Positions 1-64,000 of a DNA stretch of 64,000 bases are shown piece by piece. How positions within the stretch are numbered: the first letter of the stretch is position 1; each line of letters begins with the position of its first letter. Source of the DNA: Vitreoscilla filiformis (GTDB lineage Bacteria; Pseudomonadota; Gammaproteobacteria; Burkholderiales; Burkholderiaceae_C); assembly GCF_002222655.1 (NCBI RefSeq), contig NZ_CP022423.1:1860001-1924000 (forward strand), read 5' to 3'. The position numbers were made by a program, and so were the translations under genes. Below the pieces are notes generated by a model. That model was not told the DNA's origin and ran no database searches. It worked only from the letters and a program-made list of their open reading frames with translations.

Positions 1-196
1 AGCCGAGTTTGAAGCCGTGCGCGACGCGCTGGCCGCTGCCGGCTTGGCCGCAGAAATCGCCGAAGTGACGATGCGTGCTGAAAACACCATCGCCCTGGCC
101 GGCGACGACGCCGCCCGGATGCAAAAACTGCTCGATATGTTTGAAGAGCTGGACGACGTGCAAAACGTCTATCACAACGCGGAGATCGGTGAATGA
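1..196 (+). CDS. yebC: YebC/PmpR-family regulator, C-terminal part
   Basis: This is the 3' end of a gene that begins before the window; the frame starts at base 2 and stops with TGA at 194-196. The 64 visible residues ([10 protein letters not shown] ... [11 protein letters not shown]) match the C-terminal domain of YebC/PmpR proteins, including the typical DDVQNVYHN ending. Members of this family bind DNA as regulators or act on stalled ribosomes. The stop codon overlaps the purD start as ATGA, so the two are probably translationally coupled. yebC next to purD is a common Burkholderiales order. Its start and N-terminal domain cannot be judged. Confidence 0.88.
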
Positions 197-1482
197 ACGT
201 GCTCGTGATCGGTTCGGGTGGGCGGGAACACGCGCTGGCGTGGAAACTGTCGCAAAGCCCCAAGGTGCAGCGGGTGTTTGTGGCGCCGGGCAACGGCGGC
301 ACCGCACTGGACAAAACCCTCACCAACATCGCCATCAGCGACCCGGTGGCGTTGGCGGACTTCGCGGAGAAAGAGCGCATCGCGCTGACCGTCGTTGGCC
401 CGGAAGCGCCGCTGTCGCAAGGTGTGGTGGACGTGTTCCGTTCGCGTGGTTTGCGCATCTTTGGCCCGACCAAGGCCGCTGCGCAGCTTGAAAGCTCCAA
501 GGCCTTCGCCAAGGACTTCATGAAGCGCCACAAAATCCCGACCGCCGCTTACGACACCTTCACCGACCCCGCCGCCGCACACGCCTACATCGACAAAATC
601 GGTGCCCCCATCGTGGTGAAGGCCGACGGCCTGGCCGCTGGCAAAGGCGTGGTCGTGGCCATGACGCTGGAAGAAGCGCACGAAGCCGTGCGTTTCATGC
701 TGGAAGACAACACCCTGGGCGTGGTTCACAACGCGGGCGGCGCACGCGTGGTGATTGAAGAATTCCTGCAAGGCGAAGAAGCCAGCTTCATCGTGCTGTG
801 CGATGGCAAGAACGTGCTGGCGCTGGCCACCAGCCAAGACCACAAGCGCGTCGGCGATGGCGACACCGGCCCGAACACCGGTGGCATGGGCGCGTACTCG
901 CCCGCGCCGGTGGTGACGCCCGATGTCCACGCCCGGGCGATGCGCGAAATCATCCTGCCCACCATCCACGGCATGGCGGCGGACGGCATCCCGTTCACCG
1001 GCTTCCTGTATGCCGGCTTGATGATCGACCCGCAAGGCAAGGTCAAGACGCTGGAGTTCAACACCCGCATGGGCGACCCGGAAACCCAGCCCATCCTGAT
1101 GCGCCTGAAGAGCGATCTGTTCGATGTGCTGATGAGCGCCACCGATGGCACGCTGGACAAGGTCGAACTGCAATGGGATCGCCGTTTCGCGCTGGGCGTG
1201 GTGATGGCGGCGCATGGTTATCCGATGAGCCCGCGCAAGGGGGATGTCATCACCGGCGCCAACACGGCCACCGGCGGCGCTGAGGACGCGATGGTGTTCC
1301 ACGCCGGCACCGCGCTGAATGACAAACTCGTGGTCACGGGTGGGCGCGTGCTGTGCGTCACCGCGCTGGGCGAATCGGCCAAGCTGGCGCAACAGCGTGC
1401 CTATGAGGTGGTGCAGCGCATCCACTTCGACGGCGCCCACTGGCGCCATGACATCGGCCACCGCGCCGTGGCCAAGCACTGA
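193..1482 (+). CDS. purD: phosphoribosylamine--glycine ligase
   Basis: This 429-residue GARS enzyme joins glycine to 5-phosphoribosylamine with ATP in de novo purine synthesis, in the cytosol. The N-terminal nucleotide-binding loop [13 protein letters not shown] is at residues 4-16. The ATP-grasp fold shows [16 protein letters not shown] at about 140-155, and the signature [14 protein letters not shown] lies near 226. Length is normal for the single-domain bacterial enzyme. The ATG overlaps the yebC stop. A clear intrinsic terminator follows at 1516-1549, so the yebC-purD unit probably ends here. Confidence 0.97.
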
Positions 1483-1515
1483 CCCCAGCGGCAGCCCCTC
1501 GCCGCTTGGCTCACA

Positions 1516-1549
1516 CCCCGGCCCGCAGCCTGCGCGCCGGGGCGTTTTT
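1516..1549 (+). terminator. intrinsic terminator after purD
   Basis: CCCCGGC (1516-1522) pairs perfectly with GCCGGGG (1536-1542) across a 13-nt loop and is followed by CG and five T. It sits between the purD stop and hemF, so hemF probably has its own promoter or depends on read-through. Confidence 0.75.
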
Positions 1550-1569
1550 CTCTCCAAAGACAAAGCAAC

Positions 1570-2493
1570 ATGGACATCGCCGCCGCCCGTGCCTATTTCC
1601 TGGGTTTGCAGGAGCGCATCGTTTCGGCTGCCGCCGCGTTGGATGGCCAGCCCTTCCTCACCGATGCCTGGTCGCGCCCGCCCGGTGGCAAGCTCGAAGG
1701 CGATGGCATCACCCGTCTGATTGAAAACGGGAACCTGCTGGAGCGTGGTGGCTGCAACTTCAGCCACGTAAAAGGCACGGCGCTGCCGCCTTCGGCCACG
1801 CAGCATCGCCCCCAGCTGGCGGGCGCGGCGTTTGAGGCGATGGGCGTGTCGCTGGTGTTCCACCCGCGCAACCCGTATGTGCCGACGGTTCACATGAACG
1901 TGCGCATGTTCGCCGCGCTGCCCAAGGATGCCGAACCGGTGATCTGGTTCGGCGGTGGCATGGATCTCACACCCTATTACGGGTTTGAAGAAGATGCGGT
2001 GCATTTCCACCGCGTTTGCCGCGAATCGCTGGCACCCTTTGGCAAGGAGCTGCATGGCCGCTTCAAACACTGGTGCGACGATTACTTCTTCCTGAAGCAC
2101 CGCAACGAACCGCGTGGCGTCGGCGGCATCTTCTTCGACGACTTCAACGAGCTGGGTTTTGATCGCAGCTTCGAAATGACGCAATCCGTGGGCGATGCGT
2201 TCCTGAAGGCGTACCTGCCCATCGCCGAACGTCGCCGGGACACACCTTATGGCGAGCGCGAGCGCGAGTTCCAAGCCTACCGCCGGGGTCGTTACGTCGA
2301 ATTCAACTTGGTGTTTGACCGGGGCACGCTGTTTGGCCTGCAATCGGGCGGGCGCACCGAAGCCATTCTTATGTCCATGCCGCCAGTGGTGAACTGGCGT
2401 TACCAATGGGCACCCGAACCCGGCACGCCCGAAGCACGGCTTTATACCGATTTCCTGCGCCCCCGCGATTGGGCGCACGAAAACCTGGCCTGA
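1570..2493 (+). CDS. hemF: aerobic coproporphyrinogen III oxidase
   Basis: This 307-residue enzyme is the oxygen-dependent CPO, which decarboxylates two propionates of coproporphyrinogen III to give protoporphyrinogen IX in haem synthesis. Family blocks are all visible: [51 protein letters not shown] and the C-terminal [16 protein letters not shown] followed by [13 protein letters not shown]. Length matches the approximately 300-residue family. The ATG at 1570 is preceded by AAAGACAAAGCAAC, with only a weak ribosome-binding site. nadD follows after 16 bp. Confidence 0.97.
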
Positions 2494-2509
2494 AGCCGCC
2501 CGCCACGGC

Positions 2510-3130
2510 ATGACGGTTCCGGCACGCATCGGCCTCTTTGGGGGCAGCTTCAACCCGCCGCATTTGGCGCACCTGGCGCTGGCACGGCTGGCCTTGACGC
2601 ACCTGACGCTGGACGAAGTGCGCTGGCTGCCCGCCGGTGCGCCGTGGCAAAAACCGGCTGCGGCGTTGGCCCCGGCTGCGCTGCGGCGTGATATGGTGAC
2701 GGCCCTCATCGCGGGCGAGCCGGGGATGGTGCTGGATGAGCGCGAGCTGCACCGCCAAGGCCCCAGCTACACGCTGGACACGGTGCATGAGTTCCAATCC
2801 GAGCAACCCGACGCCGAGTTGTGTCTCATCATCGGCCAAGACCAATATGCCCGGCTGAACACCTGGCATGGTGCCCGCGAACTGCTCCGGCGGGTCAAGC
2901 TGGCGGTCGCGGCGCGGGAAGGCCAGCCGGTGGCGCCGCCTGCCGCGTGGGCCGACGTTTCTCATACCGCAGTGGTGTTGCCACTGCCGCGCACGGACAT
3001 CTCTGCCACCGAGATCCGCGCCCGCTGCGCCGCCGGCGCCACGGCTTCCAGCCTGGCCGCGCTGGTGGGCCTCCCGGTGGCATCTCTTCTCGAACAACAC
3101 GCCCTGTATCGGGGCCAGCTCCGGGCTTGA
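2510..3130 (+). CDS. nadD: nicotinate-nucleotide adenylyltransferase
   Basis: NadD adenylylates nicotinate mononucleotide with ATP, giving deamido-NAD in NAD synthesis. The 206-residue protein begins with the nucleotidyltransferase motif GLFGGSFNPPHLAHL, the family's GxFxPxHxxH loop. The second motif near the C-terminus reads ISATEIRARCAAG, a slight variant of the usual ISSTxIR. The gene sits 16 bp after hemF and 12 bp before rsfS, the standard nadD-rsfS-rlmH order, so co-transcription is likely. Confidence 0.95.
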   Translation: MTVPARIGLFGGSFNPPHLAHLALARLALTHLTLDEVRWLPAGAPWQKPAAALAPAALRRDMVTALIAGEPGMVLDERELHRQGPSYTLDTVHEFQSEQPDAELCLIIGQDQYARLNTWHGARELLRRVKLAVAAREGQPVAPPAAWADVSHTAVVLPLPRTDISATEIRARCAAGATASSLAALVGLPVASLLEQHALYRGQLRA

Positions 3131-3142
3131 CCCGGCATCCGA

Positions 3143-3931
3143 ATGGACATCCGAAAACTGCAACGCGCCATCGTCGATGGCTTGGAAGACGTGAAGGCGC
3201 AAAACATCGTCGTCTTCAACACCCTGCATCTGTCGTCGCTGTTTGAGCGCGTCATCATTGCCTCGGGCACGAGCAACCGCCAAACCAAGGCGCTGGCCTC
3301 CAGCATCCGCGAAGCCGTCAAGGCGATTGGCGCCCCGGTGCCGCGCATGGAAGGTGAAGACAACGGCGAATGGATCATCGTGGACTGCGGCGCTGCCGTG
3401 GTTCACATCATGCAACCGGCCATCCGCGACTACTATCGCCTGGAAGAAATCTGGGGCGGCAAGGCCGTGAAGATGAAAATCGGTGGCGTCAAAGCCGGCT
3501 TGGCCAAGGCCGAAGGCGCCGATGAGGACGCCGAAGACGAAGACGTGCCCTCCACCCGCGTGGTGAAAAAGCCCCGTGTGCGCAAGAGCGCTGTGGCGGC
3601 GCCGTCGGCCACCGCCGAATCGGAAGCCGGGCAAGCGGCGCTGGGTGGGGCGATCGTCCTCAAACCCAAGCCGGTTCGCAAGGTCAGCACGGGCACTGTG
3701 GCGAAAACGCCGGCGAAAAAGACGCCCGCCGCCACTGCCGCTACCGCTGGTGAGGTCCCGCCCGCTCGCAAGCGCGCCCCGCGCAAGCCCGCCGAGCCCA
3801 AGGTGAGCGCCACCCTGGTGGTGAAGCCGGACGGCAGCACGCGCAAAAAAGCGCCAGCCAAGAAAACGACCTCCGGCACCGTGACGGCGGTGAAAAAGCC
3901 GGCGCCGCGCAAAAAACCGGCCGCTGAGTAA
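3143..3931 (+). CDS. rsfS: ribosomal silencing factor with a long basic tail
   Basis: RsfS (Iojap family) binds ribosomal protein L14 and blocks subunit joining when nutrients are short. Residues 1 to about 112 carry the whole family domain: KAQNIVVFNTLHLSSLFERV, ASGTSNRQTKALA, GEWIIVDCGAAVVHIM and RDYYRLEEIWGGK. The remaining 150 residues are low-complexity and rich in Ala, Lys, Pro and Thr, after a short acidic patch (DEDAEDEDVPS). The repeated KK-x-PA and RKPAEP elements resemble histone-H1-like tails. Typical RsfS proteins are about 105-130 residues, so this one is twice normal length. No frameshift is needed to explain the tail. nadD lies upstream and rlmH starts 6 bp downstream. Confidence 0.92.
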   Translation: MDIRKLQRAIVDGLEDVKAQNIVVFNTLHLSSLFERVIIASGTSNRQTKALASSIREAVKAIGAPVPRMEGEDNGEWIIVDCGAAVVHIMQPAIRDYYRLEEIWGGKAVKMKIGGVKAGLAKAEGADEDAEDEDVPSTRVVKKPRVRKSAVAAPSATAESEAGQAALGGAIVLKPKPVRKVSTGTVAKTPAKKTPAATAATAGEVPPARKRAPRKPAEPKVSATLVVKPDGSTRKKAPAKKTTSGTVTAVKKPAPRKKPAAE

Positions 3932-3937
3932 AACGCG

Positions 3938-4405
3938 ATGCGATTGGTGATTGCCGCCGTCGGCCAGCGTCAACCCGCTTGGGCGGACGCGGCTTACGAA
4001 GACTTTGCCAAGCGCTTCCCGTCCGATGTGCCGCTCACGCTCAAGGCGGTGAAGGCCGAGCCGCGTGGCGGCAAGTCCGCCGAGCAGCTCATGGCGGCGG
4101 AGGCGCAGCGCCTGGAAGCGGCGGTGCCCAAGGGTGCGCGCCGCGTCATTTTGGACGAGCGCGGCACCCGCATGACCACGGTGGATTTGGCCAAACGCTT
4201 CGAGTTCTGGCTGGGTGATGGGCGCGACTTGGTGTTTTTCATCGGTGGGCCGGATGGCCTCGACCCTGCCTTGAAAGCCACCGCCGATGAAACCCTGCGC
4301 CTCTCCGACTTGACGCTGCCGCACGCTTTCGTGCGGGTGTTTTTGGCGGAAGCGCTGTATCGGGCGTGGTCACTGCGCAATGGGCATCCGTACCACCGCG
4401 AGTGA
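3938..4405 (+). CDS. rlmH: 23S rRNA pseudouridine-1915 N3-methyltransferase
   Basis: RlmH is a small SPOUT methyltransferase that modifies the pseudouridine at position 1915 in helix 69 of 23S rRNA, using S-adenosylmethionine on the assembled 70S ribosome. The 155-residue protein shows the family motifs [25 protein letters not shown] (the SAM knot) and the C-terminal [19 protein letters not shown] followed by GHPYHRE. In relatives maf and rng normally follow directly. Here an accessory island of about 4.5 kb intervenes, and the next gene is convergent with only 12 bp between stop codons. Confidence 0.96.
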
Positions 4406-4417
4406 GGCGGTCAGGCT

Positions 4418-6034
4418 TTAAGCGCCCCAAATGCCCAGCGCCCAGCCATCCTGGGTGCTGTGGCGTTGCCAGATGCGTTTGTCCCACGGAGCGGGTTTGG
4501 CGCGTCGGTCAAAGACGATGAGGTGTGCTTCTTCGGCGCCGCACTGGCGGGCATAACCGATGGTTTGCGGCTGGCCTTCCGCCAGCACGGCATCTAAGCT
4601 GCCCTTCTTCCAGAGTTTGAGTTCCAGCACGATGCGCTGCACCTCGCCGAAGAAACCCTGTTCTTCGTTCACGGGCCATTCAATATAAAGATCGGTGCGT
4701 TTGCGGCCCAACCCGTATTCGCGGTTGATGCGCCCGCCGCCGTTGACGATGCGCTGCAAAAACGCCTGCAACAACAACTGCGGCCCGGCTTCTTTGAAGC
4801 TGAAGCCTTCCATCCAGGCATCCGAGTGTTCGCGGAAAAACTGCTGAAAAGCGGCGAGCAGCTTGGGCACATCCAGCCGGCGCTCGGGCGTGAGAAACCA
4901 CGGCTGCGGGTAGTGCAGCACGGTTTGAATCGGCCAGGTGATTTCGCGCGGCAGCACTTCGCGGTAAATGCGGTTGGCAATCGTCAACTCGGGGCGGGTG
5001 CGGATGAGGCCCAGGTCGGTGGTGTATTGCAAATCGTCTTCGGGGAAATGCTCGGTGGTGGCTTCGCCCGAGAGCAGCGCCGCGACGATGCGATGAACAC
5101 GCGGTTCGCGCAGTTTGTCGGCCAGGGCGTCGAGATGCGTGGTGCGGCTGTAGATGAGGCGTTCGCGTGCCGCTTTGTAGCGCTCCAGCGTGATGGGCGT
5201 GCTGCGATCCCGCGCCGGTTTGTCGCGCCACGTGCATTCGTAGCCCAGGGCGTTGACAAGCCAAGGTTGGCCTTCGGTGTCCGCCCAAAGTTCGGGCCAG
5301 ATGGCCGGGTCGATGGCTTGGCCAGTTTCCGCTTCGTGTTGCTGCCACAGTGCGACGGTTTCTTCGCGGCTGAAGTTGCCTAAACGCAGCGATTCAGCCT
5401 TGATGTTGAACGCGCTGCCGCCGGTGATGATTTCTTGGTGCGCGGTGTGAATCCGATAGTCCCGCACATCGCGCACACCGCACAGGACGATGGATTGAGG
5501 AAAGGCGCCGGGGCGCTGGGCATAACCGGCGCGAATCTGGCGCAGCAGCGAAATGAGGGTGTCCCCGACGAGGGCGTCCACTTCGTCCAGAAACAGCACG
5601 GTGGGGCGGGGCGCGTCGGGCTGTTGTGGGTCGTGGGCCGACCAGTGGGCCAGCAGGCTGCTGATTTGGTCGGTTGCCGTGAGCTGTCGGCCCTCGGTGC
5701 GATACCAATCGCCCACGGCCTGGTCTTTCAGGTAGAGCGCGGCGGTGCGGATGAAGGTGCTGCACATGCCAGCCACGCCTTCTTCAACGTTGCCGCGTGC
5801 GGCTTGGGCGCCTTCGATGTTGACGTACAGCGCCCGGTAACGCCCCCGCGCATTGAAGTGATGCATCAAGGCCAGCAAACATGTGGTTTTGCCGGTTTGG
5901 CGCGGGGCGTGCAGCACAAAGTAACGCTGCTGCTCGACGAGAGACTCGATGCTCTCCACGTCGATACGCACCAGCGGGTCGATCATGAAATGCAGCGTGG
6001 GGACGCAGGGGCCGGCGTTGTTGAAGTGCTTCAT
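4418..6034 (-). CDS. AAA ATPase with C-terminal PD-(D/E)XK-like domain (copy 1)
   Basis: This 538-residue protein has no assigned cellular role. The N-terminal half is a P-loop ATPase: Walker A HAPRQTGKTTCLLAL at about residues 36-50 and Walker B PTVLFLDEVDALVGD. The C-terminal part has GLGRKRTDLYIEWP followed by QRIVLELKLWK, which fits a PD-(D/E)XK nuclease core (D, then ExK), as in AAA-ATPase-like/PDDEXK fusions common in multicopy bacterial families. The start MKHFNNAGP at 6034 is chosen because the second copy (60029-61636) begins identically. Longer upstream frames are proline-rich and overlap the divergent gene's leader. It is convergent with rlmH and divergent from the caspase-FGE gene (98 bp apart). 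Confidence 0.8.
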   Translation of the reverse strand: MKHFNNAGPCVPTLHFMIDPLVRIDVESIESLVEQQRYFVLHAPRQTGKTTCLLALMHHFNARGRYRALYVNIEGAQAARGNVEEGVAGMCSTFIRTAALYLKDQAVGDWYRTEGRQLTATDQISSLLAHWSAHDPQQPDAPRPTVLFLDEVDALVGDTLISLLRQIRAGYAQRPGAFPQSIVLCGVRDVRDYRIHTAHQEIITGGSAFNIKAESLRLGNFSREETVALWQQHEAETGQAIDPAIWPELWADTEGQPWLVNALGYECTWRDKPARDRSTPITLERYKAARERLIYSRTTHLDALADKLREPRVHRIVAALLSGEATTEHFPEDDLQYTTDLGLIRTRPELTIANRIYREVLPREITWPIQTVLHYPQPWFLTPERRLDVPKLLAAFQQFFREHSDAWMEGFSFKEAGPQLLLQAFLQRIVNGGGRINREYGLGRKRTDLYIEWPVNEEQGFFGEVQRIVLELKLWKKGSLDAVLAEGQPQTIGYARQCGAEEAHLIVFDRRAKPAPWDKRIWQRHSTQDGWALGIWGA

Positions 6035-6132
6035 GGGTGGGGTGGGCGGTGGCGTGTGCGTCATTGTGCCGGGGGCTGGTTGGCGGGCGCGTTCACAATT
6101 CATGCACTCAAGCGTTGCAGGAGATGGACAGC

Positions 6133-7875
6133 ATGTTTGGATCGACAGGAACCCCCTGGGGCGGGTGGCAGGTGTGGGCGCCGTTGGCGGTGGTGTGTGC
6201 GGCGGCAGTGTTGACGCCTTCAGCGCAGGCGGCGCGGCTGGCGTTGGTGATTGGCAATGCGGCCTATCCCGACAGCCCACTGAAAAACCCGGTGAATGAT
6301 GCGCAAGATGTGGCCAGCAAACTCACCAGCCTGGGGTTTAAGGTTGAAAAGGTGGAAAACCTGCGCAAGAGCCAGATTGGGCGCACGGTGTCTGGGTTTG
6401 CCAGCCGAATTCGTCCGGGGGATGAGGTGGTGGTGTTTTACGCTGGGCACGGTTTGCAGGTGAAGGGGGTAAATTATTTGCCGGCGGTGGATGCTGACAT
6501 TCAAACGGAAGACGATGTGCCCCTGAACAGCCTGAGCGTGAATGCGCTGATGGATCGGCTGGAGGAAGCCAAGGCGGGGGTGAAACTGGTATTTTTGGAT
6601 GCGTGCCGCAATAACCCATATGCGCGGGCGTTTCGCAGTGCGAGCCGGGGTTTGGCGCGGGTGGAGGGGGCGCCGTCTGGCACGTTGATTTTGTTTGCCA
6701 CGCGGCCCGGCAGTGTGGCGGCGGATGGAACGGGCCGCAATGGGTTGTACACCTCGCAGTTGCTGCGTTTCATGGGCACGCCGGGGTTGAATGTGGAGAG
6801 TATGCACAAAAAGGTGGCGGCGGAGGTGGAAACAGCGTCACGCGGGGCGCAGGAGCCGTGGACAGAGGGGAGTTTGAAGGGGGATTTTTATTTCAACTTG
6901 GTGGTGATTCAGCCGCCAGCGCCGCCGGTGGATGCGGAGCAGCAAGCGTGGGAAGCGGCGCAGCGGGTGAATACGTTGCGGGCGTATGAGGCATATTTGA
7001 ACCAATATCCGCAGGGGAAGTTTGCGCCGGCGGCGCGGGTGATGGTGGCGGGGTTGTCGCCAGCGCCCACGCCTGTGCCGGTTCCGGCCCCTGTGCCACC
7101 TGCACCCCGTCCGGCGCCAACGCCCACGCCAGCCCCTGCGCCGGCTCCAACGGTGCCTGTTCAGGGGCAAACAGCGCGTGAATGCGTGCAAAACACCTGC
7201 TTTGAAATGGTTGCCATCCCCGCCGGCACTTTCCAAATGGGCTCGCCGGATACGGAAAACGATCGTGAATCATACGAAGGCCCGGTTCACACGGTGAACG
7301 TGCAAGGGTTCTGGATGGGCAAGACGGAGGTGACGCAAGGGCTGTGGAAGGCGGTGATGGGGAGCAACCCGAGCCACTTTAGTTCGTGCGGGGACACTTG
7401 CCCGGTGGAAAAGGTGAGTTGGGATGATGCCCAGAAATTCATCAAGAAGCTGAATGGTGTGACGGGGAAAAAATACCGTTTGCCGAGTGAGGCGGAATGG
7501 GAATATGCGGCGAGGGCGGGGACAAAAACGAGGTGGAGTTTTGGTGATCAAGAATCCCAACTGGGGGAGTATGCATGGTATTATAGAAACAGTGATTCAA
7601 AGACGCATCCTGTAGGGCAAAATAAACCCAACCCGTGGGGATTGCAGGATATGCACGGGAATGTTTGGGAGTGGGTTCAAGATCGCTGGTACAATAATTA
7701 CGATGGGGCGCCGACGGATGGAAGTGCGTGGGAGGCTGGGGATTTCAGTGGGCGTGGGCTGCGCGGCGGCTCCTGGGGCAGCAGCGCCAGGGGCACCCGC
7801 GCCGCCAACCGCATCAACAACACGCCCGGCGACCGGAGCTACTTCAACGGGTTCCGTCTTGCCAGGACAAATTAG
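6133..7875 (+). CDS. exported caspase-like (C14) protein fused to a formylglycine-generating-enzyme-like domain
   Basis: This 580-residue protein has a hydrophobic N-terminus ending LTPSAQAA (residues 16-34), a likely signal peptide. Next is a caspase/metacaspase domain starting RLALVIGNAAYPDSPLKNP, with the catalytic pair His106 (YAGHG) and Cys158 (DACRNNP). A Pro/Ala/Thr linker (about 315-345) leads to an FGE-sulfatase (SUMF1, C-type-lectin fold) domain from about residue 350 (MVAIPAGTFQMGS, RLPSEAEWEYAARAG, GNVWEWVQD). The start at 6133 has AGGAG 9 nt upstream; an ATG at 6124 is the alternative. The last 35 codons (7759-7863) switch to almost all C-ending codons and look like a DGR variable region. 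A role in conflict or signalling is inferred only. Confidence 0.85.
   Translation: MFGSTGTPWGGWQVWAPLAVVCAAAVLTPSAQAARLALVIGNAAYPDSPLKNPVNDAQDVASKLTSLGFKVEKVENLRKSQIGRTVSGFASRIRPGDEVVVFYAGHGLQVKGVNYLPAVDADIQTEDDVPLNSLSVNALMDRLEEAKAGVKLVFLDACRNNPYARAFRSASRGLARVEGAPSGTLILFATRPGSVAADGTGRNGLYTSQLLRFMGTPGLNVESMHKKVAAEVETASRGAQEPWTEGSLKGDFYFNLVVIQPPAPPVDAEQQAWEAAQRVNTLRAYEAYLNQYPQGKFAPAARVMVAGLSPAPTPVPVPAPVPPAPRPAPTPTPAPAPAPTVPVQGQTARECVQNTCFEMVAIPAGTFQMGSPDTENDRESYEGPVHTVNVQGFWMGKTEVTQGLWKAVMGSNPSHFSSCGDTCPVEKVSWDDAQKFIKKLNGVTGKKYRLPSEAEWEYAARAGTKTRWSFGDQESQLGEYAWYYRNSDSKTHPVGQNKPNPWGLQDMHGNVWEWVQDRWYNNYDGAPTDGSAWEAGDFSGRGLRGGSWGSSARGTRAANRINNTPGDRSYFNGFRLARTN
7759..7863 (+). other. candidate DGR variable region at the 3' end of the caspase-FGE gene
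   Basis: Residues 543-577 form the ligand-facing end of the FGE/C-type-lectin fold (LRGGSW ... NGFRLA), the position that DGRs diversify in TvpA-type targets. About 27 of the 35 codons here end in C, against roughly 7 of the 46 just before it. The exposed positions read GGC, AGC, AGC, GGC, ATC, AAC, AAC, GGC, GAC, AGC, TAC, TTC and AAC, all one or two first/second-base changes from AAC. The scaffold (GGSW, ANR, GFRLA) is conserved. There is only one copy in the window, so substitution direction cannot be tested here. Confidence 0.5.
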
Positions 7876-7944
7876 CCCTTATTCCTTTAAACCTTAACCC
7901 CTTGAAAATAAACGTGACAAAAGAAAGAGGGGTATTGGGGGTAC

Positions 7945-7961
7945 GGGGGCGAAGCCCCCGG
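7945..7961. repeat. GC hairpin downstream of the caspase-FGE gene
   Basis: CGGGGGC (7945-7951) pairs with GCCCCCG (7955-7961) around a GAA loop, 69 bp after the stop codon. No T-run follows, so it is not a classical terminator. It could be part of a repeat element or a structure near the 3' end of the diversified gene. Confidence 0.45.
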
Positions 7962-7996
7962 AGAATTGCCGCCGCTGTGACCTTGGTGCGTCGCAA

Positions 7997-8050
7997 CCCC
8001 TCACCCCGGCCCTCTCCCGCAAGGGGAGAGGGGTTGGGGAGAGGGGGCAG
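7997..8050. repeat. REP-like palindromic repeat, copy A
   Basis: The core CCCTCTCCCGCAAGGGGAGA is palindromic and is followed by a purine tail ending GGGGAGAGGGGGC. The same core and tail occur twice more, at 26278-26320 and 26397-26436, always in intergenic DNA of the accessory stretches. It lies just upstream of the HEPN gene. Confidence 0.7.
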
Positions 8051-8080
8051 CCACCGCAGCGAGCACACCTGGAACGACGC

Positions 8081-8503
8081 ATGACACCCCTCGACCTCAC
8101 CCCTTTGGCCCGAGCCCTCGCCGCCCTGCAACGCGGCCTGCTGCGCTGGCAAGCCACCCCGGATGACGAAGAACTGCGCGATGCCTGCATCCAGCGCTTC
8201 GAGTTCACCTTCGAGCTGTGCTGGAAGATGCTCAAACGCCGCCTGGAAATGGATGCGCCCAACGCTGCCGAAGTCGATGGCATGAGCTACCGCGCCCTGA
8301 TGCGCGCCGGCGCCGAACACGGGCTGCTCACCGACGTGGCACCGTGGTGGGTGTACCGCGACAAGCGCAACATCACCTCCCACACCTACGACGCGGCCAA
8401 AGCCGCCCAAGTCGCCGCCGTGCTGCCCGCCTTTGCGCAGGATGCCGCCGCGTTGCTGCGCGCTTTGGAACAACGCGCCGTTGACGCCGAAAACGACGCA
8501 TGA
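8081..8503 (+). CDS. HEPN / nucleotidyltransferase substrate-binding protein (HI0074 family)
   Basis: This 140-residue all-helical protein resembles the HI0074/NTase_sub_bind family, half of the HEPN-MNT toxin-antitoxin modules. Landmarks are RFEFTFELCWKMLKRRLE in the first helical pair and the HEPN active-site motif RX4HXY, seen as Arg96, His101 and Tyr103 in RNITSHTY. In characterised HepT/MntA pairs the HEPN protein is an RNase toxin and the MNT enzyme adds AMP to this tyrosine. The stop overlaps the downstream MNT start as ATGA, the normal operon arrangement. That MNT frame is interrupted. Whether this copy is toxic is unknown; HI0074-type proteins may be inactive. Confidence 0.85.
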   Translation: MTPLDLTPLARALAALQRGLLRWQATPDDEELRDACIQRFEFTFELCWKMLKRRLEMDAPNAAEVDGMSYRALMRAGAEHGLLTDVAPWWVYRDKRNITSHTYDAAKAAQVAAVLPAFAQDAAALLRALEQRAVDAENDA

Positions 8504-8811
8504 CTTGCCACCTCCACCCCACCGAACTGGCGCTGCTGCGCGCCCTATTGGCGCAGCACTTGCCCGGTTGCGAAGTTCGGCTGTTCGGCTCGCGTGTGGT
8601 GGGATAGCCGGGCAGCCGAGGCGTCAAACCCCATTCCGATGTGGATCTCGCCGTGAGCGGAGCGCCTTCCGATCTCGCCTTGGCCGAACTGCGCGCCGAT
8701 CTGGAAGAAAGCGACCTCCCCTGGCGCGTCGATGTGTGCCTGCTGGACGCCTTGCCGCCCGCCCTGCGCGAGCAAGTGCGCACCCATGGCGCCGTGTTGC
8801 TCCCGTTTTGA
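8500..8811 (+). pseudogene. MNT-type minimal nucleotidyltransferase interrupted by a TAG codon
   Basis: Reading from the ATG that overlaps the HEPN stop, the frame encodes an MNT domain: CEVRLFGSRVVG, then TAG at 8605-8607 (codon 36), then PGSRGVKPHSDVDLAV and a normal C-terminus to TGA at 8811. The active-site GSR and DVD are both present. The spacing between GS and DxD is 15 residues instead of the canonical 10, so a small insertion of about 15 bases carrying the stop is likely. A protein restarted downstream would lack GSR. Read-through or a sequencing error remain possible. It is probably the inactivated antitoxin or modifier of the upstream HEPN protein. Confidence 0.75.
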
Positions 8812-8889
8812 TGTGGTGCGGTTGGCGCAAAAATGGCGCGAATCCACCGAATCGCGCCAAAACCCGGCCCATTACCGCCCTTCGACCCC

Positions 8890-9504
8890 ATGCCCCCCGT
8901 CCTCTACCTCGCCTCCCAAAGCCCCCGCCGCCGCCAGCTCCTCACCCAAATCGGCGTGACGCCCGAGCTGCTCCTGCCTGACGCCGACGAAGACGCCGAA
9001 GCCCTCGAAACCGAACGCGCAGGCGAGGCCCCGCGTGCCTACGTCGAGCGCGTCACCCTCAACAAACTGACGGCGGCCTGCGCCCGGCTGGCCCGGCGCG
9101 GCTGGCCCGTGGCCCCGGTGCTGTGTTCCGATACCACCGTGGCCCTCGGTTCGCGCATCCTCGGCAAACCCACCGACGAGGCCGACGCCCTGGCCACGCT
9201 GCGCCAACTTTCCGGCCACACCCACGCCGTGCTGACCGCCGTCGCCGTGGCCGTGCCAGCGGCAGCGGGGTGGCAACAACGCTTGGCCGTGAGCGTCTCC
9301 CACGTCCGTTTCGCCGAGCTGCCGGACGACGTGCTGCGCGCCTACGTCGCCAGCGGGGAGCCGTTTGGCAAGGCCGGCGCCTACGCCATCCAGAGTTCCC
9401 TGGCCGGCTGGATCCCTCAGATCGAAGGAAGTTACTCCGGTATCATGGGTTTGCCCCTCTACGAGACAACCCAGTTGCTGCGCGACCTTGGCGTGCATCC
9501 CTGA
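8890..9504 (+). CDS. maf: Maf-family nucleotide pyrophosphatase
   Basis: This 204-residue house-cleaning enzyme hydrolyses non-canonical or excess nucleoside triphosphates (dTTP/UTP in the YhdE type) to monophosphates. Family motifs are LYLASQSPRRRQLL at the N-terminus, CSDTTVALGSRILGKP, ATLRQLSGHTHAVLTAV and the C-terminal GSYSGIMGLPL. The start at 8890 is chosen because MPPVLYLASQSP begins exactly where the fold does. Upstream in-frame codons add an unlikely basic leader. It lies 44 bp before rng, its usual partner, and marks the right border of the accessory island. Confidence 0.95.
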   Translation: MPPVLYLASQSPRRRQLLTQIGVTPELLLPDADEDAEALETERAGEAPRAYVERVTLNKLTAACARLARRGWPVAPVLCSDTTVALGSRILGKPTDEADALATLRQLSGHTHAVLTAVAVAVPAAAGWQQRLAVSVSHVRFAELPDDVLRAYVASGEPFGKAGAYAIQSSLAGWIPQIEGSYSGIMGLPLYETTQLLRDLGVHP

Positions 9505-9547
9505 CCGCACCCCCAACGCGGCGCCAGATCTGGGGAGGAAAACCCCC

Positions 9548-11020
9548 ATGCACGACATCCTGATCAACTGGGCTCCCCAAGAGACCCGGGTCGCCATCAT
9601 CGAGAACGGCGCCGTGCAGGAACTGCACATCGAACGCGCCCTGGAGCGTGGCCTGGTCGGCAACGTTTATCTGGGCAAGGTGGCCCGCGTCCTGCCCGGC
9701 ATGCAAAGCGCCTTCATCGACATCGGCTTGGAGCGCGCCGCTTTCCTGCACGTCGCGGATTTGCACACCGCCCACCCGCCCCATCGCGGTGACGGCGGCT
9801 CTCCCGTGCCCATCGAACGCCAGGTGTTTGAAGGCCAGCACCTCATGGTGCAGGTCGTCAAAGATCCCATTGGCACCAAGGGTGCGCGGCTGTCCACCCA
9901 AATCAGCGTGGCCGGGCGCATGCTGGTGTTTTTGCCGCAAGACAACCACATCGGCATCTCGCAAAAAATCGGCTCGGCCGAAACCCGCGAACAACTGCGC
10001 GCCCGCATGACCGCTTTGGTCGGCAAACCTGAAGACGGCGGCGGGGGCGGGTTCATCCTGCGCACCAACGCCGAAGAAGCCACCGACGCCGAATTGGCCG
10101 ACGACATCGCCTACCTGCGCAAAGCCTGGGCCCGCATCCGCCACGCCGCCACGACGCGCCCCGCCGGCAGCCTGCTCTACCAAGACCTGAGCTTGGCCGA
10201 GCGCGTGCTGCGCGATTTGGTGAACGAACAAACCCAATCGATCCGCATCGACTCGCGCTTGCAGTTCGAGCGCCTCAAAGCCTTCGGCGAAGCCTACACA
10301 CCGACGGCGGTGGCACGTTTGCAGCACTACCGGGGCGAACGGCCGATTTTTGATTTGTACAACGTCGATGAAGAAATCGGCCGGGCGCTGGCGCGGCGGG
10401 TCGATCTCAAATCTGGCGGTTACCTCATCGTCGATCAAACCGAGGCGTTGACCACCATCGACGTCAACACCGGCGGCTTCGTCGGGGCGCGCAACTTCGA
10501 CGAAACCATCTTCAAAACCAATTTGGAGGCGGCGCTGGCCATCGCTCGGCAACTGCGCTTGCGCAACCTGGGCGGCATCATCATCGTGGACTTCATCGAC
10601 ATGCTGCGCGATGACCATCGCCACGCCGTGTTGCACGAATTCCGCAAGCAGTTGGCCAAAGATCGCACCAAAACCACGGTCAGCGGCTTCACCCAACTCG
10701 GTTTGGTGGAGATGACGCGCAAGCGCACCCGCGAATCCCTGGCGCACCAGCTCTGCCAACCCTGCCCGATTTGCGAGGGGCGCGGCCAAGTCAAAACTGC
10801 GCGCACCATTTGCTACGACATCCTGCGGGAAATCCTGCGCGAAGCGCGCCAGTTTGACCCGAAGGAGTTCCGGGTGCTGGCCAGTGCCAGCGTCGTCGAA
10901 ATGCTGCTCGATGAAGAAAGCGCGCACCTGGCGGATTTGTCCGCGTTCATCGGCAAGCCCATCTCGCTCACCGCCGAGCCCGGCATGCGCCCCGAGCAGT
11001 ACGACATTGTGTTGATGTAA
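9548..11020 (+). CDS. rng: ribonuclease G
   Basis: RNase G (490 residues) is an endoribonuclease of the RNase E family that trims the 16S rRNA 5' end and cleaves mRNAs. It starts MHDILINWAPQETRVAI at 9548, with GGGAGG 10 nt upstream. The S1 RNA-binding segment follows (NVYLGKVARVLPGMQSAFIDIG). The catalytic DNase-I-like part shows DVNTGGFVG and IVDFIDM, and the zinc-link cysteines appear in CQPCPICEGRG. It lacks the long disordered C-terminal scaffold of RNase E, which fits RNase G. Confidence 0.96.
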   Translation: MHDILINWAPQETRVAIIENGAVQELHIERALERGLVGNVYLGKVARVLPGMQSAFIDIGLERAAFLHVADLHTAHPPHRGDGGSPVPIERQVFEGQHLMVQVVKDPIGTKGARLSTQISVAGRMLVFLPQDNHIGISQKIGSAETREQLRARMTALVGKPEDGGGGGFILRTNAEEATDAELADDIAYLRKAWARIRHAATTRPAGSLLYQDLSLAERVLRDLVNEQTQSIRIDSRLQFERLKAFGEAYTPTAVARLQHYRGERPIFDLYNVDEEIGRALARRVDLKSGGYLIVDQTEALTTIDVNTGGFVGARNFDETIFKTNLEAALAIARQLRLRNLGGIIIVDFIDMLRDDHRHAVLHEFRKQLAKDRTKTTVSGFTQLGLVEMTRKRTRESLAHQLCQPCPICEGRGQVKTARTICYDILREILREARQFDPKEFRVLASASVVEMLLDEESAHLADLSAFIGKPISLTAEPGMRPEQYDIVLM

Positions 11021-11179
11021 GGTTCCCCCTGCGGCGTACCCCATGAGCGGGGCGTCCCCAGGGGATCAGCGGATGTGGTGCCCTGCCTACAATGGCCGCC
11101 ATGTCCATCGCGCCCCGATGCTTGGTTGGCCGGGAGGTTGGCCGAGGCGGTGCGCTGTCTTTGCACGAGTCTTCTGTCT

Positions 11180-12460
11180 ATGCTGAATCGACGTCACTGC
11201 TTGAGCACCCTGGCGATCTTGGCGGGCGCGGCCGGTGGGCCGGCGCAAGCGCAGTTCCGGGTCGAGATCGCCGGTATCGGCGGCACCCAACTGCCGATCA
11301 CCTTGGCGAAATTCCGGGATGAAGGCCCGCAAACGGCATTGTTCACCCCGATCATCCGCGCCGATCTGGAACGCAGCGGGCGTTTCCGTTTCGTTGAGCC
11401 CTCCCCGGTGGCGGACGAAACCATCTCCCCCGCCTACGACGCCCTGCGCGCCAAAGGCAGCGACGCGCTGGTGGCAGGCTCCGTGCGTCAGAGCGCCGAT
11501 GGCCGCCTGGTGGTCAACTTCAAACTCTGGGATGTGGTGGCTGGGCAAGAAAAGCTCGGGCAAAGCATCACCGTCGCCGCGCCAGACGCCCGCCGTGCCG
11601 CCCACCGCATCGCCGATGTGCTGTACGAATTCCTGACGGGGGACAAAGGCGTCTACTCAACCCAAGTGGCCTACATCACGCGCAGCGCGGGCCGCTACGA
11701 ACTGCGCCTGGCCGATGCCGACGGCGAGAACTCGCAGCTCGTGCTCAGTAGCGCCAGCCCGTTGATTTCGCCCGCTTGGTCGCCCAGCGGTGAAGAGCTG
11801 GCCTACGTCTCGTTCGAAACCGGCAAAGCCGTGGTGTGGGTGCAAAACCTGCGCAACGGGCAGCGGCGCCAATTGGCCAACTTCCGGGGCTCCAACAGTG
11901 CGCCTGCGTGGTCGCCCAACGGCCAAGAGTTGGCCATGACGCTGTCACGCGATGGGGTGTCGCAGGTGTATGTGATGTCGCGTGCAGGTGGCAATCCGCG
12001 TCGGGTCACCAACAGCGGCTCGATCGACACCGAAGCCGCCTACAGCCCCGATGGCCGCATGATTTACTTCGTCAGCGATCGAGGCGGTTCGCCGCAGATT
12101 TACCGCGTCTCCAGCGCTGGGGGGGACGCCGAGCGCATCACCTTCGATGGCAATTACAACATCAGCCCGGCCATCAGCCCCGATGGCCGCACGATGGCCT
12201 ACGTCAAGCGCCAGTCGGGCCAACAATTCACCGTGATGACCATGGATCTGGCCAGCGGCTCGATCCAGAACATCAGTGACACCACCGACGACGAAAGCCC
12301 CAGCTTCGCGCCCAACGGCAAATTCTTGGTGTACGCCACACGTTACCAAGGCCGCGAGGTGCTCATGACGGCCACACTGGATGGCAAGGTCAAAGCACGT
12401 TTGGTCACCGCCACGGGCGTGGACATCCGCGAACCGGTCTGGGGGCCGTTCCTGCGCTGA
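11180..12460 (+). CDS. tolB: Tol-Pal system periplasmic beta-propeller TolB
   Basis: TolB is the periplasmic hub of the Tol-Pal machine, binding Pal and the TolA/TolQR energising complex during outer-membrane constriction. The 426-residue protein has a signal peptide (MLNRRHCLSTLAILAG ... AQA), an N-terminal alpha/beta domain, and a C-terminal six-bladed propeller seen as repeats such as ISPAWSPSGEELAYVSF, APAWSPNGQELAMTLS and AAYSPDGRMIYFVSD. The start at 11180 opens the signal peptide. A TACAAT -10-like box at 11090 suggests a leader of about 80 nt. tolQRA are not adjacent, unlike in many relatives. Confidence 0.96.
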   Translation: MLNRRHCLSTLAILAGAAGGPAQAQFRVEIAGIGGTQLPITLAKFRDEGPQTALFTPIIRADLERSGRFRFVEPSPVADETISPAYDALRAKGSDALVAGSVRQSADGRLVVNFKLWDVVAGQEKLGQSITVAAPDARRAAHRIADVLYEFLTGDKGVYSTQVAYITRSAGRYELRLADADGENSQLVLSSASPLISPAWSPSGEELAYVSFETGKAVVWVQNLRNGQRRQLANFRGSNSAPAWSPNGQELAMTLSRDGVSQVYVMSRAGGNPRRVTNSGSIDTEAAYSPDGRMIYFVSDRGGSPQIYRVSSAGGDAERITFDGNYNISPAISPDGRTMAYVKRQSGQQFTVMTMDLASGSIQNISDTTDDESPSFAPNGKFLVYATRYQGREVLMTATLDGKVKARLVTATGVDIREPVWGPFLR

Positions 12461-12495
12461 CCGATTCGGTGGCTTTTCACAGGAGGAAGGGATCA

Positions 12496-13107
12496 ATGAA
12501 AAAACTTCAGGTTTGGCGAGCCGGGTGGGCGATCGTGGCTGTGACCGCCGCCTTGGCAGGCTGCGCCACCCGCGTGCCTTTGGATGTGGAAGCACCTTTG
12601 GAGGTGCGCACCGTGCAGGGCGAACTGCTGCCCTCCGATCTCCAAGCGGCGCCCTCGGACCCCCTGGGATCGGCCATCGCCAGTTTGGCCCCGGTGACGC
12701 GGCCCCCCCGCACCCACCCAGACCACGCCGCCACCGACGCGGTGGCGGCCAATGAGCAAGCGGCAGCGGCGGTGTCCGGCAACAAGGTTTACTTCGATTT
12801 CGACAGCTTCGACATCCGAGACGAGTTCCGGCCCCTGATTGGGCGTTATGCCGGCCAGATGCTGGCGTCCACCAAGCGTGTCCTGGTGGTCGAAGGGTAT
12901 GCCGACGAACGCGGCAGCCGCGAGTACAACCTAGCGCTGGGGCAGAAGCGCGCTGGCGCAGTGCTCCAAGCCCTGCAAGCCCAAGGCGTCCCCCGACAGC
13001 GCATGGAGGCCATCAGTTGGGGAGAAGAGCGTCCAGCCGACCCGGGGCACAACGAAGTGGCTTGGGCCCGCAATCGCCGTGCTGAATTGAAAATGAGGAG
13101 CCGTTGA
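12496..13107 (+). CDS. pal: peptidoglycan-associated lipoprotein
   Basis: Pal anchors the outer membrane to peptidoglycan and to TolB. The 203-residue precursor has a lipobox LAGC with the lipidated Cys at 23, a Pro/Ala-rich linker, and an OmpA-like peptidoglycan-binding domain (KVYFDFDSFDI, VEGYADERGSREYNLALGQKRA, RMEAISWGEERP, NRRAELKM). The start at 12496 has a strong AGGAGGAAGG ribosome-binding site. It follows tolB by 35 bp and cpoB begins 1 bp after its stop. Confidence 0.97.
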   Translation: MKKLQVWRAGWAIVAVTAALAGCATRVPLDVEAPLEVRTVQGELLPSDLQAAPSDPLGSAIASLAPVTRPPRTHPDHAATDAVAANEQAAAAVSGNKVYFDFDSFDIRDEFRPLIGRYAGQMLASTKRVLVVEGYADERGSREYNLALGQKRAGAVLQALQAQGVPRQRMEAISWGEERPADPGHNEVAWARNRRAELKMRSR

Positions 13108-13108
13108 G

Positions 13109-13894
13109 ATGGGGCTGCAACCGCGTTTGAAAACTTGGCCTCCCGCATCGCGTTGGTGGGTGGGGGTGCTTTTGGCAGGTTGGGTGCAGATCAGCCATGC
13201 CGCTGGTTTGTTCGAGGATGAAGACGCCCGCCGGGCCATCCTCGACTTGCGTGGCCAGCTTGCCCAAGCCATGGCAGTACTGAAGCAGCAAGGTGAGCAA
13301 ATCCAGCAGTTGCAGCGCAACCAACTGGCGGTGGCCAATGAGCTGGAGGGCATCCGCGTTGACAACGCCCGCCTGCGCGGCGACAACGAAAAGCTGCTGC
13401 GCAAGGTGGCCGAGGTCGAGCAAAAAATCAAGGCCAGCTCGCAGGAAGTCGATGAGCGCGTGCGCAAACTCGAACCGGGCGTTGAAACGGTCGATGGCAA
13501 GCGCTTCAAGGTGGATGCCGACGAGCGGCGGGCCTACGAAGATGCCATGAGCGGCCTGCGTGCGGGAGACTATGACAAAGCGACCAACGACCTGGGCAAC
13601 TTCCTCAAGCGTTACCCGACCAGTGGTTATGCCGATTCGGTGCGCTACTGGTTGGCCAGTGCGCAGTACGGTCGGCGCGACTACCGCAGTGCCACGACCA
13701 CATTCCGCGCCTTCCTGACTTCGGCCGATGCGGATCATCCGCGTGCCCCGGAGGCGATGTTGGCCCTGGCCAACTGCTATGTGGAAACCAAAGACAGCAA
13801 GACGGCCAAACGGTTGCTGGAAGAGCTGATCAAGAAGTATCCGGAAGCCGAGGCTTCGATCGCAGCGCGTGAGCGTCTGGCGGTGTTGAAGTGA
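13109..13894 (+). CDS. cpoB: cell division coordinator CpoB (YbgF)
   Basis: CpoB is a periplasmic TPR protein that couples Tol-Pal constriction to septal peptidoglycan synthesis. The 261-residue precursor has a signal peptide ending HAAG, a coiled coil (about residues 35-115, repeated Q/E/L heptads such as QQGEQIQQLQRNQL) and C-terminal tetratricopeptide repeats (YEDAMSGLRAGDYDKATNDL, YWLASAQYGRRDYRSA, ALANCYVETKDSKTAKRLLEE). It begins immediately after pal, completing the tolB-pal-cpoB operon, and its stop overlaps tcdA. Confidence 0.95.
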   Translation: MGLQPRLKTWPPASRWWVGVLLAGWVQISHAAGLFEDEDARRAILDLRGQLAQAMAVLKQQGEQIQQLQRNQLAVANELEGIRVDNARLRGDNEKLLRKVAEVEQKIKASSQEVDERVRKLEPGVETVDGKRFKVDADERRAYEDAMSGLRAGDYDKATNDLGNFLKRYPTSGYADSVRYWLASAQYGRRDYRSATTTFRAFLTSADADHPRAPEAMLALANCYVETKDSKTAKRLLEELIKKYPEAEASIAARERLAVLK

Positions 13895-14682
13895 GTTGGG
13901 GCGAGGCCGTTGTGGAGGCCGTGGATACCCCCGATTTGGAGCGGCGCTTCGGAGGGTTGGCGCGTCTGTACGGTGCTCCGGCCTATGAGCGCCTGCGGCG
14001 GCTGAGGTTGGCCGTGGTGGGCGTGGGGGGGGTGGGTTCTTGGGCCGTCGAAGCGTTGGCCCGCTGTGGTGTGGCCGAGCTGGTGCTGATCGACTTGGAT
14101 CAGGTGGCCGAGTCCAACATCAACCGCCAAGTGCAAGCCCTGGGGGCGACCCTGGGGCAAGCCAAAGTGCAAGCGTTGCGCGAGCGCATCGCCGACATCC
14201 ACCCTGGCTGCCTTGTCCATGAAGTCGAAGACTTTGTGACGCCGGACAACTGGCCGGGCCTGCTGCCCATCGCGGTCGATGGGGTGATCGATGCGTGCGA
14301 CCAAGTACGTGCCAAAGCCGCTGTGGCTGCCTGGGCGCGGCGGGCGGGTGTCGCTTTGGTGTGTTGTGGTGCAGCCGGGGGCAAGCGCCAACCGCACCGC
14401 TTGGAAGTCGCTGATTTGGCCGAAGTGAGCCACGATCCGCTGTTGGCCAGTTTGCGCAGCCGTTTGCGGCGCGAGCACCAGGCGCCGCGCCAAGGACGCA
14501 TGGGCGTGGCCTGTGTGTTTTCGCGTGAGCCAGTGGCGCCCCCCGCAGGCGCGGCCACATGCGACACCGACGGCACACTCAACTGCCATGGGTATGGTTC
14601 GAGCGTTGTGGTCACGGCTGCTGTGGGCTTGGCGGCGGCGGCTGAGTTGATCGAACAGGTCTTACGTCGATCAAGCGATTGA
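13891..14682 (+). CDS. tcdA: tRNA threonylcarbamoyladenosine dehydratase
   Basis: TcdA (formerly CsdL/YgdL) is an E1-like enzyme that uses ATP to cyclise t6A-37 to ct6A in ANN-decoding tRNAs. The 263-residue protein shows the nucleotide loop AVVGVGGVGSWAVEALARCG, LVLIDLDQVAESNINRQVQA and the family segment VCCGAAGGKRQPHRL. The start is a GTG overlapping the cpoB stop (GTGA), which implies coupling. Three tRNA-Lys genes, whose products are natural t6A substrates, lie directly downstream; this may be coincidence. Confidence 0.93.
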   Translation: MSWGEAVVEAVDTPDLERRFGGLARLYGAPAYERLRRLRLAVVGVGGVGSWAVEALARCGVAELVLIDLDQVAESNINRQVQALGATLGQAKVQALRERIADIHPGCLVHEVEDFVTPDNWPGLLPIAVDGVIDACDQVRAKAAVAAWARRAGVALVCCGAAGGKRQPHRLEVADLAEVSHDPLLASLRSRLRREHQAPRQGRMGVACVFSREPVAPPAGAATCDTDGTLNCHGYGSSVVVTAAVGLAAAAELIEQVLRRSSD

Positions 14683-14697
14683 AAGCGTAAAAAAAGC

Positions 14698-14725
14698 TTG
14701 CGCTCAAAAACAACTGTGCCATAAT
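14698..14725 (+). promoter_or_regulatory. promoter of the tRNA-Lys array
   Basis: TTGCGC (14698-14703) and CATAAT (14720-14725) are separated by 16 bp and lie about 20 bp before the first tRNA. The spacing and position fit a sigma-70 stable-RNA promoter. Confidence 0.6.
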
Positions 14726-14744
14726 AGATGGCTCTGCCGCAGTC

Positions 14745-14820
14745 GGGTTGTTAGCTCAGTCGGTAGAGCAGCGGACTTTTAATCCGTTGGTCGCAGGTTC
14801 GAATCCTGCACAACCCACCA
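14745..14820 (+). tRNA. tRNA-Lys (anticodon TTT)
   Basis: This is a 76-nt cloverleaf with an encoded CCA. The acceptor GGGTTGT pairs with ACAACCC. The anticodon loop CTTTTAA gives TTT at 14778-14780, and the T-arm GCAGG-TTCGAAT-CCTGC is perfect. It is the first of three lysine tRNAs and differs from the other two mainly in the acceptor stem and anticodon. Confidence 0.97.
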
Positions 14821-14836
14821 AAACTTGACTGCGTGG

Positions 14837-14912
14837 GGGCTCTTAGCTCAGTTGGTAGAGCAGCGGACTCTTAATCCGTTGGTCGTAGGTTCGAATCCTA
14901 CAGGGCCCACCA
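14837..14912 (+). tRNA. tRNA-Lys (anticodon CTT), copy 1
   Basis: This is a 76-nt cloverleaf with encoded CCA. The acceptor GGGCTCT pairs with AGGGCCC (one G-T pair), and the anticodon CTT is at 14870-14872 in the loop CTCTTAA. It is identical to the third tRNA, at 14958-15033. Confidence 0.97.
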
Positions 14913-14915
14913 AAA

Positions 14916-14943
14916 TTTCCAAAAACAAGTTTTGTGCCATAAT
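14916..14943 (+). promoter_or_regulatory. possible internal promoter before the third tRNA-Lys
   Basis: TTTCCA (14916-14921) and CATAAT (14938-14943), 16 bp apart, lie 14 bp before the third tRNA. The string TGTGCCATAAT is shared with the first promoter (14715-14725), which suggests that a promoter-plus-tRNA unit was duplicated. Confidence 0.4.
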
Positions 14944-14957
14944 CAAGGCTTGTTTTC

Positions 14958-15033
14958 GGGCTCTTAGCTCAGTTGGTAGAGCAGCGGACTCTTAATCCGT
15001 TGGTCGTAGGTTCGAATCCTACAGGGCCCACCA
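14958..15033 (+). tRNA. tRNA-Lys (anticodon CTT), copy 2
   Basis: Identical in sequence to the tRNA at 14837-14912, including the CCA end, with anticodon CTT at 14991-14993. It is followed within 10 bp by an intrinsic terminator. Confidence 0.97.
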
Positions 15034-15040
15034 AATCATC

Positions 15041-15073
15041 AAGGACTCGCCACAAGCGAGTCCTTTTGTTTTT
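15041..15073 (+). terminator. intrinsic terminator of the tRNA-Lys array
   Basis: AAGGACTCGC (15041-15050) and GCGAGTCCTT (15056-15065) form a perfect 10-bp stem with a CACAA loop, followed by TTGTTTTT. Confidence 0.9.
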
Positions 15074-15086
15074 GTGTTGGCGAAAA

Positions 15087-15449
15087 ATGACCCTGACCCT
15101 CTACGGAATCCCGAACTGCACCACGGTCAAGCGGGCGCGTGCTTTTTTGGCAGAGCACACCGTAGCGCATGTGTTCCACGACCTGAAAAAACAGGGCCTC
15201 AGCGCGGCCCTGTTACAGCCTTGGGTTGAGCAATTGGGCTGGGAGCGCTTGGTCAATCGCCAGGGCACAACGTGGCGCCAACTCGATCCAGCACGGCAAG
15301 CGGCTGTGGTGGATGCTCCCAGCGCTGTCGAACAGTTGCTGGCCACGCCCAGTTTGATGCGCCGTCCGGTGGTGGTGTGGCCAGACGGGCATGTCAGCGT
15401 CGGGTTTGATGCGCTGACTTGGACAGAAACGCTCAAACGGTCGGTGTGA
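15087..15449 (+). CDS. ArsC/Spx/YffB-family thioredoxin-fold protein
   Basis: This 120-residue protein has the arsenate-reductase-like fold of the YffB/Spx subfamily. It starts MTLTLYGIPNCTTVKRARAFL, with one cysteine where true thioredoxins have CxxC, followed by DLKKQGLSAALLQPWVEQLGW, VNRQGTTWRQL and PSLMRRPVVVWPDG. YffB-type proteins are proposed glutathione-dependent thiol reductases; arsenate reduction is not established. The start at 15087 is the only one outside the tRNA. Its 3' end overlaps the convergent ppx end by 17 bp. Confidence 0.88.
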   Translation: MTLTLYGIPNCTTVKRARAFLAEHTVAHVFHDLKKQGLSAALLQPWVEQLGWERLVNRQGTTWRQLDPARQAAVVDAPSAVEQLLATPSLMRRPVVVWPDGHVSVGFDALTWTETLKRSV

Positions 15450-16968
15450 TCGGCAGAATCAAGTGCAGCGGGCCGTGTCGCTGCCAGTTTTCGGCTTCCT
15501 CGCGCAGCAGATAAACCGTGGCCGGATGGGCTTGCGCCCAGCGCATGCTGTACCGCAATTCCACTTGATGGTCGGTGCGTACCAGGCGCCAAGCCCGATC
15601 GTCAATCGATTGGCGGGCGTGGCACTTCAAAATCGCCAGGCGCAAGCACAGCAGTTGCCAAGCGCTCACAGGGCGGCGCAAGCAGCTCTCCACCTTACGC
15701 AACCCGCCACGCTGTCCCAAAATCAGTTCCGATAGGCGGCGCTGCTGGCTCTGTGAGAACCCCACGGCATCGACGTGGGCCATCAGGTAGGCACTGTGTC
15801 GATGGTGATCGTGGTGCGACACCATCAGCCCCATTTCATGCAGGGCGGTGGCCCAGCGCAATTCGGCGGCGTCGTGAGGGGTCACTTCGGGCAAGGCCAG
15901 TTGTCGGAACAGCGTTTGCGCCAGGGTGCCCACACGGGTGGCTTGAGCCACATCGACTTGGAACCGCTGCTGCAAGGCCTGAACGGCTTCGTCCCGAGGA
16001 TCGTGGCCCGTGCGCGGGTGAGCGGCGGCGTACAGCCGATCGTGCAAATCCACGATCACCCCTTGGCGCAGGGCCCCTTTGGCTGGGCGCAGAGCCTCGA
16101 TCCCAAAGTGAATCAGCAGGGTGTAAAGAATGGCCACACCACCCGGCAGAACAGCGCGACGTTCCGGTTTCAGCCCGGGCAATTCCAAACGATCGACGTG
16201 GCCAGCTTCGATGCAGCGCAGAATCAGCCAACGCAGCGCTTCGGGCGTGACGACGCCGTCGGTGATGCCGCTGCCCTCCAGCACATCAGCCACCGCACCT
16301 GCCGTGCCGGACGATCCCAGGGCTTCTTGCCAGCGCTCCGGCTTGAAAATTTGCAGCGCTTCTTCGAACGCCGCACCGGCGGCGATTTGCGCGGTGCGGA
16401 ACCCTTCGGCGCTGATGTGGCCGTCGGGAAAGTGGCGCATGGACAAGCTCACACTGCCGACTTGGAAAGACTCCGCTTCCAGCGGCGTGCGGCCTTGGCC
16501 CAAGATCAGTTCGGTGGAGCGCCCCCCGATGTCGATCACCAAGCGCGGTGGTTCGGCGGGTTGCAAGTGGGCCACGCCGGCAAAAATCAGCCGAGCTTCC
16601 TCGCGCCCGGAAATCACCTCAATGGGAAACCCCAGTGCCTGTTCGGCCAAGGTCAGAAAATCATTGCGGTTGCGGGCCTCGCGCAGCGTTTGCGTGGCCA
16701 CGGCGCGGATGTGTGTGGCGGGCCAGCCTTGCAGGATGTCAGCGAAACGGCGCAGGCAGGCCAGGCCCCGTTCGACAGCCTCACCGGTGAGCATGCTGTG
16801 CTCGTCCAAACCTGCGCCCAGCCGGACGGTTTCTTTGAAGTAGCGTGAACGTTTGTAGCGGCCGGCCACGAGTTGGCCGAGTTCGAGGCGGAAACTGTTC
16901 GAACCCATGTCGATGCAGGCCAAGGGGTGCGACAGCGGCGCCATATCAGAAGAGCGTGACGTGGTCAT
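15433..16968 (-). CDS. ppx: exopolyphosphatase (Ppx/GppA family)
   Basis: This 511-residue enzyme removes phosphate from polyphosphate ends and may also hydrolyse pppGpp. The actin-like ATPase fold gives ACIDMGSNSFRLELGQ and VIDIGGRSTELILGQG, and the C-terminal HD-like half contains LHEMGLMVSHHDHHRHSAY. Length matches the long bacterial Ppx type. The start at 16968 (MTTSRSSDM) lies just before the conserved core; an internal ATG 8 codons later is possible. ppx is often beside ppk in relatives. No ppk is seen in this window. Confidence 0.93.
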   Translation of the reverse strand: MTTSRSSDMAPLSHPLACIDMGSNSFRLELGQLVAGRYKRSRYFKETVRLGAGLDEHSMLTGEAVERGLACLRRFADILQGWPATHIRAVATQTLREARNRNDFLTLAEQALGFPIEVISGREEARLIFAGVAHLQPAEPPRLVIDIGGRSTELILGQGRTPLEAESFQVGSVSLSMRHFPDGHISAEGFRTAQIAAGAAFEEALQIFKPERWQEALGSSGTAGAVADVLEGSGITDGVVTPEALRWLILRCIEAGHVDRLELPGLKPERRAVLPGGVAILYTLLIHFGIEALRPAKGALRQGVIVDLHDRLYAAAHPRTGHDPRDEAVQALQQRFQVDVAQATRVGTLAQTLFRQLALPEVTPHDAAELRWATALHEMGLMVSHHDHHRHSAYLMAHVDAVGFSQSQQRRLSELILGQRGGLRKVESCLRRPVSAWQLLCLRLAILKCHARQSIDDRAWRLVRTDHQVELRYSMRWAQAHPATVYLLREEAENWQRHGPLHLILPITPTV

Positions 16969-17015
16969 GATGGGCGGATTGTGCCCGGCGCAGATGACAC
17001 CGCCCCGAGGGGCCG

Positions 17016-19313
17016 TCAGGCGGTGGCGCCGAGGTGGGGGATGGTGACGGTGCAGACGATGCCGCGCTCTTCGCGTTCGCGCCACACCACGGTGCCGCCC
17101 AGCAGTTTGACGCGCTTGCGGATACCCCCCAGCCCCAAACCATGTGACCAGCGGGCCGGATCGCGTCCGATGCCGTCGTCACTGATGACCAGGGTGAAGG
17201 CGCCTTGCAGCAACTGCCCGCGCACATCGATGTGGTGCGCTTTGGCATGGGCGATGCCGTTGCTGACCAGCTCGCGCAAGATGCGCGTTAAGGAAGACCA
17301 TTGCACCACGCTGAGCATCATGTCGGCGTCTTGTTCGAAATGCCAGGCGAGTTCACAGCCGGCGGCTTCGAGGCGGTGGGCGATGTCGGTTTTCCACTCC
17401 GCCGAGGCCAGCGACAGGGGCTGCTGGCGCGAGGCCAGCCCACGGGTGAGCGTCTTCAGATCTTGCAGGGTGTGGCGGACATAGTCCTCCATCTCCTTGT
17501 TGGGCGCTTTGTACATCAGCGTGAGCAGGCGGGCACCGATGTCATCGTGCAGATCCTGGGCGATGCGGGTGCGTTCCTCGCTGCGCCCGCGCTCGACCGC
17601 TCGGTCATGGGCCAGAGCGCGCATGAGCTGCTCGACCACCCGATCGGCCAGCCGAGCATCTTCCAGTGAGAACAACCGCTTGCCGCGTTCGGCAAAACGC
17701 AGCACGGCGATGCCTTCAACGCTGGGCGTGGGGGTGGCCGTCAACTTGGGAATGGGCACCAGCAGCACTGCGCCGTTGTGGGTGATGCGGCTGTGGCGCA
17801 GACGGCCATCCAGGCGGCTGGTGTCCAGCGGTTCAAAGACGTGGCTGAGCAGGTTCACCAAGCAATCGGCAGCCCGCTCGGGGCGCGCTTCGACTTCCCG
17901 TGCGATGCGGTACAAGTGCTGGAACACCCGTTCGGTGGTCACGACGCGGGCGCCCATCATCTGGTTGAGCAGCCATTGCCGCAAGGCGGCGTAAGTGCCC
18001 AGCGCCAAAAACAAGGACAACGTCAGCGATGTGAACTGGCTGAGTGAGAACACGGCCACGAACAGCAAATCGACCGAGGTGGCCAGGGTGCTGATGCCTG
18101 CCAACATGGCGAACTCACGCATGACGCTGCGTGATCGGGCGATGAAGGGCACCAACAACACCACCGAGGCAAAGAACACGTTCCACACCACCGGGCCCAC
18201 TGCGGCAACAGGTTGTAGTCCGGTGGGCAACATCGGGGTCCAGGCCACGGCCAGGGTCAGCAGCCCCAGTGTGGCGGTGGTGACGATGCTGAAACGGCGC
18301 ATCACCAGCACAAAGGGATGGGGCTCGACGCGATAGGCGTGCGTCAGCAGCACAAAACAAAGGAGGCCATTCAGGAGCAGCAGAGCTTGGGCCCACCACC
18401 ATTCGTGGGCCAACAAGTCGGCTTGTGCCAAAAGCGCGTACACCCCCATGGCCACCCAATTGGCACCGGCCAGCCAGCGCGGCCAAGTGGCGCCGTTCAT
18501 CGGATGCCAAGCCGCCGACTGCACAATGGCCGCGCCGGTCAACAAATCTAGGCCGATGCGCCACAAGGCTTCATCGGCGTGTACCCCCAGCGGAATCAAC
18601 GTTGGCACTGAGGCCACAGCGGCCAGCATCAACTGCCCACTTTGGGCCAGAGCCATGATGGCGTACAGGGCGCTGCGTGGCTGGGGCTGCACCAGCGGCA
18701 CGATCCACGCCACGATGAACAGCAGCAGCGCCAAGCTGCTCATGAGCCAGAACGTGGTGCCCAACCCCAGGTAACCCCTGGGCTGGGTGGTGACATCGAC
18801 AGCGCGGCCATCGGTGAACGCCAGCGTCAGAGGGCCTTGTGCCAGCGCTTCGGCCAAGTGTTGCCGGGCGTGGGCGAGCTGGTCACGGGTGGCATCGTCG
18901 GCCAGCCAGCGCGGGGAGTGGGCCAGGCTGCCGCTGGACAAAGGCAGGGTGTCCCCAGTGGCTGTGCGGATGCCATCCAGTTGCGCGCCGATGAAAGGAC
19001 GCAGCAGCGGCGAAGCCGTGCCATCGGCGATCAGATCCCCACTGCTGGCGTGGCGCCATTGGATCGGCAGTTCCGGAGCCAGTGCCAACCAGCGGGCCAA
19101 AAAAAACACCGCCAAGCAGCCGACGATGACGACGCCGAGCAGCAGCCGCCGTCGCCAAGCAATGCCCGTCAGGCTCACTGCATCGGGCAAAACGATCGGA
19201 TCCAGGGATCGGGTGTCAAACAGCGAGTCGCCTGAGCCTGCGGTCGTGTCGGCCCCGGAGCGTGTCGGGGGGGAAAACGTGGAGTGGGACACGGTAAGGG
19301 GCGGATCGGCCAA
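17016..19313 (-). CDS. membrane sensor histidine kinase, HisKA_3 type
   Basis: This 765-residue protein has an N-terminal membrane anchor (LLLGVVIVGCLAVFFLARWL), a periplasmic segment of about 120 residues, then a multi-spanning region of about seven to eight helices that ends near residue 430. The cytoplasmic part has a GAF-like stretch, the dimerisation/phosphoacceptor box RIAQDLHDDIGARLLTL (His589) and a HATPase with SNGIAHAKA and DDGIGRDP. This is the NarX/DegS kind that pairs with LuxR-type regulators. The response-regulator gene ends 6 bp upstream on the same strand, so the two form an operon. The input signal is unknown. Confidence 0.88.
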   Translation of the reverse strand: MADPPLTVSHSTFSPPTRSGADTTAGSGDSLFDTRSLDPIVLPDAVSLTGIAWRRRLLLGVVIVGCLAVFFLARWLALAPELPIQWRHASSGDLIADGTASPLLRPFIGAQLDGIRTATGDTLPLSSGSLAHSPRWLADDATRDQLAHARQHLAEALAQGPLTLAFTDGRAVDVTTQPRGYLGLGTTFWLMSSLALLLFIVAWIVPLVQPQPRSALYAIMALAQSGQLMLAAVASVPTLIPLGVHADEALWRIGLDLLTGAAIVQSAAWHPMNGATWPRWLAGANWVAMGVYALLAQADLLAHEWWWAQALLLLNGLLCFVLLTHAYRVEPHPFVLVMRRFSIVTTATLGLLTLAVAWTPMLPTGLQPVAAVGPVVWNVFFASVVLLVPFIARSRSVMREFAMLAGISTLATSVDLLFVAVFSLSQFTSLTLSLFLALGTYAALRQWLLNQMMGARVVTTERVFQHLYRIAREVEARPERAADCLVNLLSHVFEPLDTSRLDGRLRHSRITHNGAVLLVPIPKLTATPTPSVEGIAVLRFAERGKRLFSLEDARLADRVVEQLMRALAHDRAVERGRSEERTRIAQDLHDDIGARLLTLMYKAPNKEMEDYVRHTLQDLKTLTRGLASRQQPLSLASAEWKTDIAHRLEAAGCELAWHFEQDADMMLSVVQWSSLTRILRELVSNGIAHAKAHHIDVRGQLLQGAFTLVISDDGIGRDPARWSHGLGLGGIRKRVKLLGGTVVWREREERGIVCTVTIPHLGATA

Positions 19314-19319
19314 CGCAGG

Positions 19320-20057
19320 TCAAACCAACCCTTGTTTGCTCGCTAGCACTGCCGCTTCCGCCCGGCTCGACACGTTGAGCTTGCGGTAAATCGACTTGAT
19401 ATGGTCATTGACCGTGAACCACTTGATGCCCATCAACGAGGCAATTTCTTTGATGGTGAAACCCTTGCTGAGGTAAGTCAGCACTTCGATTTCGCGGGGG
19501 GTCAAGTGCGGTAACTCGACGGGACGCTCGATCTGGACAGGGGCTTTGGCGCTGATGCTGACCGGCGCGGCTGGGCTGAGACCTGACGGCGGCGGGGCGT
19601 CAGTCGGCATGCCGTGGCGGAAGTGGGTCAGCAAGCGCCGGGCGATCGCGGGGGACAGCGGTGGCTGCCCCAGCACGATTTTGCGCAGTTCCTCGACCAG
19701 CACTTCGAAGCGGTCTTCCTTGAGCAGGTAGCCATCGGCCCCGCACTGGAGGGCGGGGAACAAGTGGTCATCGTCCGAATAGAGGGTGGTGACCACTTTG
19801 GTGGCGGGGTACTGGGTCAGTTCGGCCAGCAACTCCATCCCGTTGCCGTCAGGCAGCTCCAAATCGAGCAGCATGAGTTTGAACGGGTCGGTGCCGTGCA
19901 TACCGTGCGGCCCTGTCAGGGCGATTTGCGCCCGGGCCGTCTCCAGGTCACCTGCTTCAACCACGGCGATGGTGTCGCTAAAGGCCTCTTTGAGGACTTT
20001 GCAGAGAAAGGCCCGTGCCACCGGGTTGTCTTCCAGGATCAGTACTTTGACGGTCAT
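19320..20057 (-). CDS. NarL/FixJ-family response regulator
   Basis: This 245-residue protein has a receiver domain ([14 protein letters not shown], phosphoacceptor Asp65 in [10 protein letters not shown], conserved Lys in GYLLKED), a linker of about 50 residues rich in Pro, and a C-terminal LuxR helix-turn-helix ([34 protein letters not shown]). The linker is longer than usual. The start [11 protein letters not shown] at 20057 is chosen; an ATG 8 codons upstream is possible. It lies immediately before the histidine kinase and divergently from surE, 90 bp apart. Confidence 0.9.
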
Positions 20058-20133
20058 GGCTGGCGCTTTTGCAAGTTTCAAATGCGGGGGGTGATCCTAT
20101 CAGGCTTGAACTCGGGTGCGGCGGGTGCCTGCC

Positions 20134-20139
20134 TACAAT
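20134..20139 (+). promoter_or_regulatory. -10 box close to the surE start
   Basis: TACAAT lies only 8 nt before the surE ATG at 20148, and no strong -35 is evident. If it is used, the transcript would start at or next to the start codon. Confidence 0.4.
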
Positions 20140-20147
20140 CGCCGCGT

Positions 20148-20918
20148 ATGCGAATCTTGATTTCCAATGACGACGGCTACTTGGCGCCCGGCCTGCTGGC
20201 CTTGGTGCAAGCATGCCAAGGGCTGGCCGAGGTGGACGTGGTGGCGCCAGAGCAAAACGCCAGTGGCACCTCCAATTCGCTGAGTTTGCATCGGCCCCTG
20301 TCGGTGTTCAAAGCGACCACGGGGGCGCAGGCTGGATTTCACTACGTCAACGGAACGCCGTCGGATTGTGTCCACATCGCGCTGACTGGGTTGCTGCCGC
20401 AACGGCCCGATTTGGTCATTTCTGGCATCAACCAAGGCGCCAACATGGGCGACGATACGCTGTACTCTGGCACAGTGGCCGCAGCGATGGAGGGGTATCA
20501 ATTCGGCATCCCGGCGGTGGCTTTTTCGCAGGTGGATCGCGGGTGGGCTCACCTGGATGCAGCCGCCGCCACGGCCCGTCGGGTGCTGGAGTCTGTGTGG
20601 CCCCAAGTGGCGCAGGCCCAGCAGACGCGCCGGCCATGGTTGTTGAACGTCAACATGCCCAACGAGCCCGACACGGCATCGCTGCCGTGGGCCGTGACGC
20701 GGCTGGGGCGGCGCCACGCCAGCGAACCGGTGATTCGCCAAATCAGTCCACGCGGGGACACGCTCTACTGGATCGGCGCAGCAGGTGCCGCCTGCGACGG
20801 CGCCGCAGGCACAGACTTTCACGCCACGGAGCACCGCCAGGTGTCCATCACGCCGCTGCACGTTGATCTGACCGACCACGCCAGCTTGCCGGAATGGGCT
20901 GCCCGCCTGCAACCATGA
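20148..20918 (+). CDS. surE: 5'/3'-nucleotidase SurE
   Basis: SurE is a metal-dependent phosphatase acting on nucleoside monophosphates and short polyphosphate, linked to stationary-phase survival. The 256-residue protein starts [16 protein letters not shown] with the metal-binding DD, and shows [31 protein letters not shown] and [26 protein letters not shown]. Length is normal. The stop overlaps the pcm start (ATGA). The surE-pcm-nlpD order is conserved in beta- and gammaproteobacteria. Confidence 0.96.
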
Positions 20919-21727
20919 CGAGCGGACAGGCTGGGGCGGAGCGACGCCGGCGTTTTCCGGCACGCTGGTCGCACCAGCCCGCAGACGTTCGGGTGGAAAG
21001 TAGGTCTTCGGTGTCTCCAACCATCGTGGACGTACCGGCGTCGGTGCGCGACGCTCTGGGGGATGACAAGGCGGCCATGCGTTTGCGCATGGTGCGTTGG
21101 CTGTGTGCCCAAGGGGTGCGCGATGAGCGGGTGTTGCGGGCGTTGGCGGCGGTGCCGCGTCATCGCTTTGTCAACAGTGCGCTTTGGGATCAGGCGTACG
21201 AGGACACCAGTTTGCCCATCGGGTATGGCCAAACGATTTCCAAGCCTTCGGTGGTGGCCCGCATGTTGGAGTGGCTGTTGCTGGGACGCAATGCCCAAAC
21301 CCTGGGGCATCTCGGACGGGTGCTGGAGATCGGGTCAGGGTGTGGTTATCAAACACGGGTGTTGAGTTTGCTGGCGCCGATGGTGGTGTCGGCGGAGCGG
21401 TTGCAGCCGCTGCACCATTTGGCGGTGGAGCATCTGCGACGCTGGCGTGTCCCGGGGGCAGGGGACTGCGTGCTGGTGTTTCAGGATGGCTCGGCGGGCG
21501 TGGCGCCGCATGCGCCGTTTGACAGCATCGTGGCCGCCGCCAGCGCAGAGTGCATCCCTCCGGCATGGTTGGAGCAACTGAGAATTGGGGGCCGGCTGGT
21601 GGCGCCGGTGCAGGCGCCCAATGGTGCCGGGCAGGTGCTGCTGATCGTCGATCGAACGCCCCAAGGTTGGCAGACCTTGCAGGGCGAGGGTGTGCAGTTC
21701 GTCCCTCTAAAATCAGGAACCGCCTAA
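20915..21727 (+). CDS. pcm: protein-L-isoaspartate O-methyltransferase
   Basis: Pcm methylates isoaspartyl residues of damaged proteins with S-adenosylmethionine, starting their repair. The 270-residue protein shows [38 protein letters not shown], the SAM loop [18 protein letters not shown] and [16 protein letters not shown]. About 45 N-terminal residues (Arg/Ser/Pro-rich) precede the usual domain. The start at 20915 is selected for its ATGA overlap with surE, but a later start cannot be excluded. Confidence 0.92.
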
Positions 21728-21753
21728 GTCATTGAGAGAGGGGAAGAGCTACT

Positions 21754-22632
21754 GTGAACCTGTTGACCCACCACCGGACTCTTTCCACGGGATTGGCATG
21801 TGCGGCTTTGTTGAGCCTGGTCGCGTGCTCCACGCCTGAAACTGCGGGCACGGGCACAGTGCCGCGCACGGGCGGCAATGCCTACAGCACGGGCGCTGGG
21901 CAAGTGCATGTGGTGCAGCCGGGAGAGACCTTGAGCCGCATCGCCCAATCGTATGGGCGCACTTGGCAAGAATTGGCCCGCTGGAACAACCTGACCGATC
22001 CGAACCGCTTGGCGGTGGGGCAGTCCTTGCGAGTCACTCCGCCTGGCACGGCCACAGCCACTGCACCTGCCACATCCACGGGGACCACTGGCGGCAGTCC
22101 CAGCACCAGCACCGAGACACCCACCCCGAGCACCGTGGGCACGCCTCCGACGACCGGCGCTGCCGGAACTTCAGCCACTGGCAGCGTGATGCCCAGCCCG
22201 TCGGCCATCGTCAACCCTGCGGTGGGCATGGCGGTCGATCCGGCGGACAGTCTCACAGACGCCCAAGGCATCCGCTGGAGTTGGCCGGCCTTGGGCACGG
22301 TGATCGTTGGGTACGGCGACGGGGGCAGCAAAGGCGTGTCGATTGCTGGCAAGCCGGGGGATGCCGTCATGGCGGCTGCCGATGGGCGTGTGGTGTACGC
22401 CGGATCGGGGCTGCGTGGCTACGGCAACCTCATCATCGTCAAGCACTCGACCTCATTCCTCACGGCCTACGCCCACAACCAAGCCCTGTTGGTCAAAGAG
22501 GATCAGGCCGTCAAGCGCGGACAAAAAATCGCCGAGATGGGTTCGATCGATGCGGATCGTGTCAAGCTGCACTTTGAGGTGCGCAAAGATGGCAAGCCTG
22601 TCGATCCGGTGAAGTACCTGCCGGCTCGCTGA
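21754..22632 (+). CDS. nlpD: LysM/M23 lipoprotein, NlpD-like amidase activator
   Basis: This 292-residue lipoprotein (GTG start; lipobox LVAC, Cys25) has one LysM domain (VVQPGETLSRIAQSYGRTWQELARWNN, about 52-95), a long Thr/Pro/Gly-rich linker, and a C-terminal M23/LytM domain (GKPGDAVMAAADGRVVYAG, GYGNLIIVKHSTSFLTAYAHN, VKLHFEVRKDGKPVDP). The catalytic His of the first zinc motif is replaced (GKPGD instead of HxGxD). This is typical of NlpD/EnvC proteins, which activate amidases rather than cut peptidoglycan. rpoS, which normally follows nlpD, is absent: rlmD starts 37 bp later. Confidence 0.9.
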   Translation: MNLLTHHRTLSTGLACAALLSLVACSTPETAGTGTVPRTGGNAYSTGAGQVHVVQPGETLSRIAQSYGRTWQELARWNNLTDPNRLAVGQSLRVTPPGTATATAPATSTGTTGGSPSTSTETPTPSTVGTPPTTGAAGTSATGSVMPSPSAIVNPAVGMAVDPADSLTDAQGIRWSWPALGTVIVGYGDGGSKGVSIAGKPGDAVMAAADGRVVYAGSGLRGYGNLIIVKHSTSFLTAYAHNQALLVKEDQAVKRGQKIAEMGSIDADRVKLHFEVRKDGKPVDPVKYLPAR

Positions 22633-22633
22633 T

Positions 22634-22667
22634 TTGGCAGAGGGGCATCTGGCGGGATAATCCCGCC
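22634..22667 (+). promoter_or_regulatory. promoter and perfect inverted repeat abutting rlmD
   Basis: TTGGCA (22634-22639) and GATAAT (22656-22661) are 16 bp apart. The -10 lies inside a perfect inverted repeat GGCGGGA-TAA-TCCCGCC (22651-22667) that ends 2 nt before the rlmD ATG. The transcript would be leaderless or nearly so. The palindrome may act as an operator. Confidence 0.45.
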
Positions 22668-22669
22668 CC

Positions 22670-24016
22670 ATGACTCAGAAGGACGAATGGCTCAAGGTCG
22701 AATCACTCGACATGGAAGCCCAGGGCGTGGCCCACAACAGCGAAGGCAAGGTCGTTTTCATTGAAGGCGCCTTGCCCGGTGAAGAAGTGCAGGTGGACGT
22801 GGGCCGCCGCAAGAACCAGTGGGAGCAGGCGACGATGCGCCTGCTGCGCCGCGAGAGTTCGCAGCGCGTGCGCCCGGGTTGCCCCCACTTTGGTTTGCAT
22901 GCCGGTGCTTGCGGGGGCTGCAAGATGCAGCACCTCGACGCTGCCGCCCAAGTGGCGATCAAACAGCGTGTGCTGGAGGACAACCTGCAACACCTCGGCA
23001 AAGTGCGTGCCGAGCGCATGTTGCGCCCGGTGGAAGGCCCGACCTGGGGTTATCGCTTCCGCGCCCGGTTGTCGGTGCGTTACGTGCCGCGCAAGGAAAC
23101 AGTGCTGGTGGGCTTTCACGAGCGCAAATCGCGCTACGTGGCGGACATGCAGGTCTGCAAAGTGCTGCCCGAGCACGTAAGCGCCATGCTCATGCCGCTG
23201 CGTGAGCTGATCGGCAGCATGGACGCCCGCGACCGCTTGCCGCAAATCGAGCTGGCCATCGGCGATGGCATCACCGCGCTGGTGCTGCGCAATTTGGAAC
23301 CGCTGTCCGCTGCCGATGCGCAGCGCTTGCGGGACTTCGCGGCCATTCACCAAGTTCAATGGTGGCTGCAACCCAAGGGGCCGGACACGGTGCATTTGCT
23401 GGACGAAGGCGGCCCGCAACTGGCCTACAGCCTGCCCGAGTTTGGCCTGAAGATGCCCTTCAAGCCGACCGACTTCACCCAGGTGAACCACCACATCAAC
23501 ACCGTGCTGGTGGGCCGGGCGCTGCGCATGCTGGATGCGCAACCCGATGAGCGGGTGATCGACTGGTTCTGCGGCCTGGGCAACTTCACCCTGCCGATTG
23601 CCACCCAAGCGCGTGAGGTGCTGGGCATCGAAGGCAGCGAGGCGCTGGTGGCGCGTTCACGCGAAAACGCCCAATTCAATGGCCGCACCAATGCCACGTT
23701 TGCGGCGCGCAACCTGTTCGAGCTGGGGCCGGATGATCTCGTGGCCTATGGCCAGGCCAGCAAGTGGCTGGTCGATCCACCGCGTGAAGGCGCCTTCGCG
23801 CTGTGCAAGGCGCTGGGCGACATCCAAGCCGAGCCGCGTGAGGGTTGGACGCCGCCCAAGCGCATCGTTTACGTGAGCTGCAACCCGGCGACGCTGGCGC
23901 GTGACGCTGGTTTGCTGGTGCATGTGGCGGGGTATCGCTGCGTCACCGCTGGGGTGGTGAACATGTTCCCGCACACGGCGCATGTGGAAAGCATGGCCGT
24001 GTTTGAGCGCGACTGA
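22670..24016 (+). CDS. rlmD: 23S rRNA (uracil-1939-C5)-methyltransferase
   Basis: RlmD (448 residues) methylates U1939 of 23S rRNA and needs a 4Fe-4S cluster. Residues about 11-60 form a TRAM domain ([29 protein letters not shown]). Cluster cysteines appear in [18 protein letters not shown]. The SAM-binding part has [16 protein letters not shown], and the catalytic cysteine is in [13 protein letters not shown] near the C-terminus. It occupies the position after rpoS in relatives but here directly follows nlpD. A bidirectional terminator follows. Confidence 0.96.
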
Positions 24017-24034
24017 CCCCTCGCGGCACACCAT

Positions 24035-24067
24035 GAAAAAGGGCTCCCGAGGGAGCCCTTTGTTTTT
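24035..24067. terminator. bidirectional intrinsic terminator
   Basis: AAGGGCTCCC (24039-24048) and GGGAGCCCTT (24051-24060) form a perfect 10-bp stem with a 2-nt GA gap in the middle. It is flanked by AAAAA on the left and TGTTTTT on the right, so it can stop both rlmD and the convergent Bax-inhibitor-like gene. Confidence 0.88.
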
Positions 24068-24083
24068 GCTGCGAAGCGGGTGC

Positions 24084-24776
24084 TTATTCGCGTTCGCCGC
24101 CGAAGATGCCCAGCAGGGACAGCAGGCTCTGGAACACGTTGTAGATGTCCAGATAGATGGCCAGCGTGGCGGCGATGTAGTTGGTCTCACCGCCGTCGAT
24201 GACGCGCTTGATGTCGTAGAGCATGAAGGCCGAGAACAGGCCGATGCACAGCACCGACAAGGTCAGCATCAGCGCGCTGGACTGCATGAACACGTTGAGG
24301 ATGCCGGCCACCAGCACGATCAAGGCACCGACCATCAAGAACTTGCCCATGCCGCTCAGGTCACGCTTGATGACGCTGGCCAGCGTGGCCATGCCGACGA
24401 ACACCAGGGCGGTGCCACCGAAGGCGGTCATGATGAGCGAAGGGCCGTTCTGGAAGCCGAGGATCGCAGCGATCAAGCGCGACAGCATCAGGCCCATGAA
24501 GAACGTGAAGGCCAGCAGCACGCCGACACCGGTGGCCGATTCCTTGGTCTTCTCAATCGCGTACATGAAGCCGAAGGCGCCGGCCATGAACACGATCATG
24601 CTCACCATCGGGTTCATGAGGGTGGCAATGCCTGTCGCAACGCCAACCCAGGCCCCCAACACCGTTGGCAGCATCGACACAGCGAGCAGCCAGTAAGTGT
24701 TGCGCAGCACGCGGTTGCGTTGGGCCAGCGAGCCTGTGCCGGCGCTGCCGGTATAGGTTTGCAGGCTGTCGTACAT
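24084..24776 (-). CDS. Bax inhibitor-1/YccA family membrane protein
   Basis: This 230-residue protein has seven predicted membrane helices, for example YWLLAVSMLPTVLGAWVGVA, MVSMIVFMAGAFGFMYAI, SLIMTAFGGTALVFVGMATLA and FLMVGALIVLVAGILNVFM. The C-terminal NYIAATLAIYLDIYNVFQSLLSLLG is the family signature. YccA modulates FtsH; other family members are calcium-leak channels. The start at 24776 has GGAGG 5 nt upstream. A much longer in-frame extension upstream is rejected because it is antisense to the DUF1566 gene. Confidence 0.93.
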   Translation of the reverse strand: MYDSLQTYTGSAGTGSLAQRNRVLRNTYWLLAVSMLPTVLGAWVGVATGIATLMNPMVSMIVFMAGAFGFMYAIEKTKESATGVGVLLAFTFFMGLMLSRLIAAILGFQNGPSLIMTAFGGTALVFVGMATLASVIKRDLSGMGKFLMVGALIVLVAGILNVFMQSSALMLTLSVLCIGLFSAFMLYDIKRVIDGGETNYIAATLAIYLDIYNVFQSLLSLLGIFGGERE

Positions 24777-25043
24777 GGAACCTCCAGAGAAGATGAGGGG
24801 GTGGAAACAAGCGCCGGGGCGCTGGAACTGCCGGGATTGGCATTGGCTGCTCTGATCGAGCGGCGGGATTCTAGTTCCCGCTCGTTGCTTTGATGGGGCG
24901 CAGCGGCGTGGCGGAAGGGGCGTCGGGTGTCCCCTGAAACGGGCGCTGAGTCGGTTGCTGCCTTGTAAAGTTGGGCCTTGCTCCCTCGGGTGGCACGCCA
25001 GAGGGGGGCGTGCTGGCCGTTTGCCGGTGTTTGGGAGATGAAC

Positions 25044-26141
25044 ATGCAGCAGGTACTCAACAGGGGGGCACAACGCCCTGGGTGGCCCGTCCGGGGCGTG
25101 GTGATGATGGCTTTGGCTGGTGGTCTGGCCGGTTGTGGCGGCGGGGATGGGGGTTCGAGCGATGAGGCGCGCTACGGTGTGGGTGGCACGCTGTCTGGGT
25201 TGGCATCGGGGGGCTCGGTGGTGGTGCAGCTCAATGGCGCCAACACCGTGACGTTGACGGCCAACGGCAGTTTCGTGTTTGGTGGCACGCTGGCCACGGG
25301 CACGGCGTATGTCGTGGCGATCAAAACCCAGCCCAGTGGCCAAGCGTGTACCGTGGCCCATGGCAGCGGCACCCTGGCGGGGCGTGCGGTGAATGATGTG
25401 GCGGTGACGTGTGCCGACACCCCTGCCGCCACCGGCAAACTGCCCGACACCGGCATCACCGCCAGCCAGTGTTACGCCGTTGCCAGCGATGCGTTGGTGA
25501 GCTGCACCAGCGCCGCTGCCAAGGCCCTGAACCCCGCGCAAGATGGCATGACGGGCCGGGATGTGACCAGCTCCAGCAACGCCGATGGCAAGCTGGGTTT
25601 CAGCTACACCAAGATCGCGGCCGATGGCAGCACGTTGCCCGCCAGCGCCACCACTTGGGATTGTGTGAAAGACAACATCACCGGCCTGATGTGGGAGGTG
25701 AAAACAGCGGATGGCGGTTTGCGGGATGTGAACAAAACCTACACCCACTACACCAGCACCACCGAGGCGCAGTTCTGGAACGGCTCGGCGTACGTACCGC
25801 CCACCCAGGCGCAGATTGACGCCGCCACCAACACCGTGGGCTATGTGGCCGCTGTGAATGCTGCTGGCCTGTGCGGCAAGACGGACTGGCGCTTGCCCAC
25901 CGTAGATGAACTGCAAGGGTTGGTGGATTACGGGGTGGACTACACCACCGATAAGCCGATGATTGATGAAACCTACTTCCCCAACACGGCAGTTAGTGGG
26001 GATACGTGGGGTTGGGGGGGGTACTGGGCGTCGTCCCCGGTGGTGGGCAGCCCGGACAGCGCCTGGTACGTCAACTTCGGCTACGGCGACGTCTACGGCA
26101 ACGACCGCGGCAACACCGGCCATGTCCGGTTGGTGCGGTAG
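25044..26141 (+). CDS. DUF1566 (Lcl-type) lipoprotein with DGR-like variable C-terminus
   Basis: This 365-residue lipoprotein has a signal peptide and lipobox LAGC with Cys31, a Gly/Ser stretch, and an Ig-like domain (SGLASGGSVVVQLNGANTV ... GTLAGRAVNDVAVTCAD, about 45-125). A C-terminal DUF1566 domain follows (WDCVKDNITGLMWEVK, KTDWRLPTVDELQGLVDYG, YWASSPVVGSPDSAW). DUF1566 has the C-type-lectin fold used as a surface ligand-binding scaffold, including in DGR targets. The last 39 codons form a variable region also found in the next gene. The start at 25044 has GGGAG 6 nt upstream; an ATG at 25038 is the alternative. The ligand is unknown. Confidence 0.82.
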   Translation: MQQVLNRGAQRPGWPVRGVVMMALAGGLAGCGGGDGGSSDEARYGVGGTLSGLASGGSVVVQLNGANTVTLTANGSFVFGGTLATGTAYVVAIKTQPSGQACTVAHGSGTLAGRAVNDVAVTCADTPAATGKLPDTGITASQCYAVASDALVSCTSAAAKALNPAQDGMTGRDVTSSSNADGKLGFSYTKIAADGSTLPASATTWDCVKDNITGLMWEVKTADGGLRDVNKTYTHYTSTTEAQFWNGSAYVPPTQAQIDAATNTVGYVAAVNAAGLCGKTDWRLPTVDELQGLVDYGVDYTTDKPMIDETYFPNTAVSGDTWGWGGYWASSPVVGSPDSAWYVNFGYGDVYGNDRGNTGHVRLVR

Positions 26142-26171
26142 TTGGGGGTGAGGTTGCCCGTCAGTGTTTGG
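26020..26171 (+). repeat. DGR-type variable region, copy 1, with shared 3' block
   Basis: The sequence from GGTACTGG to the stop TAG (26139-26141), plus 30 further bases, is shared with 26841-26992. The two copies differ at 19 positions in 13 codons, always first or second codon positions. In 16 of these sites one copy has A, and in the other three both can derive from A. The last 51 bases (26121-26171), starting with CATGTCCGGTTGGTGCGG, are identical and cross the stop codon. This matches adenine-specific mutagenic homing, with an invariant 3' block acting like an IMH. Confidence 0.75.
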
Positions 26172-26187
26172 CTTGTTGGAGAAACGT

Positions 26188-26270
26188 GTGAATTTGCCCC
26201 TACCCCCCATTTATCGGGATTGCCGGCGCCTGCTGGTGCATACCGAGGAGCTGGTGCGCCGATGCAACGG
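26188..26270 (+). pseudogene. 5' fragment resembling a DGR accessory (avd) gene
   Basis: From a GTG with GGAG 9 nt upstream, the frame reads MNLPLPPIYRDCRRLLVHTE and then ELVRRC, after which it runs into a REP-like repeat. The fragment resembles the first helix of Avd-type four-helix-bundle proteins that accompany DGR reverse transcriptases. The rest of the gene (about 90-100 residues) is missing. Its place right after the variable region is where avd sits in many DGR loci. The identification is by eye on about 26 residues. Confidence 0.45.
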
Positions 26271-26277
26271 TTTGGCT

Positions 26278-26320
26278 CCCCTCTCCCCTTGCGGGAGAGG
26301 GGCTGGGGGAGAGGGGGCGC
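26278..26320. repeat. REP-like palindromic repeat, copy B (inverted)
   Basis: The sequence from CCCTCTCCCCTTGCGGGAGA to GGGGGCG is the reverse complement of the element at 26397-26436. The two are separated by about 75 bp and could fold into one long hairpin, like a REP doublet. It truncates the avd-like fragment. Confidence 0.72.
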
Positions 26321-26396
26321 CACACCCACAACGCCTGCACCAGCTCCAGCATGTGGAGTTGAGTTTTGCGGCGGGCTTTCCTGCGGGCCACGGTTT
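26321..26396. other. segment between inverted REP-like copies, no confident gene
   Basis: About 75 bp lie between the two inverted repeats. On the minus strand the frame ETVARRKARRKTQLHMLEL followed by VQALWVWR looks weakly coding and could be a relic of a deleted gene, but it is too short to identify. The remaining intergenic DNA to 26494 shows only a T-run (26458-26465). Confidence 0.3.
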
Positions 26397-26436
26397 CCCC
26401 CTCTCCCCAACCCCTCTCCCGCAAGGGGAGAGGGGC
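26397..26436. repeat. REP-like palindromic repeat, copy C
   Basis: CCCCCTCTCCCCAACCCCTC followed by the palindromic core CTCCCGCAAGGGGAGAGGGG. It is the inverted partner of copy B and shares its core with copy A at 7997-8050. Confidence 0.72.
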
Positions 26437-26494
26437 TTTACGTGGCAGGGCAATGTGTTTTTTTTGAACTTGTTGGATGCATAGGGAGCTTGAC

Positions 26495-26962
26495 ATGATG
26501 AACCTTCTTCCCCCCTCTGCCCGCTGGGCTTTGCTGGCGGGCCTGTGCCTGCTCGGCAGCGCCCAGGCGCAAAGCCGCTACACCGTGGCCAGCAGCGGCA
26601 CCGAGGTGACGGACACCAAAACCGGCCTGACCTGGCAGCGTTGCAGCGCGGGCCAAAGCTGGAATGGCAGCACCTGTACCGGCAGCGCCGCCACCTACAC
26701 CCACGAGCAGGCGTTGGCCTACGCCAAAACGCAGACGGGCTGGCGCCTGCCCTCGGTGAAGGAGCTGTCCAGTTTGGCCGATAAGGGCCGCAGCAACCCA
26801 GCCATTGACACCACCGCTTTCCCGGCAACAGCCTCTGACTGGTACTGGACGTCGTCCCCGGTGGTGGGCTCCCCGGTCAGCGCCTGGGACGTCAGCTTCA
26901 ACTACGGCGGCGTCAACGGCGCCAGCCGCGACCTCACCTACCATGTCCGGTTGGTGCGGTAG
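26495..26962 (+). CDS. secreted DUF1566 protein with DGR-like variable C-terminus
   Basis: This 155-residue protein has a signal peptide (ALLAGLCLLGSAQAQ, no lipobox) followed by a minimal DUF1566 domain: TDTKTGLTWQRCSAGQSWNG, TYTHEQALAYAKTQTGWRLP and SVKELSSLADKG, then YWTSSPVVGSPVSAWDVSF. It is essentially only the C-type-lectin-like scaffold. The last 39 codons are the second copy of the variable region, diverged from the first only at first and second codon positions. The start at 26495 has GGGAG 6 nt upstream; the next codon is also ATG. It is probably periplasmic or secreted; the ligand is unknown. Confidence 0.82.
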   Translation: MMNLLPPSARWALLAGLCLLGSAQAQSRYTVASSGTEVTDTKTGLTWQRCSAGQSWNGSTCTGSAATYTHEQALAYAKTQTGWRLPSVKELSSLADKGRSNPAIDTTAFPATASDWYWTSSPVVGSPVSAWDVSFNYGGVNGASRDLTYHVRLVR

Positions 26963-26992
26963 TTGGGGGTGAGGTTGCCCGTCAGTGTTTGG
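26841..26992 (+). repeat. DGR-type variable region, copy 2, with shared 3' block
   Basis: This is the counterpart of 26020-26171. The identical 3' block is 26942-26992 and includes the stop codon TAG (26960-26962) and 30 bases beyond; after GTGTTTGG the two loci diverge completely. Variable codons here read ACG, TCC, GTC, GAC, AGC, AAC, GGC, AAC, GCC, AGC, GAC, CTC and TAC. Confidence 0.75.
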
Positions 26993-27037
26993 GGCGCGTA
27001 GCGCCTTTGGGGCATGCGCCCTGTGCGGGGAAAGGGC

Positions 27038-27355
27038 TCAAGCGTGGCGCAGATCTGCAAAGTTGCTGATCCTCACCGCACCGTCAGGAAAGCGGGCCAC
27101 CACTTCCAGCTCACCTCCCATCGCCTCAATGTGGCTGCGCAATGTGGAGATGTACATGTCGGCCCGCTTTTCCATTTTGGCAATCGCGGGGTGCTGGACG
27201 TGCAGCACATCCGCCAGCATTTTTTGCGAGAGCCCACGCGCTTGCCTCAGCTCTTGCAGGGGCATTTCGGCCAGCATGGCCTGAGCTTGGGCGGCAGATT
27301 GCGCCTGGGCTTCGGGTGTCATGCTGGCCCGCAGATGTGCAAACTTTTTAGTCAT
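27038..27355 (-). CDS. XRE-family HTH protein, solitary HigA-like antitoxin
   Basis: This 105-residue protein has a helix-turn-helix (LQELRQARGLSQKMLADVLHV, then AIAKMEKR) and the C-terminal IEAMGGELEVVARFPDGAVRI that is usual in antitoxins partnered with Gp49/HigB-type RNases. Such proteins bind and silence the toxin and repress their own operon. The start at 27353-27355 overlaps the stop of a toxin remnant (27348-27428) by 8 bp, the normal toxin-first order. The toxin is reduced to its last 27 codons, so this antitoxin probably has no cognate partner here. Confidence 0.82.
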   Translation of the reverse strand: MTKKFAHLRASMTPEAQAQSAAQAQAMLAEMPLQELRQARGLSQKMLADVLHVQHPAIAKMEKRADMYISTLRSHIEAMGGELEVVARFPDGAVRISNFADLRHA

Positions 27356-27428
27356 CAGTCAGCCCTTCCTTTCCAAGTTGCGCCAAGTGTTCGTCGTAGA
27401 GCTGGTCTGCCAGGGGCAGATGGATGTC
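27348..27428 (-). pseudogene. C-terminal remnant of a HigB/Gp49-like toxin gene
   Basis: The minus-strand frame reads DIHLPLADQLYDEHLAQLGK followed by EGLTDD and a stop, matching the C-terminal tail of phage-Gp49-like HigB toxins. Immediately upstream, in frame, is a TGA (27429-27431), and no further toxin sequence is recognisable. The 5' part including the catalytic region has been lost. Confidence 0.65.
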
Positions 27429-27491
27429 TCAGCGGGGCGGCTGAAAGAGCCACCCGCGAAAGCCCCACTGTAAGACTGGGTCAGGTTTGAC

Positions 27492-27497
27492 TATAAT
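27492..27497 (+). promoter_or_regulatory. -10 box of the carA promoter
   Basis: A perfect TATAAT lies about 140 nt before the carA start. No clear -35 at 17 bp is seen (the region reads CTGTAAGA). The leader of about 130 nt leaves room for regulation. Confidence 0.45.
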
Positions 27498-27634
27498 CAG
27501 CGGGTTTACCCCAAAACAAAGCCGCCCAGCGAATATCGCTTCTGAAAATTCCACGCCGAGCCCGCAGCCGATGCACCGAGTCCGCATCGCGCCAGCCGGG
27601 TGACGGGTTGGGCGCGCAAACTCTGGAGTTCCCC

Positions 27635-28792
27635 TTGTTGCCCGTCCTGCCCCCCGCGATCCTGGCACTTGCAGACGGCACGGTCTTTTTCGGCACCTCG
27701 ATCGGCGCAGCCGGTCACACCGTTGGTGAAGTGGTGTTCAACACCGCGCTCACCGGCTACCAAGAAATCCTCACTGACCCGAGCTACTGCCGGCAGATCG
27801 TGACCCTCACGTATCCGCACATCGGCAACTACGGCGTCAACGCTGAGGATGTCGAGGCGTCCAAAGTCCATGCCGCTGGCCTCATCATCAAAGATCTGCC
27901 CATCCGCGTGTCCAACTTCCGCCAGAACCAGACGCTGTCTGAGTACCTGCGCGAACAAGGCACCGTGGCCATTGCCGATCTGGACACCCGCCGCCTCACC
28001 CGCGTGCTGCGCACCACCGGCGCCCAAAACGGCTGCATCGCCACCTTCGAAGCTGGTTATGTGGTGACCGAGGCCGACAAGGCCGAAGCCATCGCCCGTG
28101 CCCAAGCCGCGCCCAGCATGGCCGGCCAAGATCTGGCCCAAGTCGTCACCACCGCCGCTTCGTTCGAGTGGACACAAACCGAGTGGAAGCTGGTCGGCGG
28201 CTACGGCACGCAGGATGCGCCGCGCTTCCACGTTGTGGCCTACGACTTTGGCGTCAAGCGCAACATCCTGCGCATGTTGGCCGAGCGCGGCTGCAAAGTC
28301 ACCGTGGTGCCCGCCAAGACGCCCGCCGCCGACGTGCTGGCGCTGAACCCGGACGGCGTGTTCCTCTCGAACGGCCCGGGTGACCCGCAGCCGTGCGACT
28401 ACGCTATCGCCGCCGCCCAGACGCTGATCGAATCCGGCAAGCCGACCTTCGGCATCTGCCTGGGTCATCAGATCATGGCGCTGGCCTCGGGCGCCAAGAC
28501 CTTCAAGATGAAGTTCGGCCACCACGGCGGCAACCACCCGGTGAAGGATCTGGACAGCGGTCGCGTGTCGATCACCAGCCAGAACCACGGCTTCGCGGTG
28601 GATGCCGAGTCGCTGCCCGCCAACCTGCGCCCGACGCATGTGAGCCTGTTCGATGGCACGCTGCAAGGCCTGGCCCGCACCGACAAACCGGCGTTCTGCT
28701 TCCAGGGCCACCCGGAAGCCTCGCCCGGCCCGCACGACATCGCCTACCTGTTTGACCGTTTCATCGGTCTGATGGAACAAGCCTCCGCCTGA
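27635..28792 (+). CDS. carA: carbamoyl-phosphate synthase small subunit
   Basis: CarA is the glutamine amidotransferase subunit that supplies ammonia to CarB for carbamoyl phosphate (arginine and pyrimidines). The 385-residue form shows the small-subunit start [20 protein letters not shown] and a class-I glutamine amidotransferase domain with nucleophile Cys in [13 protein letters not shown] and [11 protein letters not shown]. The likely start is TTG at 27635 with GGAG 6 nt upstream; TTG at 27638 or 27608 are alternatives, and no ATG or GTG fits. The length agrees with E. coli CarA (382). Confidence 0.95.
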
Positions 28793-28833
28793 CGGCCCAG
28801 CGCCGCCCGGCCCCGCCGCATTGACGACCTCGC

Positions 28834-28864
28834 GCCCGGTGTGCCCCTCGCACACCGGGCGTTT
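28834..28864 (+). terminator. weak terminator-like hairpin after carA
   Basis: GCCCGGTGTG (28834-28843) pairs with CACACCGGGC (28851-28860) and is followed by GTTT. The T-run is short, so it probably attenuates rather than stops transcription into the next gene. Confidence 0.4.
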
Positions 28865-28883
28865 CACAAAAGGAGCAAGCCCC

Positions 28884-29528
28884 ATGTTCGGCATCACCGA
28901 CCTCGGAACCTACGTGCTCGGCGTGATCTTCATCGTGCTGCTGCCGGGGCCGAATTCGCTGTATGTGCTGTCGGTGGCGGGGCGGCGCGGCGTGCGCGCC
29001 GGCTACGCTGGCGCCTGCGGCGTGTTCCTGGGCGACACCATCCTGATGCTGCTCACCGCCGCTGGGGCCGCCTCGCTGCTGAAGGCCGCGCCGGCGCTGT
29101 TCCTCGTCATCAAATCAGTGGGGGCGGCTTACCTCGCCTGGGTGGGCATTCAGTTGCTGCGCTCGGCCTGGCAACAGTGGCGCGGGACGGTGGTTGCATC
29201 CACCAGCGAACCCGCTGCCGATCTCAGCCAGCCGTTCCGCCGCGCTCTGCTCATCAGCCTGCTGAACCCGAAGGCGATTCTGTTTTTCCTGTCGTTCTTC
29301 GTGCAGTTTGTTGATCCGGCGTATGCCTACCCGGCTGTGACCTTCCTCGCGCTCGGGGCCATCGTGCAGTTCTTCAGCGCCGTGTACCTGTCGGTGCTCA
29401 TCCTGGCCGGTGCGCGTCTCGCGGCGGCCTTCCGGGCCCATCGCCGTGCCGCCAGCGTCACCAGCGGCAGCGTGGGCACCCTGTTCCTCGGATTCGGCGC
29501 CAAGCTCGCCACGGCCAGCCTGGGCTAA
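28884..29528 (+). CDS. LysE/RhtB-family amino-acid exporter
   Basis: This 214-residue inner-membrane protein has about six helices and the family N-terminus VIFIVLLPGPNSLYVLSVAG followed by RRGVRAGYAGACGVFLGD. Members export amino acids or their derivatives; the substrate cannot be inferred here (LeuE-like by overall pattern). The start at 28884 has AGGAG 8 nt upstream. It is inserted between carA and carB, with carB starting 48 bp later, so the three may be co-transcribed. Confidence 0.88.
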   Translation: MFGITDLGTYVLGVIFIVLLPGPNSLYVLSVAGRRGVRAGYAGACGVFLGDTILMLLTAAGAASLLKAAPALFLVIKSVGAAYLAWVGIQLLRSAWQQWRGTVVASTSEPAADLSQPFRRALLISLLNPKAILFFLSFFVQFVDPAYAYPAVTFLALGAIVQFFSAVYLSVLILAGARLAAAFRAHRRAASVTSGSVGTLFLGFGAKLATASLG

Positions 29529-29576
29529 GCCCACGCCCGCGCCCCAGCCTGAAACGCCAACAAGACCTTCCAAGCC

Positions 29577-32500
29577 ATGCCAAAACGTTCAGATCTCAAG
29601 AGCATCCTCATCATCGGCGCCGGCCCGATCATCATCGGCCAGGCCTGTGAGTTCGATTACTCCGGCGCCCAAGCCTGCAAGGCCCTGCGCGAAGAGGGTT
29701 ACCGCGTCATCCTGGTCAACTCCAACCCGGCCACGATCATGACCGACCCGGACACGGCCGACGTCACCTACATCGAGCCGATCACCTGGCAGGTGGTGGA
29801 AAAAATCATCGCCAAGGAGCGCCCGGACGCCGTGCTGCCCACCATGGGCGGCCAAACCGCGCTGAACTGCGCGCTGGATCTGCACCGCAACGGCGTGCTG
29901 GCCAAGTACAACGTCGAGATGATCGGTGCCAACGAGCACGCCATCGAAAAGGCCGAAGACCGCCTGAAGTTCAAGGACGCGATGACCAAGATTGGCCTGG
30001 ATTCGGCCAAGTCCGGCATCGCGCACACGCTGGAAGAAGCGTGGGGTGTGCAAAAGCGCATCCAGGCTGAAATCGGCGGCTCCGGCTTCCCGATGGTGAT
30101 CCGCCCCAGCTTCACGCTGGGCGGCACCGGTGGTGGCATCGCCTACAACCCGGAGGAGTTCGAGGAGATCTGCAAGCGCGGCATCGACCTCTCGCCCACT
30201 AACGAGTTGCTGATCGAAGAAAGCCTGATCGGTTGGAAAGAGTACGAAATGGAAGTGGTTCGCGACAAGGCGGACAACTGCATCATCGTCTGCTCCATCG
30301 AAAACCTGGATCCGATGGGCATCCACACCGGGGACTCGATCACCGTCGCCCCGGCGCAAACGCTCACCGACAAGGAATACCAGCTCCTGCGCAACGCCTC
30401 CATCGCCATCCTGCGCGAAATCGGCGTGGACACTGGTGGCTCCAACGTGCAGTTCTCGATCAACCCGAACAATGGCCGGATGATCGTGATCGAGATGAAC
30501 CCGCGTGTGTCGCGTTCCTCGGCGCTGGCGTCCAAGGCCACGGGGTTCCCGATCGCCAAGGTCGCGGCCAAGCTGGCCGTGGGTTACACCCTGGACGAGC
30601 TGAAGAACGACATCACTGGCGGCGCCACCCCGGCGTCGTTCGAGCCGTCGATCGACTACGTCGTCACCAAGATCCCGCGTTTTGCCTTCGAGAAATTCCG
30701 CGAAGCCGATCCGCACCTGACGACGCAGATGAAGTCCGTGGGCGAAGTGATGGCCATGGGCCGCACCTTCCAGGAATCGTTCCAAAAGGCGTTGCGTGGC
30801 TTGGAAACCGGCATCGACGGCCTGACCGAACGCAGCGATGACCGCGAGGAAATCGTCGAGCAGATCGGCAGCCCCGGCCCCGAGCGGATCCTGTTCCTGG
30901 CCGATGCCTTCCGCGTCGGCATGAGCTTGGATGAAGTGTTCGAAGAAACGGCGGTGGATCCGTGGTTCCTGGCGCAGATTGAGCAGCTCATCAGCGTGGA
31001 AAAGAGCTTGGCCGGCCGCACGCTGGACAGCCTCTCGAAGGACGAGCTGTATTTCTTGAAGCGCAAGGGCTTCTCGGATCGCCGCTTGGCCAAGCTGCTG
31101 GGCACGAACCAGCACGACGTGCGCGCCAAGCGCCACGCCCTGAACGTGCGTCCGGTCTACAAGCGTGTGGACACCTGCGCCGCCGAGTTCGCCACCCAAA
31201 CCGCCTACCTCTATTCGACCTACGACGAGGAATGCGAAGCCGCGCCCACCGACAAGAAAAAGATCATGGTGCTGGGCGGTGGCCCGAACCGCATCGGCCA
31301 GGGCATCGAGTTTGACTACTGCTGCGTGCATGCCGCGCTCGCCATGCGCGAGGATGGTTACGAAACCATCATGGTCAACTGCAACCCGGAAACCGTCTCC
31401 ACCGACTACGACACCTCCGATCGCCTCTACTTCGAGCCGGTGACGCTGGAAGACGTGCTGGAGATCGTGGACAAGGAACAGCCGGTCGGCGTGATCGTGC
31501 AGTACGGCGGCCAAACGCCGCTCAAGCTGGCCCTGGATCTGGAACGCGCTGGCGTGCCCATCATCGGCACCACGCCGGATTCGATCGACATCGCTGAAGA
31601 CCGCGAGCGCTTCCAGCAATTGCTGCACTCGCTGGGCCTGAAGCAGCCGCCGAACCGCACCGCCCGTACCGAAGACGCGGCGATGCAGATGGCGCACGAG
31701 ATTGGCTACCCGCTGGTGGTGCGTCCGTCCTACGTGCTGGGTGGCCGGGCGATGGAAATCGTCCATGGCGACAAGGACTTGGAACGCTACATGCGCGAAG
31801 CCGTGCGTGTCTCTGACAAGTCGCCCGTGCTGCTGGATCGCTTCCTCGACGACGCCGTCGAAGTGGACGTGGACTGCATCAGCGATGGCACCGATGTGAT
31901 GATCGGCGGCATCATGGAGCACATCGAACAAGCGGGCGTCCACTCAGGCGACTCGGCTTGCTCGCTGCCGCCTTACACGCTGTCGGCTGAGTTGCAAGAC
32001 GAGCTGCGCCGCCAAACCGCCTTGATGGCCAAGGCGCTGAAGGTGGTCGGCCTCATGAACGTGCAGTTCGCCGTGCAAGGTGACGTGGCCGCCGGTGCCG
32101 ACGCTTGGACGGTGTACGTGCTGGAGGTGAACCCGCGTGCTTCGCGCACGGTGCCGTACGTGTCCAAGGCCACCGGCCAGCAACTGGCCAAGATCGCTGC
32201 GCGCTGCATGGCCGGCCAAAAGCTGGTTGACCAAAAGGGCCTCGGCGGCAAGCCGCCGGTCGAAGTGGTGCCGCCGTACTACTGCGTCAAGGAAGCGGTG
32301 TTCCCCTTCAACAAGTTCCCCGGCGTGGATCCGATCCTCGGCCCTGAAATGCGCTCCACCGGTGAAGTGATGGGCGTGGGCCGCACCTTCGCCGAAGCCA
32401 TGCTCAAGAGCCAGTTGGGCGCCGGTTCGCGTCTGCCGCGCAAGGGCAATGTGGTGCTGTCGGTCAAGGGCAACGAGCACGCTCGCGCAGCGGCCATCGC

Positions 32501-32843
32501 CCAGGATTTGCATGCGCTGGGCTTTGGCATCATCGCCACCAAAGGCACGGCGGCGGCCATCGCTGCGGCGGGCGTGCCAGTGCGCACCATCCATAAGATT
32601 AAGGAAGGGCGCCCCAACATCGCCGACTTGATCAAGGCTGGTGAAATCCAACTCGTCTTCACCACGGTGGACGAAACCCGCACCGCCATCGCCGATTCGC
32701 GTTACATCCGCACCGCTGCGCTGGCCAACCGCGTCACCTACTACACCACGATGGCCGGTTGCGAAGCCGCCACCGAGGCGTTGAAGCACCAAGATGGCCT
32801 CGAAGTCATCTCGGTGCAGGAGATGCACGCTGCGCTGGCCTGA
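29577..32843 (+). CDS. carB: carbamoyl-phosphate synthase large subunit
   Basis: CarB (1088 residues) makes carbamoyl phosphate from bicarbonate, ammonia and two ATP. Two homologous ATP-grasp halves are visible: the first starts [20 protein letters not shown], the second [21 protein letters not shown] at about residue 560, each with a metal/ATP segment ([40 protein letters not shown]). The C-terminal 130 residues are the MGS-like regulatory domain. Length is as in E. coli (1073) plus a few residues. Confidence 0.98.
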
Positions 32844-32880
32844 AGCCCGCAAGCTGCTTTAAACTGCGCGCTTTGACGCA

Positions 32881-32909
32881 CGCCCCGGTCGGTCACGGCC
32901 GGGGCGTCT
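32881..32909 (+). terminator. GC-rich hairpin between carB and greA
   Basis: CGCCCCGG (32881-32888) pairs with CCGGGGCG (32899-32906) and is followed by TCTT. The stem is strong but the T-tract is poor, so termination would be partial. Confidence 0.4.
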
Positions 32910-32979
32910 TGCCGTCACGGTTGCCCCAAACGCGCCCCTTGGCGCGTTTTCATTTTTCTGCCCATCCAAACGACCCGAC

Positions 32980-33456
32980 ATGAGCACCATCCCATTGACC
33001 AAGCGCGGTGCCGAAAAGCTCAAGGAAGAGCTGCATCGCTTGAAGACCGTTGAACGCCACGCCGTGATCGAGGCCATCGCCGAAGCCCGTGCCCAGGGTG
33101 ACCTGTCGGAAAACGCCGAATACGAAGCCGCCAAAGACAAACAAGGCTTCATCGAAGGTCGCATCCTCGAAATCGAAGGCAAGCTGGCCGCCGCCAAAAT
33201 CATCAATCCGGCGGAGTTGGATGCGGGCGGTCGCGTGGTGTTTGGTGCCACCGTCGAGCTGGAAGACGAAGACAGTGGCAAGCGCGTCACCTACCAAATC
33301 GTGGGGGATGACGAGGCCGATTTGAAGCTGGGGCTGGTGTCGATCAGCTCGCCCATCGCCCGTGCCTTGATCGGCAAAGAAGTGGGTGATGTGGCCGTGG
33401 TGCGGGCGCCGGGCGGCGAACGCGGCTACGAAATCATCAACGTTCAATACAAATAA
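32980..33456 (+). CDS. greA: transcription elongation factor GreA
   Basis: GreA rescues backtracked RNA polymerase by stimulating cleavage of the nascent transcript in the secondary channel. The 158-residue protein has the N-terminal coiled-coil finger ([20 protein letters not shown]) with the acidic tip [15 protein letters not shown], and the C-terminal FKBP-like domain ([32 protein letters not shown]). Length is exactly that of the family. Confidence 0.97.
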
Positions 33457-33461
33457 GCACC

Positions 33462-33938
33462 ATGACGGCACAGGTGAGCCGTCGCCACGCTGGGCTGGAA
33501 CGGCTGCGGCGTGTGTTGCCGGGGCTGTGGGCCGGGATGTTGCTGTGCGTCATGGGGCTGGCCACGCCGGCACCGTTTGCCACGCTGCCGGTGGCGGAGG
33601 CGGGCAAAGTCGTCGGCCATGTGTTTGCGCGCGAGGCGTCGCTGAGTTTGGTGCTGGCCGTGGCGCTGCTGCTGTTGGAGCGGTGGCGAGCAGCGGCGTG
33701 GTCGGCGGAGCACGAGCGCACGGTGCCGCGCTGGAGCGCCGAGATGTTGCTGGTGCTGGGCACGGTGTTTTGCACCGTAGCGGGCTACTACGCGGTGCAG
33801 CCGATGATCGCCCAAGCCAAAGCTGGGCTGGCCACACCGCTGAGTTTTGGCCAGTTGCACGCCCTCAGTTTCGGGCTGTTCGGCGTCAAGATCGCCTTGA
33901 CGCTGGTGCTGACCTGGCGGGCCAGCCGCCCGGCATGA
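33462..33938 (+). CDS. DUF4149 membrane protein
   Basis: This 158-residue protein has four predicted membrane helices (LPGLWAGMLLCVMGLATPA, ASLSLVLAVALLLLERW, EMLLVLGTVFCTVAGYYAV, FGLFGVKIALTLVLTW) and the loop FGQLHALSFG that fits DUF4149/TMEM205-like proteins. Function is unknown. It begins 5 bp after greA and ends 14 bp before the convergent yhbY. The same neighbourhood (greA, DUF4149, yhbY, rlmE, ftsH) is common in Burkholderiales. Confidence 0.85.
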   Translation: MTAQVSRRHAGLERLRRVLPGLWAGMLLCVMGLATPAPFATLPVAEAGKVVGHVFAREASLSLVLAVALLLLERWRAAAWSAEHERTVPRWSAEMLLVLGTVFCTVAGYYAVQPMIAQAKAGLATPLSFGQLHALSFGLFGVKIALTLVLTWRASRPA

Positions 33939-33952
33939 GGGCGGACGGGCGC

Positions 33953-34429
33953 TCAGGCGTTCTGGGCGCGTTTTTTGGCGCTGACCTTGAAGGTCTTGGC
34001 GCGTTTGACCATGCCGCCAGCGGTCAGGCGCTGGTTGCCAAACACCGTCACTTTGGCGATGTTGGGGCGGCCCGTGCCGTTCTTGGCGTACTTCACCACC
34101 TTGACCACACGCGGTGCGGCCATGCGGCTTTCTTCTGGGGTTTTTTCCTTGGCAGGCAGCGGGCGCCACAGCACCAGCAGCTTGCCGATGTGCTGGACGG
34201 GTGCGGCGTTGAGCTGGTCGGCCAGGGCGTTGAGCATGTCTTCGCGGGCGGTTCGGTCGTCCGAGAACACGCGCACTTTGATGAGGCCGTGGGCGTTGAG
34301 CGCGGCGTCGGTTTCTTTGACGATGGCGGGGGTCAGGCCCTCGGCGCCGATCATGACGACGGGGCTGAGATGGTGTGCGTCGCTGCGCTTGGCTTTGCGC
34401 TCGACGGGTGTCAATTGAATGGCAGGCAT
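33953..34429 (-). CDS. yhbY: CRM-domain RNA-binding protein YhbY
   Basis: YhbY-type proteins bind pre-50S particles through a single CRM domain. The 158-residue protein shows [41 protein letters not shown] and [11 protein letters not shown] in residues 1-95. The basic C-terminal tail ([14 protein letters not shown]) is longer than in E. coli YhbY (97 residues). It is divergent from rlmE with only 20 bp between start codons, so the promoters must overlap. Confidence 0.92.
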
Positions 34430-34449
34430 CCTCGTATTATCCCTTCACG

Positions 34450-35130
34450 ATGAAAATCAACACCAAAAGCAAGAAGGTCAACAAAGCGTGGTTGAACGAT
34501 CACGTCAACGACCCCTATGTGCGCCTGGCGCAAAAAGAGGGCTTTCGTGCCCGGGCGGCCTACAAACTCAAGGAGCTTGACGAAGCTTTCCAGCTCATCC
34601 GCCCCGGCCAAGTGGTGGTGGATCTGGGGTCGGCGCCGGGGGCGTGGAGCCAGTACCTGCGCCGCCGTTTTGCGCCCAAGGTGGCTGGCGCCGGCGGCGC
34701 CGCCACCGGGGAACTGGACGGTACGCTGATCGCGCTGGACATTCTGCCGATGGAAGCCATCGACGGTGTGCAATTCATTCAGGGCGATTTTCGGGAAGAT
34801 GGGCCGTTGAACGAGCTGGAAACCGCGTTGGCCGGTCGCCCGGTGGACGTGGTGGTGTCGGACATGGCGCCCAACCTCTCCGGCATTCCGAGCACGGACG
34901 CAGCGCGCATCGTGCATTTGGTTGAACTGGCGGTGGATTTTTCCATCCGACACCTGCGCCCCCAAGGCGCTTTGGTGGCGAAAGTGTTTCATGGTGCGGC
35001 CTACGATCCGTTGCAGGCGCTGTTTCGGCAACACTTCCGGGTGGTCAAGGCCCACAAGCCCAAATCCTCGCGGGACAAATCCGCCGAAACCTTTTTGGTG
35101 GGCATCGGTCTGAAAAAAACCGGCGCATGA
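34450..35130 (+). CDS. rlmE: 23S rRNA (uridine-2552-2'-O)-methyltransferase
   Basis: RlmE (FtsJ/RrmJ) is a heat-inducible methyltransferase acting on U2552 of the 50S A-loop. The 226-residue protein shows [18 protein letters not shown], the SAM motif [31 protein letters not shown] and the catalytic Lys in VAKVFHG, plus [23 protein letters not shown] -10-like box at 34435-34440 lies 9 nt before the ATG, hinting at a very short leader. ftsH follows 162 bp downstream. Confidence 0.96.
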
Positions 35131-35193
35131 TGCGCGGCCCGTGCAAGACCCGATCATGAGTTGGGCTGCTTGAAACGGGCCCAAGCTGAGGGG

Positions 35194-35220
35194 TTGACTC
35201 TTCTAGAATCGACCCCATCT
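35194..35220 (+). promoter_or_regulatory. sigma-32-like heat-shock promoter of ftsH
   Basis: CCCCATCT (35213-35220) matches the sigma-32 -10 consensus CCCCATNT. TTGACT (35194-35199), 13 bp upstream, is a partial match to the -35 CTTGAAA. The site lies 73 bp before the ftsH GTG. Confidence 0.5.
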
Positions 35221-35292
35221 GCCCCAACAGGTGGCGTTTCGTCGGCCGGTCGGCGACGCCATCGCAGCAAGTGAACCATAGAAGGAGCCGCG

Positions 35293-37197
35293 GTGAACAA
35301 CCAGTGGATTTCGAAAGTCGGCGTCTGGCTGGTGATTGCCTTGGTGCTTTTCACCGTCTTCAAGCAGTTTGACCGGGTGGCCACACCGGGCAACCAGATC
35401 GGGTACTCCGATTTTCTGGAGGAAGTGCGCAACAAGCGCATCAAGAGCGTGACCATCCAAGAAGGCATGGGCAGCGTGGAGATCAGCGCCGAGACCACGG
35501 AAGGGCGCCGCATCCGTACCACGGGCACGTTTTTGGATCGTGGCCTGTCGGGCGATTTGATCAGCAACGGCGTCAAATTTGATGTGCGTCCGCGTGAGGA
35601 GCCGTCGCTGCTGACGAGCTTGCTGATGTCCTGGGGCCCGATGATTCTGCTGATTGGCGTCTGGGTGTACTTCATGCGCCAGATGCAAGGCGGCGGCAAG
35701 GGCGGGGCTTTCAGTTTCGCCAAGAGCAAGGCCCGCATGTTGGACGAGGCGAACAACTCGACCACGTTCGCCGACGTGGCCGGCTGCGACGAAGCCAAGG
35801 AAGAAGTCAAAGAGCTGGTGGACTTCCTGAAGGATCCGCAAAAGTTCCAGAAGCTGGGCGGGCGCATTCCGCGTGGCGTGCTGCTGGTCGGCCCGCCGGG
35901 AACGGGTAAGACGCTGCTGGCCAAGGCCATTGCCGGTGAAGCCAAGGTGCCGTTCTTCAGCATTTCGGGCTCGGATTTCGTGGAAATGTTCGTCGGCGTG
36001 GGCGCGGCCCGCGTGCGCGACATGTTCGAACAAGCCAAGAAGAGCGCCCCGTGCATCATCTTTGTGGATGAAATCGACGCCGTGGGCCGTCACCGTGGCG
36101 CCGGCCTGGGCGGCGGCAACGACGAGCGCGAACAAACCCTCAACCAGATGCTGGTGGAGATGGACGGCTTCGAGACCAACCTTGGTGTGATCGTCATGGC
36201 GGCCACCAACCGCCCGGACATCCTCGATCCGGCCTTGCTGCGCCCCGGTCGTTTCGACCGCCAGGTGTATGTGACGCTGCCCGATGTGCGGGGCCGCGAG
36301 CAAATCCTCAACGTCCACATGCGCAAAGTGCCGGTGGGTCAAGACATCCGCGCCGACATCTTGGCACGTGGCACGCCGGGCTTCTCGGGCGCCGATCTGG
36401 CCAACTTGGTGAACGAAGCCGCGTTGTTCGCTGCGCGCCGCAATGGCCGCGTGGTGGAAATGGTGGACTTTGAGCGCGCCAAGGACAAGATCATCATGGG
36501 CCCGGAGCGCAAGTCCATGGTCATGCCCGAGGACGAGCGTCGCAACACGGCTTACCACGAAGCAGGCCATGCCCTCATTGGCCGCCTGCTGCCCAAGTGT
36601 GACCCGGTGCATAAAGTCACCATCATCCCGCGTGGCCGCGCTCTGGGCGTGACCATGAGTTTGCCCGAGCGGGATCGGTACAGCTACGACCGGGACTACA
36701 TGCTGAACCAAATCAGCATGCTGTTCGGGGGGCGCATTGCCGAAGAGGTGTTCATGAACCAAATGACCACCGGCGCCAGCAATGACTTCGAGCGAGCCAC
36801 CCACATCGCCCGCGACATGGTGACGCGCTACGGCATGACCGACGAACTCGGGCCCATGGTCTACGCGGAGAACGAGGGTGAAGTGTTCCTGGGCCGTTCG
36901 GTGACCAAGACCACCAGCATGTCGGAAGAAACCATGCGCAAGGTCGATTCGGTGATCCGCCGCATCATCGACGAGCAATACGCCGTGGCCCGCAAGCTCA
37001 TCGAAGACAACCAAGACAAGATGCACGCCATGGCCAAAGCGCTGCTCGATTGGGAAACCATCGACGGTGATCAGTTGGACGACATCATGTCTGGTAAGCC
37101 ACCGCGTCCGCCCAAGGATTGGACGCCTTCGGCCAACAAGACCGGCGGCGGCGCAGTGCCCCCGGTGAGCACGGGCGGCACGGCAGCGGCGGTGTGA
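35293..37197 (+). CDS. ftsH: ATP-dependent zinc metalloprotease FtsH
   Basis: FtsH is a membrane-anchored AAA+ protease that degrades misfolded membrane proteins and regulators such as sigma-32. The 634-residue protein has two N-terminal helices ([35 protein letters not shown]) around a periplasmic domain, Walker [14 protein letters not shown], Walker [13 protein letters not shown], the SRH ([18 protein letters not shown]) and the zinc motif HEAGH in [11 protein letters not shown]. The start is GTG at 35293, with AAGGAG upstream. Length is normal. Confidence 0.98.
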
Positions 37198-37243
37198 TCG
37201 TCGCCTGAGCCGAGCGCGGCGCATGCAGCGCCGCATCATCACC

Positions 37244-37271
37244 AACGGGGCCCCGCGCCCCGTTCGTTTTT
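37244..37271 (+). terminator. intrinsic terminator after ftsH
   Basis: AACGGGGC (37244-37251) pairs with GCCCCGTT (37257-37264) around CCCGC and is followed by CG and TTTTT. It ends 10 bp before the folP start, so folP needs read-through or a promoter inside ftsH. Confidence 0.8.
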
Positions 37272-37281
37272 GGGGATCGCC

Positions 37282-38130
37282 ATGTTGTGGCAAACCGCCC
37301 GTTTTGCATTGGATTTGCGTGCCCGTCCGCTGGTGATGGGCATCGTCAACACCACGCCCGATTCGTTCTCAGATGGCGGGCGTGACACAGCCGCCGCCAT
37401 CGCCCACGCCGAGCGCTTGTGTGCCGAAGGTGCGGACATTCTCGACATCGGGGGCGAGTCCACCCGCCCAGGGTCGCAGATGCCCTCGGTGGAGGAGGAG
37501 CTGTGCCGCGTCCTGCCGGTGGTGCGCCAAGCGGTGCGTTGGGGTGTGCCGGTGTCGGTGGACACCAGCCGCCCCGAAGTCATCCGCGCCGTGCTGGAGG
37601 CTGGCGCCGACATCGTCAACGACGTGCGCGCTTTGACGTGGCCGGGTGCGCTGGCGGCGGTGCAAGCCTTCCCCGGTGTCGGGGTGTGTTTGATGCACAT
37701 GCAAGGCCAACCCGCCACCATGCAGGCCAATCCATGTTACGAGGAGGCGAACGGCGGTGTGGTCGGCGAGGTGCGGGCTTTTTTGGCCGACCGCTTGGCC
37801 GCCGTGACCGCAGCGGGCGTCGCGCCCGCGTGCATCACCCTCGATCCTGGGTATGGTTTCGGCAAGAGCCAAGCCCACAATTTGGCGCTGTGGCGGGCGC
37901 AACGTGAATTGCTTGCGTTGGGGCGTCCGCTGCTGGTCGGCTGGTCACGCAAAGGCACGCTGGGTCAGATCACCGGGCGGCCTGTGGGCGAGCGGCTGGT
38001 GGCCAGCGTGTCGGCGGCGTTGGCGTCGGTGGCCTTGGGCGCACGCATCGTGCGGGTTCACGATGTGGCAGCGACAGTGGATGCGCTCAAAGTCTGGCAA
38101 GCCGCCGGGCTGGATGATGTGCAACCCTGA
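37282..38130 (+). CDS. folP: dihydropteroate synthase
   Basis: FolP condenses p-aminobenzoate with hydroxymethyl-dihydropterin pyrophosphate in folate synthesis and is the sulfonamide target. The 282-residue TIM barrel shows [17 protein letters not shown], the sulfonamide loop region [47 protein letters not shown] and [17 protein letters not shown]. The ATG at 37282 is preferred over an in-frame TTG 4 codons upstream. glmM follows 25 bp later, the common folP-glmM pair. Confidence 0.96.
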
Positions 38131-38155
38131 CTTTTCATTCGAAAGCATTTCAGAC

Positions 38156-39511
38156 ATGACGCGCAAGTATTTCGGCACCGATGGCATTCGTGGCACCGTG
38201 GGTCAATCGCCCATCACGGCAGACTTCGCGCTGCGCTTGGGCCATGCGGTGGGCCGTGTGCTGCAACAACAAGCCCAAGGTGGCCGGGCGCCCACGGTGC
38301 TCATTGGCAAAGACACCCGCATTTCGGGCTACATGCTGGAAAGTGCGCTCGAAGCGGGTTTTGCGTCTGCGGGTGTGAACGTGCTGCTCACCGGCCCGCT
38401 GCCCACGCCCGGCGTGGCCTACCTGACGCGTGCGCTGCGCTTGGATTTGGGCGTGGTCATCAGTGCATCGCACAACGCTTATCCGGACAACGGCATCAAG
38501 TTTTTCTCCGCCCGGGGCCAAAAGCTGCCCGATGCGTGGGAGCTGGAAGTCGAAGCCGCCCTGGCGCAAGAACCGGTGTGGGTCGATTCGATGCGCCTGG
38601 GCCGCGCTCGTCGATTGAACGACGCCCAAGGCCGTTACATCGAGTTTTGCAAGAGCACCGTCAGCGGTGAAATGAGCCTGAAGGGGCTGAAGCTGGTGAT
38701 CGATGCAGCGCACGGGGCTGCCTACCAAGTTGCGCCGGCGGTGTTCCATGAGCTGGGCGCGGAGGTGGTGGCCATCGGTTGTGCGCCCAACGGCACCAAC
38801 ATCAACGATGGGGTCGGGGCGACTTCGCCGGCTGCGTTGGTGGCGGCTGTCCAAGAGCACGGCGCCGATTTCGGCATCGCGTTGGATGGCGACGCGGATC
38901 GGCTGCAATTGGTCGATGGCACAGGCCGGCTGTTCAATGGCGACGAATTGTTGTACCTGCTGGCGGTGGATCGCCTGAACCACGGCGAGCGGGTGCCTGG
39001 TGTGGTCGGCACGCTCATGACGAACATGGCGATCCAAGTCGCACTGCAACGCCGGGGGGTGGACTTGGTGCGCGCCAAGGTGGGCGACCGTTATGTGCTC
39101 GAAGACCTGGGCCGCCACGGCTGGCTGCTGGGGGGCGAAAGTTCGGGCCACCTGTTGGTGCTCGATCAGCACAGCACGGGCGACGGCATCATCAGCGCGT
39201 TGCAAGTGTTGCAGGCGGTGCAGCGCAGTGGTCAGCCCATGGGCGAAGGGCTGCTGGCGGGGGTGACGCTGTTCCCGCAAACCATGATCAACGTGCCGTG
39301 GCGCGTCGGGCAGGTGTGGACGCAGTTTCCGGCCCTGGTGCAAGAAGTTGAGCACGTCACGGCGGAGTTGGGGCAGCGGGGGCGGGTGTTGATCCGCGCA
39401 TCGGGCACCGAGCCGGTGTTGCGCGTCATGGTCGAAGCGCAAGACACGGCACTGGCCCGCAGCCAAGCTGAACGGTTGGTGGCAGCGGTGCGCCATGTGA
39501 CAACCGCTTGA
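38156..39511 (+). CDS. glmM: phosphoglucosamine mutase
   Basis: GlmM interconverts glucosamine-6-P and glucosamine-1-P for UDP-GlcNAc and cell-wall synthesis. The 451-residue protein starts [16 protein letters not shown], carries the phosphoserine loop [17 protein letters not shown], the metal loop [13 protein letters not shown] and the sugar-binding GGESSGHLL. The C-terminal [15 protein letters not shown] binds the substrate phosphate. Length is normal. Confidence 0.97.
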
Positions 39512-39544
39512 CGCTTTTTGACAGTGTGACAACCGGCTAAACGG

Positions 39545-39562
39545 GTGTCACATCGCTGTCAC
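39545..39562 (+). promoter_or_regulatory. Pho box upstream of pstS
   Basis: GTGTCAC-ATCG-CTGTCAC consists of two 7-nt direct repeats separated by 4 nt, the exact geometry of a PhoB-binding Pho box (CTGTCAT-N4-CTGTCAT). It lies 77-94 bp before the pstS ATG, in front of the pst operon that also encodes PhoB and PhoR. Confidence 0.75.
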
Positions 39563-39638
39563 AGGCGCTTTCTACAGTGCAAGGCATACGGGGAGACCCT
39601 GGGTCGGGCTCCCATCCCCTTTCACTGAGGAAAGACGC

Positions 39639-40676
39639 ATGAAGTTCTCTGCCTTGTTCCGCGCTGTTATCGCTGCATCGACCTTTGCCGTGGCGCTGTC
39701 GGCCAGCGCCCAGGAAGTGACCGGCGCTGGCGCCTCCTTCCCGGCACCGATCTACGCCAAGTGGGCCGACGCCTTCAACAAGGCCACTGGCGTCCGCATC
39801 AACTACCAATCGGTGGGTTCGGGCGCTGGTATCAAGCAAATCAAGGCCAAGACGGTCGATTTTGGCGCTTCCGATTCGCCGCTCAAGGACACCGATCTGG
39901 CCACCGATGGCATGGTGCAATTCCCGATGGTGATCGGCGGCGTGGTGCCGGTGGTCAACGTCAAGGGCCTTCAGCCGGGCCAGCTCAAGCTGTCCGGCCA
40001 AGTGCTGGGGGACATCTACTTGGGCAAGATCACCAAGTGGAACGACCCGGCCCTGGTCGCCCTGAACCCGGGTGTCGCTTTGCCGGATGCCGACATCCAA
40101 GTCGTGCGCCGTGCTGACGGTTCGGGCACCAGCTTCCTGTTCACCAACTACCTGTCCAAGGTGAACGCCGAGTGGAAGGCCAAGGTTGGCGAAGGCACGG
40201 CTGTCAACTGGCCGACCGGTGCGGGTGGCAAGGGCAACGAAGGCGTGTCGTCCTACGTCATGCGCCTGCCGAATTCGATTGGTTACGTCGAATACGCCTA
40301 CGCCAAGCAAAACAAGATGACCCATGTGCTGATGAAGAACCGCGATGGTGCCTTCGTTGGCCCGGATGACGCGACGTTCAAGGCCGCCGCCGCTGGTGCA
40401 GACTGGGCCAAGAGCTTCTACCAAGTGCTGACCGACCAGCCCGGCAAAGACGCTTGGCCGCTCACTGGCGCCACCTTCATCCTGATGCACAAGTCGCAGG
40501 TGAAGCCGGAGAACGCAGCAGCGGCGCTCAAGTTTTTCGAGTGGTCGTACGTCAATGGCGACAAGACGGCGGCCGAACTGGAGTTCGTGCCCATGCCTGA
40601 CTCTGTGAAAACGCTGGTGCGCAAACTCTGGGGTGACATCAAGGATCCAGCGGGCAAGGCCATCGCCTACCGCTGA
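39639..40676 (+). CDS. pstS: phosphate ABC transporter substrate-binding protein
   Basis: PstS is the periplasmic high-affinity phosphate receptor of the PstSCAB importer. The 345-residue precursor has a signal peptide ([17 protein letters not shown]) and the family start [20 protein letters not shown]. Phosphate-site segments are [36 protein letters not shown] and [16 protein letters not shown] lies upstream of the ATG. A hairpin with a T-run lies between pstS and pstC, which could raise PstS relative to the membrane subunits. Confidence 0.97.
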
Positions 40677-40683
40677 TCGTTGT

Positions 40684-40704
40684 CGATCGCTGTCGATCGT
40701 TTTT
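40684..40704 (+). terminator. attenuator-like hairpin between pstS and pstC
   Basis: CGATCG (40684-40689), loop CTGT and CGATCG (40694-40699) are followed directly by five T. The stem has only 6 bp, so it likely terminates part of the transcripts. Confidence 0.5.
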
Positions 40705-40837
40705 GACCCTCCCTTCAGCGAGCCGTGCGGGCCTGGGTGCCTGCGCGGCCGTTGGCGTCGGTTTCATCACCTTGCTGCCCTGGGGGCTTGACGTGTCCGC
40801 ATCTCTTCCTGCTCGATCTCTGCCAGAGCCTGGCCTC

Positions 40838-41815
40838 ATGCAAAGAAGTTCTCCGACTGGTAGCCCGGATCCGCGCCGTGCGCGGGCGCCGTGGGCCGAT
40901 TCGCTGTTTGCCTTCGCAGCCCACGCCGCCGCGTGGCTGACCCTGGCGCTGCTGCTGGGTATTTTGGTGTCCCTGGTCATGGGGGCCGCTCCGGCGATTG
41001 AGGCTTACGGCCTGTCCTTCCTCTGGCGCGCCGAATGGGACCCTGCGGGTGAGAAGTTCGGCGGCCTGGTGATGATCTACGGCACGCTGATGACCTCGAT
41101 CATTGCCCTGGTGATCGCCGTGCCGGTGAGTTTTGGCATCGCGCTGTTTTTGACCGAGTTGTCGCCCAACTGGTTGCGCCGTCCGCTGGGCGTGGCGGTG
41201 GAGCTGCTGGCGGCGGTGCCTTCCATCGTGTATGGCATGTGGGGCTTGCTGGTGTTCGGCCCGCTGCTGGGCACCTATGTGCAACAGCCCCTGCAAGCCT
41301 TGTTCAAGGGCGTGCCGGTGCTGGGGGCGTTGTTCTCTGGCCCGCCGGTGGGCATCGGGCTGCTGTCGGCTGGCATCATCCTGGCGATCATGATCATCCC
41401 GTTCATCGCTTCGGTGATGCGTGATGTGTTCACCATCACCCCGCCGATGCTCAAAGAATCCGCCTACGGTCTGGGTTCCACGACCTGGGAAGTGGTGTGG
41501 AACGTCGTGCTGCCGTACACCAAGGCCGGCGTGATCGGCGGTGTCATGTTGGGCCTGGGCCGCGCCTTGGGTGAAACGATGGCTGTCACGTTCGTCATCG
41601 GCAACATGAACCAGCTCGATTCGCTGTCGCTGTTTGAAGCGGCCAACAGCATCACCTCCGCGCTGGCCAACGAGTTTGCCGAAGCTGGCGAAGGCTTGCA
41701 CCAAGCGTCGCTGATCTACCTGGGCCTGGTGCTGTTCTTCATCACCTTCGTGGTGTTGACCTGCTCCAAGCTGTTGCTGGCCCGCCTGAAGAAGAACGAA
41801 GGAGCCCGTTCATGA
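40838..41815 (+). CDS. pstC: phosphate ABC transporter permease PstC
   Basis: PstC is one of two inner-membrane channel subunits of the Pst importer. The 325-residue protein has six helices, for example [39 protein letters not shown] and [20 protein letters not shown]. The permease EAA loop is [20 protein letters not shown] and the C-terminal [18 protein letters not shown] is typical of the family. The ATG at 40838 is chosen; an in-frame start 45 codons upstream would add a Gly/Ala-rich leader across the hairpin. The stop overlaps pstA (ATGA). Confidence 0.95.
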
Positions 41816-42678
41816 GCTTCATGACCCTCGATGCGCAGCGCCTGGCGCTGCACCAGCGCCGCAAGCGCATCAACGCCGTGGCTTTGAGCCTGTCTCTGGC
41901 GGCGATGGCTTTCGGTGTGTTCTGGCTGCTGTGGATTCTGTTTGAAACCGTGCGTTTGGGGATCGACGGCTTGACTTGGGCCGTGTTCACCGAAATGACC
42001 CCGCCACCCCAAGCCGAAACCGGCGGTTTGGCCAATGCCCTGTATGGATCGGCCTTGATGGTCGGGCTGGCCACGCTGGTGGGTACGCCCATCGGCATTT
42101 TGGCTGGCATCTACGTGGCCGAGTACGGCCAGCGCAGCCTGCTGGGCAAAGCGGTGCAGTTCATCAACGACATCTTGCTGTCCGCCCCGTCCATCGTCAT
42201 CGGCCTGTTCATCTACACCGTGGTGGTGGCGCGCTTCAAGACCTTCTCGGGCTGGGCCGGCGTGTGTGCCCTGGCGCTGATCGTCATCCCGGTGGTGATT
42301 CGCACCACAGCGGACATGCTGGCGCTGGTGCCCCACGCCCTGCGCGAAGCGGCCTACGCTCTGGGCACGCCGAAGTGGAAGGTGATCCTCAGCATCACCT
42401 TGAAGTCGGCCCGTGCCGGGGTGGTGACGGGCGTGCTGTTGGCCGTGGCGCGCATTTCGGGTGAAACCGCGCCGCTGCTGTTCACTGCGTTGTCGAACCA
42501 GTTCTGGACGTCCAACTTGGACGGCCCGGTGGCCAGCTTGCCGGTCACCATCTTCAAATTCGCCATGAGCCCCTACGAGAACTGGCAGCAGCTCGCCTGG
42601 GCGGGCGTGTTCATCATCACCGTGGGCGTGTTGGCGCTCAACATCCTGGCGCGCGTGTTGTTCCGCAACAAGCACTGA
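41812..42678 (+). CDS. pstA: phosphate ABC transporter permease PstA
   Basis: PstA (288 residues) is the second channel subunit. It has six helices ([61 protein letters not shown]) and the EAA motif [41 protein letters not shown] is a PstA signature. It is coupled to pstC by a 4-bp ATGA overlap; pstB follows after 23 bp. Confidence 0.96.
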
Positions 42679-42701
42679 CCCCCAGCTTCAAAGGCCCCGT
42701 C

Positions 42702-43487
42702 ATGGACACCAAAGTGACTTCCCCCGTGAGCGAAAAAGCCAAGATTTCCGTTAAGGATCTGAACTTCTACTACGGCAGCTTCCACGCCCTCAAGCGCATC
42801 AACCTGGACATTCCCGAAAAGAAGGTCACGGCCTTCATCGGCCCGTCGGGTTGCGGCAAGTCCACCCTGTTGCGCACCTTCAACCGCATGTTCGAGCTGT
42901 ACCCGGAGCAGCGCGCCGAAGGCCAAATTTTGGTCGATGGCGAAAACGTGCTGGACAGGCGCATGGACGTGTCCTTGGTGCGTGCCAAAGTCGGCATGGT
43001 GTTCCAGAAGCCGACGCCGTTCCCGATGTCGATCTACGACAACATCGCCTTCGGCGTGAAGCTGTTCGAAAACCTGTCGCGGGTCGAGATGGATGAGCGC
43101 GTCGAATGGGCGCTGAAAAAGGCCGCCCTCTGGAACGAGGTGAAGGACAAGCTGCACCAAAGTGGCTCGGGCCTGTCCGGTGGCCAGCAGCAACGCTTGT
43201 GCATCGCACGCGGCATCGCCATCAAGCCGGAAGTGCTGCTGCTGGACGAACCCTGCTCGGCACTGGACCCGATCTCCACCGGCAAAGTCGAAGAGCTGGT
43301 GGACGAGCTGAAGTCGGATTACACCGTGCTCATCGTCACACACAACATGCAACAAGCCGCCCGCGTGTCCGACTACACGGCCTACATGTACCTGGGCGAT
43401 CTGGTCGAATTCGGCCCGACACGCGATGTGTTCATGAAGCCGACCAAGAAGGAAACCGAGGACTACATCACCGGCCGTTTCGGCTGA
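42702..43487 (+). CDS. pstB: phosphate ABC transporter ATPase PstB
   Basis: PstB (261 residues) energises phosphate import. Walker A is [18 protein letters not shown], the signature is [17 protein letters not shown], Walker B is [16 protein letters not shown] and the switch His is in [17 protein letters not shown]. The C-terminal [13 protein letters not shown] is typical of PstB. It also takes part in PhoR repression with PhoU when phosphate is plentiful. Confidence 0.98.
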
Positions 43488-43518
43488 TCGCTGCCCTGCG
43501 CCGAGGAGGCATCATTTC

Positions 43519-44232
43519 ATGGACAAACACCTTTCCACCCAGTTCGACGCTGAGCTGAGCGGCGTCTCCACCCGCGTGCTGGAGATGGGCGGCATGGTCG
43601 AAGCGCAAGTCGCCCAAGCCATCTACGCACTCACCCATTTCAGTGCAGAAACGGCGGCGCAAGTGCTGTCGGCGGAATCCAAGGTCAACGCGCTCGAAGT
43701 TGAAATCGACGCGGATCTGTCGGCCATCATCGCCCGGCGCCAGCCCACCGCCCGCGACCTGCGTTTGCTGATCGCCATCTCCAAAACCATCGGCAACCTG
43801 GAGCGCGTCGGCGATGAAGCCGCCCGCATCGCTCGCACGGTGCAAAACCTCATCAACACGGGGGTGTTCAGCCGCCTGAAGCTGCCGGTGTCGGACGTGT
43901 CTTACGAGGCCGACCTGGCCACCGCCTCGCTGCGCAAGGCGTTGGACAGCTTTGCGCGCCTGGACACCGTGCAAGCCCTGGAAGTCATCAAACAAGACAA
44001 CCTCATCGACCAAGAATTCGACGGCATGCTGCGCAAGCTCATCACCTACATGATGGAAGACCCGCGCACCATTTCGGCGTCGATTGACTTGGTGTTCGTC
44101 GCCAAGGCGATCGAACGTGTGGGTGACCACGCCAAGAACCTGGCCGAACAGGTGATTTACATTGTCAAGGGCACGGATGTGCGCCACAACAGCGTCGATG
44201 CGGTCGAATCCGTGGCGCTGCGGCGTGGATAA
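43519..44232 (+). CDS. phoU: phosphate signalling protein PhoU
   Basis: PhoU (237 residues) links the Pst transporter state to PhoR and keeps the Pho regulon off in high phosphate. The two three-helix halves are visible with the metal-binding repeats TIGNLERVGDEAARIARTV and AKAIERVGDHAKNLAEQVIY, both carrying the ExxxD-type motif. It follows pstB by 31 bp with GGAGG upstream, and phoB starts 12 bp after its stop. Confidence 0.97.
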   Translation: MDKHLSTQFDAELSGVSTRVLEMGGMVEAQVAQAIYALTHFSAETAAQVLSAESKVNALEVEIDADLSAIIARRQPTARDLRLLIAISKTIGNLERVGDEAARIARTVQNLINTGVFSRLKLPVSDVSYEADLATASLRKALDSFARLDTVQALEVIKQDNLIDQEFDGMLRKLITYMMEDPRTISASIDLVFVAKAIERVGDHAKNLAEQVIYIVKGTDVRHNSVDAVESVALRRG

Positions 44233-44244
44233 GGAGTGGTGAGC

Positions 44245-44949
44245 ATGTCCACGGTGCTGGTGGTCGAAGACGAGTCGGCGATTGCCGAACTGATTGCCAT
44301 CAACCTGCGCCACGCAGGTTTTGAGGTGACGCTGGCGGAGAACGCCGAACAGGCCACAGCCGCCGTCGATGCGGTACTGCCCGATTTGGTGCTGCTGGAT
44401 TGGATGCTGCCGGGGCAGTCGGGGGTGTCGCTGGCGCGGCAGTGGCGGGCGCAGTCGCGCACCCGCGAGCTGCCCATCATCATGCTGACGGCGCGTGCCG
44501 ATGAGGCCGACAAGGTCAGCGGCCTGGACGCCGGGGCGGATGACTACCTGACCAAGCCGTTCTCCACCCAGGAACTACTGGCGCGCATCCGCGCCGTGCT
44601 GCGGCGGCGCATGCCCGAAGCGTTGGACTCGGCGGTGGAAATCTCCGGTTTGCGCCTCGATCCGTCCACGCGGCGGGTGACGCGCCACGGGGCCGAAGTC
44701 AAAGTCGGCCCGACGGAGTTTCGGCTGCTGCACTTTTTCATGACGCACCCGGAGCGCGTTCACAGCCGGTCGCAGTTGCTCGACCGGGTGTGGGGCGACC
44801 ATGTGTTCATTGAGGAGCGCACGGTGGACGTTCACGTCAAGCGCTTGCGTGAAGCCCTGAACCCGGCTGGGTGCTCCGCCATGATCGAAACCGTGCGCGG
44901 CGCCGGCTACCGTTTGACCGAGCTGCCGGTGGCAGCTTCGGCCACTTGA
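44245..44949 (+). CDS. phoB: phosphate regulon response regulator PhoB
   Basis: PhoB (234 residues) activates Pho-box promoters when phosphorylated. The receiver has VLVVEDESAIAELIA, the phosphoacceptor in LVLLDWMLPGQSG and PIIMLTARADEADKVSG. The C-terminal winged helix has VGPTEFRLLHFFMTHPERVHS and VDVHVKRLREALNPAG. The ATG at 44245 has AAGGAG 8 nt upstream; two GTG codons just before are less suitable. The Pho box before pstS suggests that the operon is autoactivated. Confidence 0.96.
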   Translation: MSTVLVVEDESAIAELIAINLRHAGFEVTLAENAEQATAAVDAVLPDLVLLDWMLPGQSGVSLARQWRAQSRTRELPIIMLTARADEADKVSGLDAGADDYLTKPFSTQELLARIRAVLRRRMPEALDSAVEISGLRLDPSTRRVTRHGAEVKVGPTEFRLLHFFMTHPERVHSRSQLLDRVWGDHVFIEERTVDVHVKRLREALNPAGCSAMIETVRGAGYRLTELPVAASAT

Positions 44950-44981
44950 GTCCGCAACCGACAACGCCAAGGGAGGGGATG

Positions 44982-46361
44982 ATGTGGTGGATCGTGCCGC
45001 GCATCCTGGCGGCGGTGGCGTGGATCGCGGGCCTCACGGCAGCGGGTGCGGCACTGGGACACATGTGGGCCTGGGACTGGCAAGGCGGCCTGGTAGGGTG
45101 CGTGCTGGCCTCGGGGGTGTGGGTGGCACGGGATTCGTGGCGCGGCGTGCGCCTGGATCGCTGGCTCAACCTGACGCCGGACGCGCATACGCCATTGGAG
45201 TCTGGGCTGTGGGGCCACGTGGGGGTGCGGGTCGAGCGGCTGCTGCGCCAGCGCGAGGCCGACACCCGGCGCGAGCAAGCGCGCCTCAGCCATTTCTTGC
45301 AAGCCATTGAAGCCTCACCCAACGGCGTGCTGCTGCTGGATGAGCACGAGCAAATCGAGTGGTGCAGCGTGGTCGCAGCCGATCACCTGGGGCTGGATGC
45401 ACAGCGTGACTTGCGTCAGCGCATCACCAACCTCGTGCGCGTGCCGGCCTTCGTCAAGGCCCTGCATGAGGCGCCGGACGATGCCGATCCAGTCGTGTCC
45501 CTGCCGCGTCCGCGTGGCCAGGGCACGGTGCTGGTGACGTTGCGGCGTTTCGGTGAAGGCCAGCGCCTGCTGTTGACGCAGGACATCACCGAGCGCGAAC
45601 GCAACGAGGCGATGCGGCGAGATTTTGTCGCCAACGTGTCGCATGAAATCCGCACGCCGTTGACGGTGCTGGCCGGTTTCATCGAAACCATGGCGACACT
45701 GCCGCTGACCGAAGCCGAACGCAAACGTGTGCTGGTGTTGATGGATCAGCAGTCCAGGCGCATGCAAGCCTTGGTGGGTGATCTGCTGGCGCTGGCGCGC
45801 TTGGAGGGCAGCCCGCGTCCGCCGCTGGATCAGTGGGTCAGCCTGGACAAAATCGGGCAAGCCATCGAAGCCGAGGCGCGGGGCCTGTCGGCAGGGCGGC
45901 ATCGTTTCAGCTTTGATTGGGGCCATGGCATCCGCCTGGCCGGCAGTGAAAGCGAGTTGCAAAGCGCCGTGGCCAACTTGGTGAACAACGCGGTGCGTTA
46001 CACCCCCGGGCAAGGCGGGCTCATCACCGTACGCTGTGAGCTTCGCAGCGAAGGCGGTGTGGCCATTGAGGTGCGGGACAGTGGCCCCGGCATCGCCCCG
46101 GAACACATCCATCGCCTGACCGAGCGGTTTTACCGCGTCGATGGCAGTCGTTCACGCGAGACGGGGGGCACCGGGTTGGGGCTGTCCATCGTCAAGCACG
46201 TGGTGCAGCGCCACGGAGGCGAGTTGCAGATTCGCAGCGAGGTGGGGCAGGGGGCGTGTTTCTCACTGCTGCTGCCGGCCTTGCGTTGCCGTTGTGTCGT
46301 GCCGGTGAGTGCGCCAACACCCGCCCCCCTTGAAGCCGATCAGGAAGCCGACGGTCGCTGA
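44982..46361 (+). CDS. phoR: phosphate regulon sensor histidine kinase PhoR
   Basis: PhoR (459 residues) phosphorylates PhoB in low phosphate. Two N-terminal membrane helices (IVPRILAAVAWIAGLTAAGAA; GGLVGCVLASGVWVARD) have almost no periplasmic loop, then come a charged linker, a PAS domain (AIEASPNGVLLLDEHEQIEW), a HisKA box with His221 in NVSHEIRTPLTVLAGF, and HATPase boxes NLVNNAVRYTPGQGG, DSGPGIAPEH and GGTGLGLSIVKHV. The start at 44982 has GGGAGG 5 nt upstream. Its 3' end overlaps the convergent gene by 22 bp. Confidence 0.95.
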   Translation: MWWIVPRILAAVAWIAGLTAAGAALGHMWAWDWQGGLVGCVLASGVWVARDSWRGVRLDRWLNLTPDAHTPLESGLWGHVGVRVERLLRQREADTRREQARLSHFLQAIEASPNGVLLLDEHEQIEWCSVVAADHLGLDAQRDLRQRITNLVRVPAFVKALHEAPDDADPVVSLPRPRGQGTVLVTLRRFGEGQRLLLTQDITERERNEAMRRDFVANVSHEIRTPLTVLAGFIETMATLPLTEAERKRVLVLMDQQSRRMQALVGDLLALARLEGSPRPPLDQWVSLDKIGQAIEAEARGLSAGRHRFSFDWGHGIRLAGSESELQSAVANLVNNAVRYTPGQGGLITVRCELRSEGGVAIEVRDSGPGIAPEHIHRLTERFYRVDGSRSRETGGTGLGLSIVKHVVQRHGGELQIRSEVGQGACFSLLLPALRCRCVVPVSAPTPAPLEADQEADGR

Positions 46362-48046
46362 TACACCCAGGTTTGGGTGTGTCGATCCGTTGGCCGACGC
46401 ACCCGGGCCAGCAGCACCCAGCCTTCGGGGGCGCCGCTGGGCTCGGCGGCGTTGGTGCGCGACTCGATCAACCAGTGGTTGCAGCCTGGGCTGCCCGCCA
46501 GTACGTCACTGCGGCGGATGCCGTGGCGGCCCAGCGGCTGCACGCGGTACCCGCCCAGGGCCTCCAATGCCGCGATGCTGGGGCGCGATCCGCCTTGCAG
46601 CACCACACAACTGCCACGCGGCACATGGCGCGCCAGGGCGGTGATCAGCGGACGGGGGCTGCGGGCGTAGTCCAGCACGGGCAGCAGCAGCGTCATGGTG
46701 AGCAGCCAGCTCAGCGTCACGCCGCTGGCGGGCAGCACCAGGGTTTTCCAGAGCGGATGGCGGTGGCGGGCGGTGCGCCAGCGCACCAAGGCCAGCCAAG
46801 CCAGCGTGCCCAGCGCAGCGAACAGCAGCTCCACGGCTTGGAAGCGCACCTCAAACCCCGGCGCCAGCCGCAGAATGTTGGCCAGCGGCTGAGCTGGCAC
46901 ACCGCCTTGCATGGAGGCGTAGATCACCCATACCGCCAGCGCTGCCAGGCTGAAAAAGAACACCGAAAACCAGTCGATCGCTGCTCCGGCGCTGCGCTGC
47001 AACGTGGGCAGGGCAAATGCGGCCAGCACGGCCAGGCCGGGCAGGGCGAGCATCAGCACGCGGTCGTAGCCGTTCATGAGCACGAACGCACCACTGCACA
47101 CGGCCACCATGCTCAATGGAATCGAGATGTGCCGATGGTGCCAGTGGTGACGCCAGCGCCACAGCGTCCACAGCACCAATGGCCAAGTGGGCCAGGTGAA
47201 CCACACCAGCGTCCGGCCCATGGCCCAGAGGCCGGCCAGCGAGCGTGGCCCATCCAAGCGCCAGCGCCAGGCATCGGCCCAGGTGGCCAGGCCAGCAGCC
47301 ACCGCCAAGGCGAGCAGCAGCCAAGGACTCAGGCGACGCACCTGTGGATAGTTGGAGAAAGCCCACACCAGCCCACCCGCCGTGCCCAGCGCCAAGGCCA
47401 GCGAGGGGGCCCCGCTGAGCGCCAGTGCGACCACAGCCAACCCAGCCACCCAACCGGCGATGTGGGTGCGAAAAGGCGCCGCTGCCAAAGCCCACAACAA
47501 CGCGGCCACCTCGCTGAGTTGCACCAGCTCGGGCGTGGTTTCATGCCCCAATTGCAGCAGGCCCAGGCAGGCGACCAAGGCCAACAGGGCGCCATCAGCC
47601 AGGGCGCGGGCATAGTCCACCGGATGGGCCTCGCCCCCGAAAGCGAAACGCACCGGCTGCGCCGCTTCCGTGCGGGCCAGATGGAACGTGGCATACCAAA
47701 CGCCCGCCAAAGTGGCCAACAGCAGCAGCGCAAAAGGCAGGCGGGCGGCCAGCGCTGGGTCGATCCACGAACCCAGTGCTTGGATGAACACTGCGCCCAG
47801 CCAGTGCGGTAACAACGCGCCATCGGTGGGCAGACCGCCCAGCATCGGCGCCAGCCACGACGTGCGTCCCTCCGCCATGGCCAGCATGTAGGCGTAGGCG
47901 GTGAGGTCGGCATTGCGCCATGGGTCGCGGCCAATCACGCCGGGCAGGACATAGGCCGCGCACAGCAGCCACAACGCCCAACGGGGCAACGCCTGGGCTG
48001 CGCGATGGGGCACGAGTGCGGGGGTGGGCAGGTTCACGGAAGCCAT
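46340..48046 (-). CDS. multi-spanning membrane protein, glycosyltransferase-39-like
   Basis: This 568-residue protein has about ten to twelve membrane helices and begins with a luminal-loop motif LPGVIGRDPWRNADLTAYAYM resembling ArnT/GT-C enzymes (acidic residues after the first helix). WLAPMLGGLPTDGALLPHWLG followed by AVFIQALG also fits GT39-type transferases using polyprenyl-phosphate sugars. The soluble C-terminus (CVVLQGGSRPSIAALEALGGY) would be periplasmic. The substrate is unknown. It is convergent with phoR, in a position where relatives often have ppk. Confidence 0.65.
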   Translation of the reverse strand: MASVNLPTPALVPHRAAQALPRWALWLLCAAYVLPGVIGRDPWRNADLTAYAYMLAMAEGRTSWLAPMLGGLPTDGALLPHWLGAVFIQALGSWIDPALAARLPFALLLLATLAGVWYATFHLARTEAAQPVRFAFGGEAHPVDYARALADGALLALVACLGLLQLGHETTPELVQLSEVAALLWALAAAPFRTHIAGWVAGLAVVALALSGAPSLALALGTAGGLVWAFSNYPQVRRLSPWLLLALAVAAGLATWADAWRWRLDGPRSLAGLWAMGRTLVWFTWPTWPLVLWTLWRWRHHWHHRHISIPLSMVAVCSGAFVLMNGYDRVLMLALPGLAVLAAFALPTLQRSAGAAIDWFSVFFFSLAALAVWVIYASMQGGVPAQPLANILRLAPGFEVRFQAVELLFAALGTLAWLALVRWRTARHRHPLWKTLVLPASGVTLSWLLTMTLLLPVLDYARSPRPLITALARHVPRGSCVVLQGGSRPSIAALEALGGYRVQPLGRHGIRRSDVLAGSPGCNHWLIESRTNAAEPSGAPEGWVLLARVRRPTDRHTQTWVYQRPSAS

Positions 48047-48068
48047 GGGCCAACAAACTCAACAGGCG

Positions 48069-48094
48069 AAAAAAAAGGCAGCCGAGGCTGCCTT
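48069..48094 (-). terminator. intrinsic terminator of the trxA-rho-rpmE2 cluster
   Basis: On the minus strand AAGGCAGCC and GGCTGCCTT form a perfect 9-bp stem (48075-48094) with a 2-nt loop, followed by an uninterrupted T-run (A at 48069-48076 on the plus strand). It lies 33 bp after the rpmE2 stop. Confidence 0.9.
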
Positions 48095-48126
48095 CTGGCG
48101 CAAGTCGGATCGACTTGCCACCGACC

Positions 48127-48387
48127 TCACTTCTTGATCGTGAGGTGCGCAAACTTGTTGCGGAACTTCTCGACGCGGCCGCCCAGCGTATCCACGCTCT
48201 TTTGCTGGCCGGTGTAGAAGGGGTGCGATTCGCTGGTGGTTTCCAGCTTGAACAGCGGCAGTTGGCGGCCGTCGTCCATCGTGATGGTTTCACGGGTCGG
48301 AGCGCAAGAGCGCGTCACGAACTTGAAGCCGTTGGACAGATCGACGAAGCAGACGTCGCGGTAGTTTGGGTGGATGCCGTTTTTCAT
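48127..48387 (-). CDS. rpmE2: 50S ribosomal protein L31 type B
   Basis: This 86-residue protein ([20 protein letters not shown] ... [12 protein letters not shown]) is an L31 of the zinc-independent type B. It lacks the CxxC pair, having V-C-F only, and contains the type-B insertion [19 protein letters not shown]. Such paralogs replace the zinc form under zinc limitation in some bacteria; here it may be the only L31. The start at 48387 fits the conserved N-terminus. It follows rho by 130 bp on the same strand. Confidence 0.95.
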
Positions 48388-48517
48388 GACGGTGTGGGCG
48401 CCAACGCGCCTTCCTGTGTCGCTGTTGGGGGAGCCGGGAGCCACGCGGGCACAGCGCCAGCGCACTTTCCGACAGCGGAAAAACCGAGGATTCTATCAGC
48501 GCGCAACCGCGCTGTGA

Positions 48518-49780
48518 TCATCCGCCTCGGCGCATCAGATCGAAGAAGTCCAGATTGTTCTTGGTGGACTTCATCTTGTTGAGGATGAACTCCATCGCCT
48601 CGATTTCGTCCATCGGATAAAGCAGCTTGCGCAAAATCCAGGTTTTTTGCAGGATTTCCGGGCGCAGCAGCATTTCCTCACGCCGCGTGCCGGACTTGTT
48701 CAGCAAAATCGACGGGTACACACGCTTCTCGGCCATGCGACGATCCAGGTGGATTTCGCAGTTGCCGGTGCCCTTGAATTCCTCGTAGATCACCTCGTCC
48801 ATGCGGCTGCCGGTGTCCACCAGCGCGGTGCCGATGATGGTGAGCGAGCCGCCTTCTTCGATGTTGCGCGCTGCGCCGAAGAAACGCTTGGGGCGTTGCA
48901 GGGCGTTGGCGTCCACACCGCCGGTCAGCACCTTGCCGGAGCTGGGCAGCACGTTGTTGTAGGCGCGGGCCAAGCGGGTGATCGAGTCCAGCAGGATCAC
49001 CACGTCTTTGCGCAGCTCGACCAGGCGCTTGGCCCGTTCGATCACCATTTCGGCCACTTGGACGTGGCGGGCCGCCGGCTCGTCAAAGGTCGAGCTGATG
49101 ACCTCGCCGCGCACGGTGCGCTGCATTTCAGTCACTTCTTCGGGGCGCTCGTCCACCAGCAGCACGATCAGATGCACGTCCGGGTGGTTGGCCACGATGG
49201 CGTGGGCCAGGTGCTGCATCATCACCGTTTTGCCGCTCTTGGGCGGGGCCACCAGCAGGGCGCGCTGGCCCTTGCCCAGCGGCGCGATCAGGTCAATGAT
49301 GCGGCTGGTGATGTTTTCTTCGGCACGGATCTCACGCTCCAGCCTGAACGCTTCCTTGGGGAAAAGCGGCGTCAGGTTCTCGAACATGATCTTGTGCTTA
49401 TTCTCCTCGGGCGTCAGGCCGTTGACGCGATCGACTTTGACCAGGGCGAAATAACGCTCGCCGTCCTTGGGCACGCGCACTTCGCCTTCGATCAGGTCGC
49501 CGGTGTGGAGGTTGAAGCGGCGGATTTGGCTCGGGCTGAGGTAAATGTCGTCGGTGGACGCCATGTAACTCGTGTCGATCGAGCGCAGGAAGCCGAAGCC
49601 ATCCGGCAGGACTTCCAGCACGCCGTCTCCGAAGACCTGCTCACCGGCCTTGGCGCGCTTTTTCATGATCGCAAACATCAGCTCCTGCTTGCGCATGCGA
49701 GCGACGTTGTCGATGTCCAGCGCTTCGCCCATTTTGATGAGCTCGGAGACGTGAAGCGCCTTCAGTTCGGAAAGATGCAT
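48518..49780 (-). CDS. rho: transcription termination factor Rho
   Basis: Rho (420 residues) is the hexameric RNA translocase that ends untranslated transcripts. The N-terminal helical domain ([20 protein letters not shown]) is followed by the RNA-binding cold-shock fold ([20 protein letters not shown]). The motor shows Walker [28 protein letters not shown] and the Q/R-loop regions. The start at 49780 gives the canonical MHLSELK. No linker insertion is present. The 298-bp leader between trxA and rho has no gene and could host autoregulation. Confidence 0.98.
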
Positions 49781-50078
49781 GGAGAAACACCCCTGGGGTG
49801 ACGGGCCGCGCCTGGCCGACGGCGCACAAGGCCCGAAAAATCGCAACCCTTTCGGAAACACGGTGCGGCGCATGGCCCAGCAGTGTCCGAAACAGTGCGC
49901 GGTACGAAATCAGTGACGTGGGAACGGTTGGCCGGGAACTTCACGCGCCGGGCGCAGCGTGTGGCGTGCGCGGGCGTGTCGGCCGAAAGCCTGGTCTGGC
50001 AGCAGCGGCGGGCTCTGTGAGGAAAACCGCGCCGCGTGCGTCAAGCGGACGATTATAGAGGAGAGATCGGACGGACGA
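49781..50078 (-). other. rho leader region, no gene seen
   Basis: There are 298 bp between the trxA stop and the rho start. The part nearest rho is GC-rich with short inverted segments (for example CACCCCTGGGGTG at 49788-49800); no open frame with coding character is present. Rho leaders are often sites of autogenous termination, but the sequence shows no decisive element. Confidence 0.4.
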
Positions 50079-50408
50079 TCAGAGATTCGCGTCGATGAAG
50101 GCCGTCAGTTGGGCTTTGCTCAAAGCGCCGACCTTGGTGGCTGCCAGTTTGCCGTCTTTGAACAGCATCAGCGTCGGGATGCCACGGATGCCGAACTTGG
50201 CCGGAATTTCGCGGTTGTGATCGACGTTCATCTTGGCCACATTCATGCGGCCAGCGTAGCCGTGGGCGATTTCGTCCAGCAGAGGGGCGATCATCTTGCA
50301 GGGGCCGCACCACTCGGCCCAGTAATCGACCAGCACGGGCTTGTCGGAGTGCAGAACCTGGGCCTCGAACGAGGCGTCAGAAATGTGCTTGATCAGTTCG
50401 GTGCTCAT
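50079..50408 (-). CDS. trxA: thioredoxin
   Basis: This 109-residue protein is a canonical thioredoxin that reduces disulfides using electrons from thioredoxin reductase. The active site WCGPC is in [20 protein letters not shown], and the cis-proline is in [14 protein letters not shown]. The start at 50408 gives [14 protein letters not shown], the usual N-terminus. It lies upstream of rho in the conserved trxA-rho order and is divergent from the MFS gene (167 bp apart). Confidence 0.97.
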
Positions 50409-50575
50409 GGGAAGGGTTCCTAAGGGCTGACCACGGCGGCCGGGGGATGCACGCATCGCGGCTTAAACAGGGTCGAACGATTCTGACATAAAGGCTGGGG
50501 CATCGCTTGGCTGTTGGTTTGTGGGGATGTCCAGGCGGCAGCGCAAGGTTTGTGTCAGCCGTTAAGCTTGGTGCA

Positions 50576-51880
50576 ATGCATGACGTTTCTTCTTCAGGCG
50601 CCCCCGAGCGCCTGTTTGGGCAGCACGACTATGTGCGCCTGATGATGGCCCGTTTCACGGGCACCGCCGCCAACCAAATGCTGATGGTGGCCCTGGGCTG
50701 GCAGATGTACGACCTGACGCAAAGCGCCTGGGATTTGGGCCTGGTGGGCCTGGCGCAGTTCGTGCCGGCCTTGCTGCTGACCTTGCCTGCCGGGCAATGG
50801 GTGGATCGCAGCGACCGGCGCTGGACGCTGGCCTTGAGTCTGCTGCTGCAAGCCCTGGTTGCCGGGGGGCTGGTGCTGGCCAGCGCGGGCGGGTGGGTCA
50901 GTGATGGTTGGATTTTGGGGCTGTCGATGCTGCTGGGCTGCGCCCGGGCGGTGCAAATGCCATCGATGCAGGCGTTGTTGCCGTCCTTGGTGCCGGCATC
51001 GCTGTTGCCGCGTGCTGTGGCCGTGAGCAGCTCACTGATGCAGGCGGCCATCATCATGGGCCCGGCTTTGGGCGGTGCGCTGTACGCTTTGGGGCCTTGG
51101 ACGGCCACCCAATGGGGCGCATCGCCTGCCGCAGCGCCGCACATGGGGGCTGCGCTGGTGTACGGCAGCAGCCTGGGTTTGCTGGCGCTGGCGGTGGGGG
51201 CGACGCTGCTCATCCGCCATCGCCCTGCGCCAGTGACGGCGCCGCGTGAAGGCTGGGCCGGTTTGACGGCGGGCTTGCACTTCATCCTGGGGCGCCCGGT
51301 GTTGCTGGGGGCGGTGGCGCTGGACTTGTTCGCTGTGCTGCTGGGCGGCGCCACAGCGCTGCTGCCGATTTTTGCGCGGGACATCTTGCACACCGGCCCC
51401 GAAGGTCTGGGCCTGCTGCGCGCTGCGCCAGCGGTGGGGGCGGTGCTGCTGGGGTTGTGGTTGTCCCATCGGCCCATCGAGCGGCGCACGGGGCCGTTGC
51501 TGCTGGGCTCCGTGGCGGTCTATGGTGTGGCCACGCTGGGGTTCGGTTTGGCGCGGGAATTTTGGTGGGCGTTTGCGGCGCTATTCGTCACCGGAGCGGC
51601 GGACATGGTCAGCGTCGTTATCCGCCAATCGCTGGTGCAGTTGGAAACGCCGGACGCCATGCGTGGCCGGGTGGCGGCGGTGAACTCGGTGTTCATCGGC
51701 GCGAGCAACCAGTTGGGCGAGTTTGAGTCGGGCGCGACGGCGGCGTGGCTGGGGCCGGTCGGGTCGGTGATGCTGGGTGGGGTCGGCACCTTGGTGGTGG
51801 TGGCCGCGTGGCTCAAACTGTTCCCGGCTTTGGCGCAGCGCGATGCGCTGCACCCAGGCGCCCCGGCAGCGCTCAAATGA
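50576..51880 (+). CDS. MFS transporter (DHA3/enterobactin-exporter-like)
   Basis: This 434-residue inner-membrane protein has about 12 helices. The MFS loop motif between helices 2 and 3 is [17 protein letters not shown]. The pattern ([61 protein letters not shown] followed by [10 protein letters not shown]) fits the MFS_3 drug/siderophore exporter group. The substrate is unknown. The start at 50576 is set by [13 protein letters not shown] ahead of helix 1. Its end overlaps the convergent lexA end by 8 bp. Confidence 0.88.
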
Positions 51881-52550
51881 GCATGTTCTGCCGCACCAGC
51901 CCGACGGCAATGCCTTCGATGAAAAAATCCTCGGCGCCGTTGGGGACGTGGATCGGCTGAAAGTCGGTGTTTTCGGGCAGCAAATCCACGCCCGTGCGGG
52001 TGCGGTGAAAGCGCTTCACCGTCACTTCCTCACCCAATCGAGCCACCACGATTTGGCCGTTGCGGGCGTCGCTGGCGCGTTGCACGGCCAGCAAATCCCC
52101 ATCGACGATGCCCACGTCGCGCATGCTCATGCCGCGCACTTTGAGCAGATAGTCGGGTTTGCGGGCGAACAGGTTCGCTTCCAGCACGTAATGTTGATCG
52201 ATGTTTTCTTGCGCCAAGATCGGATGCCCCGCCGCCACGCGCCCCACCAGCGGCAGGGTGAGCGAGGCCACGCCCGGCAGCGGTAACACCGTCTGGCGCC
52301 CACGGGCTTCGTTCAGGGCCTGTAAGGTGCGGTTTTGGAGCCGAATGCCGCGTGCGGTGCCACCCAGCAGTTCGATCACGCCTTTGCGGGCCAGGGCCTG
52401 CAAGTGCTCTTCCGCCGAGTTGGGCGATTTGAATCCCAGCTCGGTGGCGATTTCCGCACGGGTCGGGGGAGCGCCCGTGCGCTCAATGGTGCTTTGCACC
52501 AGATCGAGGATCTGCTGCTGGCGGGCGGTGAGTTTGGGGCGTTCGTTCAT
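51873..52550 (-). CDS. lexA: SOS repressor LexA
   Basis: LexA (225 residues) represses DNA-damage genes and self-cleaves when bound by RecA filaments. The N-terminal winged helix is [20 protein letters not shown] and [18 protein letters not shown]. The cleavage site Ala-Gly is in [11 protein letters not shown], and the catalytic Ser and Lys are in [11 protein letters not shown] and [10 protein letters not shown]. The start at 52550 gives [12 protein letters not shown]. No convincing SOS box is visible in the 48 bp before it. It is divergent from the asparaginase gene. Confidence 0.96.
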
Positions 52551-52598
52551 GGGCTGAGGTTCCATCCAGTGGCTGTATTTTCATCCAAGGTTTTTGAA

Positions 52599-53564
52599 AT
52601 GCCAAACCCTTTGCAACGCATCGTGATTTTGGGCACCGGCGGCACCATCGCCGGGCAATCGGCGGCGCGCACGGACAACGTCGGTTACCGCGCCGGCGAG
52701 CTGGGCGTGGCACAGTTGGTGGCCGCCATTCCGGCTTTGGCGGGCTGGCCGTTGGAAGCCGAACAAGTGGCCCAGCTCGACAGCAAGGACATGAGCCACG
52801 CCATCTGGCGCCGCTTGGCCGAGCGCGTGGCGGCCCACTTGGCGCGGCCCGAGGTGGCCGGCCTCGTCATCACCCACGGCACGGACACGCTGGAAGAAAC
52901 CGCCTGGCTGTTGCACCGCGTGCTGGCGCCCATCAAGCCGGTGGTGCTGACGGCGGCCATGCGCCCGGCCAGCGCCTTGCAAGCCGATGGCCCACAAAAC
53001 CTGCTGGACGCGGTGACGCTGGCCGCCACCCCCGGCGCACAAGGTGTGCTGGCGCTGTTGGCGGGTGAGGTTCACAGCGCACAGAGCGTGCGCAAGCTGC
53101 ACCCCTACCGCATCGATGCCTTCAGTTCAGGCGATGAAGGCCCGGTGGCGCGGGTGGAAGAAGGCCGCGTGGTGCCGCTGCGCCCCTGGCCGCAAGCCGA
53201 CGCGCTGGGGCTGGACGTGTTGCCACCCGATGAAGCTGCTTGGCCGTTGGTCGCCATCCTGCCCAGCCACGCGGGCTTGAGTGAAGCGGTGGTGCGGGCG
53301 CAGGTGCAGGCGTTGGCGTCGCTGGGACTGTGCGGCTTGGTGTTGGAAGGCACCGGCAACGGCACCGTGCATGCGGCGCTGGAAGCCGTGGCGCGTGAGG
53401 TGCAGCAACGCGGGGTGCGCGTGCTGCGTGCCAGCCGCTGCCAAGGCGGCAGCGTGGTGGGCGATCCAGCGGGGGCGCTGCCTTCAGCCGGTGCGCTGGG
53501 GCCGGCCAAGGCGCGGGTGGAGTTGCTGTTGCAACACCTGGCCGAAGCGCACCGGGCGCCGTAA
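52599..53564 (+). CDS. L-asparaginase
   Basis: This 321-residue enzyme hydrolyses asparagine to aspartate and ammonia. The two catalytic threonine motifs are present: VILGTGGTIAGQSA and VITHGTDTLEETAWLL. Others are KPVVLTAAMRPASALQADGP and GLVLEGTGNGTVH. No signal peptide is visible, so it is probably cytoplasmic despite type-II-like length. The start at 52599 follows the lexA divergent region by 48 bp. Confidence 0.93.
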   Translation: MPNPLQRIVILGTGGTIAGQSAARTDNVGYRAGELGVAQLVAAIPALAGWPLEAEQVAQLDSKDMSHAIWRRLAERVAAHLARPEVAGLVITHGTDTLEETAWLLHRVLAPIKPVVLTAAMRPASALQADGPQNLLDAVTLAATPGAQGVLALLAGEVHSAQSVRKLHPYRIDAFSSGDEGPVARVEEGRVVPLRPWPQADALGLDVLPPDEAAWPLVAILPSHAGLSEAVVRAQVQALASLGLCGLVLEGTGNGTVHAALEAVAREVQQRGVRVLRASRCQGGSVVGDPAGALPSAGALGPAKARVELLLQHLAEAHRAP

Positions 53565-53576
53565 CGCTGCGCCGAC

Positions 53577-55610
53577 TCAGACGCCCGCTGCTTCGATGGC
53601 TTCGATCTGCTCGTGCAGTTCCAGCCAGCGTTCTTCCAGCGTTTCCAGCTCGGCACCGATGTGGTTCAGCGTGCGTCCGGCCTCGGCCATGTCCGGCCCG
53701 GCGACTTTGCCGTCCACGATGTCGGTTTCGATGCGCGTGCGCTCGGTGTTGAGTTTGGCCATGCGCGTGTCGATCTGCTGAATCTCGTTGCGCAGCGGGC
53801 GCGTCTTGGCAGCCAGCGCTTGGCGCGCCTGGGCGGCGGCTTTGCGATCTTCGCGGCCACTGCCGCTGGCCGGCTTGGCGGCTGGGGCGGCGGCGGCTTG
53901 GCTGGTGGCACCGGTCGAAGCGGGCGCCGCAGCGGCGGAACTGGCCGCGTTGCTGGCGCTGCTGCCCTTGCCGGAGAGTGCGCGCTGCGCCTCGCGGCTG
54001 CGCTCCAGCAGCCATTTTTGGTAGTCGTCCAGATCGCCGTCGAAGGGTTTGACGGCGCCATCGGCCACCAGCCAGAACTCGTCGCAGACCTCGCGCAGCA
54101 GCGCCCGGTCGTGGCTCACCAGCATCACCGTGCCGTCGAACTCGTTCAGCGCCATGGAGAGTGCTTCGCGGGTCGTCAAGTCGAGGTGGTTCGTCGGTTC
54201 GTCCAGCAGCAGCAGGTTCGGGCGTTGCCACACCAGGCTGGCCAGCACCAGCCGCGCCTTCTCACCGCCCGACAGCGTGCCGATGCTCTGGTTCACCATG
54301 TCGCCCACAAAGCGGAATTGGCCAAGGAAATCGCGCAGCTCCTGCTCCCGGCCTTCGCTGCCCAGGTGCGCCGCCACTTGGCGCGCCAGGCGCACCATGT
54401 GCTGCAAAGGCGTGTCCTCGCGGTGCAGCAAGTCCATTTCCTGCTGGGCGAAGTAGCCAATCGCCAGCCCCTTGCCTTCGGTGAGCGTGCCGGCGAGGGC
54501 AGGGTGTGCCCGCGCAATCGTCTTCACCACCGTGGATTTGCCCTGACCGTTCGCACCCAAAATGCCGATGCGCTGCCCCGCCAACACCGTGCGGTTGATG
54601 TTGTGGACGATGGGTTTGTCCGAGCCATCCTCGTTGGCGCCGACGTAGCCGCAGACCACATCGCGCATCGCCAGCATCGGGTTCGGCAGGCTCAAGGGTT
54701 CGCGGAACTCGAAGGAAAAATCGCTGGCGGTGAGCACGGGCGCCAGCTTCTCCATGCGGGCCAGCGCCTTGACCCGGCTTTGCGCCTGCTTGGCTTTGGT
54801 GGCCTGGGCCTTGAAGCGGTCAATGAAGCGTTGCAGGTGCGCCATGCGATCCTGCTGCTTGGCGAAGGCGGCGGCTTGCTGCTCCAGGCGCTCGGCGCGC
54901 ATCTCTTCAAAGCGCGTGTAGTTGCCGCCGTAGCGCGTGAGTTTGGCCTCGTCCAGATGCAGCGTCACCGAGGTGATGGCGTCCAAAAACTCCCGGTCGT
55001 GGCTGATGATGAGCAGCGTGCCGGCGTAGCGTTGCAGCCAGCCTTCGAGCCAGACCAGCGCGTCCAAGTCCAAGTGGTTGGTGGGTTCGTCCAGCAGCAT
55101 CAAATCGGCCGGGCACATCAAGGCGCGGGCCAGTTGCAGGCGCATGCGCCAGCCGCCGGAAAAACTGTTCACCGGCGCGTCGAGTTGATCGACGCGGAAT
55201 CCCAGCCCCAGCAACAGCGTTTGCGCCCGGGCGCGGGCGTCAAACGCGCCGGCTTCTTCCAGCGAAACGTGGGCATGCGCCATCGCTTCGCCATCGTCTG
55301 CTGCTTCCGCTTGGGCGAGTTCGGCTTGGGCTTCCATCAAGCGGGTGTCGCCTTCCAGCACAAAGTCGGTGGCGGGGGTATCGACCTCGGGCATGTGCTG
55401 GGCCACTTCACCCAGGCGCCATTTCGGCGGGATGTCAAAGTCCCCCACATCGGCGCCCAGGCGCCCGGCCAACAGCGCAAACAGGCTGGATTTGCCCGCG
55501 CCATTGCGCCCCACAAGGCCGACTTTTTCGCCGGGGTTGAGGGTGACACTGGCGCTGTCCAGCACCACTTTCACACCCCGACGCAGGGTGAGGTTGCGCA
55601 GCGTGATCAT
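53577..55610 (-). CDS. ABC-F family ATPase (YheS-like)
   Basis: This 677-residue protein has two ABC domains in one chain and no membrane segments. Walker A motifs are GLVGRNGAGKSSLFALLAG and GILGANGQGKSTVVKTIA, signatures are SFSGGWRMRLQLARAL and LSGGEKARLVLASLV, with the ABC-F linker (ERLEQQAAAFAKQQDRMAHL) between them. ABC-F proteins act on the ribosome E-site as translation factors. A C-terminal Ala/Ser-rich linker leads to a coiled coil. It overlaps prmB by 4 bp. Confidence 0.92.
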   Translation of the reverse strand: MITLRNLTLRRGVKVVLDSASVTLNPGEKVGLVGRNGAGKSSLFALLAGRLGADVGDFDIPPKWRLGEVAQHMPEVDTPATDFVLEGDTRLMEAQAELAQAEAADDGEAMAHAHVSLEEAGAFDARARAQTLLLGLGFRVDQLDAPVNSFSGGWRMRLQLARALMCPADLMLLDEPTNHLDLDALVWLEGWLQRYAGTLLIISHDREFLDAITSVTLHLDEAKLTRYGGNYTRFEEMRAERLEQQAAAFAKQQDRMAHLQRFIDRFKAQATKAKQAQSRVKALARMEKLAPVLTASDFSFEFREPLSLPNPMLAMRDVVCGYVGANEDGSDKPIVHNINRTVLAGQRIGILGANGQGKSTVVKTIARAHPALAGTLTEGKGLAIGYFAQQEMDLLHREDTPLQHMVRLARQVAAHLGSEGREQELRDFLGQFRFVGDMVNQSIGTLSGGEKARLVLASLVWQRPNLLLLDEPTNHLDLTTREALSMALNEFDGTVMLVSHDRALLREVCDEFWLVADGAVKPFDGDLDDYQKWLLERSREAQRALSGKGSSASNAASSAAAAPASTGATSQAAAAPAAKPASGSGREDRKAAAQARQALAAKTRPLRNEIQQIDTRMAKLNTERTRIETDIVDGKVAGPDMAEAGRTLNHIGAELETLEERWLELHEQIEAIEAAGV

Positions 55611-56515
55611 GCGGCGTTCTCCGGTTCGCCAAAGGCCAGGGTGAGGGCGTCGCGTTCGATGAGCAGCACCTGATCGTCGCCGGCGCTGGTGGGCAGCCAG
55701 CTCACCAACAGGCCGGGGAAAGCGGCTTCAAAGTGCGCCCGCTCGTGGCCGATCTCCAGCACCAACACCGCGCCATCATTCAAGAAGTCGGCAGCGGTGT
55801 GCAGCAGGGGGCGGATGAAATCCATGCCATCGCTGCCACCCGCCAGATTGCCTGAGAGCGCCATGTTCGGTTCGGCGCGGTACTCCGGCGGCAGCGCCGC
55901 CATCGACGCCGCGTTCACATACGGCGGATTGCAGAGGATGAGGTCGAAGCGCTGCCCGGCCACGGCGGCCAGCCCGTCGCCCTGGGCCAGCGTGATGCGC
56001 TCGCCCAAACCGTGGCGCTCGACGTTGAGGCGGGCCACGGCCAGCGCGTCGGCGCTGAGGTCGGCCCCCGTGACGCGCACGTCGGGCCAAGCCATCGCCG
56101 CCAGTACGGCCAGGCTGCCGTTGCCGGTACACAAATCCAGCACGCGGGTGGTGGCGTCGCTCAACCACGGGTCGATGGTGGCCTCGGCCAAACATTCGGC
56201 GATGAGCGAACGCGGCACGATGACCCGCTCGTCCACCGTGAACGGCACGCCCTGCAACCAGGCTTCGCCGGTGAGGTAGGCCGCCGGGCGGCGCGTTTCG
56301 ATGCGCTGGGTGATGAGGGCTTCGGCGCGGGTGGCATCCGCTTCGGCGACGGGAAGGTCGGCCACCTCGTCCAACGCATCCAGCGGCTGGCCCAGCGCCC
56401 ACAGCACCAGCCAAGCGGCCTCGTCAAACGCGTTCGTGGTGCCATGCCCAAACGAAACGCCCGCCTGGGCGAGGCGGGCGCTGGCGGATTCGATCAGTTG
56501 AATCACAGTGCTCAT
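55607..56515 (-). CDS. prmB: ribosomal protein L3 glutamine methyltransferase
   Basis: PrmB methylates a glutamine of L3 during 50S assembly. The 302-residue protein has the helical N-domain (FDEAAWLVLWALGQPLDAL), the substrate-loop GVPFTVDERVIVPRSLIAE, the SAM motif RVLDLCTGNGSLAVLAA and the amide-methylase motif DLILCNPPYVN. The PrmB-type VDERVIVPRS distinguishes it from PrmC. It ends the dapD-pilU-dapE-prmB series and couples to the ABC-F gene. Confidence 0.94.
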   Translation of the reverse strand: MSTVIQLIESASARLAQAGVSFGHGTTNAFDEAAWLVLWALGQPLDALDEVADLPVAEADATRAEALITQRIETRRPAAYLTGEAWLQGVPFTVDERVIVPRSLIAECLAEATIDPWLSDATTRVLDLCTGNGSLAVLAAMAWPDVRVTGADLSADALAVARLNVERHGLGERITLAQGDGLAAVAGQRFDLILCNPPYVNAASMAALPPEYRAEPNMALSGNLAGGSDGMDFIRPLLHTAADFLNDGAVLVLEIGHERAHFEAAFPGLLVSWLPTSAGDDQVLLIERDALTLAFGEPENAA

Positions 56516-56542
56516 CGGCTGAGCCTTTCTAAGTGCGCCGGG

Positions 56543-57688
56543 TCAGGCCAGCAGGGTTTCCAGCGTGCGGCGGTAGATGTTTTTCAGCGGCTCGATGCTC
56601 GCCACTTCGACATGCTCGTCGATTTTGTGGATGCTGGCGTTCACCGGCCCAAACTCCACCACTTGCTCGCACACCTTGGCGATGAAACGCCCGTCCGAAG
56701 TGCCGCCGGTGGTGGACAGCTCGGTCTTCACCCCGGTTTCCGCTTGGATGGCGCCACGCAGCGCGTTCACCAGCGAACCGACGGGCGTGAGGAAGGGCTC
56801 GCCGCCCAGCGTCCAATCGATGCGCCATTGCAGTTGGTGGCGATCCAGCGTGCGCGCCACGCGCTGCTTCAAGCCTTCGGGCGTGGAGGCGGTGGAAAAG
56901 CGGAAGTTGAAATCCACCACCAGCTCGCCGGGGATGACGTTCGTCGCCCCGGTGCCGGCGTGCAGGTTGGACATTTGCCAGGTCGTCGGCGGGAAGTACT
57001 CGTTGCCCGCGTCCCATTCGGTGCGGGCCAGCTCTTGCAGCGCGGGCAGGGCCAGGTGGATGGGGTTTTTCGCCAGTTGCGGGTAGGCCACATGGCCTTG
57101 CACCCCGGTGATGGTGAGCTTGCCTGAGAGCGAACCGCGCCGGCCGTTCTTCACCATGTCGCCCAAGCGGGACACGCTGGTGGGCTCGCCGACGATGCAG
57201 CAATCCAGCGGCTCGCCGCGTGCGCGCAGCGCTTCCACCACTTTGACCGTGCCGTCCACCGACGGGCCTTCCTCGTCGCTGGTGAGCAAAAAGGCGATGC
57301 GCCCGGCGTGCGCCGGCTGGGCACGTACGAATTCTTCCGCCGCCACCACCATGGCAGCGACCGAGGTTTTCATGTCAGCAGCGCCACGGCCATAGAGCTT
57401 GCCGTCGCGGTAACTCGGCGTGAAGGGCGGGCTGCGCCATTGGGCCAGCGGGCCGGTGGGCACCACGTCGGTGTGGCCGGCAAAGACCAGCGTGGGGCCC
57501 GGGCGCGTGCCGGTGTGGACGGCCCACAGGTTGTCCACGCGGAAGCTGTCCGGGCCGAAGGGCAGGGACTCACACACAAAACCCAGCGCGCCCAGGCGCT
57601 CGGCGATCAAGGTCTGGCAGCCGTGGTCGGACGGCGTGACGGAAGGTCGGGCGATCAGCGCCTCGACCAGGCGAAGGGTGTCGGACAT
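56543..57688 (-). CDS. dapE: succinyl-diaminopimelate desuccinylase
   Basis: DapE (381 residues) is a dizinc M20 enzyme removing succinate from N-succinyl-LL-DAP in lysine and peptidoglycan synthesis. Metal ligands are in [13 protein letters not shown] and [16 protein letters not shown], and the catalytic glutamates are in [23 protein letters not shown] and [17 protein letters not shown] are DapE signatures. It lies 42 bp downstream of pilU and 27 bp upstream of prmB. Confidence 0.97.
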
Positions 57689-57730
57689 GGGGCAGGCCGG
57701 GAAACAGTCGAAGCCGCGACGCGGACGCGA

Positions 57731-59020
<1,290 letters not shown>

Positions 59021-59061
59021 GGTGGGGACGTCTCCTTCTCGGTCGTTCAGGCGGGGTGAGG

Positions 59062-59892
59062 TCAGTCGCGCAGCAGCTCGTTGATGCTGGTCTTGCTGCG
59101 GGTTTGGGCGTCCACGCGCTTGACGATGATGGCGGCGTACATGCTGTACGGCGCGCCGTTGGCAGCGGTCTTGGGCAGGTTGCCACTCACCACCACCGAG
59201 CCGGACGGCACGCGGCCATAGGTGATTTCGCCGGTGGCGCGGTCAAAAATCGGCGTGCTTTGGCCGATGTAGACGCCCATGCCCAGCACCGAGTTTTCTT
59301 CGACGATGACGCCTTCGACCACTTCCGAGCGCGCACCGATGAAGCAGTTGTCTTCGATGATGGTCGGGTTGGCTTGCAGCGGTTCCAGCACGCCGCCGAT
59401 GCCCACGCCGCCCGACAAATGCACGTTCTTGCCGATCTGTGCGCACGAACCGACGGTGGCCCAGGTGTCCACCATCGTGCCTTCATCGACATAAGCGCCG
59501 ATGTTGACGTACGACGGCATCAGCACCGCACCCTTGGCGATGAAGCTGCCCTTGCGCGCCACGGCCGGCGGCACCACACGCACGCCGGTGGCGGCGATGG
59601 CCTCATCGCTCATGCCGGCGAACTTGGTGTCCACCTTGTCGAAGAAGTTGATTTCGCCGGCGCGTTGCACGCGGTTGTCGTTCAGGCGGAAGGACAGCAG
59701 CACGGCCTTCTTGATCCACTGATGCACCGTCCACTGGCCCACGCCGTCGCGGCTGGCCACGCGCAGCGTGCCGTTGTTCAGTTGCTCGATGACGCTGTTC
59801 ACCGCGTCGCGCACTTCGCCGTGGGTGCCGGCGTTCAGGGTGGTGCGCTGTTCCCAGGCGGCGTCGATGAGGGCTTGCAGTTGTTGGCTCAT
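59062..59892 (-). CDS. dapD: tetrahydrodipicolinate N-succinyltransferase
   Basis: DapD (276 residues) transfers succinyl from succinyl-CoA to tetrahydrodipicolinate. The helical N-domain ([20 protein letters not shown]) is followed by the left-handed beta-helix ([60 protein letters not shown]) and the C-terminal [15 protein letters not shown]. The start at 59892 gives [10 protein letters not shown]. An intrinsic terminator for the upstream gene lies 29 bp before it, so it probably has its own promoter. Confidence 0.97.
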
Positions 59893-59920
59893 GGTGGGTG
59901 CAAAAGAGTCGGTCAGAAGC

Positions 59921-59952
59921 AAAAAAACCAGCCGCCACGCAAAGGTGGCGGC
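59921..59952 (-). terminator. intrinsic terminator after the second AAA ATPase gene
   Basis: On the minus strand GCCGCCAC and GTGGCGGC form an 8-bp stem (59931-59952) with a TTTGC-type loop, followed by TGG and seven T (A at 59921-59927). It separates the dapC-AAA unit from dapD. Confidence 0.75.
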
Positions 59953-60028
59953 CATGTGCGGTTCACGCCAGGAACGGGCTGCCCGGCAACGGGTTCACAT
60001 TGTATGAAGTGGGCGCACTCCGTGGCGT

Positions 60029-61636
60029 TCACGCGCCCCACAGGCCCAGCGCCCAGCCGTCGTGCGTGCTGCGGCGTTGCCAGATGCGTTTGTCCCACGG
60101 GGCAGGTTTGGCGCGGCGGTCAAAGACGATGAGGTGTGCTTCCTCGGCGCCGCACTGGCGGGCATAACCGACGGTTTGCGGTTGGCCCTCGGCCAGCACG
60201 GCATCTAAGCTGCCCTTTTTCCAGAGTTTGAGTTCCAGCACGATGCGCTGCACCTCGCCCAAAAAGCCCTGTTCTTCGCTGATCGGCCATTCGATGTAGA
60301 GATCGGTGCGTTTGCGCCCCAGCCCGTACTCGCGCCCAATGCGCCCACCGCCGTTGACGATGCGTTGCAGGAACGCCTGCAACAGCAATTGCGGGCCAGC
60401 TTCTTTGAAGCTGAAGCCGTCCATCCAGGCATCCGAGTGTTCGCGGAAAAACTGCTGAAAGGCGGTAAGCAGCTTGGGCACATCGAGCCGGCGCTCGGGG
60501 GTGAGGTACCAGGCTTGGTCGTGGGTGATGCGAATCTGCGTCGTCCACGTCAACTCACGCGGGATGACTTCGCGGTAAATGCGGTTGGCGATGCGAACCT
60601 GGGGTCGGGCGTGAATCAGCCCGAGGTCTTCGGCGTATTGCACATCGTCGATGGGGAAACGCTCCTCCAGCCCCGCGCCGTCTTGGCTGGCCAGCACTTC
60701 GGCCACGATGCGTGCCACGCGGGGTTCGTTGAGTTTGTCCGACAGGGCATCCAAATGCGTGGTGCGGCTGTAGATGAGGCGTTCGCGTGCCGCTTTGTAG
60801 CGCTCCAGCGTGATGGGCGTGCTGCGATCCCGCGCCGGTTTGTCGCGCCACGTGCATTCGTAGCCCAGGGCGTTAACGAGCCAGGGCTGGCCTTCGGTGT
60901 CCGCCCAAAGTTCGGGCCAGATCGCCGGGTCGATGGCTTGGCCGGTTTCCGCTTCGTGTTGCTGCCACAGCGCGAGGGTTTCTTCGTGGCTGAAGTTGCC
61001 TAAACGCAGCGATTCGGCCTTGATGTTGAAGGCGCTGCCGCCGGTGATGATTTCTTGATGCGCGGTGTGAATCCGATAGTCCCGCACATCGCGCACGCCG
61101 CACAGCACGATGGATTGCGGGAAAGCGCCGGGGCGTTGCGCGTACCCGGCGCGGATTTGGCGCAGCAGCGAAATGAGGGTGTCGCCGACAAGGGCGTCCA
61201 CTTCGTCGAGAAACAGCACGATGGGGCGCGGATCGTGGCGGGCCCATTGTTCGAGCACGCTGCGCAGCCAGTCATCGGTGCCGGGGGTGGAGAGCACTTG
61301 CCGGGCTTGTTCGGCGGCCACCTCGTCGTTCCAGTAAACGCTGGCGGCGCTGGCCAGAGCGCGCACGATGGCGGCCATGCCCCGCGCCACGTCGGAGCGT
61401 GCCGCCTGCGCGGCCTCAATGTTGACGTACAACGCCCGGTAACGCCCCTGCGCATTGAAGTGATGCATCAAGGCCAGCAAACACGTGGTCTTGCCGGTTT
61501 GGCGCGGGGCGTGCAGCACGAAATAACGCTGCTGCTCGACGAGGGACTCGATGCTTTCCACGTCAATCCGCACCAGCGGATCGATCATGAAATGCAGCGT
61601 GGGGACGCTGGGGCCGGCGTTGTTGAAGTGTTTCAT
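60029..61636 (-). CDS. AAA ATPase with C-terminal PD-(D/E)XK-like domain (copy 2)
   Basis: This 535-residue protein is a paralog of the gene at 4418-6034 in the same orientation. It shares the start MKHFNNAGP, Walker A HAPRQTGKTTCLLAL, Walker B VLFLDEVDALVGD and the C-terminal GLGRKRTDLYIEWP with QRIVLELKLWK. Long runs are identical at DNA level (for example 60781-60874 against 5161-5254). Two internal patches differ strongly: after the first helical part (ASAASVYWNDEVAAEQARQV here) and before the nuclease part (SQDGAGLEERFPIDDVQYAE). The ATG overlaps the dapC stop (ATGA), so it is translationally coupled to a lysine-pathway gene. Its role is unknown. Confidence 0.82.
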   Translation of the reverse strand: MKHFNNAGPSVPTLHFMIDPLVRIDVESIESLVEQQRYFVLHAPRQTGKTTCLLALMHHFNAQGRYRALYVNIEAAQAARSDVARGMAAIVRALASAASVYWNDEVAAEQARQVLSTPGTDDWLRSVLEQWARHDPRPIVLFLDEVDALVGDTLISLLRQIRAGYAQRPGAFPQSIVLCGVRDVRDYRIHTAHQEIITGGSAFNIKAESLRLGNFSHEETLALWQQHEAETGQAIDPAIWPELWADTEGQPWLVNALGYECTWRDKPARDRSTPITLERYKAARERLIYSRTTHLDALSDKLNEPRVARIVAEVLASQDGAGLEERFPIDDVQYAEDLGLIHARPQVRIANRIYREVIPRELTWTTQIRITHDQAWYLTPERRLDVPKLLTAFQQFFREHSDAWMDGFSFKEAGPQLLLQAFLQRIVNGGGRIGREYGLGRKRTDLYIEWPISEEQGFLGEVQRIVLELKLWKKGSLDAVLAEGQPQTVGYARQCGAEEAHLIVFDRRAKPAPWDKRIWQRRSTHDGWALGLWGA

Positions 61637-62835
61637 GCCGACAACGAAGTCAGGCTGCGGGTGTAAGCCACGATGCGCTGGGCGGCCTCGACGCACTCGT
61701 CCACCTCGGCCACCAGCGCCATGCGGATGCGCCCAGCGCCAGGGTTGATGCCGTGCGCCGGTCGCGCCAGCAAGCTCCCCGGCAAGACGGCAACATTGTG
61801 TTGAGCCAGCAACCCCAGGCTGAAGGCGATGTCATCGCCGCCGGGCACGCCGGCCCAGAGGTAGAAGCCAGCGTCGGGCAGCTTCACATCCAGCACCTCG
61901 GCCAGCAGGGGCGTGACGGCGGCAAACTTGGCGCGGTACTGGGCGCGGTTCTCGATCACATGGGTTTCATCGTTCCAAGCGGCGATGCTGGCCAACTGCA
62001 CGGTTTTGCTCATGGCGCTGCCGTGGTAGGTGCGATAAAGCAAAAACTGCTTGAGGATGGCAGCATCCCCAGCGACGAAACCCGAGCGCATCCCCGGCAC
62101 GTTGCTGCGCTTGGACAGGCTCGACAGCATGACGATGTTCTTGAAGCTGCGGCCCAAGGCTTGCGCGGCTTGCAGGGCGCCCAGAGGCGGTTCGTCGCGG
62201 AAGTAGATTTCTGAATAGCACTCGTCGCTGGCGATGACGAAGCCGTAGCGGTCGCTCAATTCGAACAGCAGCTTCCATTCGTCCAGCGGCATGACGGCGC
62301 CGGTCGGGTTGCCAGGCGAGCAGGCATACACCAAACGGGTGCGCGCCCAGGTGGCGTCGTCGATCTGGCGCCAATCGCAGGCGAAGTTGCGTGCCGGATC
62401 CGAGTTGGCAAACACGGGCTGGGCACCACCCAACAGCGCCGCGCCTTCATAGATTTGATAGAACGGATTCGGACAGACGACGATGGCGTCGCGCTCGGAC
62501 GGGTCGAGCACGGTTTGCGCCAGCGAGAACAGCGCCTCACGCGAGCCGTTGACGGGCAGCACTTGGGTGGCCGGGTCGAGGGTCACGTCGTAGCGCCGTT
62601 GCACCCAGGCGGCGATGGACTGGCGCAGCGTGGGTTCACCCAAAGTCGGCGGGTAGCTGGACAGGCCGTGCAAGGCGCCGCACAGCGCTTCTTCAACCAA
62701 AGCCGGGGCCGGGTGTTTGGGTTCGCCGATGCCCAAACTGATGGGGCGCAGCGCCGGGTTGGGAGTGATGCCGCGTGTCAGTTCGCGCAGGCGCTCAAAA
62801 GGGTAGGGGTGGAGGGTGGCAAGGCGGGGATTCAT
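61633..62835 (-). CDS. dapC: N-succinyldiaminopimelate aminotransferase
   Basis: DapC (400 residues) is a class-I PLP aminotransferase making N-succinyl-LL-DAP from the keto precursor and glutamate. Seen are LHPYPFERLRELTRGITPNP, ISLGIGEPKHPAP, NGSREALFSLAQ, YACSPGNPTGAVMP and the PLP-lysine in SSLSKRSNVPGMRSGF. This N-terminus is typical of the betaproteobacterial DapC. The start at 62835 opens MNPRLATLHPYPF. It is divergent from ppa and heads the dap cluster. Confidence 0.95.
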   Translation of the reverse strand: MNPRLATLHPYPFERLRELTRGITPNPALRPISLGIGEPKHPAPALVEEALCGALHGLSSYPPTLGEPTLRQSIAAWVQRRYDVTLDPATQVLPVNGSREALFSLAQTVLDPSERDAIVVCPNPFYQIYEGAALLGGAQPVFANSDPARNFACDWRQIDDATWARTRLVYACSPGNPTGAVMPLDEWKLLFELSDRYGFVIASDECYSEIYFRDEPPLGALQAAQALGRSFKNIVMLSSLSKRSNVPGMRSGFVAGDAAILKQFLLYRTYHGSAMSKTVQLASIAAWNDETHVIENRAQYRAKFAAVTPLLAEVLDVKLPDAGFYLWAGVPGGDDIAFSLGLLAQHNVAVLPGSLLARPAHGINPGAGRIRMALVAEVDECVEAAQRIVAYTRSLTSLSA

Positions 62836-63020
62836 GGGGGGATTATCGGAGGGCCTGTGCCGGCAGGTTGGGGCGATGAGTGAACTCGCCACAGATGATG
62901 GGTTTGCCGTTGGAACCCGTCAGGGCATGGCAAGCGCCGTCCTTAGAATGCCAAGCGGTTTTCGGCCAGCTTCTGGCCGGACGCTTTCAACCACTTTCAT
63001 CCAGACACCCTGAGACAACC

Positions 63021-63554
63021 ATGAGCCTCAACAACGTCAAGCCCGGCTCCAAGGCCCCGGATCAGTTCAACGTCATCATCGAGATCCCGGCCAACGCCGA
63101 TCCGATCAAGTACGAGGTGGACAAGGAAACCGGCGCCATCTTCGTGGATCGTTTCATGGGCACGGCCATGCACTACCCCGTGAATTACGGCTACGTGCCC
63201 CAAACCATCGCCGAAGACGGTGACCCGGTGGACGTGCTGGTCATGACGCCCTTCACCCTGCAACCGGGCGTGGTGGTGCCGTGCCGCCCCCTGGGCATCC
63301 TGAAGATGGACGACGAAGCCGGTGGCGACGGCAAGCTGCTCGCCGTGCCGACCGAAAAGATCCTGCCGATGTACGCCCACATCAAGACCCTGGACGACGT
63401 GCCTGAGCTGCTGCGCAAGCAAATCCAGCACTTCTTCGAGCACTACAAGGATCTGGAACCCGGCAAGTGGGTCAAGGTCACCGGCTGGGACGGCATCGAA
63501 GCCGCCAAGGCCGAAGTGGTCGCCGGTATCGAGCGCGCCGCCAAGAGCGAATAA
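63021..63554 (+). CDS. ppa: inorganic pyrophosphatase
   Basis: Ppa (177 residues) hydrolyses pyrophosphate and so drives biosynthetic reactions. Family I signatures are [40 protein letters not shown] (with metal-binding aspartates) and [20 protein letters not shown]. The start at 63021 gives [18 protein letters not shown] strong terminator follows at 63654-63678. Confidence 0.97.
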
Positions 63555-63653
63555 AACCCCGGCAAAGGGCCGCGAACGTCTTTAATATACGCATCAGCAA
63601 GCCCTTGCCAGGCTCCCCCGGTTCGCTGGGGGCGGTGCTGGCCAGCTTTTCTC

Positions 63654-63678
63654 AGCCACCTTCGGGTGGCTTTTTTTT
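63654..63678 (+). terminator. intrinsic terminator after ppa
   Basis: AGCCACC (63654-63660) and GGTGGCT (63665-63671) form a perfect stem closed by a TTCG tetraloop and followed by a long T-run. It is about 100 bp after the ppa stop. Confidence 0.92.
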
Positions 63679-63750
63679 GTCCAATTGGGCGAGGCTGTGA
63701 AAAGTTACTTTCCATTTTCAGTGATCGCCCCGTGATCAGCGGGTCACCCT

Positions 63751-63850
63751 TGCCTTGGGCCAAGGCCAATTTCACCAGTGGTGACAAGCACTTGTCGCGG
63801 TGATTGGGGTTTTCCCTTGTGGGTTTGAATCGGGCACGCGGCTTGTAACA
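63751..63850 (+). promoter_or_regulatory. sigma-54-like promoter with upstream inverted repeats before the hydrogenase gene
   Basis: GGGCACG (63832-63838), four bases, then TTGTA (63843-63847) closely fits the -24/-12 consensus TGGCACG-N4-TTGCA. Upstream, GACAAG-CA-CTTGTC (63782-63795) and CCTTGG-G-CCAAGG (63751-63763) are perfect inverted repeats that could bind an NtrC-type activator (HoxA/HupR class). The start codon of the hydrogenase gene is 61 nt after the -12 element. Confidence 0.55.
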
Positions 63851-63907
63851 GGACGATCCGCGCCGCGTGGCGCAAGCCCCGTCACGAGACCGCTGGAGAT
63901 CAAGAAC

Positions 63908-64000
63908 ATGGAAACCTTTTACGAGGTGATGCGCCGCCAGGGCATTTCCCGCCGCAGCTTTATGAAGTACTGCTCACTCACGGCGACTTCGCTGGGGCTG
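63908..64000 (+). CDS. uptake [NiFe]-hydrogenase small subunit, N-terminal part
   Basis: The 31 visible residues [20 protein letters not shown] and [11 protein letters not shown] form a twin-arginine (Tat) signal peptide with RRSFMK. This N-terminus is characteristic of membrane-bound uptake hydrogenase small subunits (HupS/HoxK/HyaA), which carry the FeS clusters passing electrons from the NiFe subunit. The gene runs off the window edge. The promoter just upstream looks sigma-54 dependent, as is known for such operons in related bacteria. Confidence 0.85.

Follow-up and report, generated by a model that had tools for sequence, protein, structure and literature searches.

Two adjacent Lcl_C genes of Vitreoscilla filiformis as probable orphan targets of a DGR

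Two neighbouring genes of Vitreoscilla filiformis, a non-pathogenic filamentous bacterium with industrial use (PMC5571427), end in nearly the same sequence. The question they raise is whether these ends are variable regions (VRs) written by a diversity-generating retroelement (DGR) and, if so, where the template repeat (TR) and the reverse transcriptase (RT) that wrote them are to be found. The genes lie in a stretch of 64,000 nucleotides (the window; C1:1860001-1924000) of a 3,787,551-base genome, which consists of three contigs (3,464,895, 282,640 and 40,016 bases) and is 100% complete by a computed figure. The features referred to below are the following.

25044 to 26141, plus strand: candidate target gene 1, encoding a lipoprotein-like DUF1566/Lcl_C protein of 365 aa (PF07603, E 1.7e-29), with VR1 at its C terminus
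26022 to 26171, plus strand: VR1 and 30 bases beyond the stop codon, the stretch common to VR2
26188 to 26271, plus strand: putative remnant of avd, the gene of the DGR accessory protein, comprising roughly its first 28 codons before it breaks off, recognised by comparison with Avds and with shuffles
26278 to 26435, no strand assigned: REP/MITE-like element with inverted arms of 31 nt (26278-26308 and 26405-26435), immediately 3' of the avd fragment
26495 to 26962, plus strand: candidate target gene 2, encoding a secreted, single-domain DUF1566/Lcl_C protein of 155 aa (PF07603, E 2.4e-30), with VR2 at its C terminus
26843 to 26992, plus strand: VR2 and 30 bases beyond the stop codon, the stretch common to VR1
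26993 to 27005, plus strand: short hairpin, GGCGC-GTA-GCGCC, after VR2 and at the position of DGR target hairpins

An earlier reading of this DNA, made from the letters alone (the sequence-only reading), had assigned both genes to DUF1566, and the domain search agrees, with PF07603 (Lcl_C), which we take to be the domain formerly named DUF1566, found in each protein at the E values given above. The database form of the gene 1 protein, P0121, has 365 residues and begins MQQV; its lipobox, LAGC, and the signal peptide of gene 2 were spotted by eye.

The near-identical block begins at TACTGG (26022). Over 40 aligned codons VR1 and VR2 differ in 13 codons and 19 bases, and the differences fall on nine first, ten second and no third codon positions (p = 4.5e-4 for 0/19 against an expected one third). 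A is present in one copy at 16 of the 19 differing bases, and 12 of the 13 changed codons end in C, GCG/ACG being the exception. A block of 51 identical bases (26121-26171 and 26942-26992) spans both stop codons. Every count given in the sequence-only reading was reproduced when we recomputed it. Upstream of the VRs the two genes are 49% identical in DNA, and the 49 alignable codons show 24/21/30 differences at first/second/third positions (the order used for all such triplets below), so that 30 of 75 are at third positions. The third-position share thus differs between the two parts of the genes (Fisher p = 2.8e-4), and the VR behaves unlike the rest of the gene.

Substitutions at template adenines are one of the marks of a DGR. 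A template was predicted by setting the variable codons to AAC, and 399 genomes of the bacterial family were searched with it at the DNA level. Matches were obtained in at least 48 genomes (two candidates were scored per genome, and the counts are lower bounds); seven genomes at E < 1e-10 were followed up, the remaining 41 being weak (E 3e-6 to 1e-3), while G315 re-entered by another route and G029 was looked at in part. Complete DGRs were found by this search in G405 and G266, by a separate search in G027, and by an RT search in G279. Over 90 bp the predicted template shares 83% identity with the actual TR of G405, which has A at 16 of the 18 alignable VR1/VR2 differences, two being off adenine. 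Since the query that reached G405 had AAC preset at the variable codons, which favours an adenine match, we ran the comparison again with G279, a genome identified by its RT, and found A in the TR at 16/18 alignable differences once more (p 2.5e-7). The TRs of G266 and G027 likewise give 16/18, that of G266 being the same as the G405 TR over the tested stretch. The unmodified VR1 and VR2 are 64–73% identical to these four TRs. With the TRs of relatives as reference, most of the substitutions thus lie at template adenines. The two VRs of G405 differ 9/8/0 from each other, a codon pattern like the present one (counted in G405 only), and adenine stands at 14/15 and 14/14 of their differences from their own TR. 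Codons 12 and 30 of the present VRs vary where the G405 TR reads GCC and ACC. The block shared by VR1 and VR2 reaches 30 bases past the stop, beyond the extent of TR-VR homology in G405.

Natural variation falls on the same sites. A search of 5.8 billion proteins with the gene 2 protein gave 642 relatives at E <= 1e-10, the best 120 of which were listed. Between P0002 and the gene 2 protein, 12 of the 39 VR residues differ, against 1 of the 116 others (p 1.6e-7); for P0003 to P0007 the numbers are 13, 18, 13, 16 and 15 of the 39 and 9, 8, 14, 15 and 25 of the 116, respectively. In an alignment of 78 rows, comprising the gene 2 protein and 77 relatives from the 120 listed of 642, twelve of the 13 VR sites rank within the top 17 positions for variability, and the mean entropy is 2.94 bits at the 13 sites versus 0.95 at the other 117 scored positions. 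The sites are therefore hypervariable in nature, as seen at the protein level, except site 119 (codon 3), which differs between VR1 and VR2 yet is not hypervariable among relatives; five unflagged positions (115, 129, 137, 142 and 148) are equally variable there. Glu, Lys, Gln, Met and Trp account for 17 of 1010 residues at the 13 sites in this alignment, compared with 1158 of 7089 (16%) at residues 26-116, a figure that takes in the invariant columns of those residues. Such near-absence would be as expected if the sites carried NNC or NNT codons; in P0002-P0007 alone the contrast is weak (0/84 vs 2/75 outside). The relatives of gene 1 vary in the VR too (n = 3), and one of the three, P0122, has Lys, Glu and Trp in its VR, which counts against the DGR reading.

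The AlphaFold2 model of the gene 2 protein (pLDDT 89) has a C-type lectin fold. The predicted fold supports a match with known DGR variable proteins, and with the VR at the C terminus the protein has the build of a DGR target, namely a C-type-lectin or Ig fold with a C-terminal VR; the variable sites probably form a binding face. An earlier model built from 16 sequences was poor (pLDDT 58) and was discarded, and a sequence search of solved structures gave no match below E 0.1. The adenine mutagenesis by a DGR claimed in the sequence-only reading is thus supported by the TR adenines, by protein variation at the same sites and by the C-type lectin fold.

Where, then, is the machinery? Nine RVT_1 matches were found in the genome, none of the DGR type, with a search that does pick up the DGR RTs of G027, G266 and G405. 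Seven of the nine are group II maturase copies, a call made by scanning L003 and comparing the other copies with it; six are identical over the last 300 residues, one of those six being truncated. The remaining two are an RT-Cas1 fusion and a retron-like RT. With a DGR RT as query, the sole match in the genome at E <= 1e-6 was the RT-Cas1 protein, and the best match (43% over 87 aa) was rejected for being that protein. DNA searches of the genome with VR1 and the predicted template, in which a TR much below 70% identity could escape, revealed no TR: below E 0.01 they returned VR1, VR2 and one older VR-like copy only (40 of 42 candidates scored). VR3 (C1:1754363), considered as a fresh third VR, was rejected as older, with 8/37 and 8/41 of its differences at third positions. 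Hence the TR and DGR-type RT that a functional DGR has were not found in this genome.

This search had been proposed in the sequence-only reading, which named as evidence against itself the absence of RT and TR from the genome together with variants in sister strains at third positions or at sites not derived from A. The first half is what we found. As to the second, P0002-P0007, compared as proteins only, do not show such variants, though P0122, a gene 1 relative, speaks against the reading.

Other RTs were considered in turn. The retron-like RT at C1:1390715 was rejected as mutator, its class not being common to G435 (as scanned) or G377, and retron or group II activity was rejected as a source because the RT class differs among the genomes with such VRs: group II, RT-Cas1 and retron-like in the present genome (G000); retron-like and Drt3a-like in G044, both below cut-offs; seven RVT_1 matches in G435, three of which were scanned and have group II as best model, two above its cut-off; and none in G377. 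No outside source came to light either. Phage records held no match to gene 2, and its viral relatives are two distant loci (30% and 36% identity); the 55 matches among plasmid records were all below 60% identity, leaving a plasmid origin without support. Among 16 genomes of the genus, DGR-like RTs occur in G001 and G004 only, near which there is either a weak match to the predicted template (74% over 39 nt) or none. The 15 genus genomes other than the present one gave no predicted-template match at E <= 1e-4 (8 candidates scored each), and four of them have distant protein relatives of gene 2 (45–52% identity). The tail was also considered as a mobile motif and rejected: within a contig set (genome_contigs) from which the genome of the window may be missing, CAGTGTTTGGGNNNCNNAGCNNCTTT was confined to two contigs belonging to the MAG behind G044, and no viral contig (IMG/VR) contains it or the tail form of G435.

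Between the two genes, the frame at 26188-26271 matches the broken avd of G315 with 86% identity over 21 aa (E 2e-10, 15 stretches having been searched) and the Avd of G279 with 50% over 18 aa. Of 2000 shuffles, 0, 0 and 1 scored as high as this frame did with the Avds of G279, G405 and G027, respectively. The fragment is short and has no Pfam or NCBIfam match; of the intact proteins, the G405 Avd is barely above the Pfam bAvd cut-off (40.3 vs 40 bits) and the G279 Avd barely below it (37.3 vs 40 bits). Plasmid, phage and protein searches with the fragment returned nothing below E 1 other than the window's own frame. Related arms of the REP/MITE-like element were found at 7985-8054 of the window and at 11740-11781 of L019 in the 193 kb of genome searched, and a separately designed REP pattern had no match within the window. 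In relatives with a complete cassette the order is VR gene, avd, TR and RT, with avd between the VR gene and the TR. With an avd fragment and a repeat element lying beside the targets, the locus looks, as judged from its sequence, like the remains of a cassette beyond the two targets, and without an RT and a TR supplied from outside it is unlikely to be active in this strain.

VR pairs without an RT recur in other genera of the family, judging from the genomes at hand. Among the seven genomes with strong VR/TR DNA matches, a DGR RT is present in G405, G266 and G027, and none was found in G000, G044, G435 or G377. The VR pair of G044, on two contigs, differs by 10/7/1, and absence of an RT weighs less there because G044 is a MAG. 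In G435 the pair differs by 14/11/3 at the best gap placement, or by 13/12/5 with another aligner, compared with 11/8/24 upstream of the VR (p 1.4e-4 or 1.3e-3, respectively). Third-position changes thus number 1/18 in G044, 3/28 in G435 and 0/19 here. G315 has a pair differing by 11/12/3 at the best gap placement (in G435 and G315 one gap was placed where differences are fewest), and its arrangement is gene A, avd in two pieces with an insertion, and gene B. No TR was found within the 30 kb searched in G315, and the genome is outside the 16 of 399 with a DGR RT (DGR RT query only, the same sample being assumed). The Lcl_C motif filter, which is not a census, recovered 4 of 8 Lcl_C genes in G000 and none in G044 or G279.

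The best reading of these data is that the locus is a DGR scar, i.e. a pair of orphan targets whose diversification was recent and due to machinery that the strain has lost or never had. We consider it very probable that genes 1 and 2 are DGR targets and that a cassette of gene 1, avd, TR, RT and gene 2 has since eroded, its TR and RT not having been found. In this mechanism, an error-prone RT, together with Avd, would copy an AAC-rich TR RNA and turn its adenines into random bases, and the cDNA would replace the 3' ends of both genes, leaving NNC codons at about 13 sites of the C-type-lectin domain. Both VRs would have been written from one TR, and TR and RT would once have been located between the two genes, in the order given. 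In this lineage avd would have been broken after about 28 codons, with the REP/MITE-like repeat at the break. The writing would be recent, as VR1 and VR2 are without third-position change between them, and the strain would presumably no longer be able to diversify its VRs unaided.

The apparent freshness of the VRs (0/19 third-position changes; 12/39 VR versus 1/116 other residues in P0002) also fits an explanation in which diversification of the targets continues in trans: the RT and TR of a DGR would be gained and lost within the population, on a plasmid, on a phage or in intact siblings of the locus, and the RT-less pair would be a stable state. Such pairs do occur in G044 and G435, with a like scar in G315, and for Thiohalocapsa the available part of the source (PMC10907252) reports action in trans as well as structural variants that coexist. 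Moreover, a relative of gene 1 (P0122) and one of gene 2 (P0007) each come from a 2,659-base contig of the same source, which would leave no room for an RT between them if the contig is one; that it is one was deduced from equal length, however, and P0154, from another source, also sits on 2,659 bases. No fitting donor was found: near the DGR-like RTs of G001 and G004 the template match is weak or absent, and neither an IMG/VR match of the tail nor a phage match of gene 2 was obtained. We regard this explanation as rather unlikely. Along the same line, a stable RT-less cassette (gene A, avd stub, gene B) might exist in several genera of the family and be rewritten in trans, targets and mutator being separate genetic entities, which we hold to be unlikely.

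Alternatively, the genes may have been acquired, already diversified, by horizontal transfer from DGR-bearing donors, with no RT ever present here. The lack of a predicted-template match in the 15 other genus genomes, though four have distant gene 2 relatives, would agree with this, whereas the avd fragment between the genes implies that more of the cassette was once present, and we judge such an acquisition improbable. Erosion of the cassette before transfer is possible, so that this explanation overlaps with the main reading. Finally, ordinary paralogs under strong positive selection on the binding face, with recent gene conversion of the 3' ends, would account for the identical tail past the stop, but this is highly implausible, since selection would not limit changes to positions at which independent TRs have A, spare third positions almost entirely in three genomes (0/19, 1/18 and 3/28) or nearly exclude Glu, Lys, Gln, Met and Trp from the sites (17/1010).

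Taken as a scar, the locus shares with the chromosomal DGRs of G405, G266, G279 and G027 the DUF1566/CLec target domain, and would once have had, as they do, an AAC-rich TR and avd between VR gene and TR; unlike those, which have avd, TR and RT, it retains the avd fragment only. Leftover targets and MITE-eroded DGRs are already in print. According to the accessible part of one report, isolates of Treponema denticola with neither TR nor RT have VR genes whose differences lie mostly at adenines of the TR and which were termed likely leftovers (PMC4891356); unlike here, those targets are of the FGE-sulfatase type, and that part does not mention an avd remnant between targets. In Thiohalocapsa PB-PSB1, as described in the part of the paper at hand, MITE-like repeats replace the RT (DGR 4 and 5) or the TR (DGR 7) and the targets are still diverse, RT and TR being supplied by another DGR or by structural variants (PMC10907252), none of which was found here. 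With these precedents, the present locus joins an already known kind. New here is the N-terminal Avd fragment between two target genes, and we found no report of this particular locus in open-licence PMC papers. The DGR of Bordetella phage BPP-1, which rewrites the 3' end of a C-type-lectin gene by mutagenic homing, is a model for the process proposed here and has a hairpin after the VR, for which the short one after VR2 is a candidate counterpart; in the available excerpt, it differs in being complete and phage-borne, with an 8-bp stem and a GAAA loop (PMC3240598). In a large metagenome survey, targets not adjoining an RT would escape detection, as far as the consulted section tells (PMC8144416), and targets that have lost their RT are thus easily missed. 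With three genomes (G000, G044 and G435) holding VR pairs of hypermutation signature and no DGR RT found, and G315 as a fourth with a like avd scar, it becomes testable how frequently a binding repertoire persists after its mutator is gone, whether such repertoires serve in frozen form, and whether a target and its mutator can reside in different cells.

The tails show one further feature. VR2 is followed by a hairpin with a stem of 5 bp and a GTA triloop, VR1 by none. Short hairpins also follow VR3, the VRs of G044 and G435, and gene B of G315 (the last judged by eye). Their folding relative to shuffles is modest for VR2 (z -1.6), near nil for VR3 (0.1), and -2.2 and -2.8 for the two tails of G044 (a and b) and -2.2 for one tail of G435. 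Five hand-picked and hand-aligned tails, a set that omits gene A of G315 and the tails of G435, which have a tetraloop, share a common 5-bp stem and triloop in which 3/5 pairs are changed on both sides; the two-sided changes were reached by 40/500 shuffles and the covariation score by 0/500. Published DGR target hairpins have stems of 7–10 bp and a GRNA loop (PMC3240598) or GRA triloops (PMC4372165), according to the parts of these papers available to us. No intrinsic terminator was called at the tail, and the two calls made elsewhere are no more than chance would give. As VR1 has no hairpin, VR2 would be the better target if homing resumed.

A good internal control is available in one of the compared genomes, G435, which has two variable-region (VR) genes about 8.5 kb apart on its contig C2:

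C2:86653-86805, VR gene
C2:95197-95350, VR gene

Upstream, this pair displays the ordinary excess of third-position differences; inside the VR, the pattern is the opposite. A reverse transcriptase (RT) of the diversity-generating retroelement (DGR) type was not found in the G435 genome.

G000, the genome of the window itself, holds a third, older VR-type gene on its contig C1:

L020 5973-6482, DUF1566 gene, with its VR-like part at C1:1754363-1754511

This gene shares the tail GTCAGTGTTTGGG with the window VRs and the hairpin with VR2, and third-position changes have built up in its VR-like part.

DGR-like RTs were found in two further species of the genus, on C2 of G004 (stretch L188) and C2 of G001 (stretch L189). 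They are adjoined by near-repeats of 118-123 bp, with 91% and 86% identity, respectively, which match the window VRs poorly.

The RTs found in G000 all lie on C1:

L001 1285-3324 (C1:2206956-2208995, outside the window), RT-Cas1 fusion
L019 5248-6453, minus strand, retron-type RT
C1:1019275, 1194227, 2351824, 2356119, 2358821, 2361522 and 3334349, seven copies of a group II intron RT

In the profile scan, the fusion matched TIGR00287 (213 bits) and the group II RT (288 bits) within one frame, and the top PADLOC model for the retron-type RT was RT_V (337 bits). The last 300 residues are identical in six of the seven intron RT copies, one of these six being truncated; four of the seven, including the truncated copy, are situated within about 10.3 kb.

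Inside the window, three further features were recorded:

7985-8054, further copy of the REP/MITE-like arms that also occur in the spacer separating target genes 1 and 2
14745-15033, tandem array of three tRNA-Lys genes (TTT, CTT, CTT)
27038-27355, minus strand, small protein judged by eye to be of helix-turn-helix, antitoxin-like type, directly downstream of target gene 2 and on the opposite strand to it

Regarding the database records, the metagenome-assembled genome (MAG) that supplied stretches L035 and L036 (JASGCK010000014.1 and JASGCK010000016.1) is titled "Cytophagales bacterium" and is probably mislabelled. Contigs of identical length (55,088 and 51,210 bases) occur as G044, which is placed in the family of G000; the G000 genome is betaproteobacterial-looking. 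The G000 contigs measure 3,464,895, 282,640 and 40,016 bases, whereas PMC5571427 prints 3,484,895, 240,640 and 40,016, a mismatch due either to printing errors or to a more recent version of the assembly.
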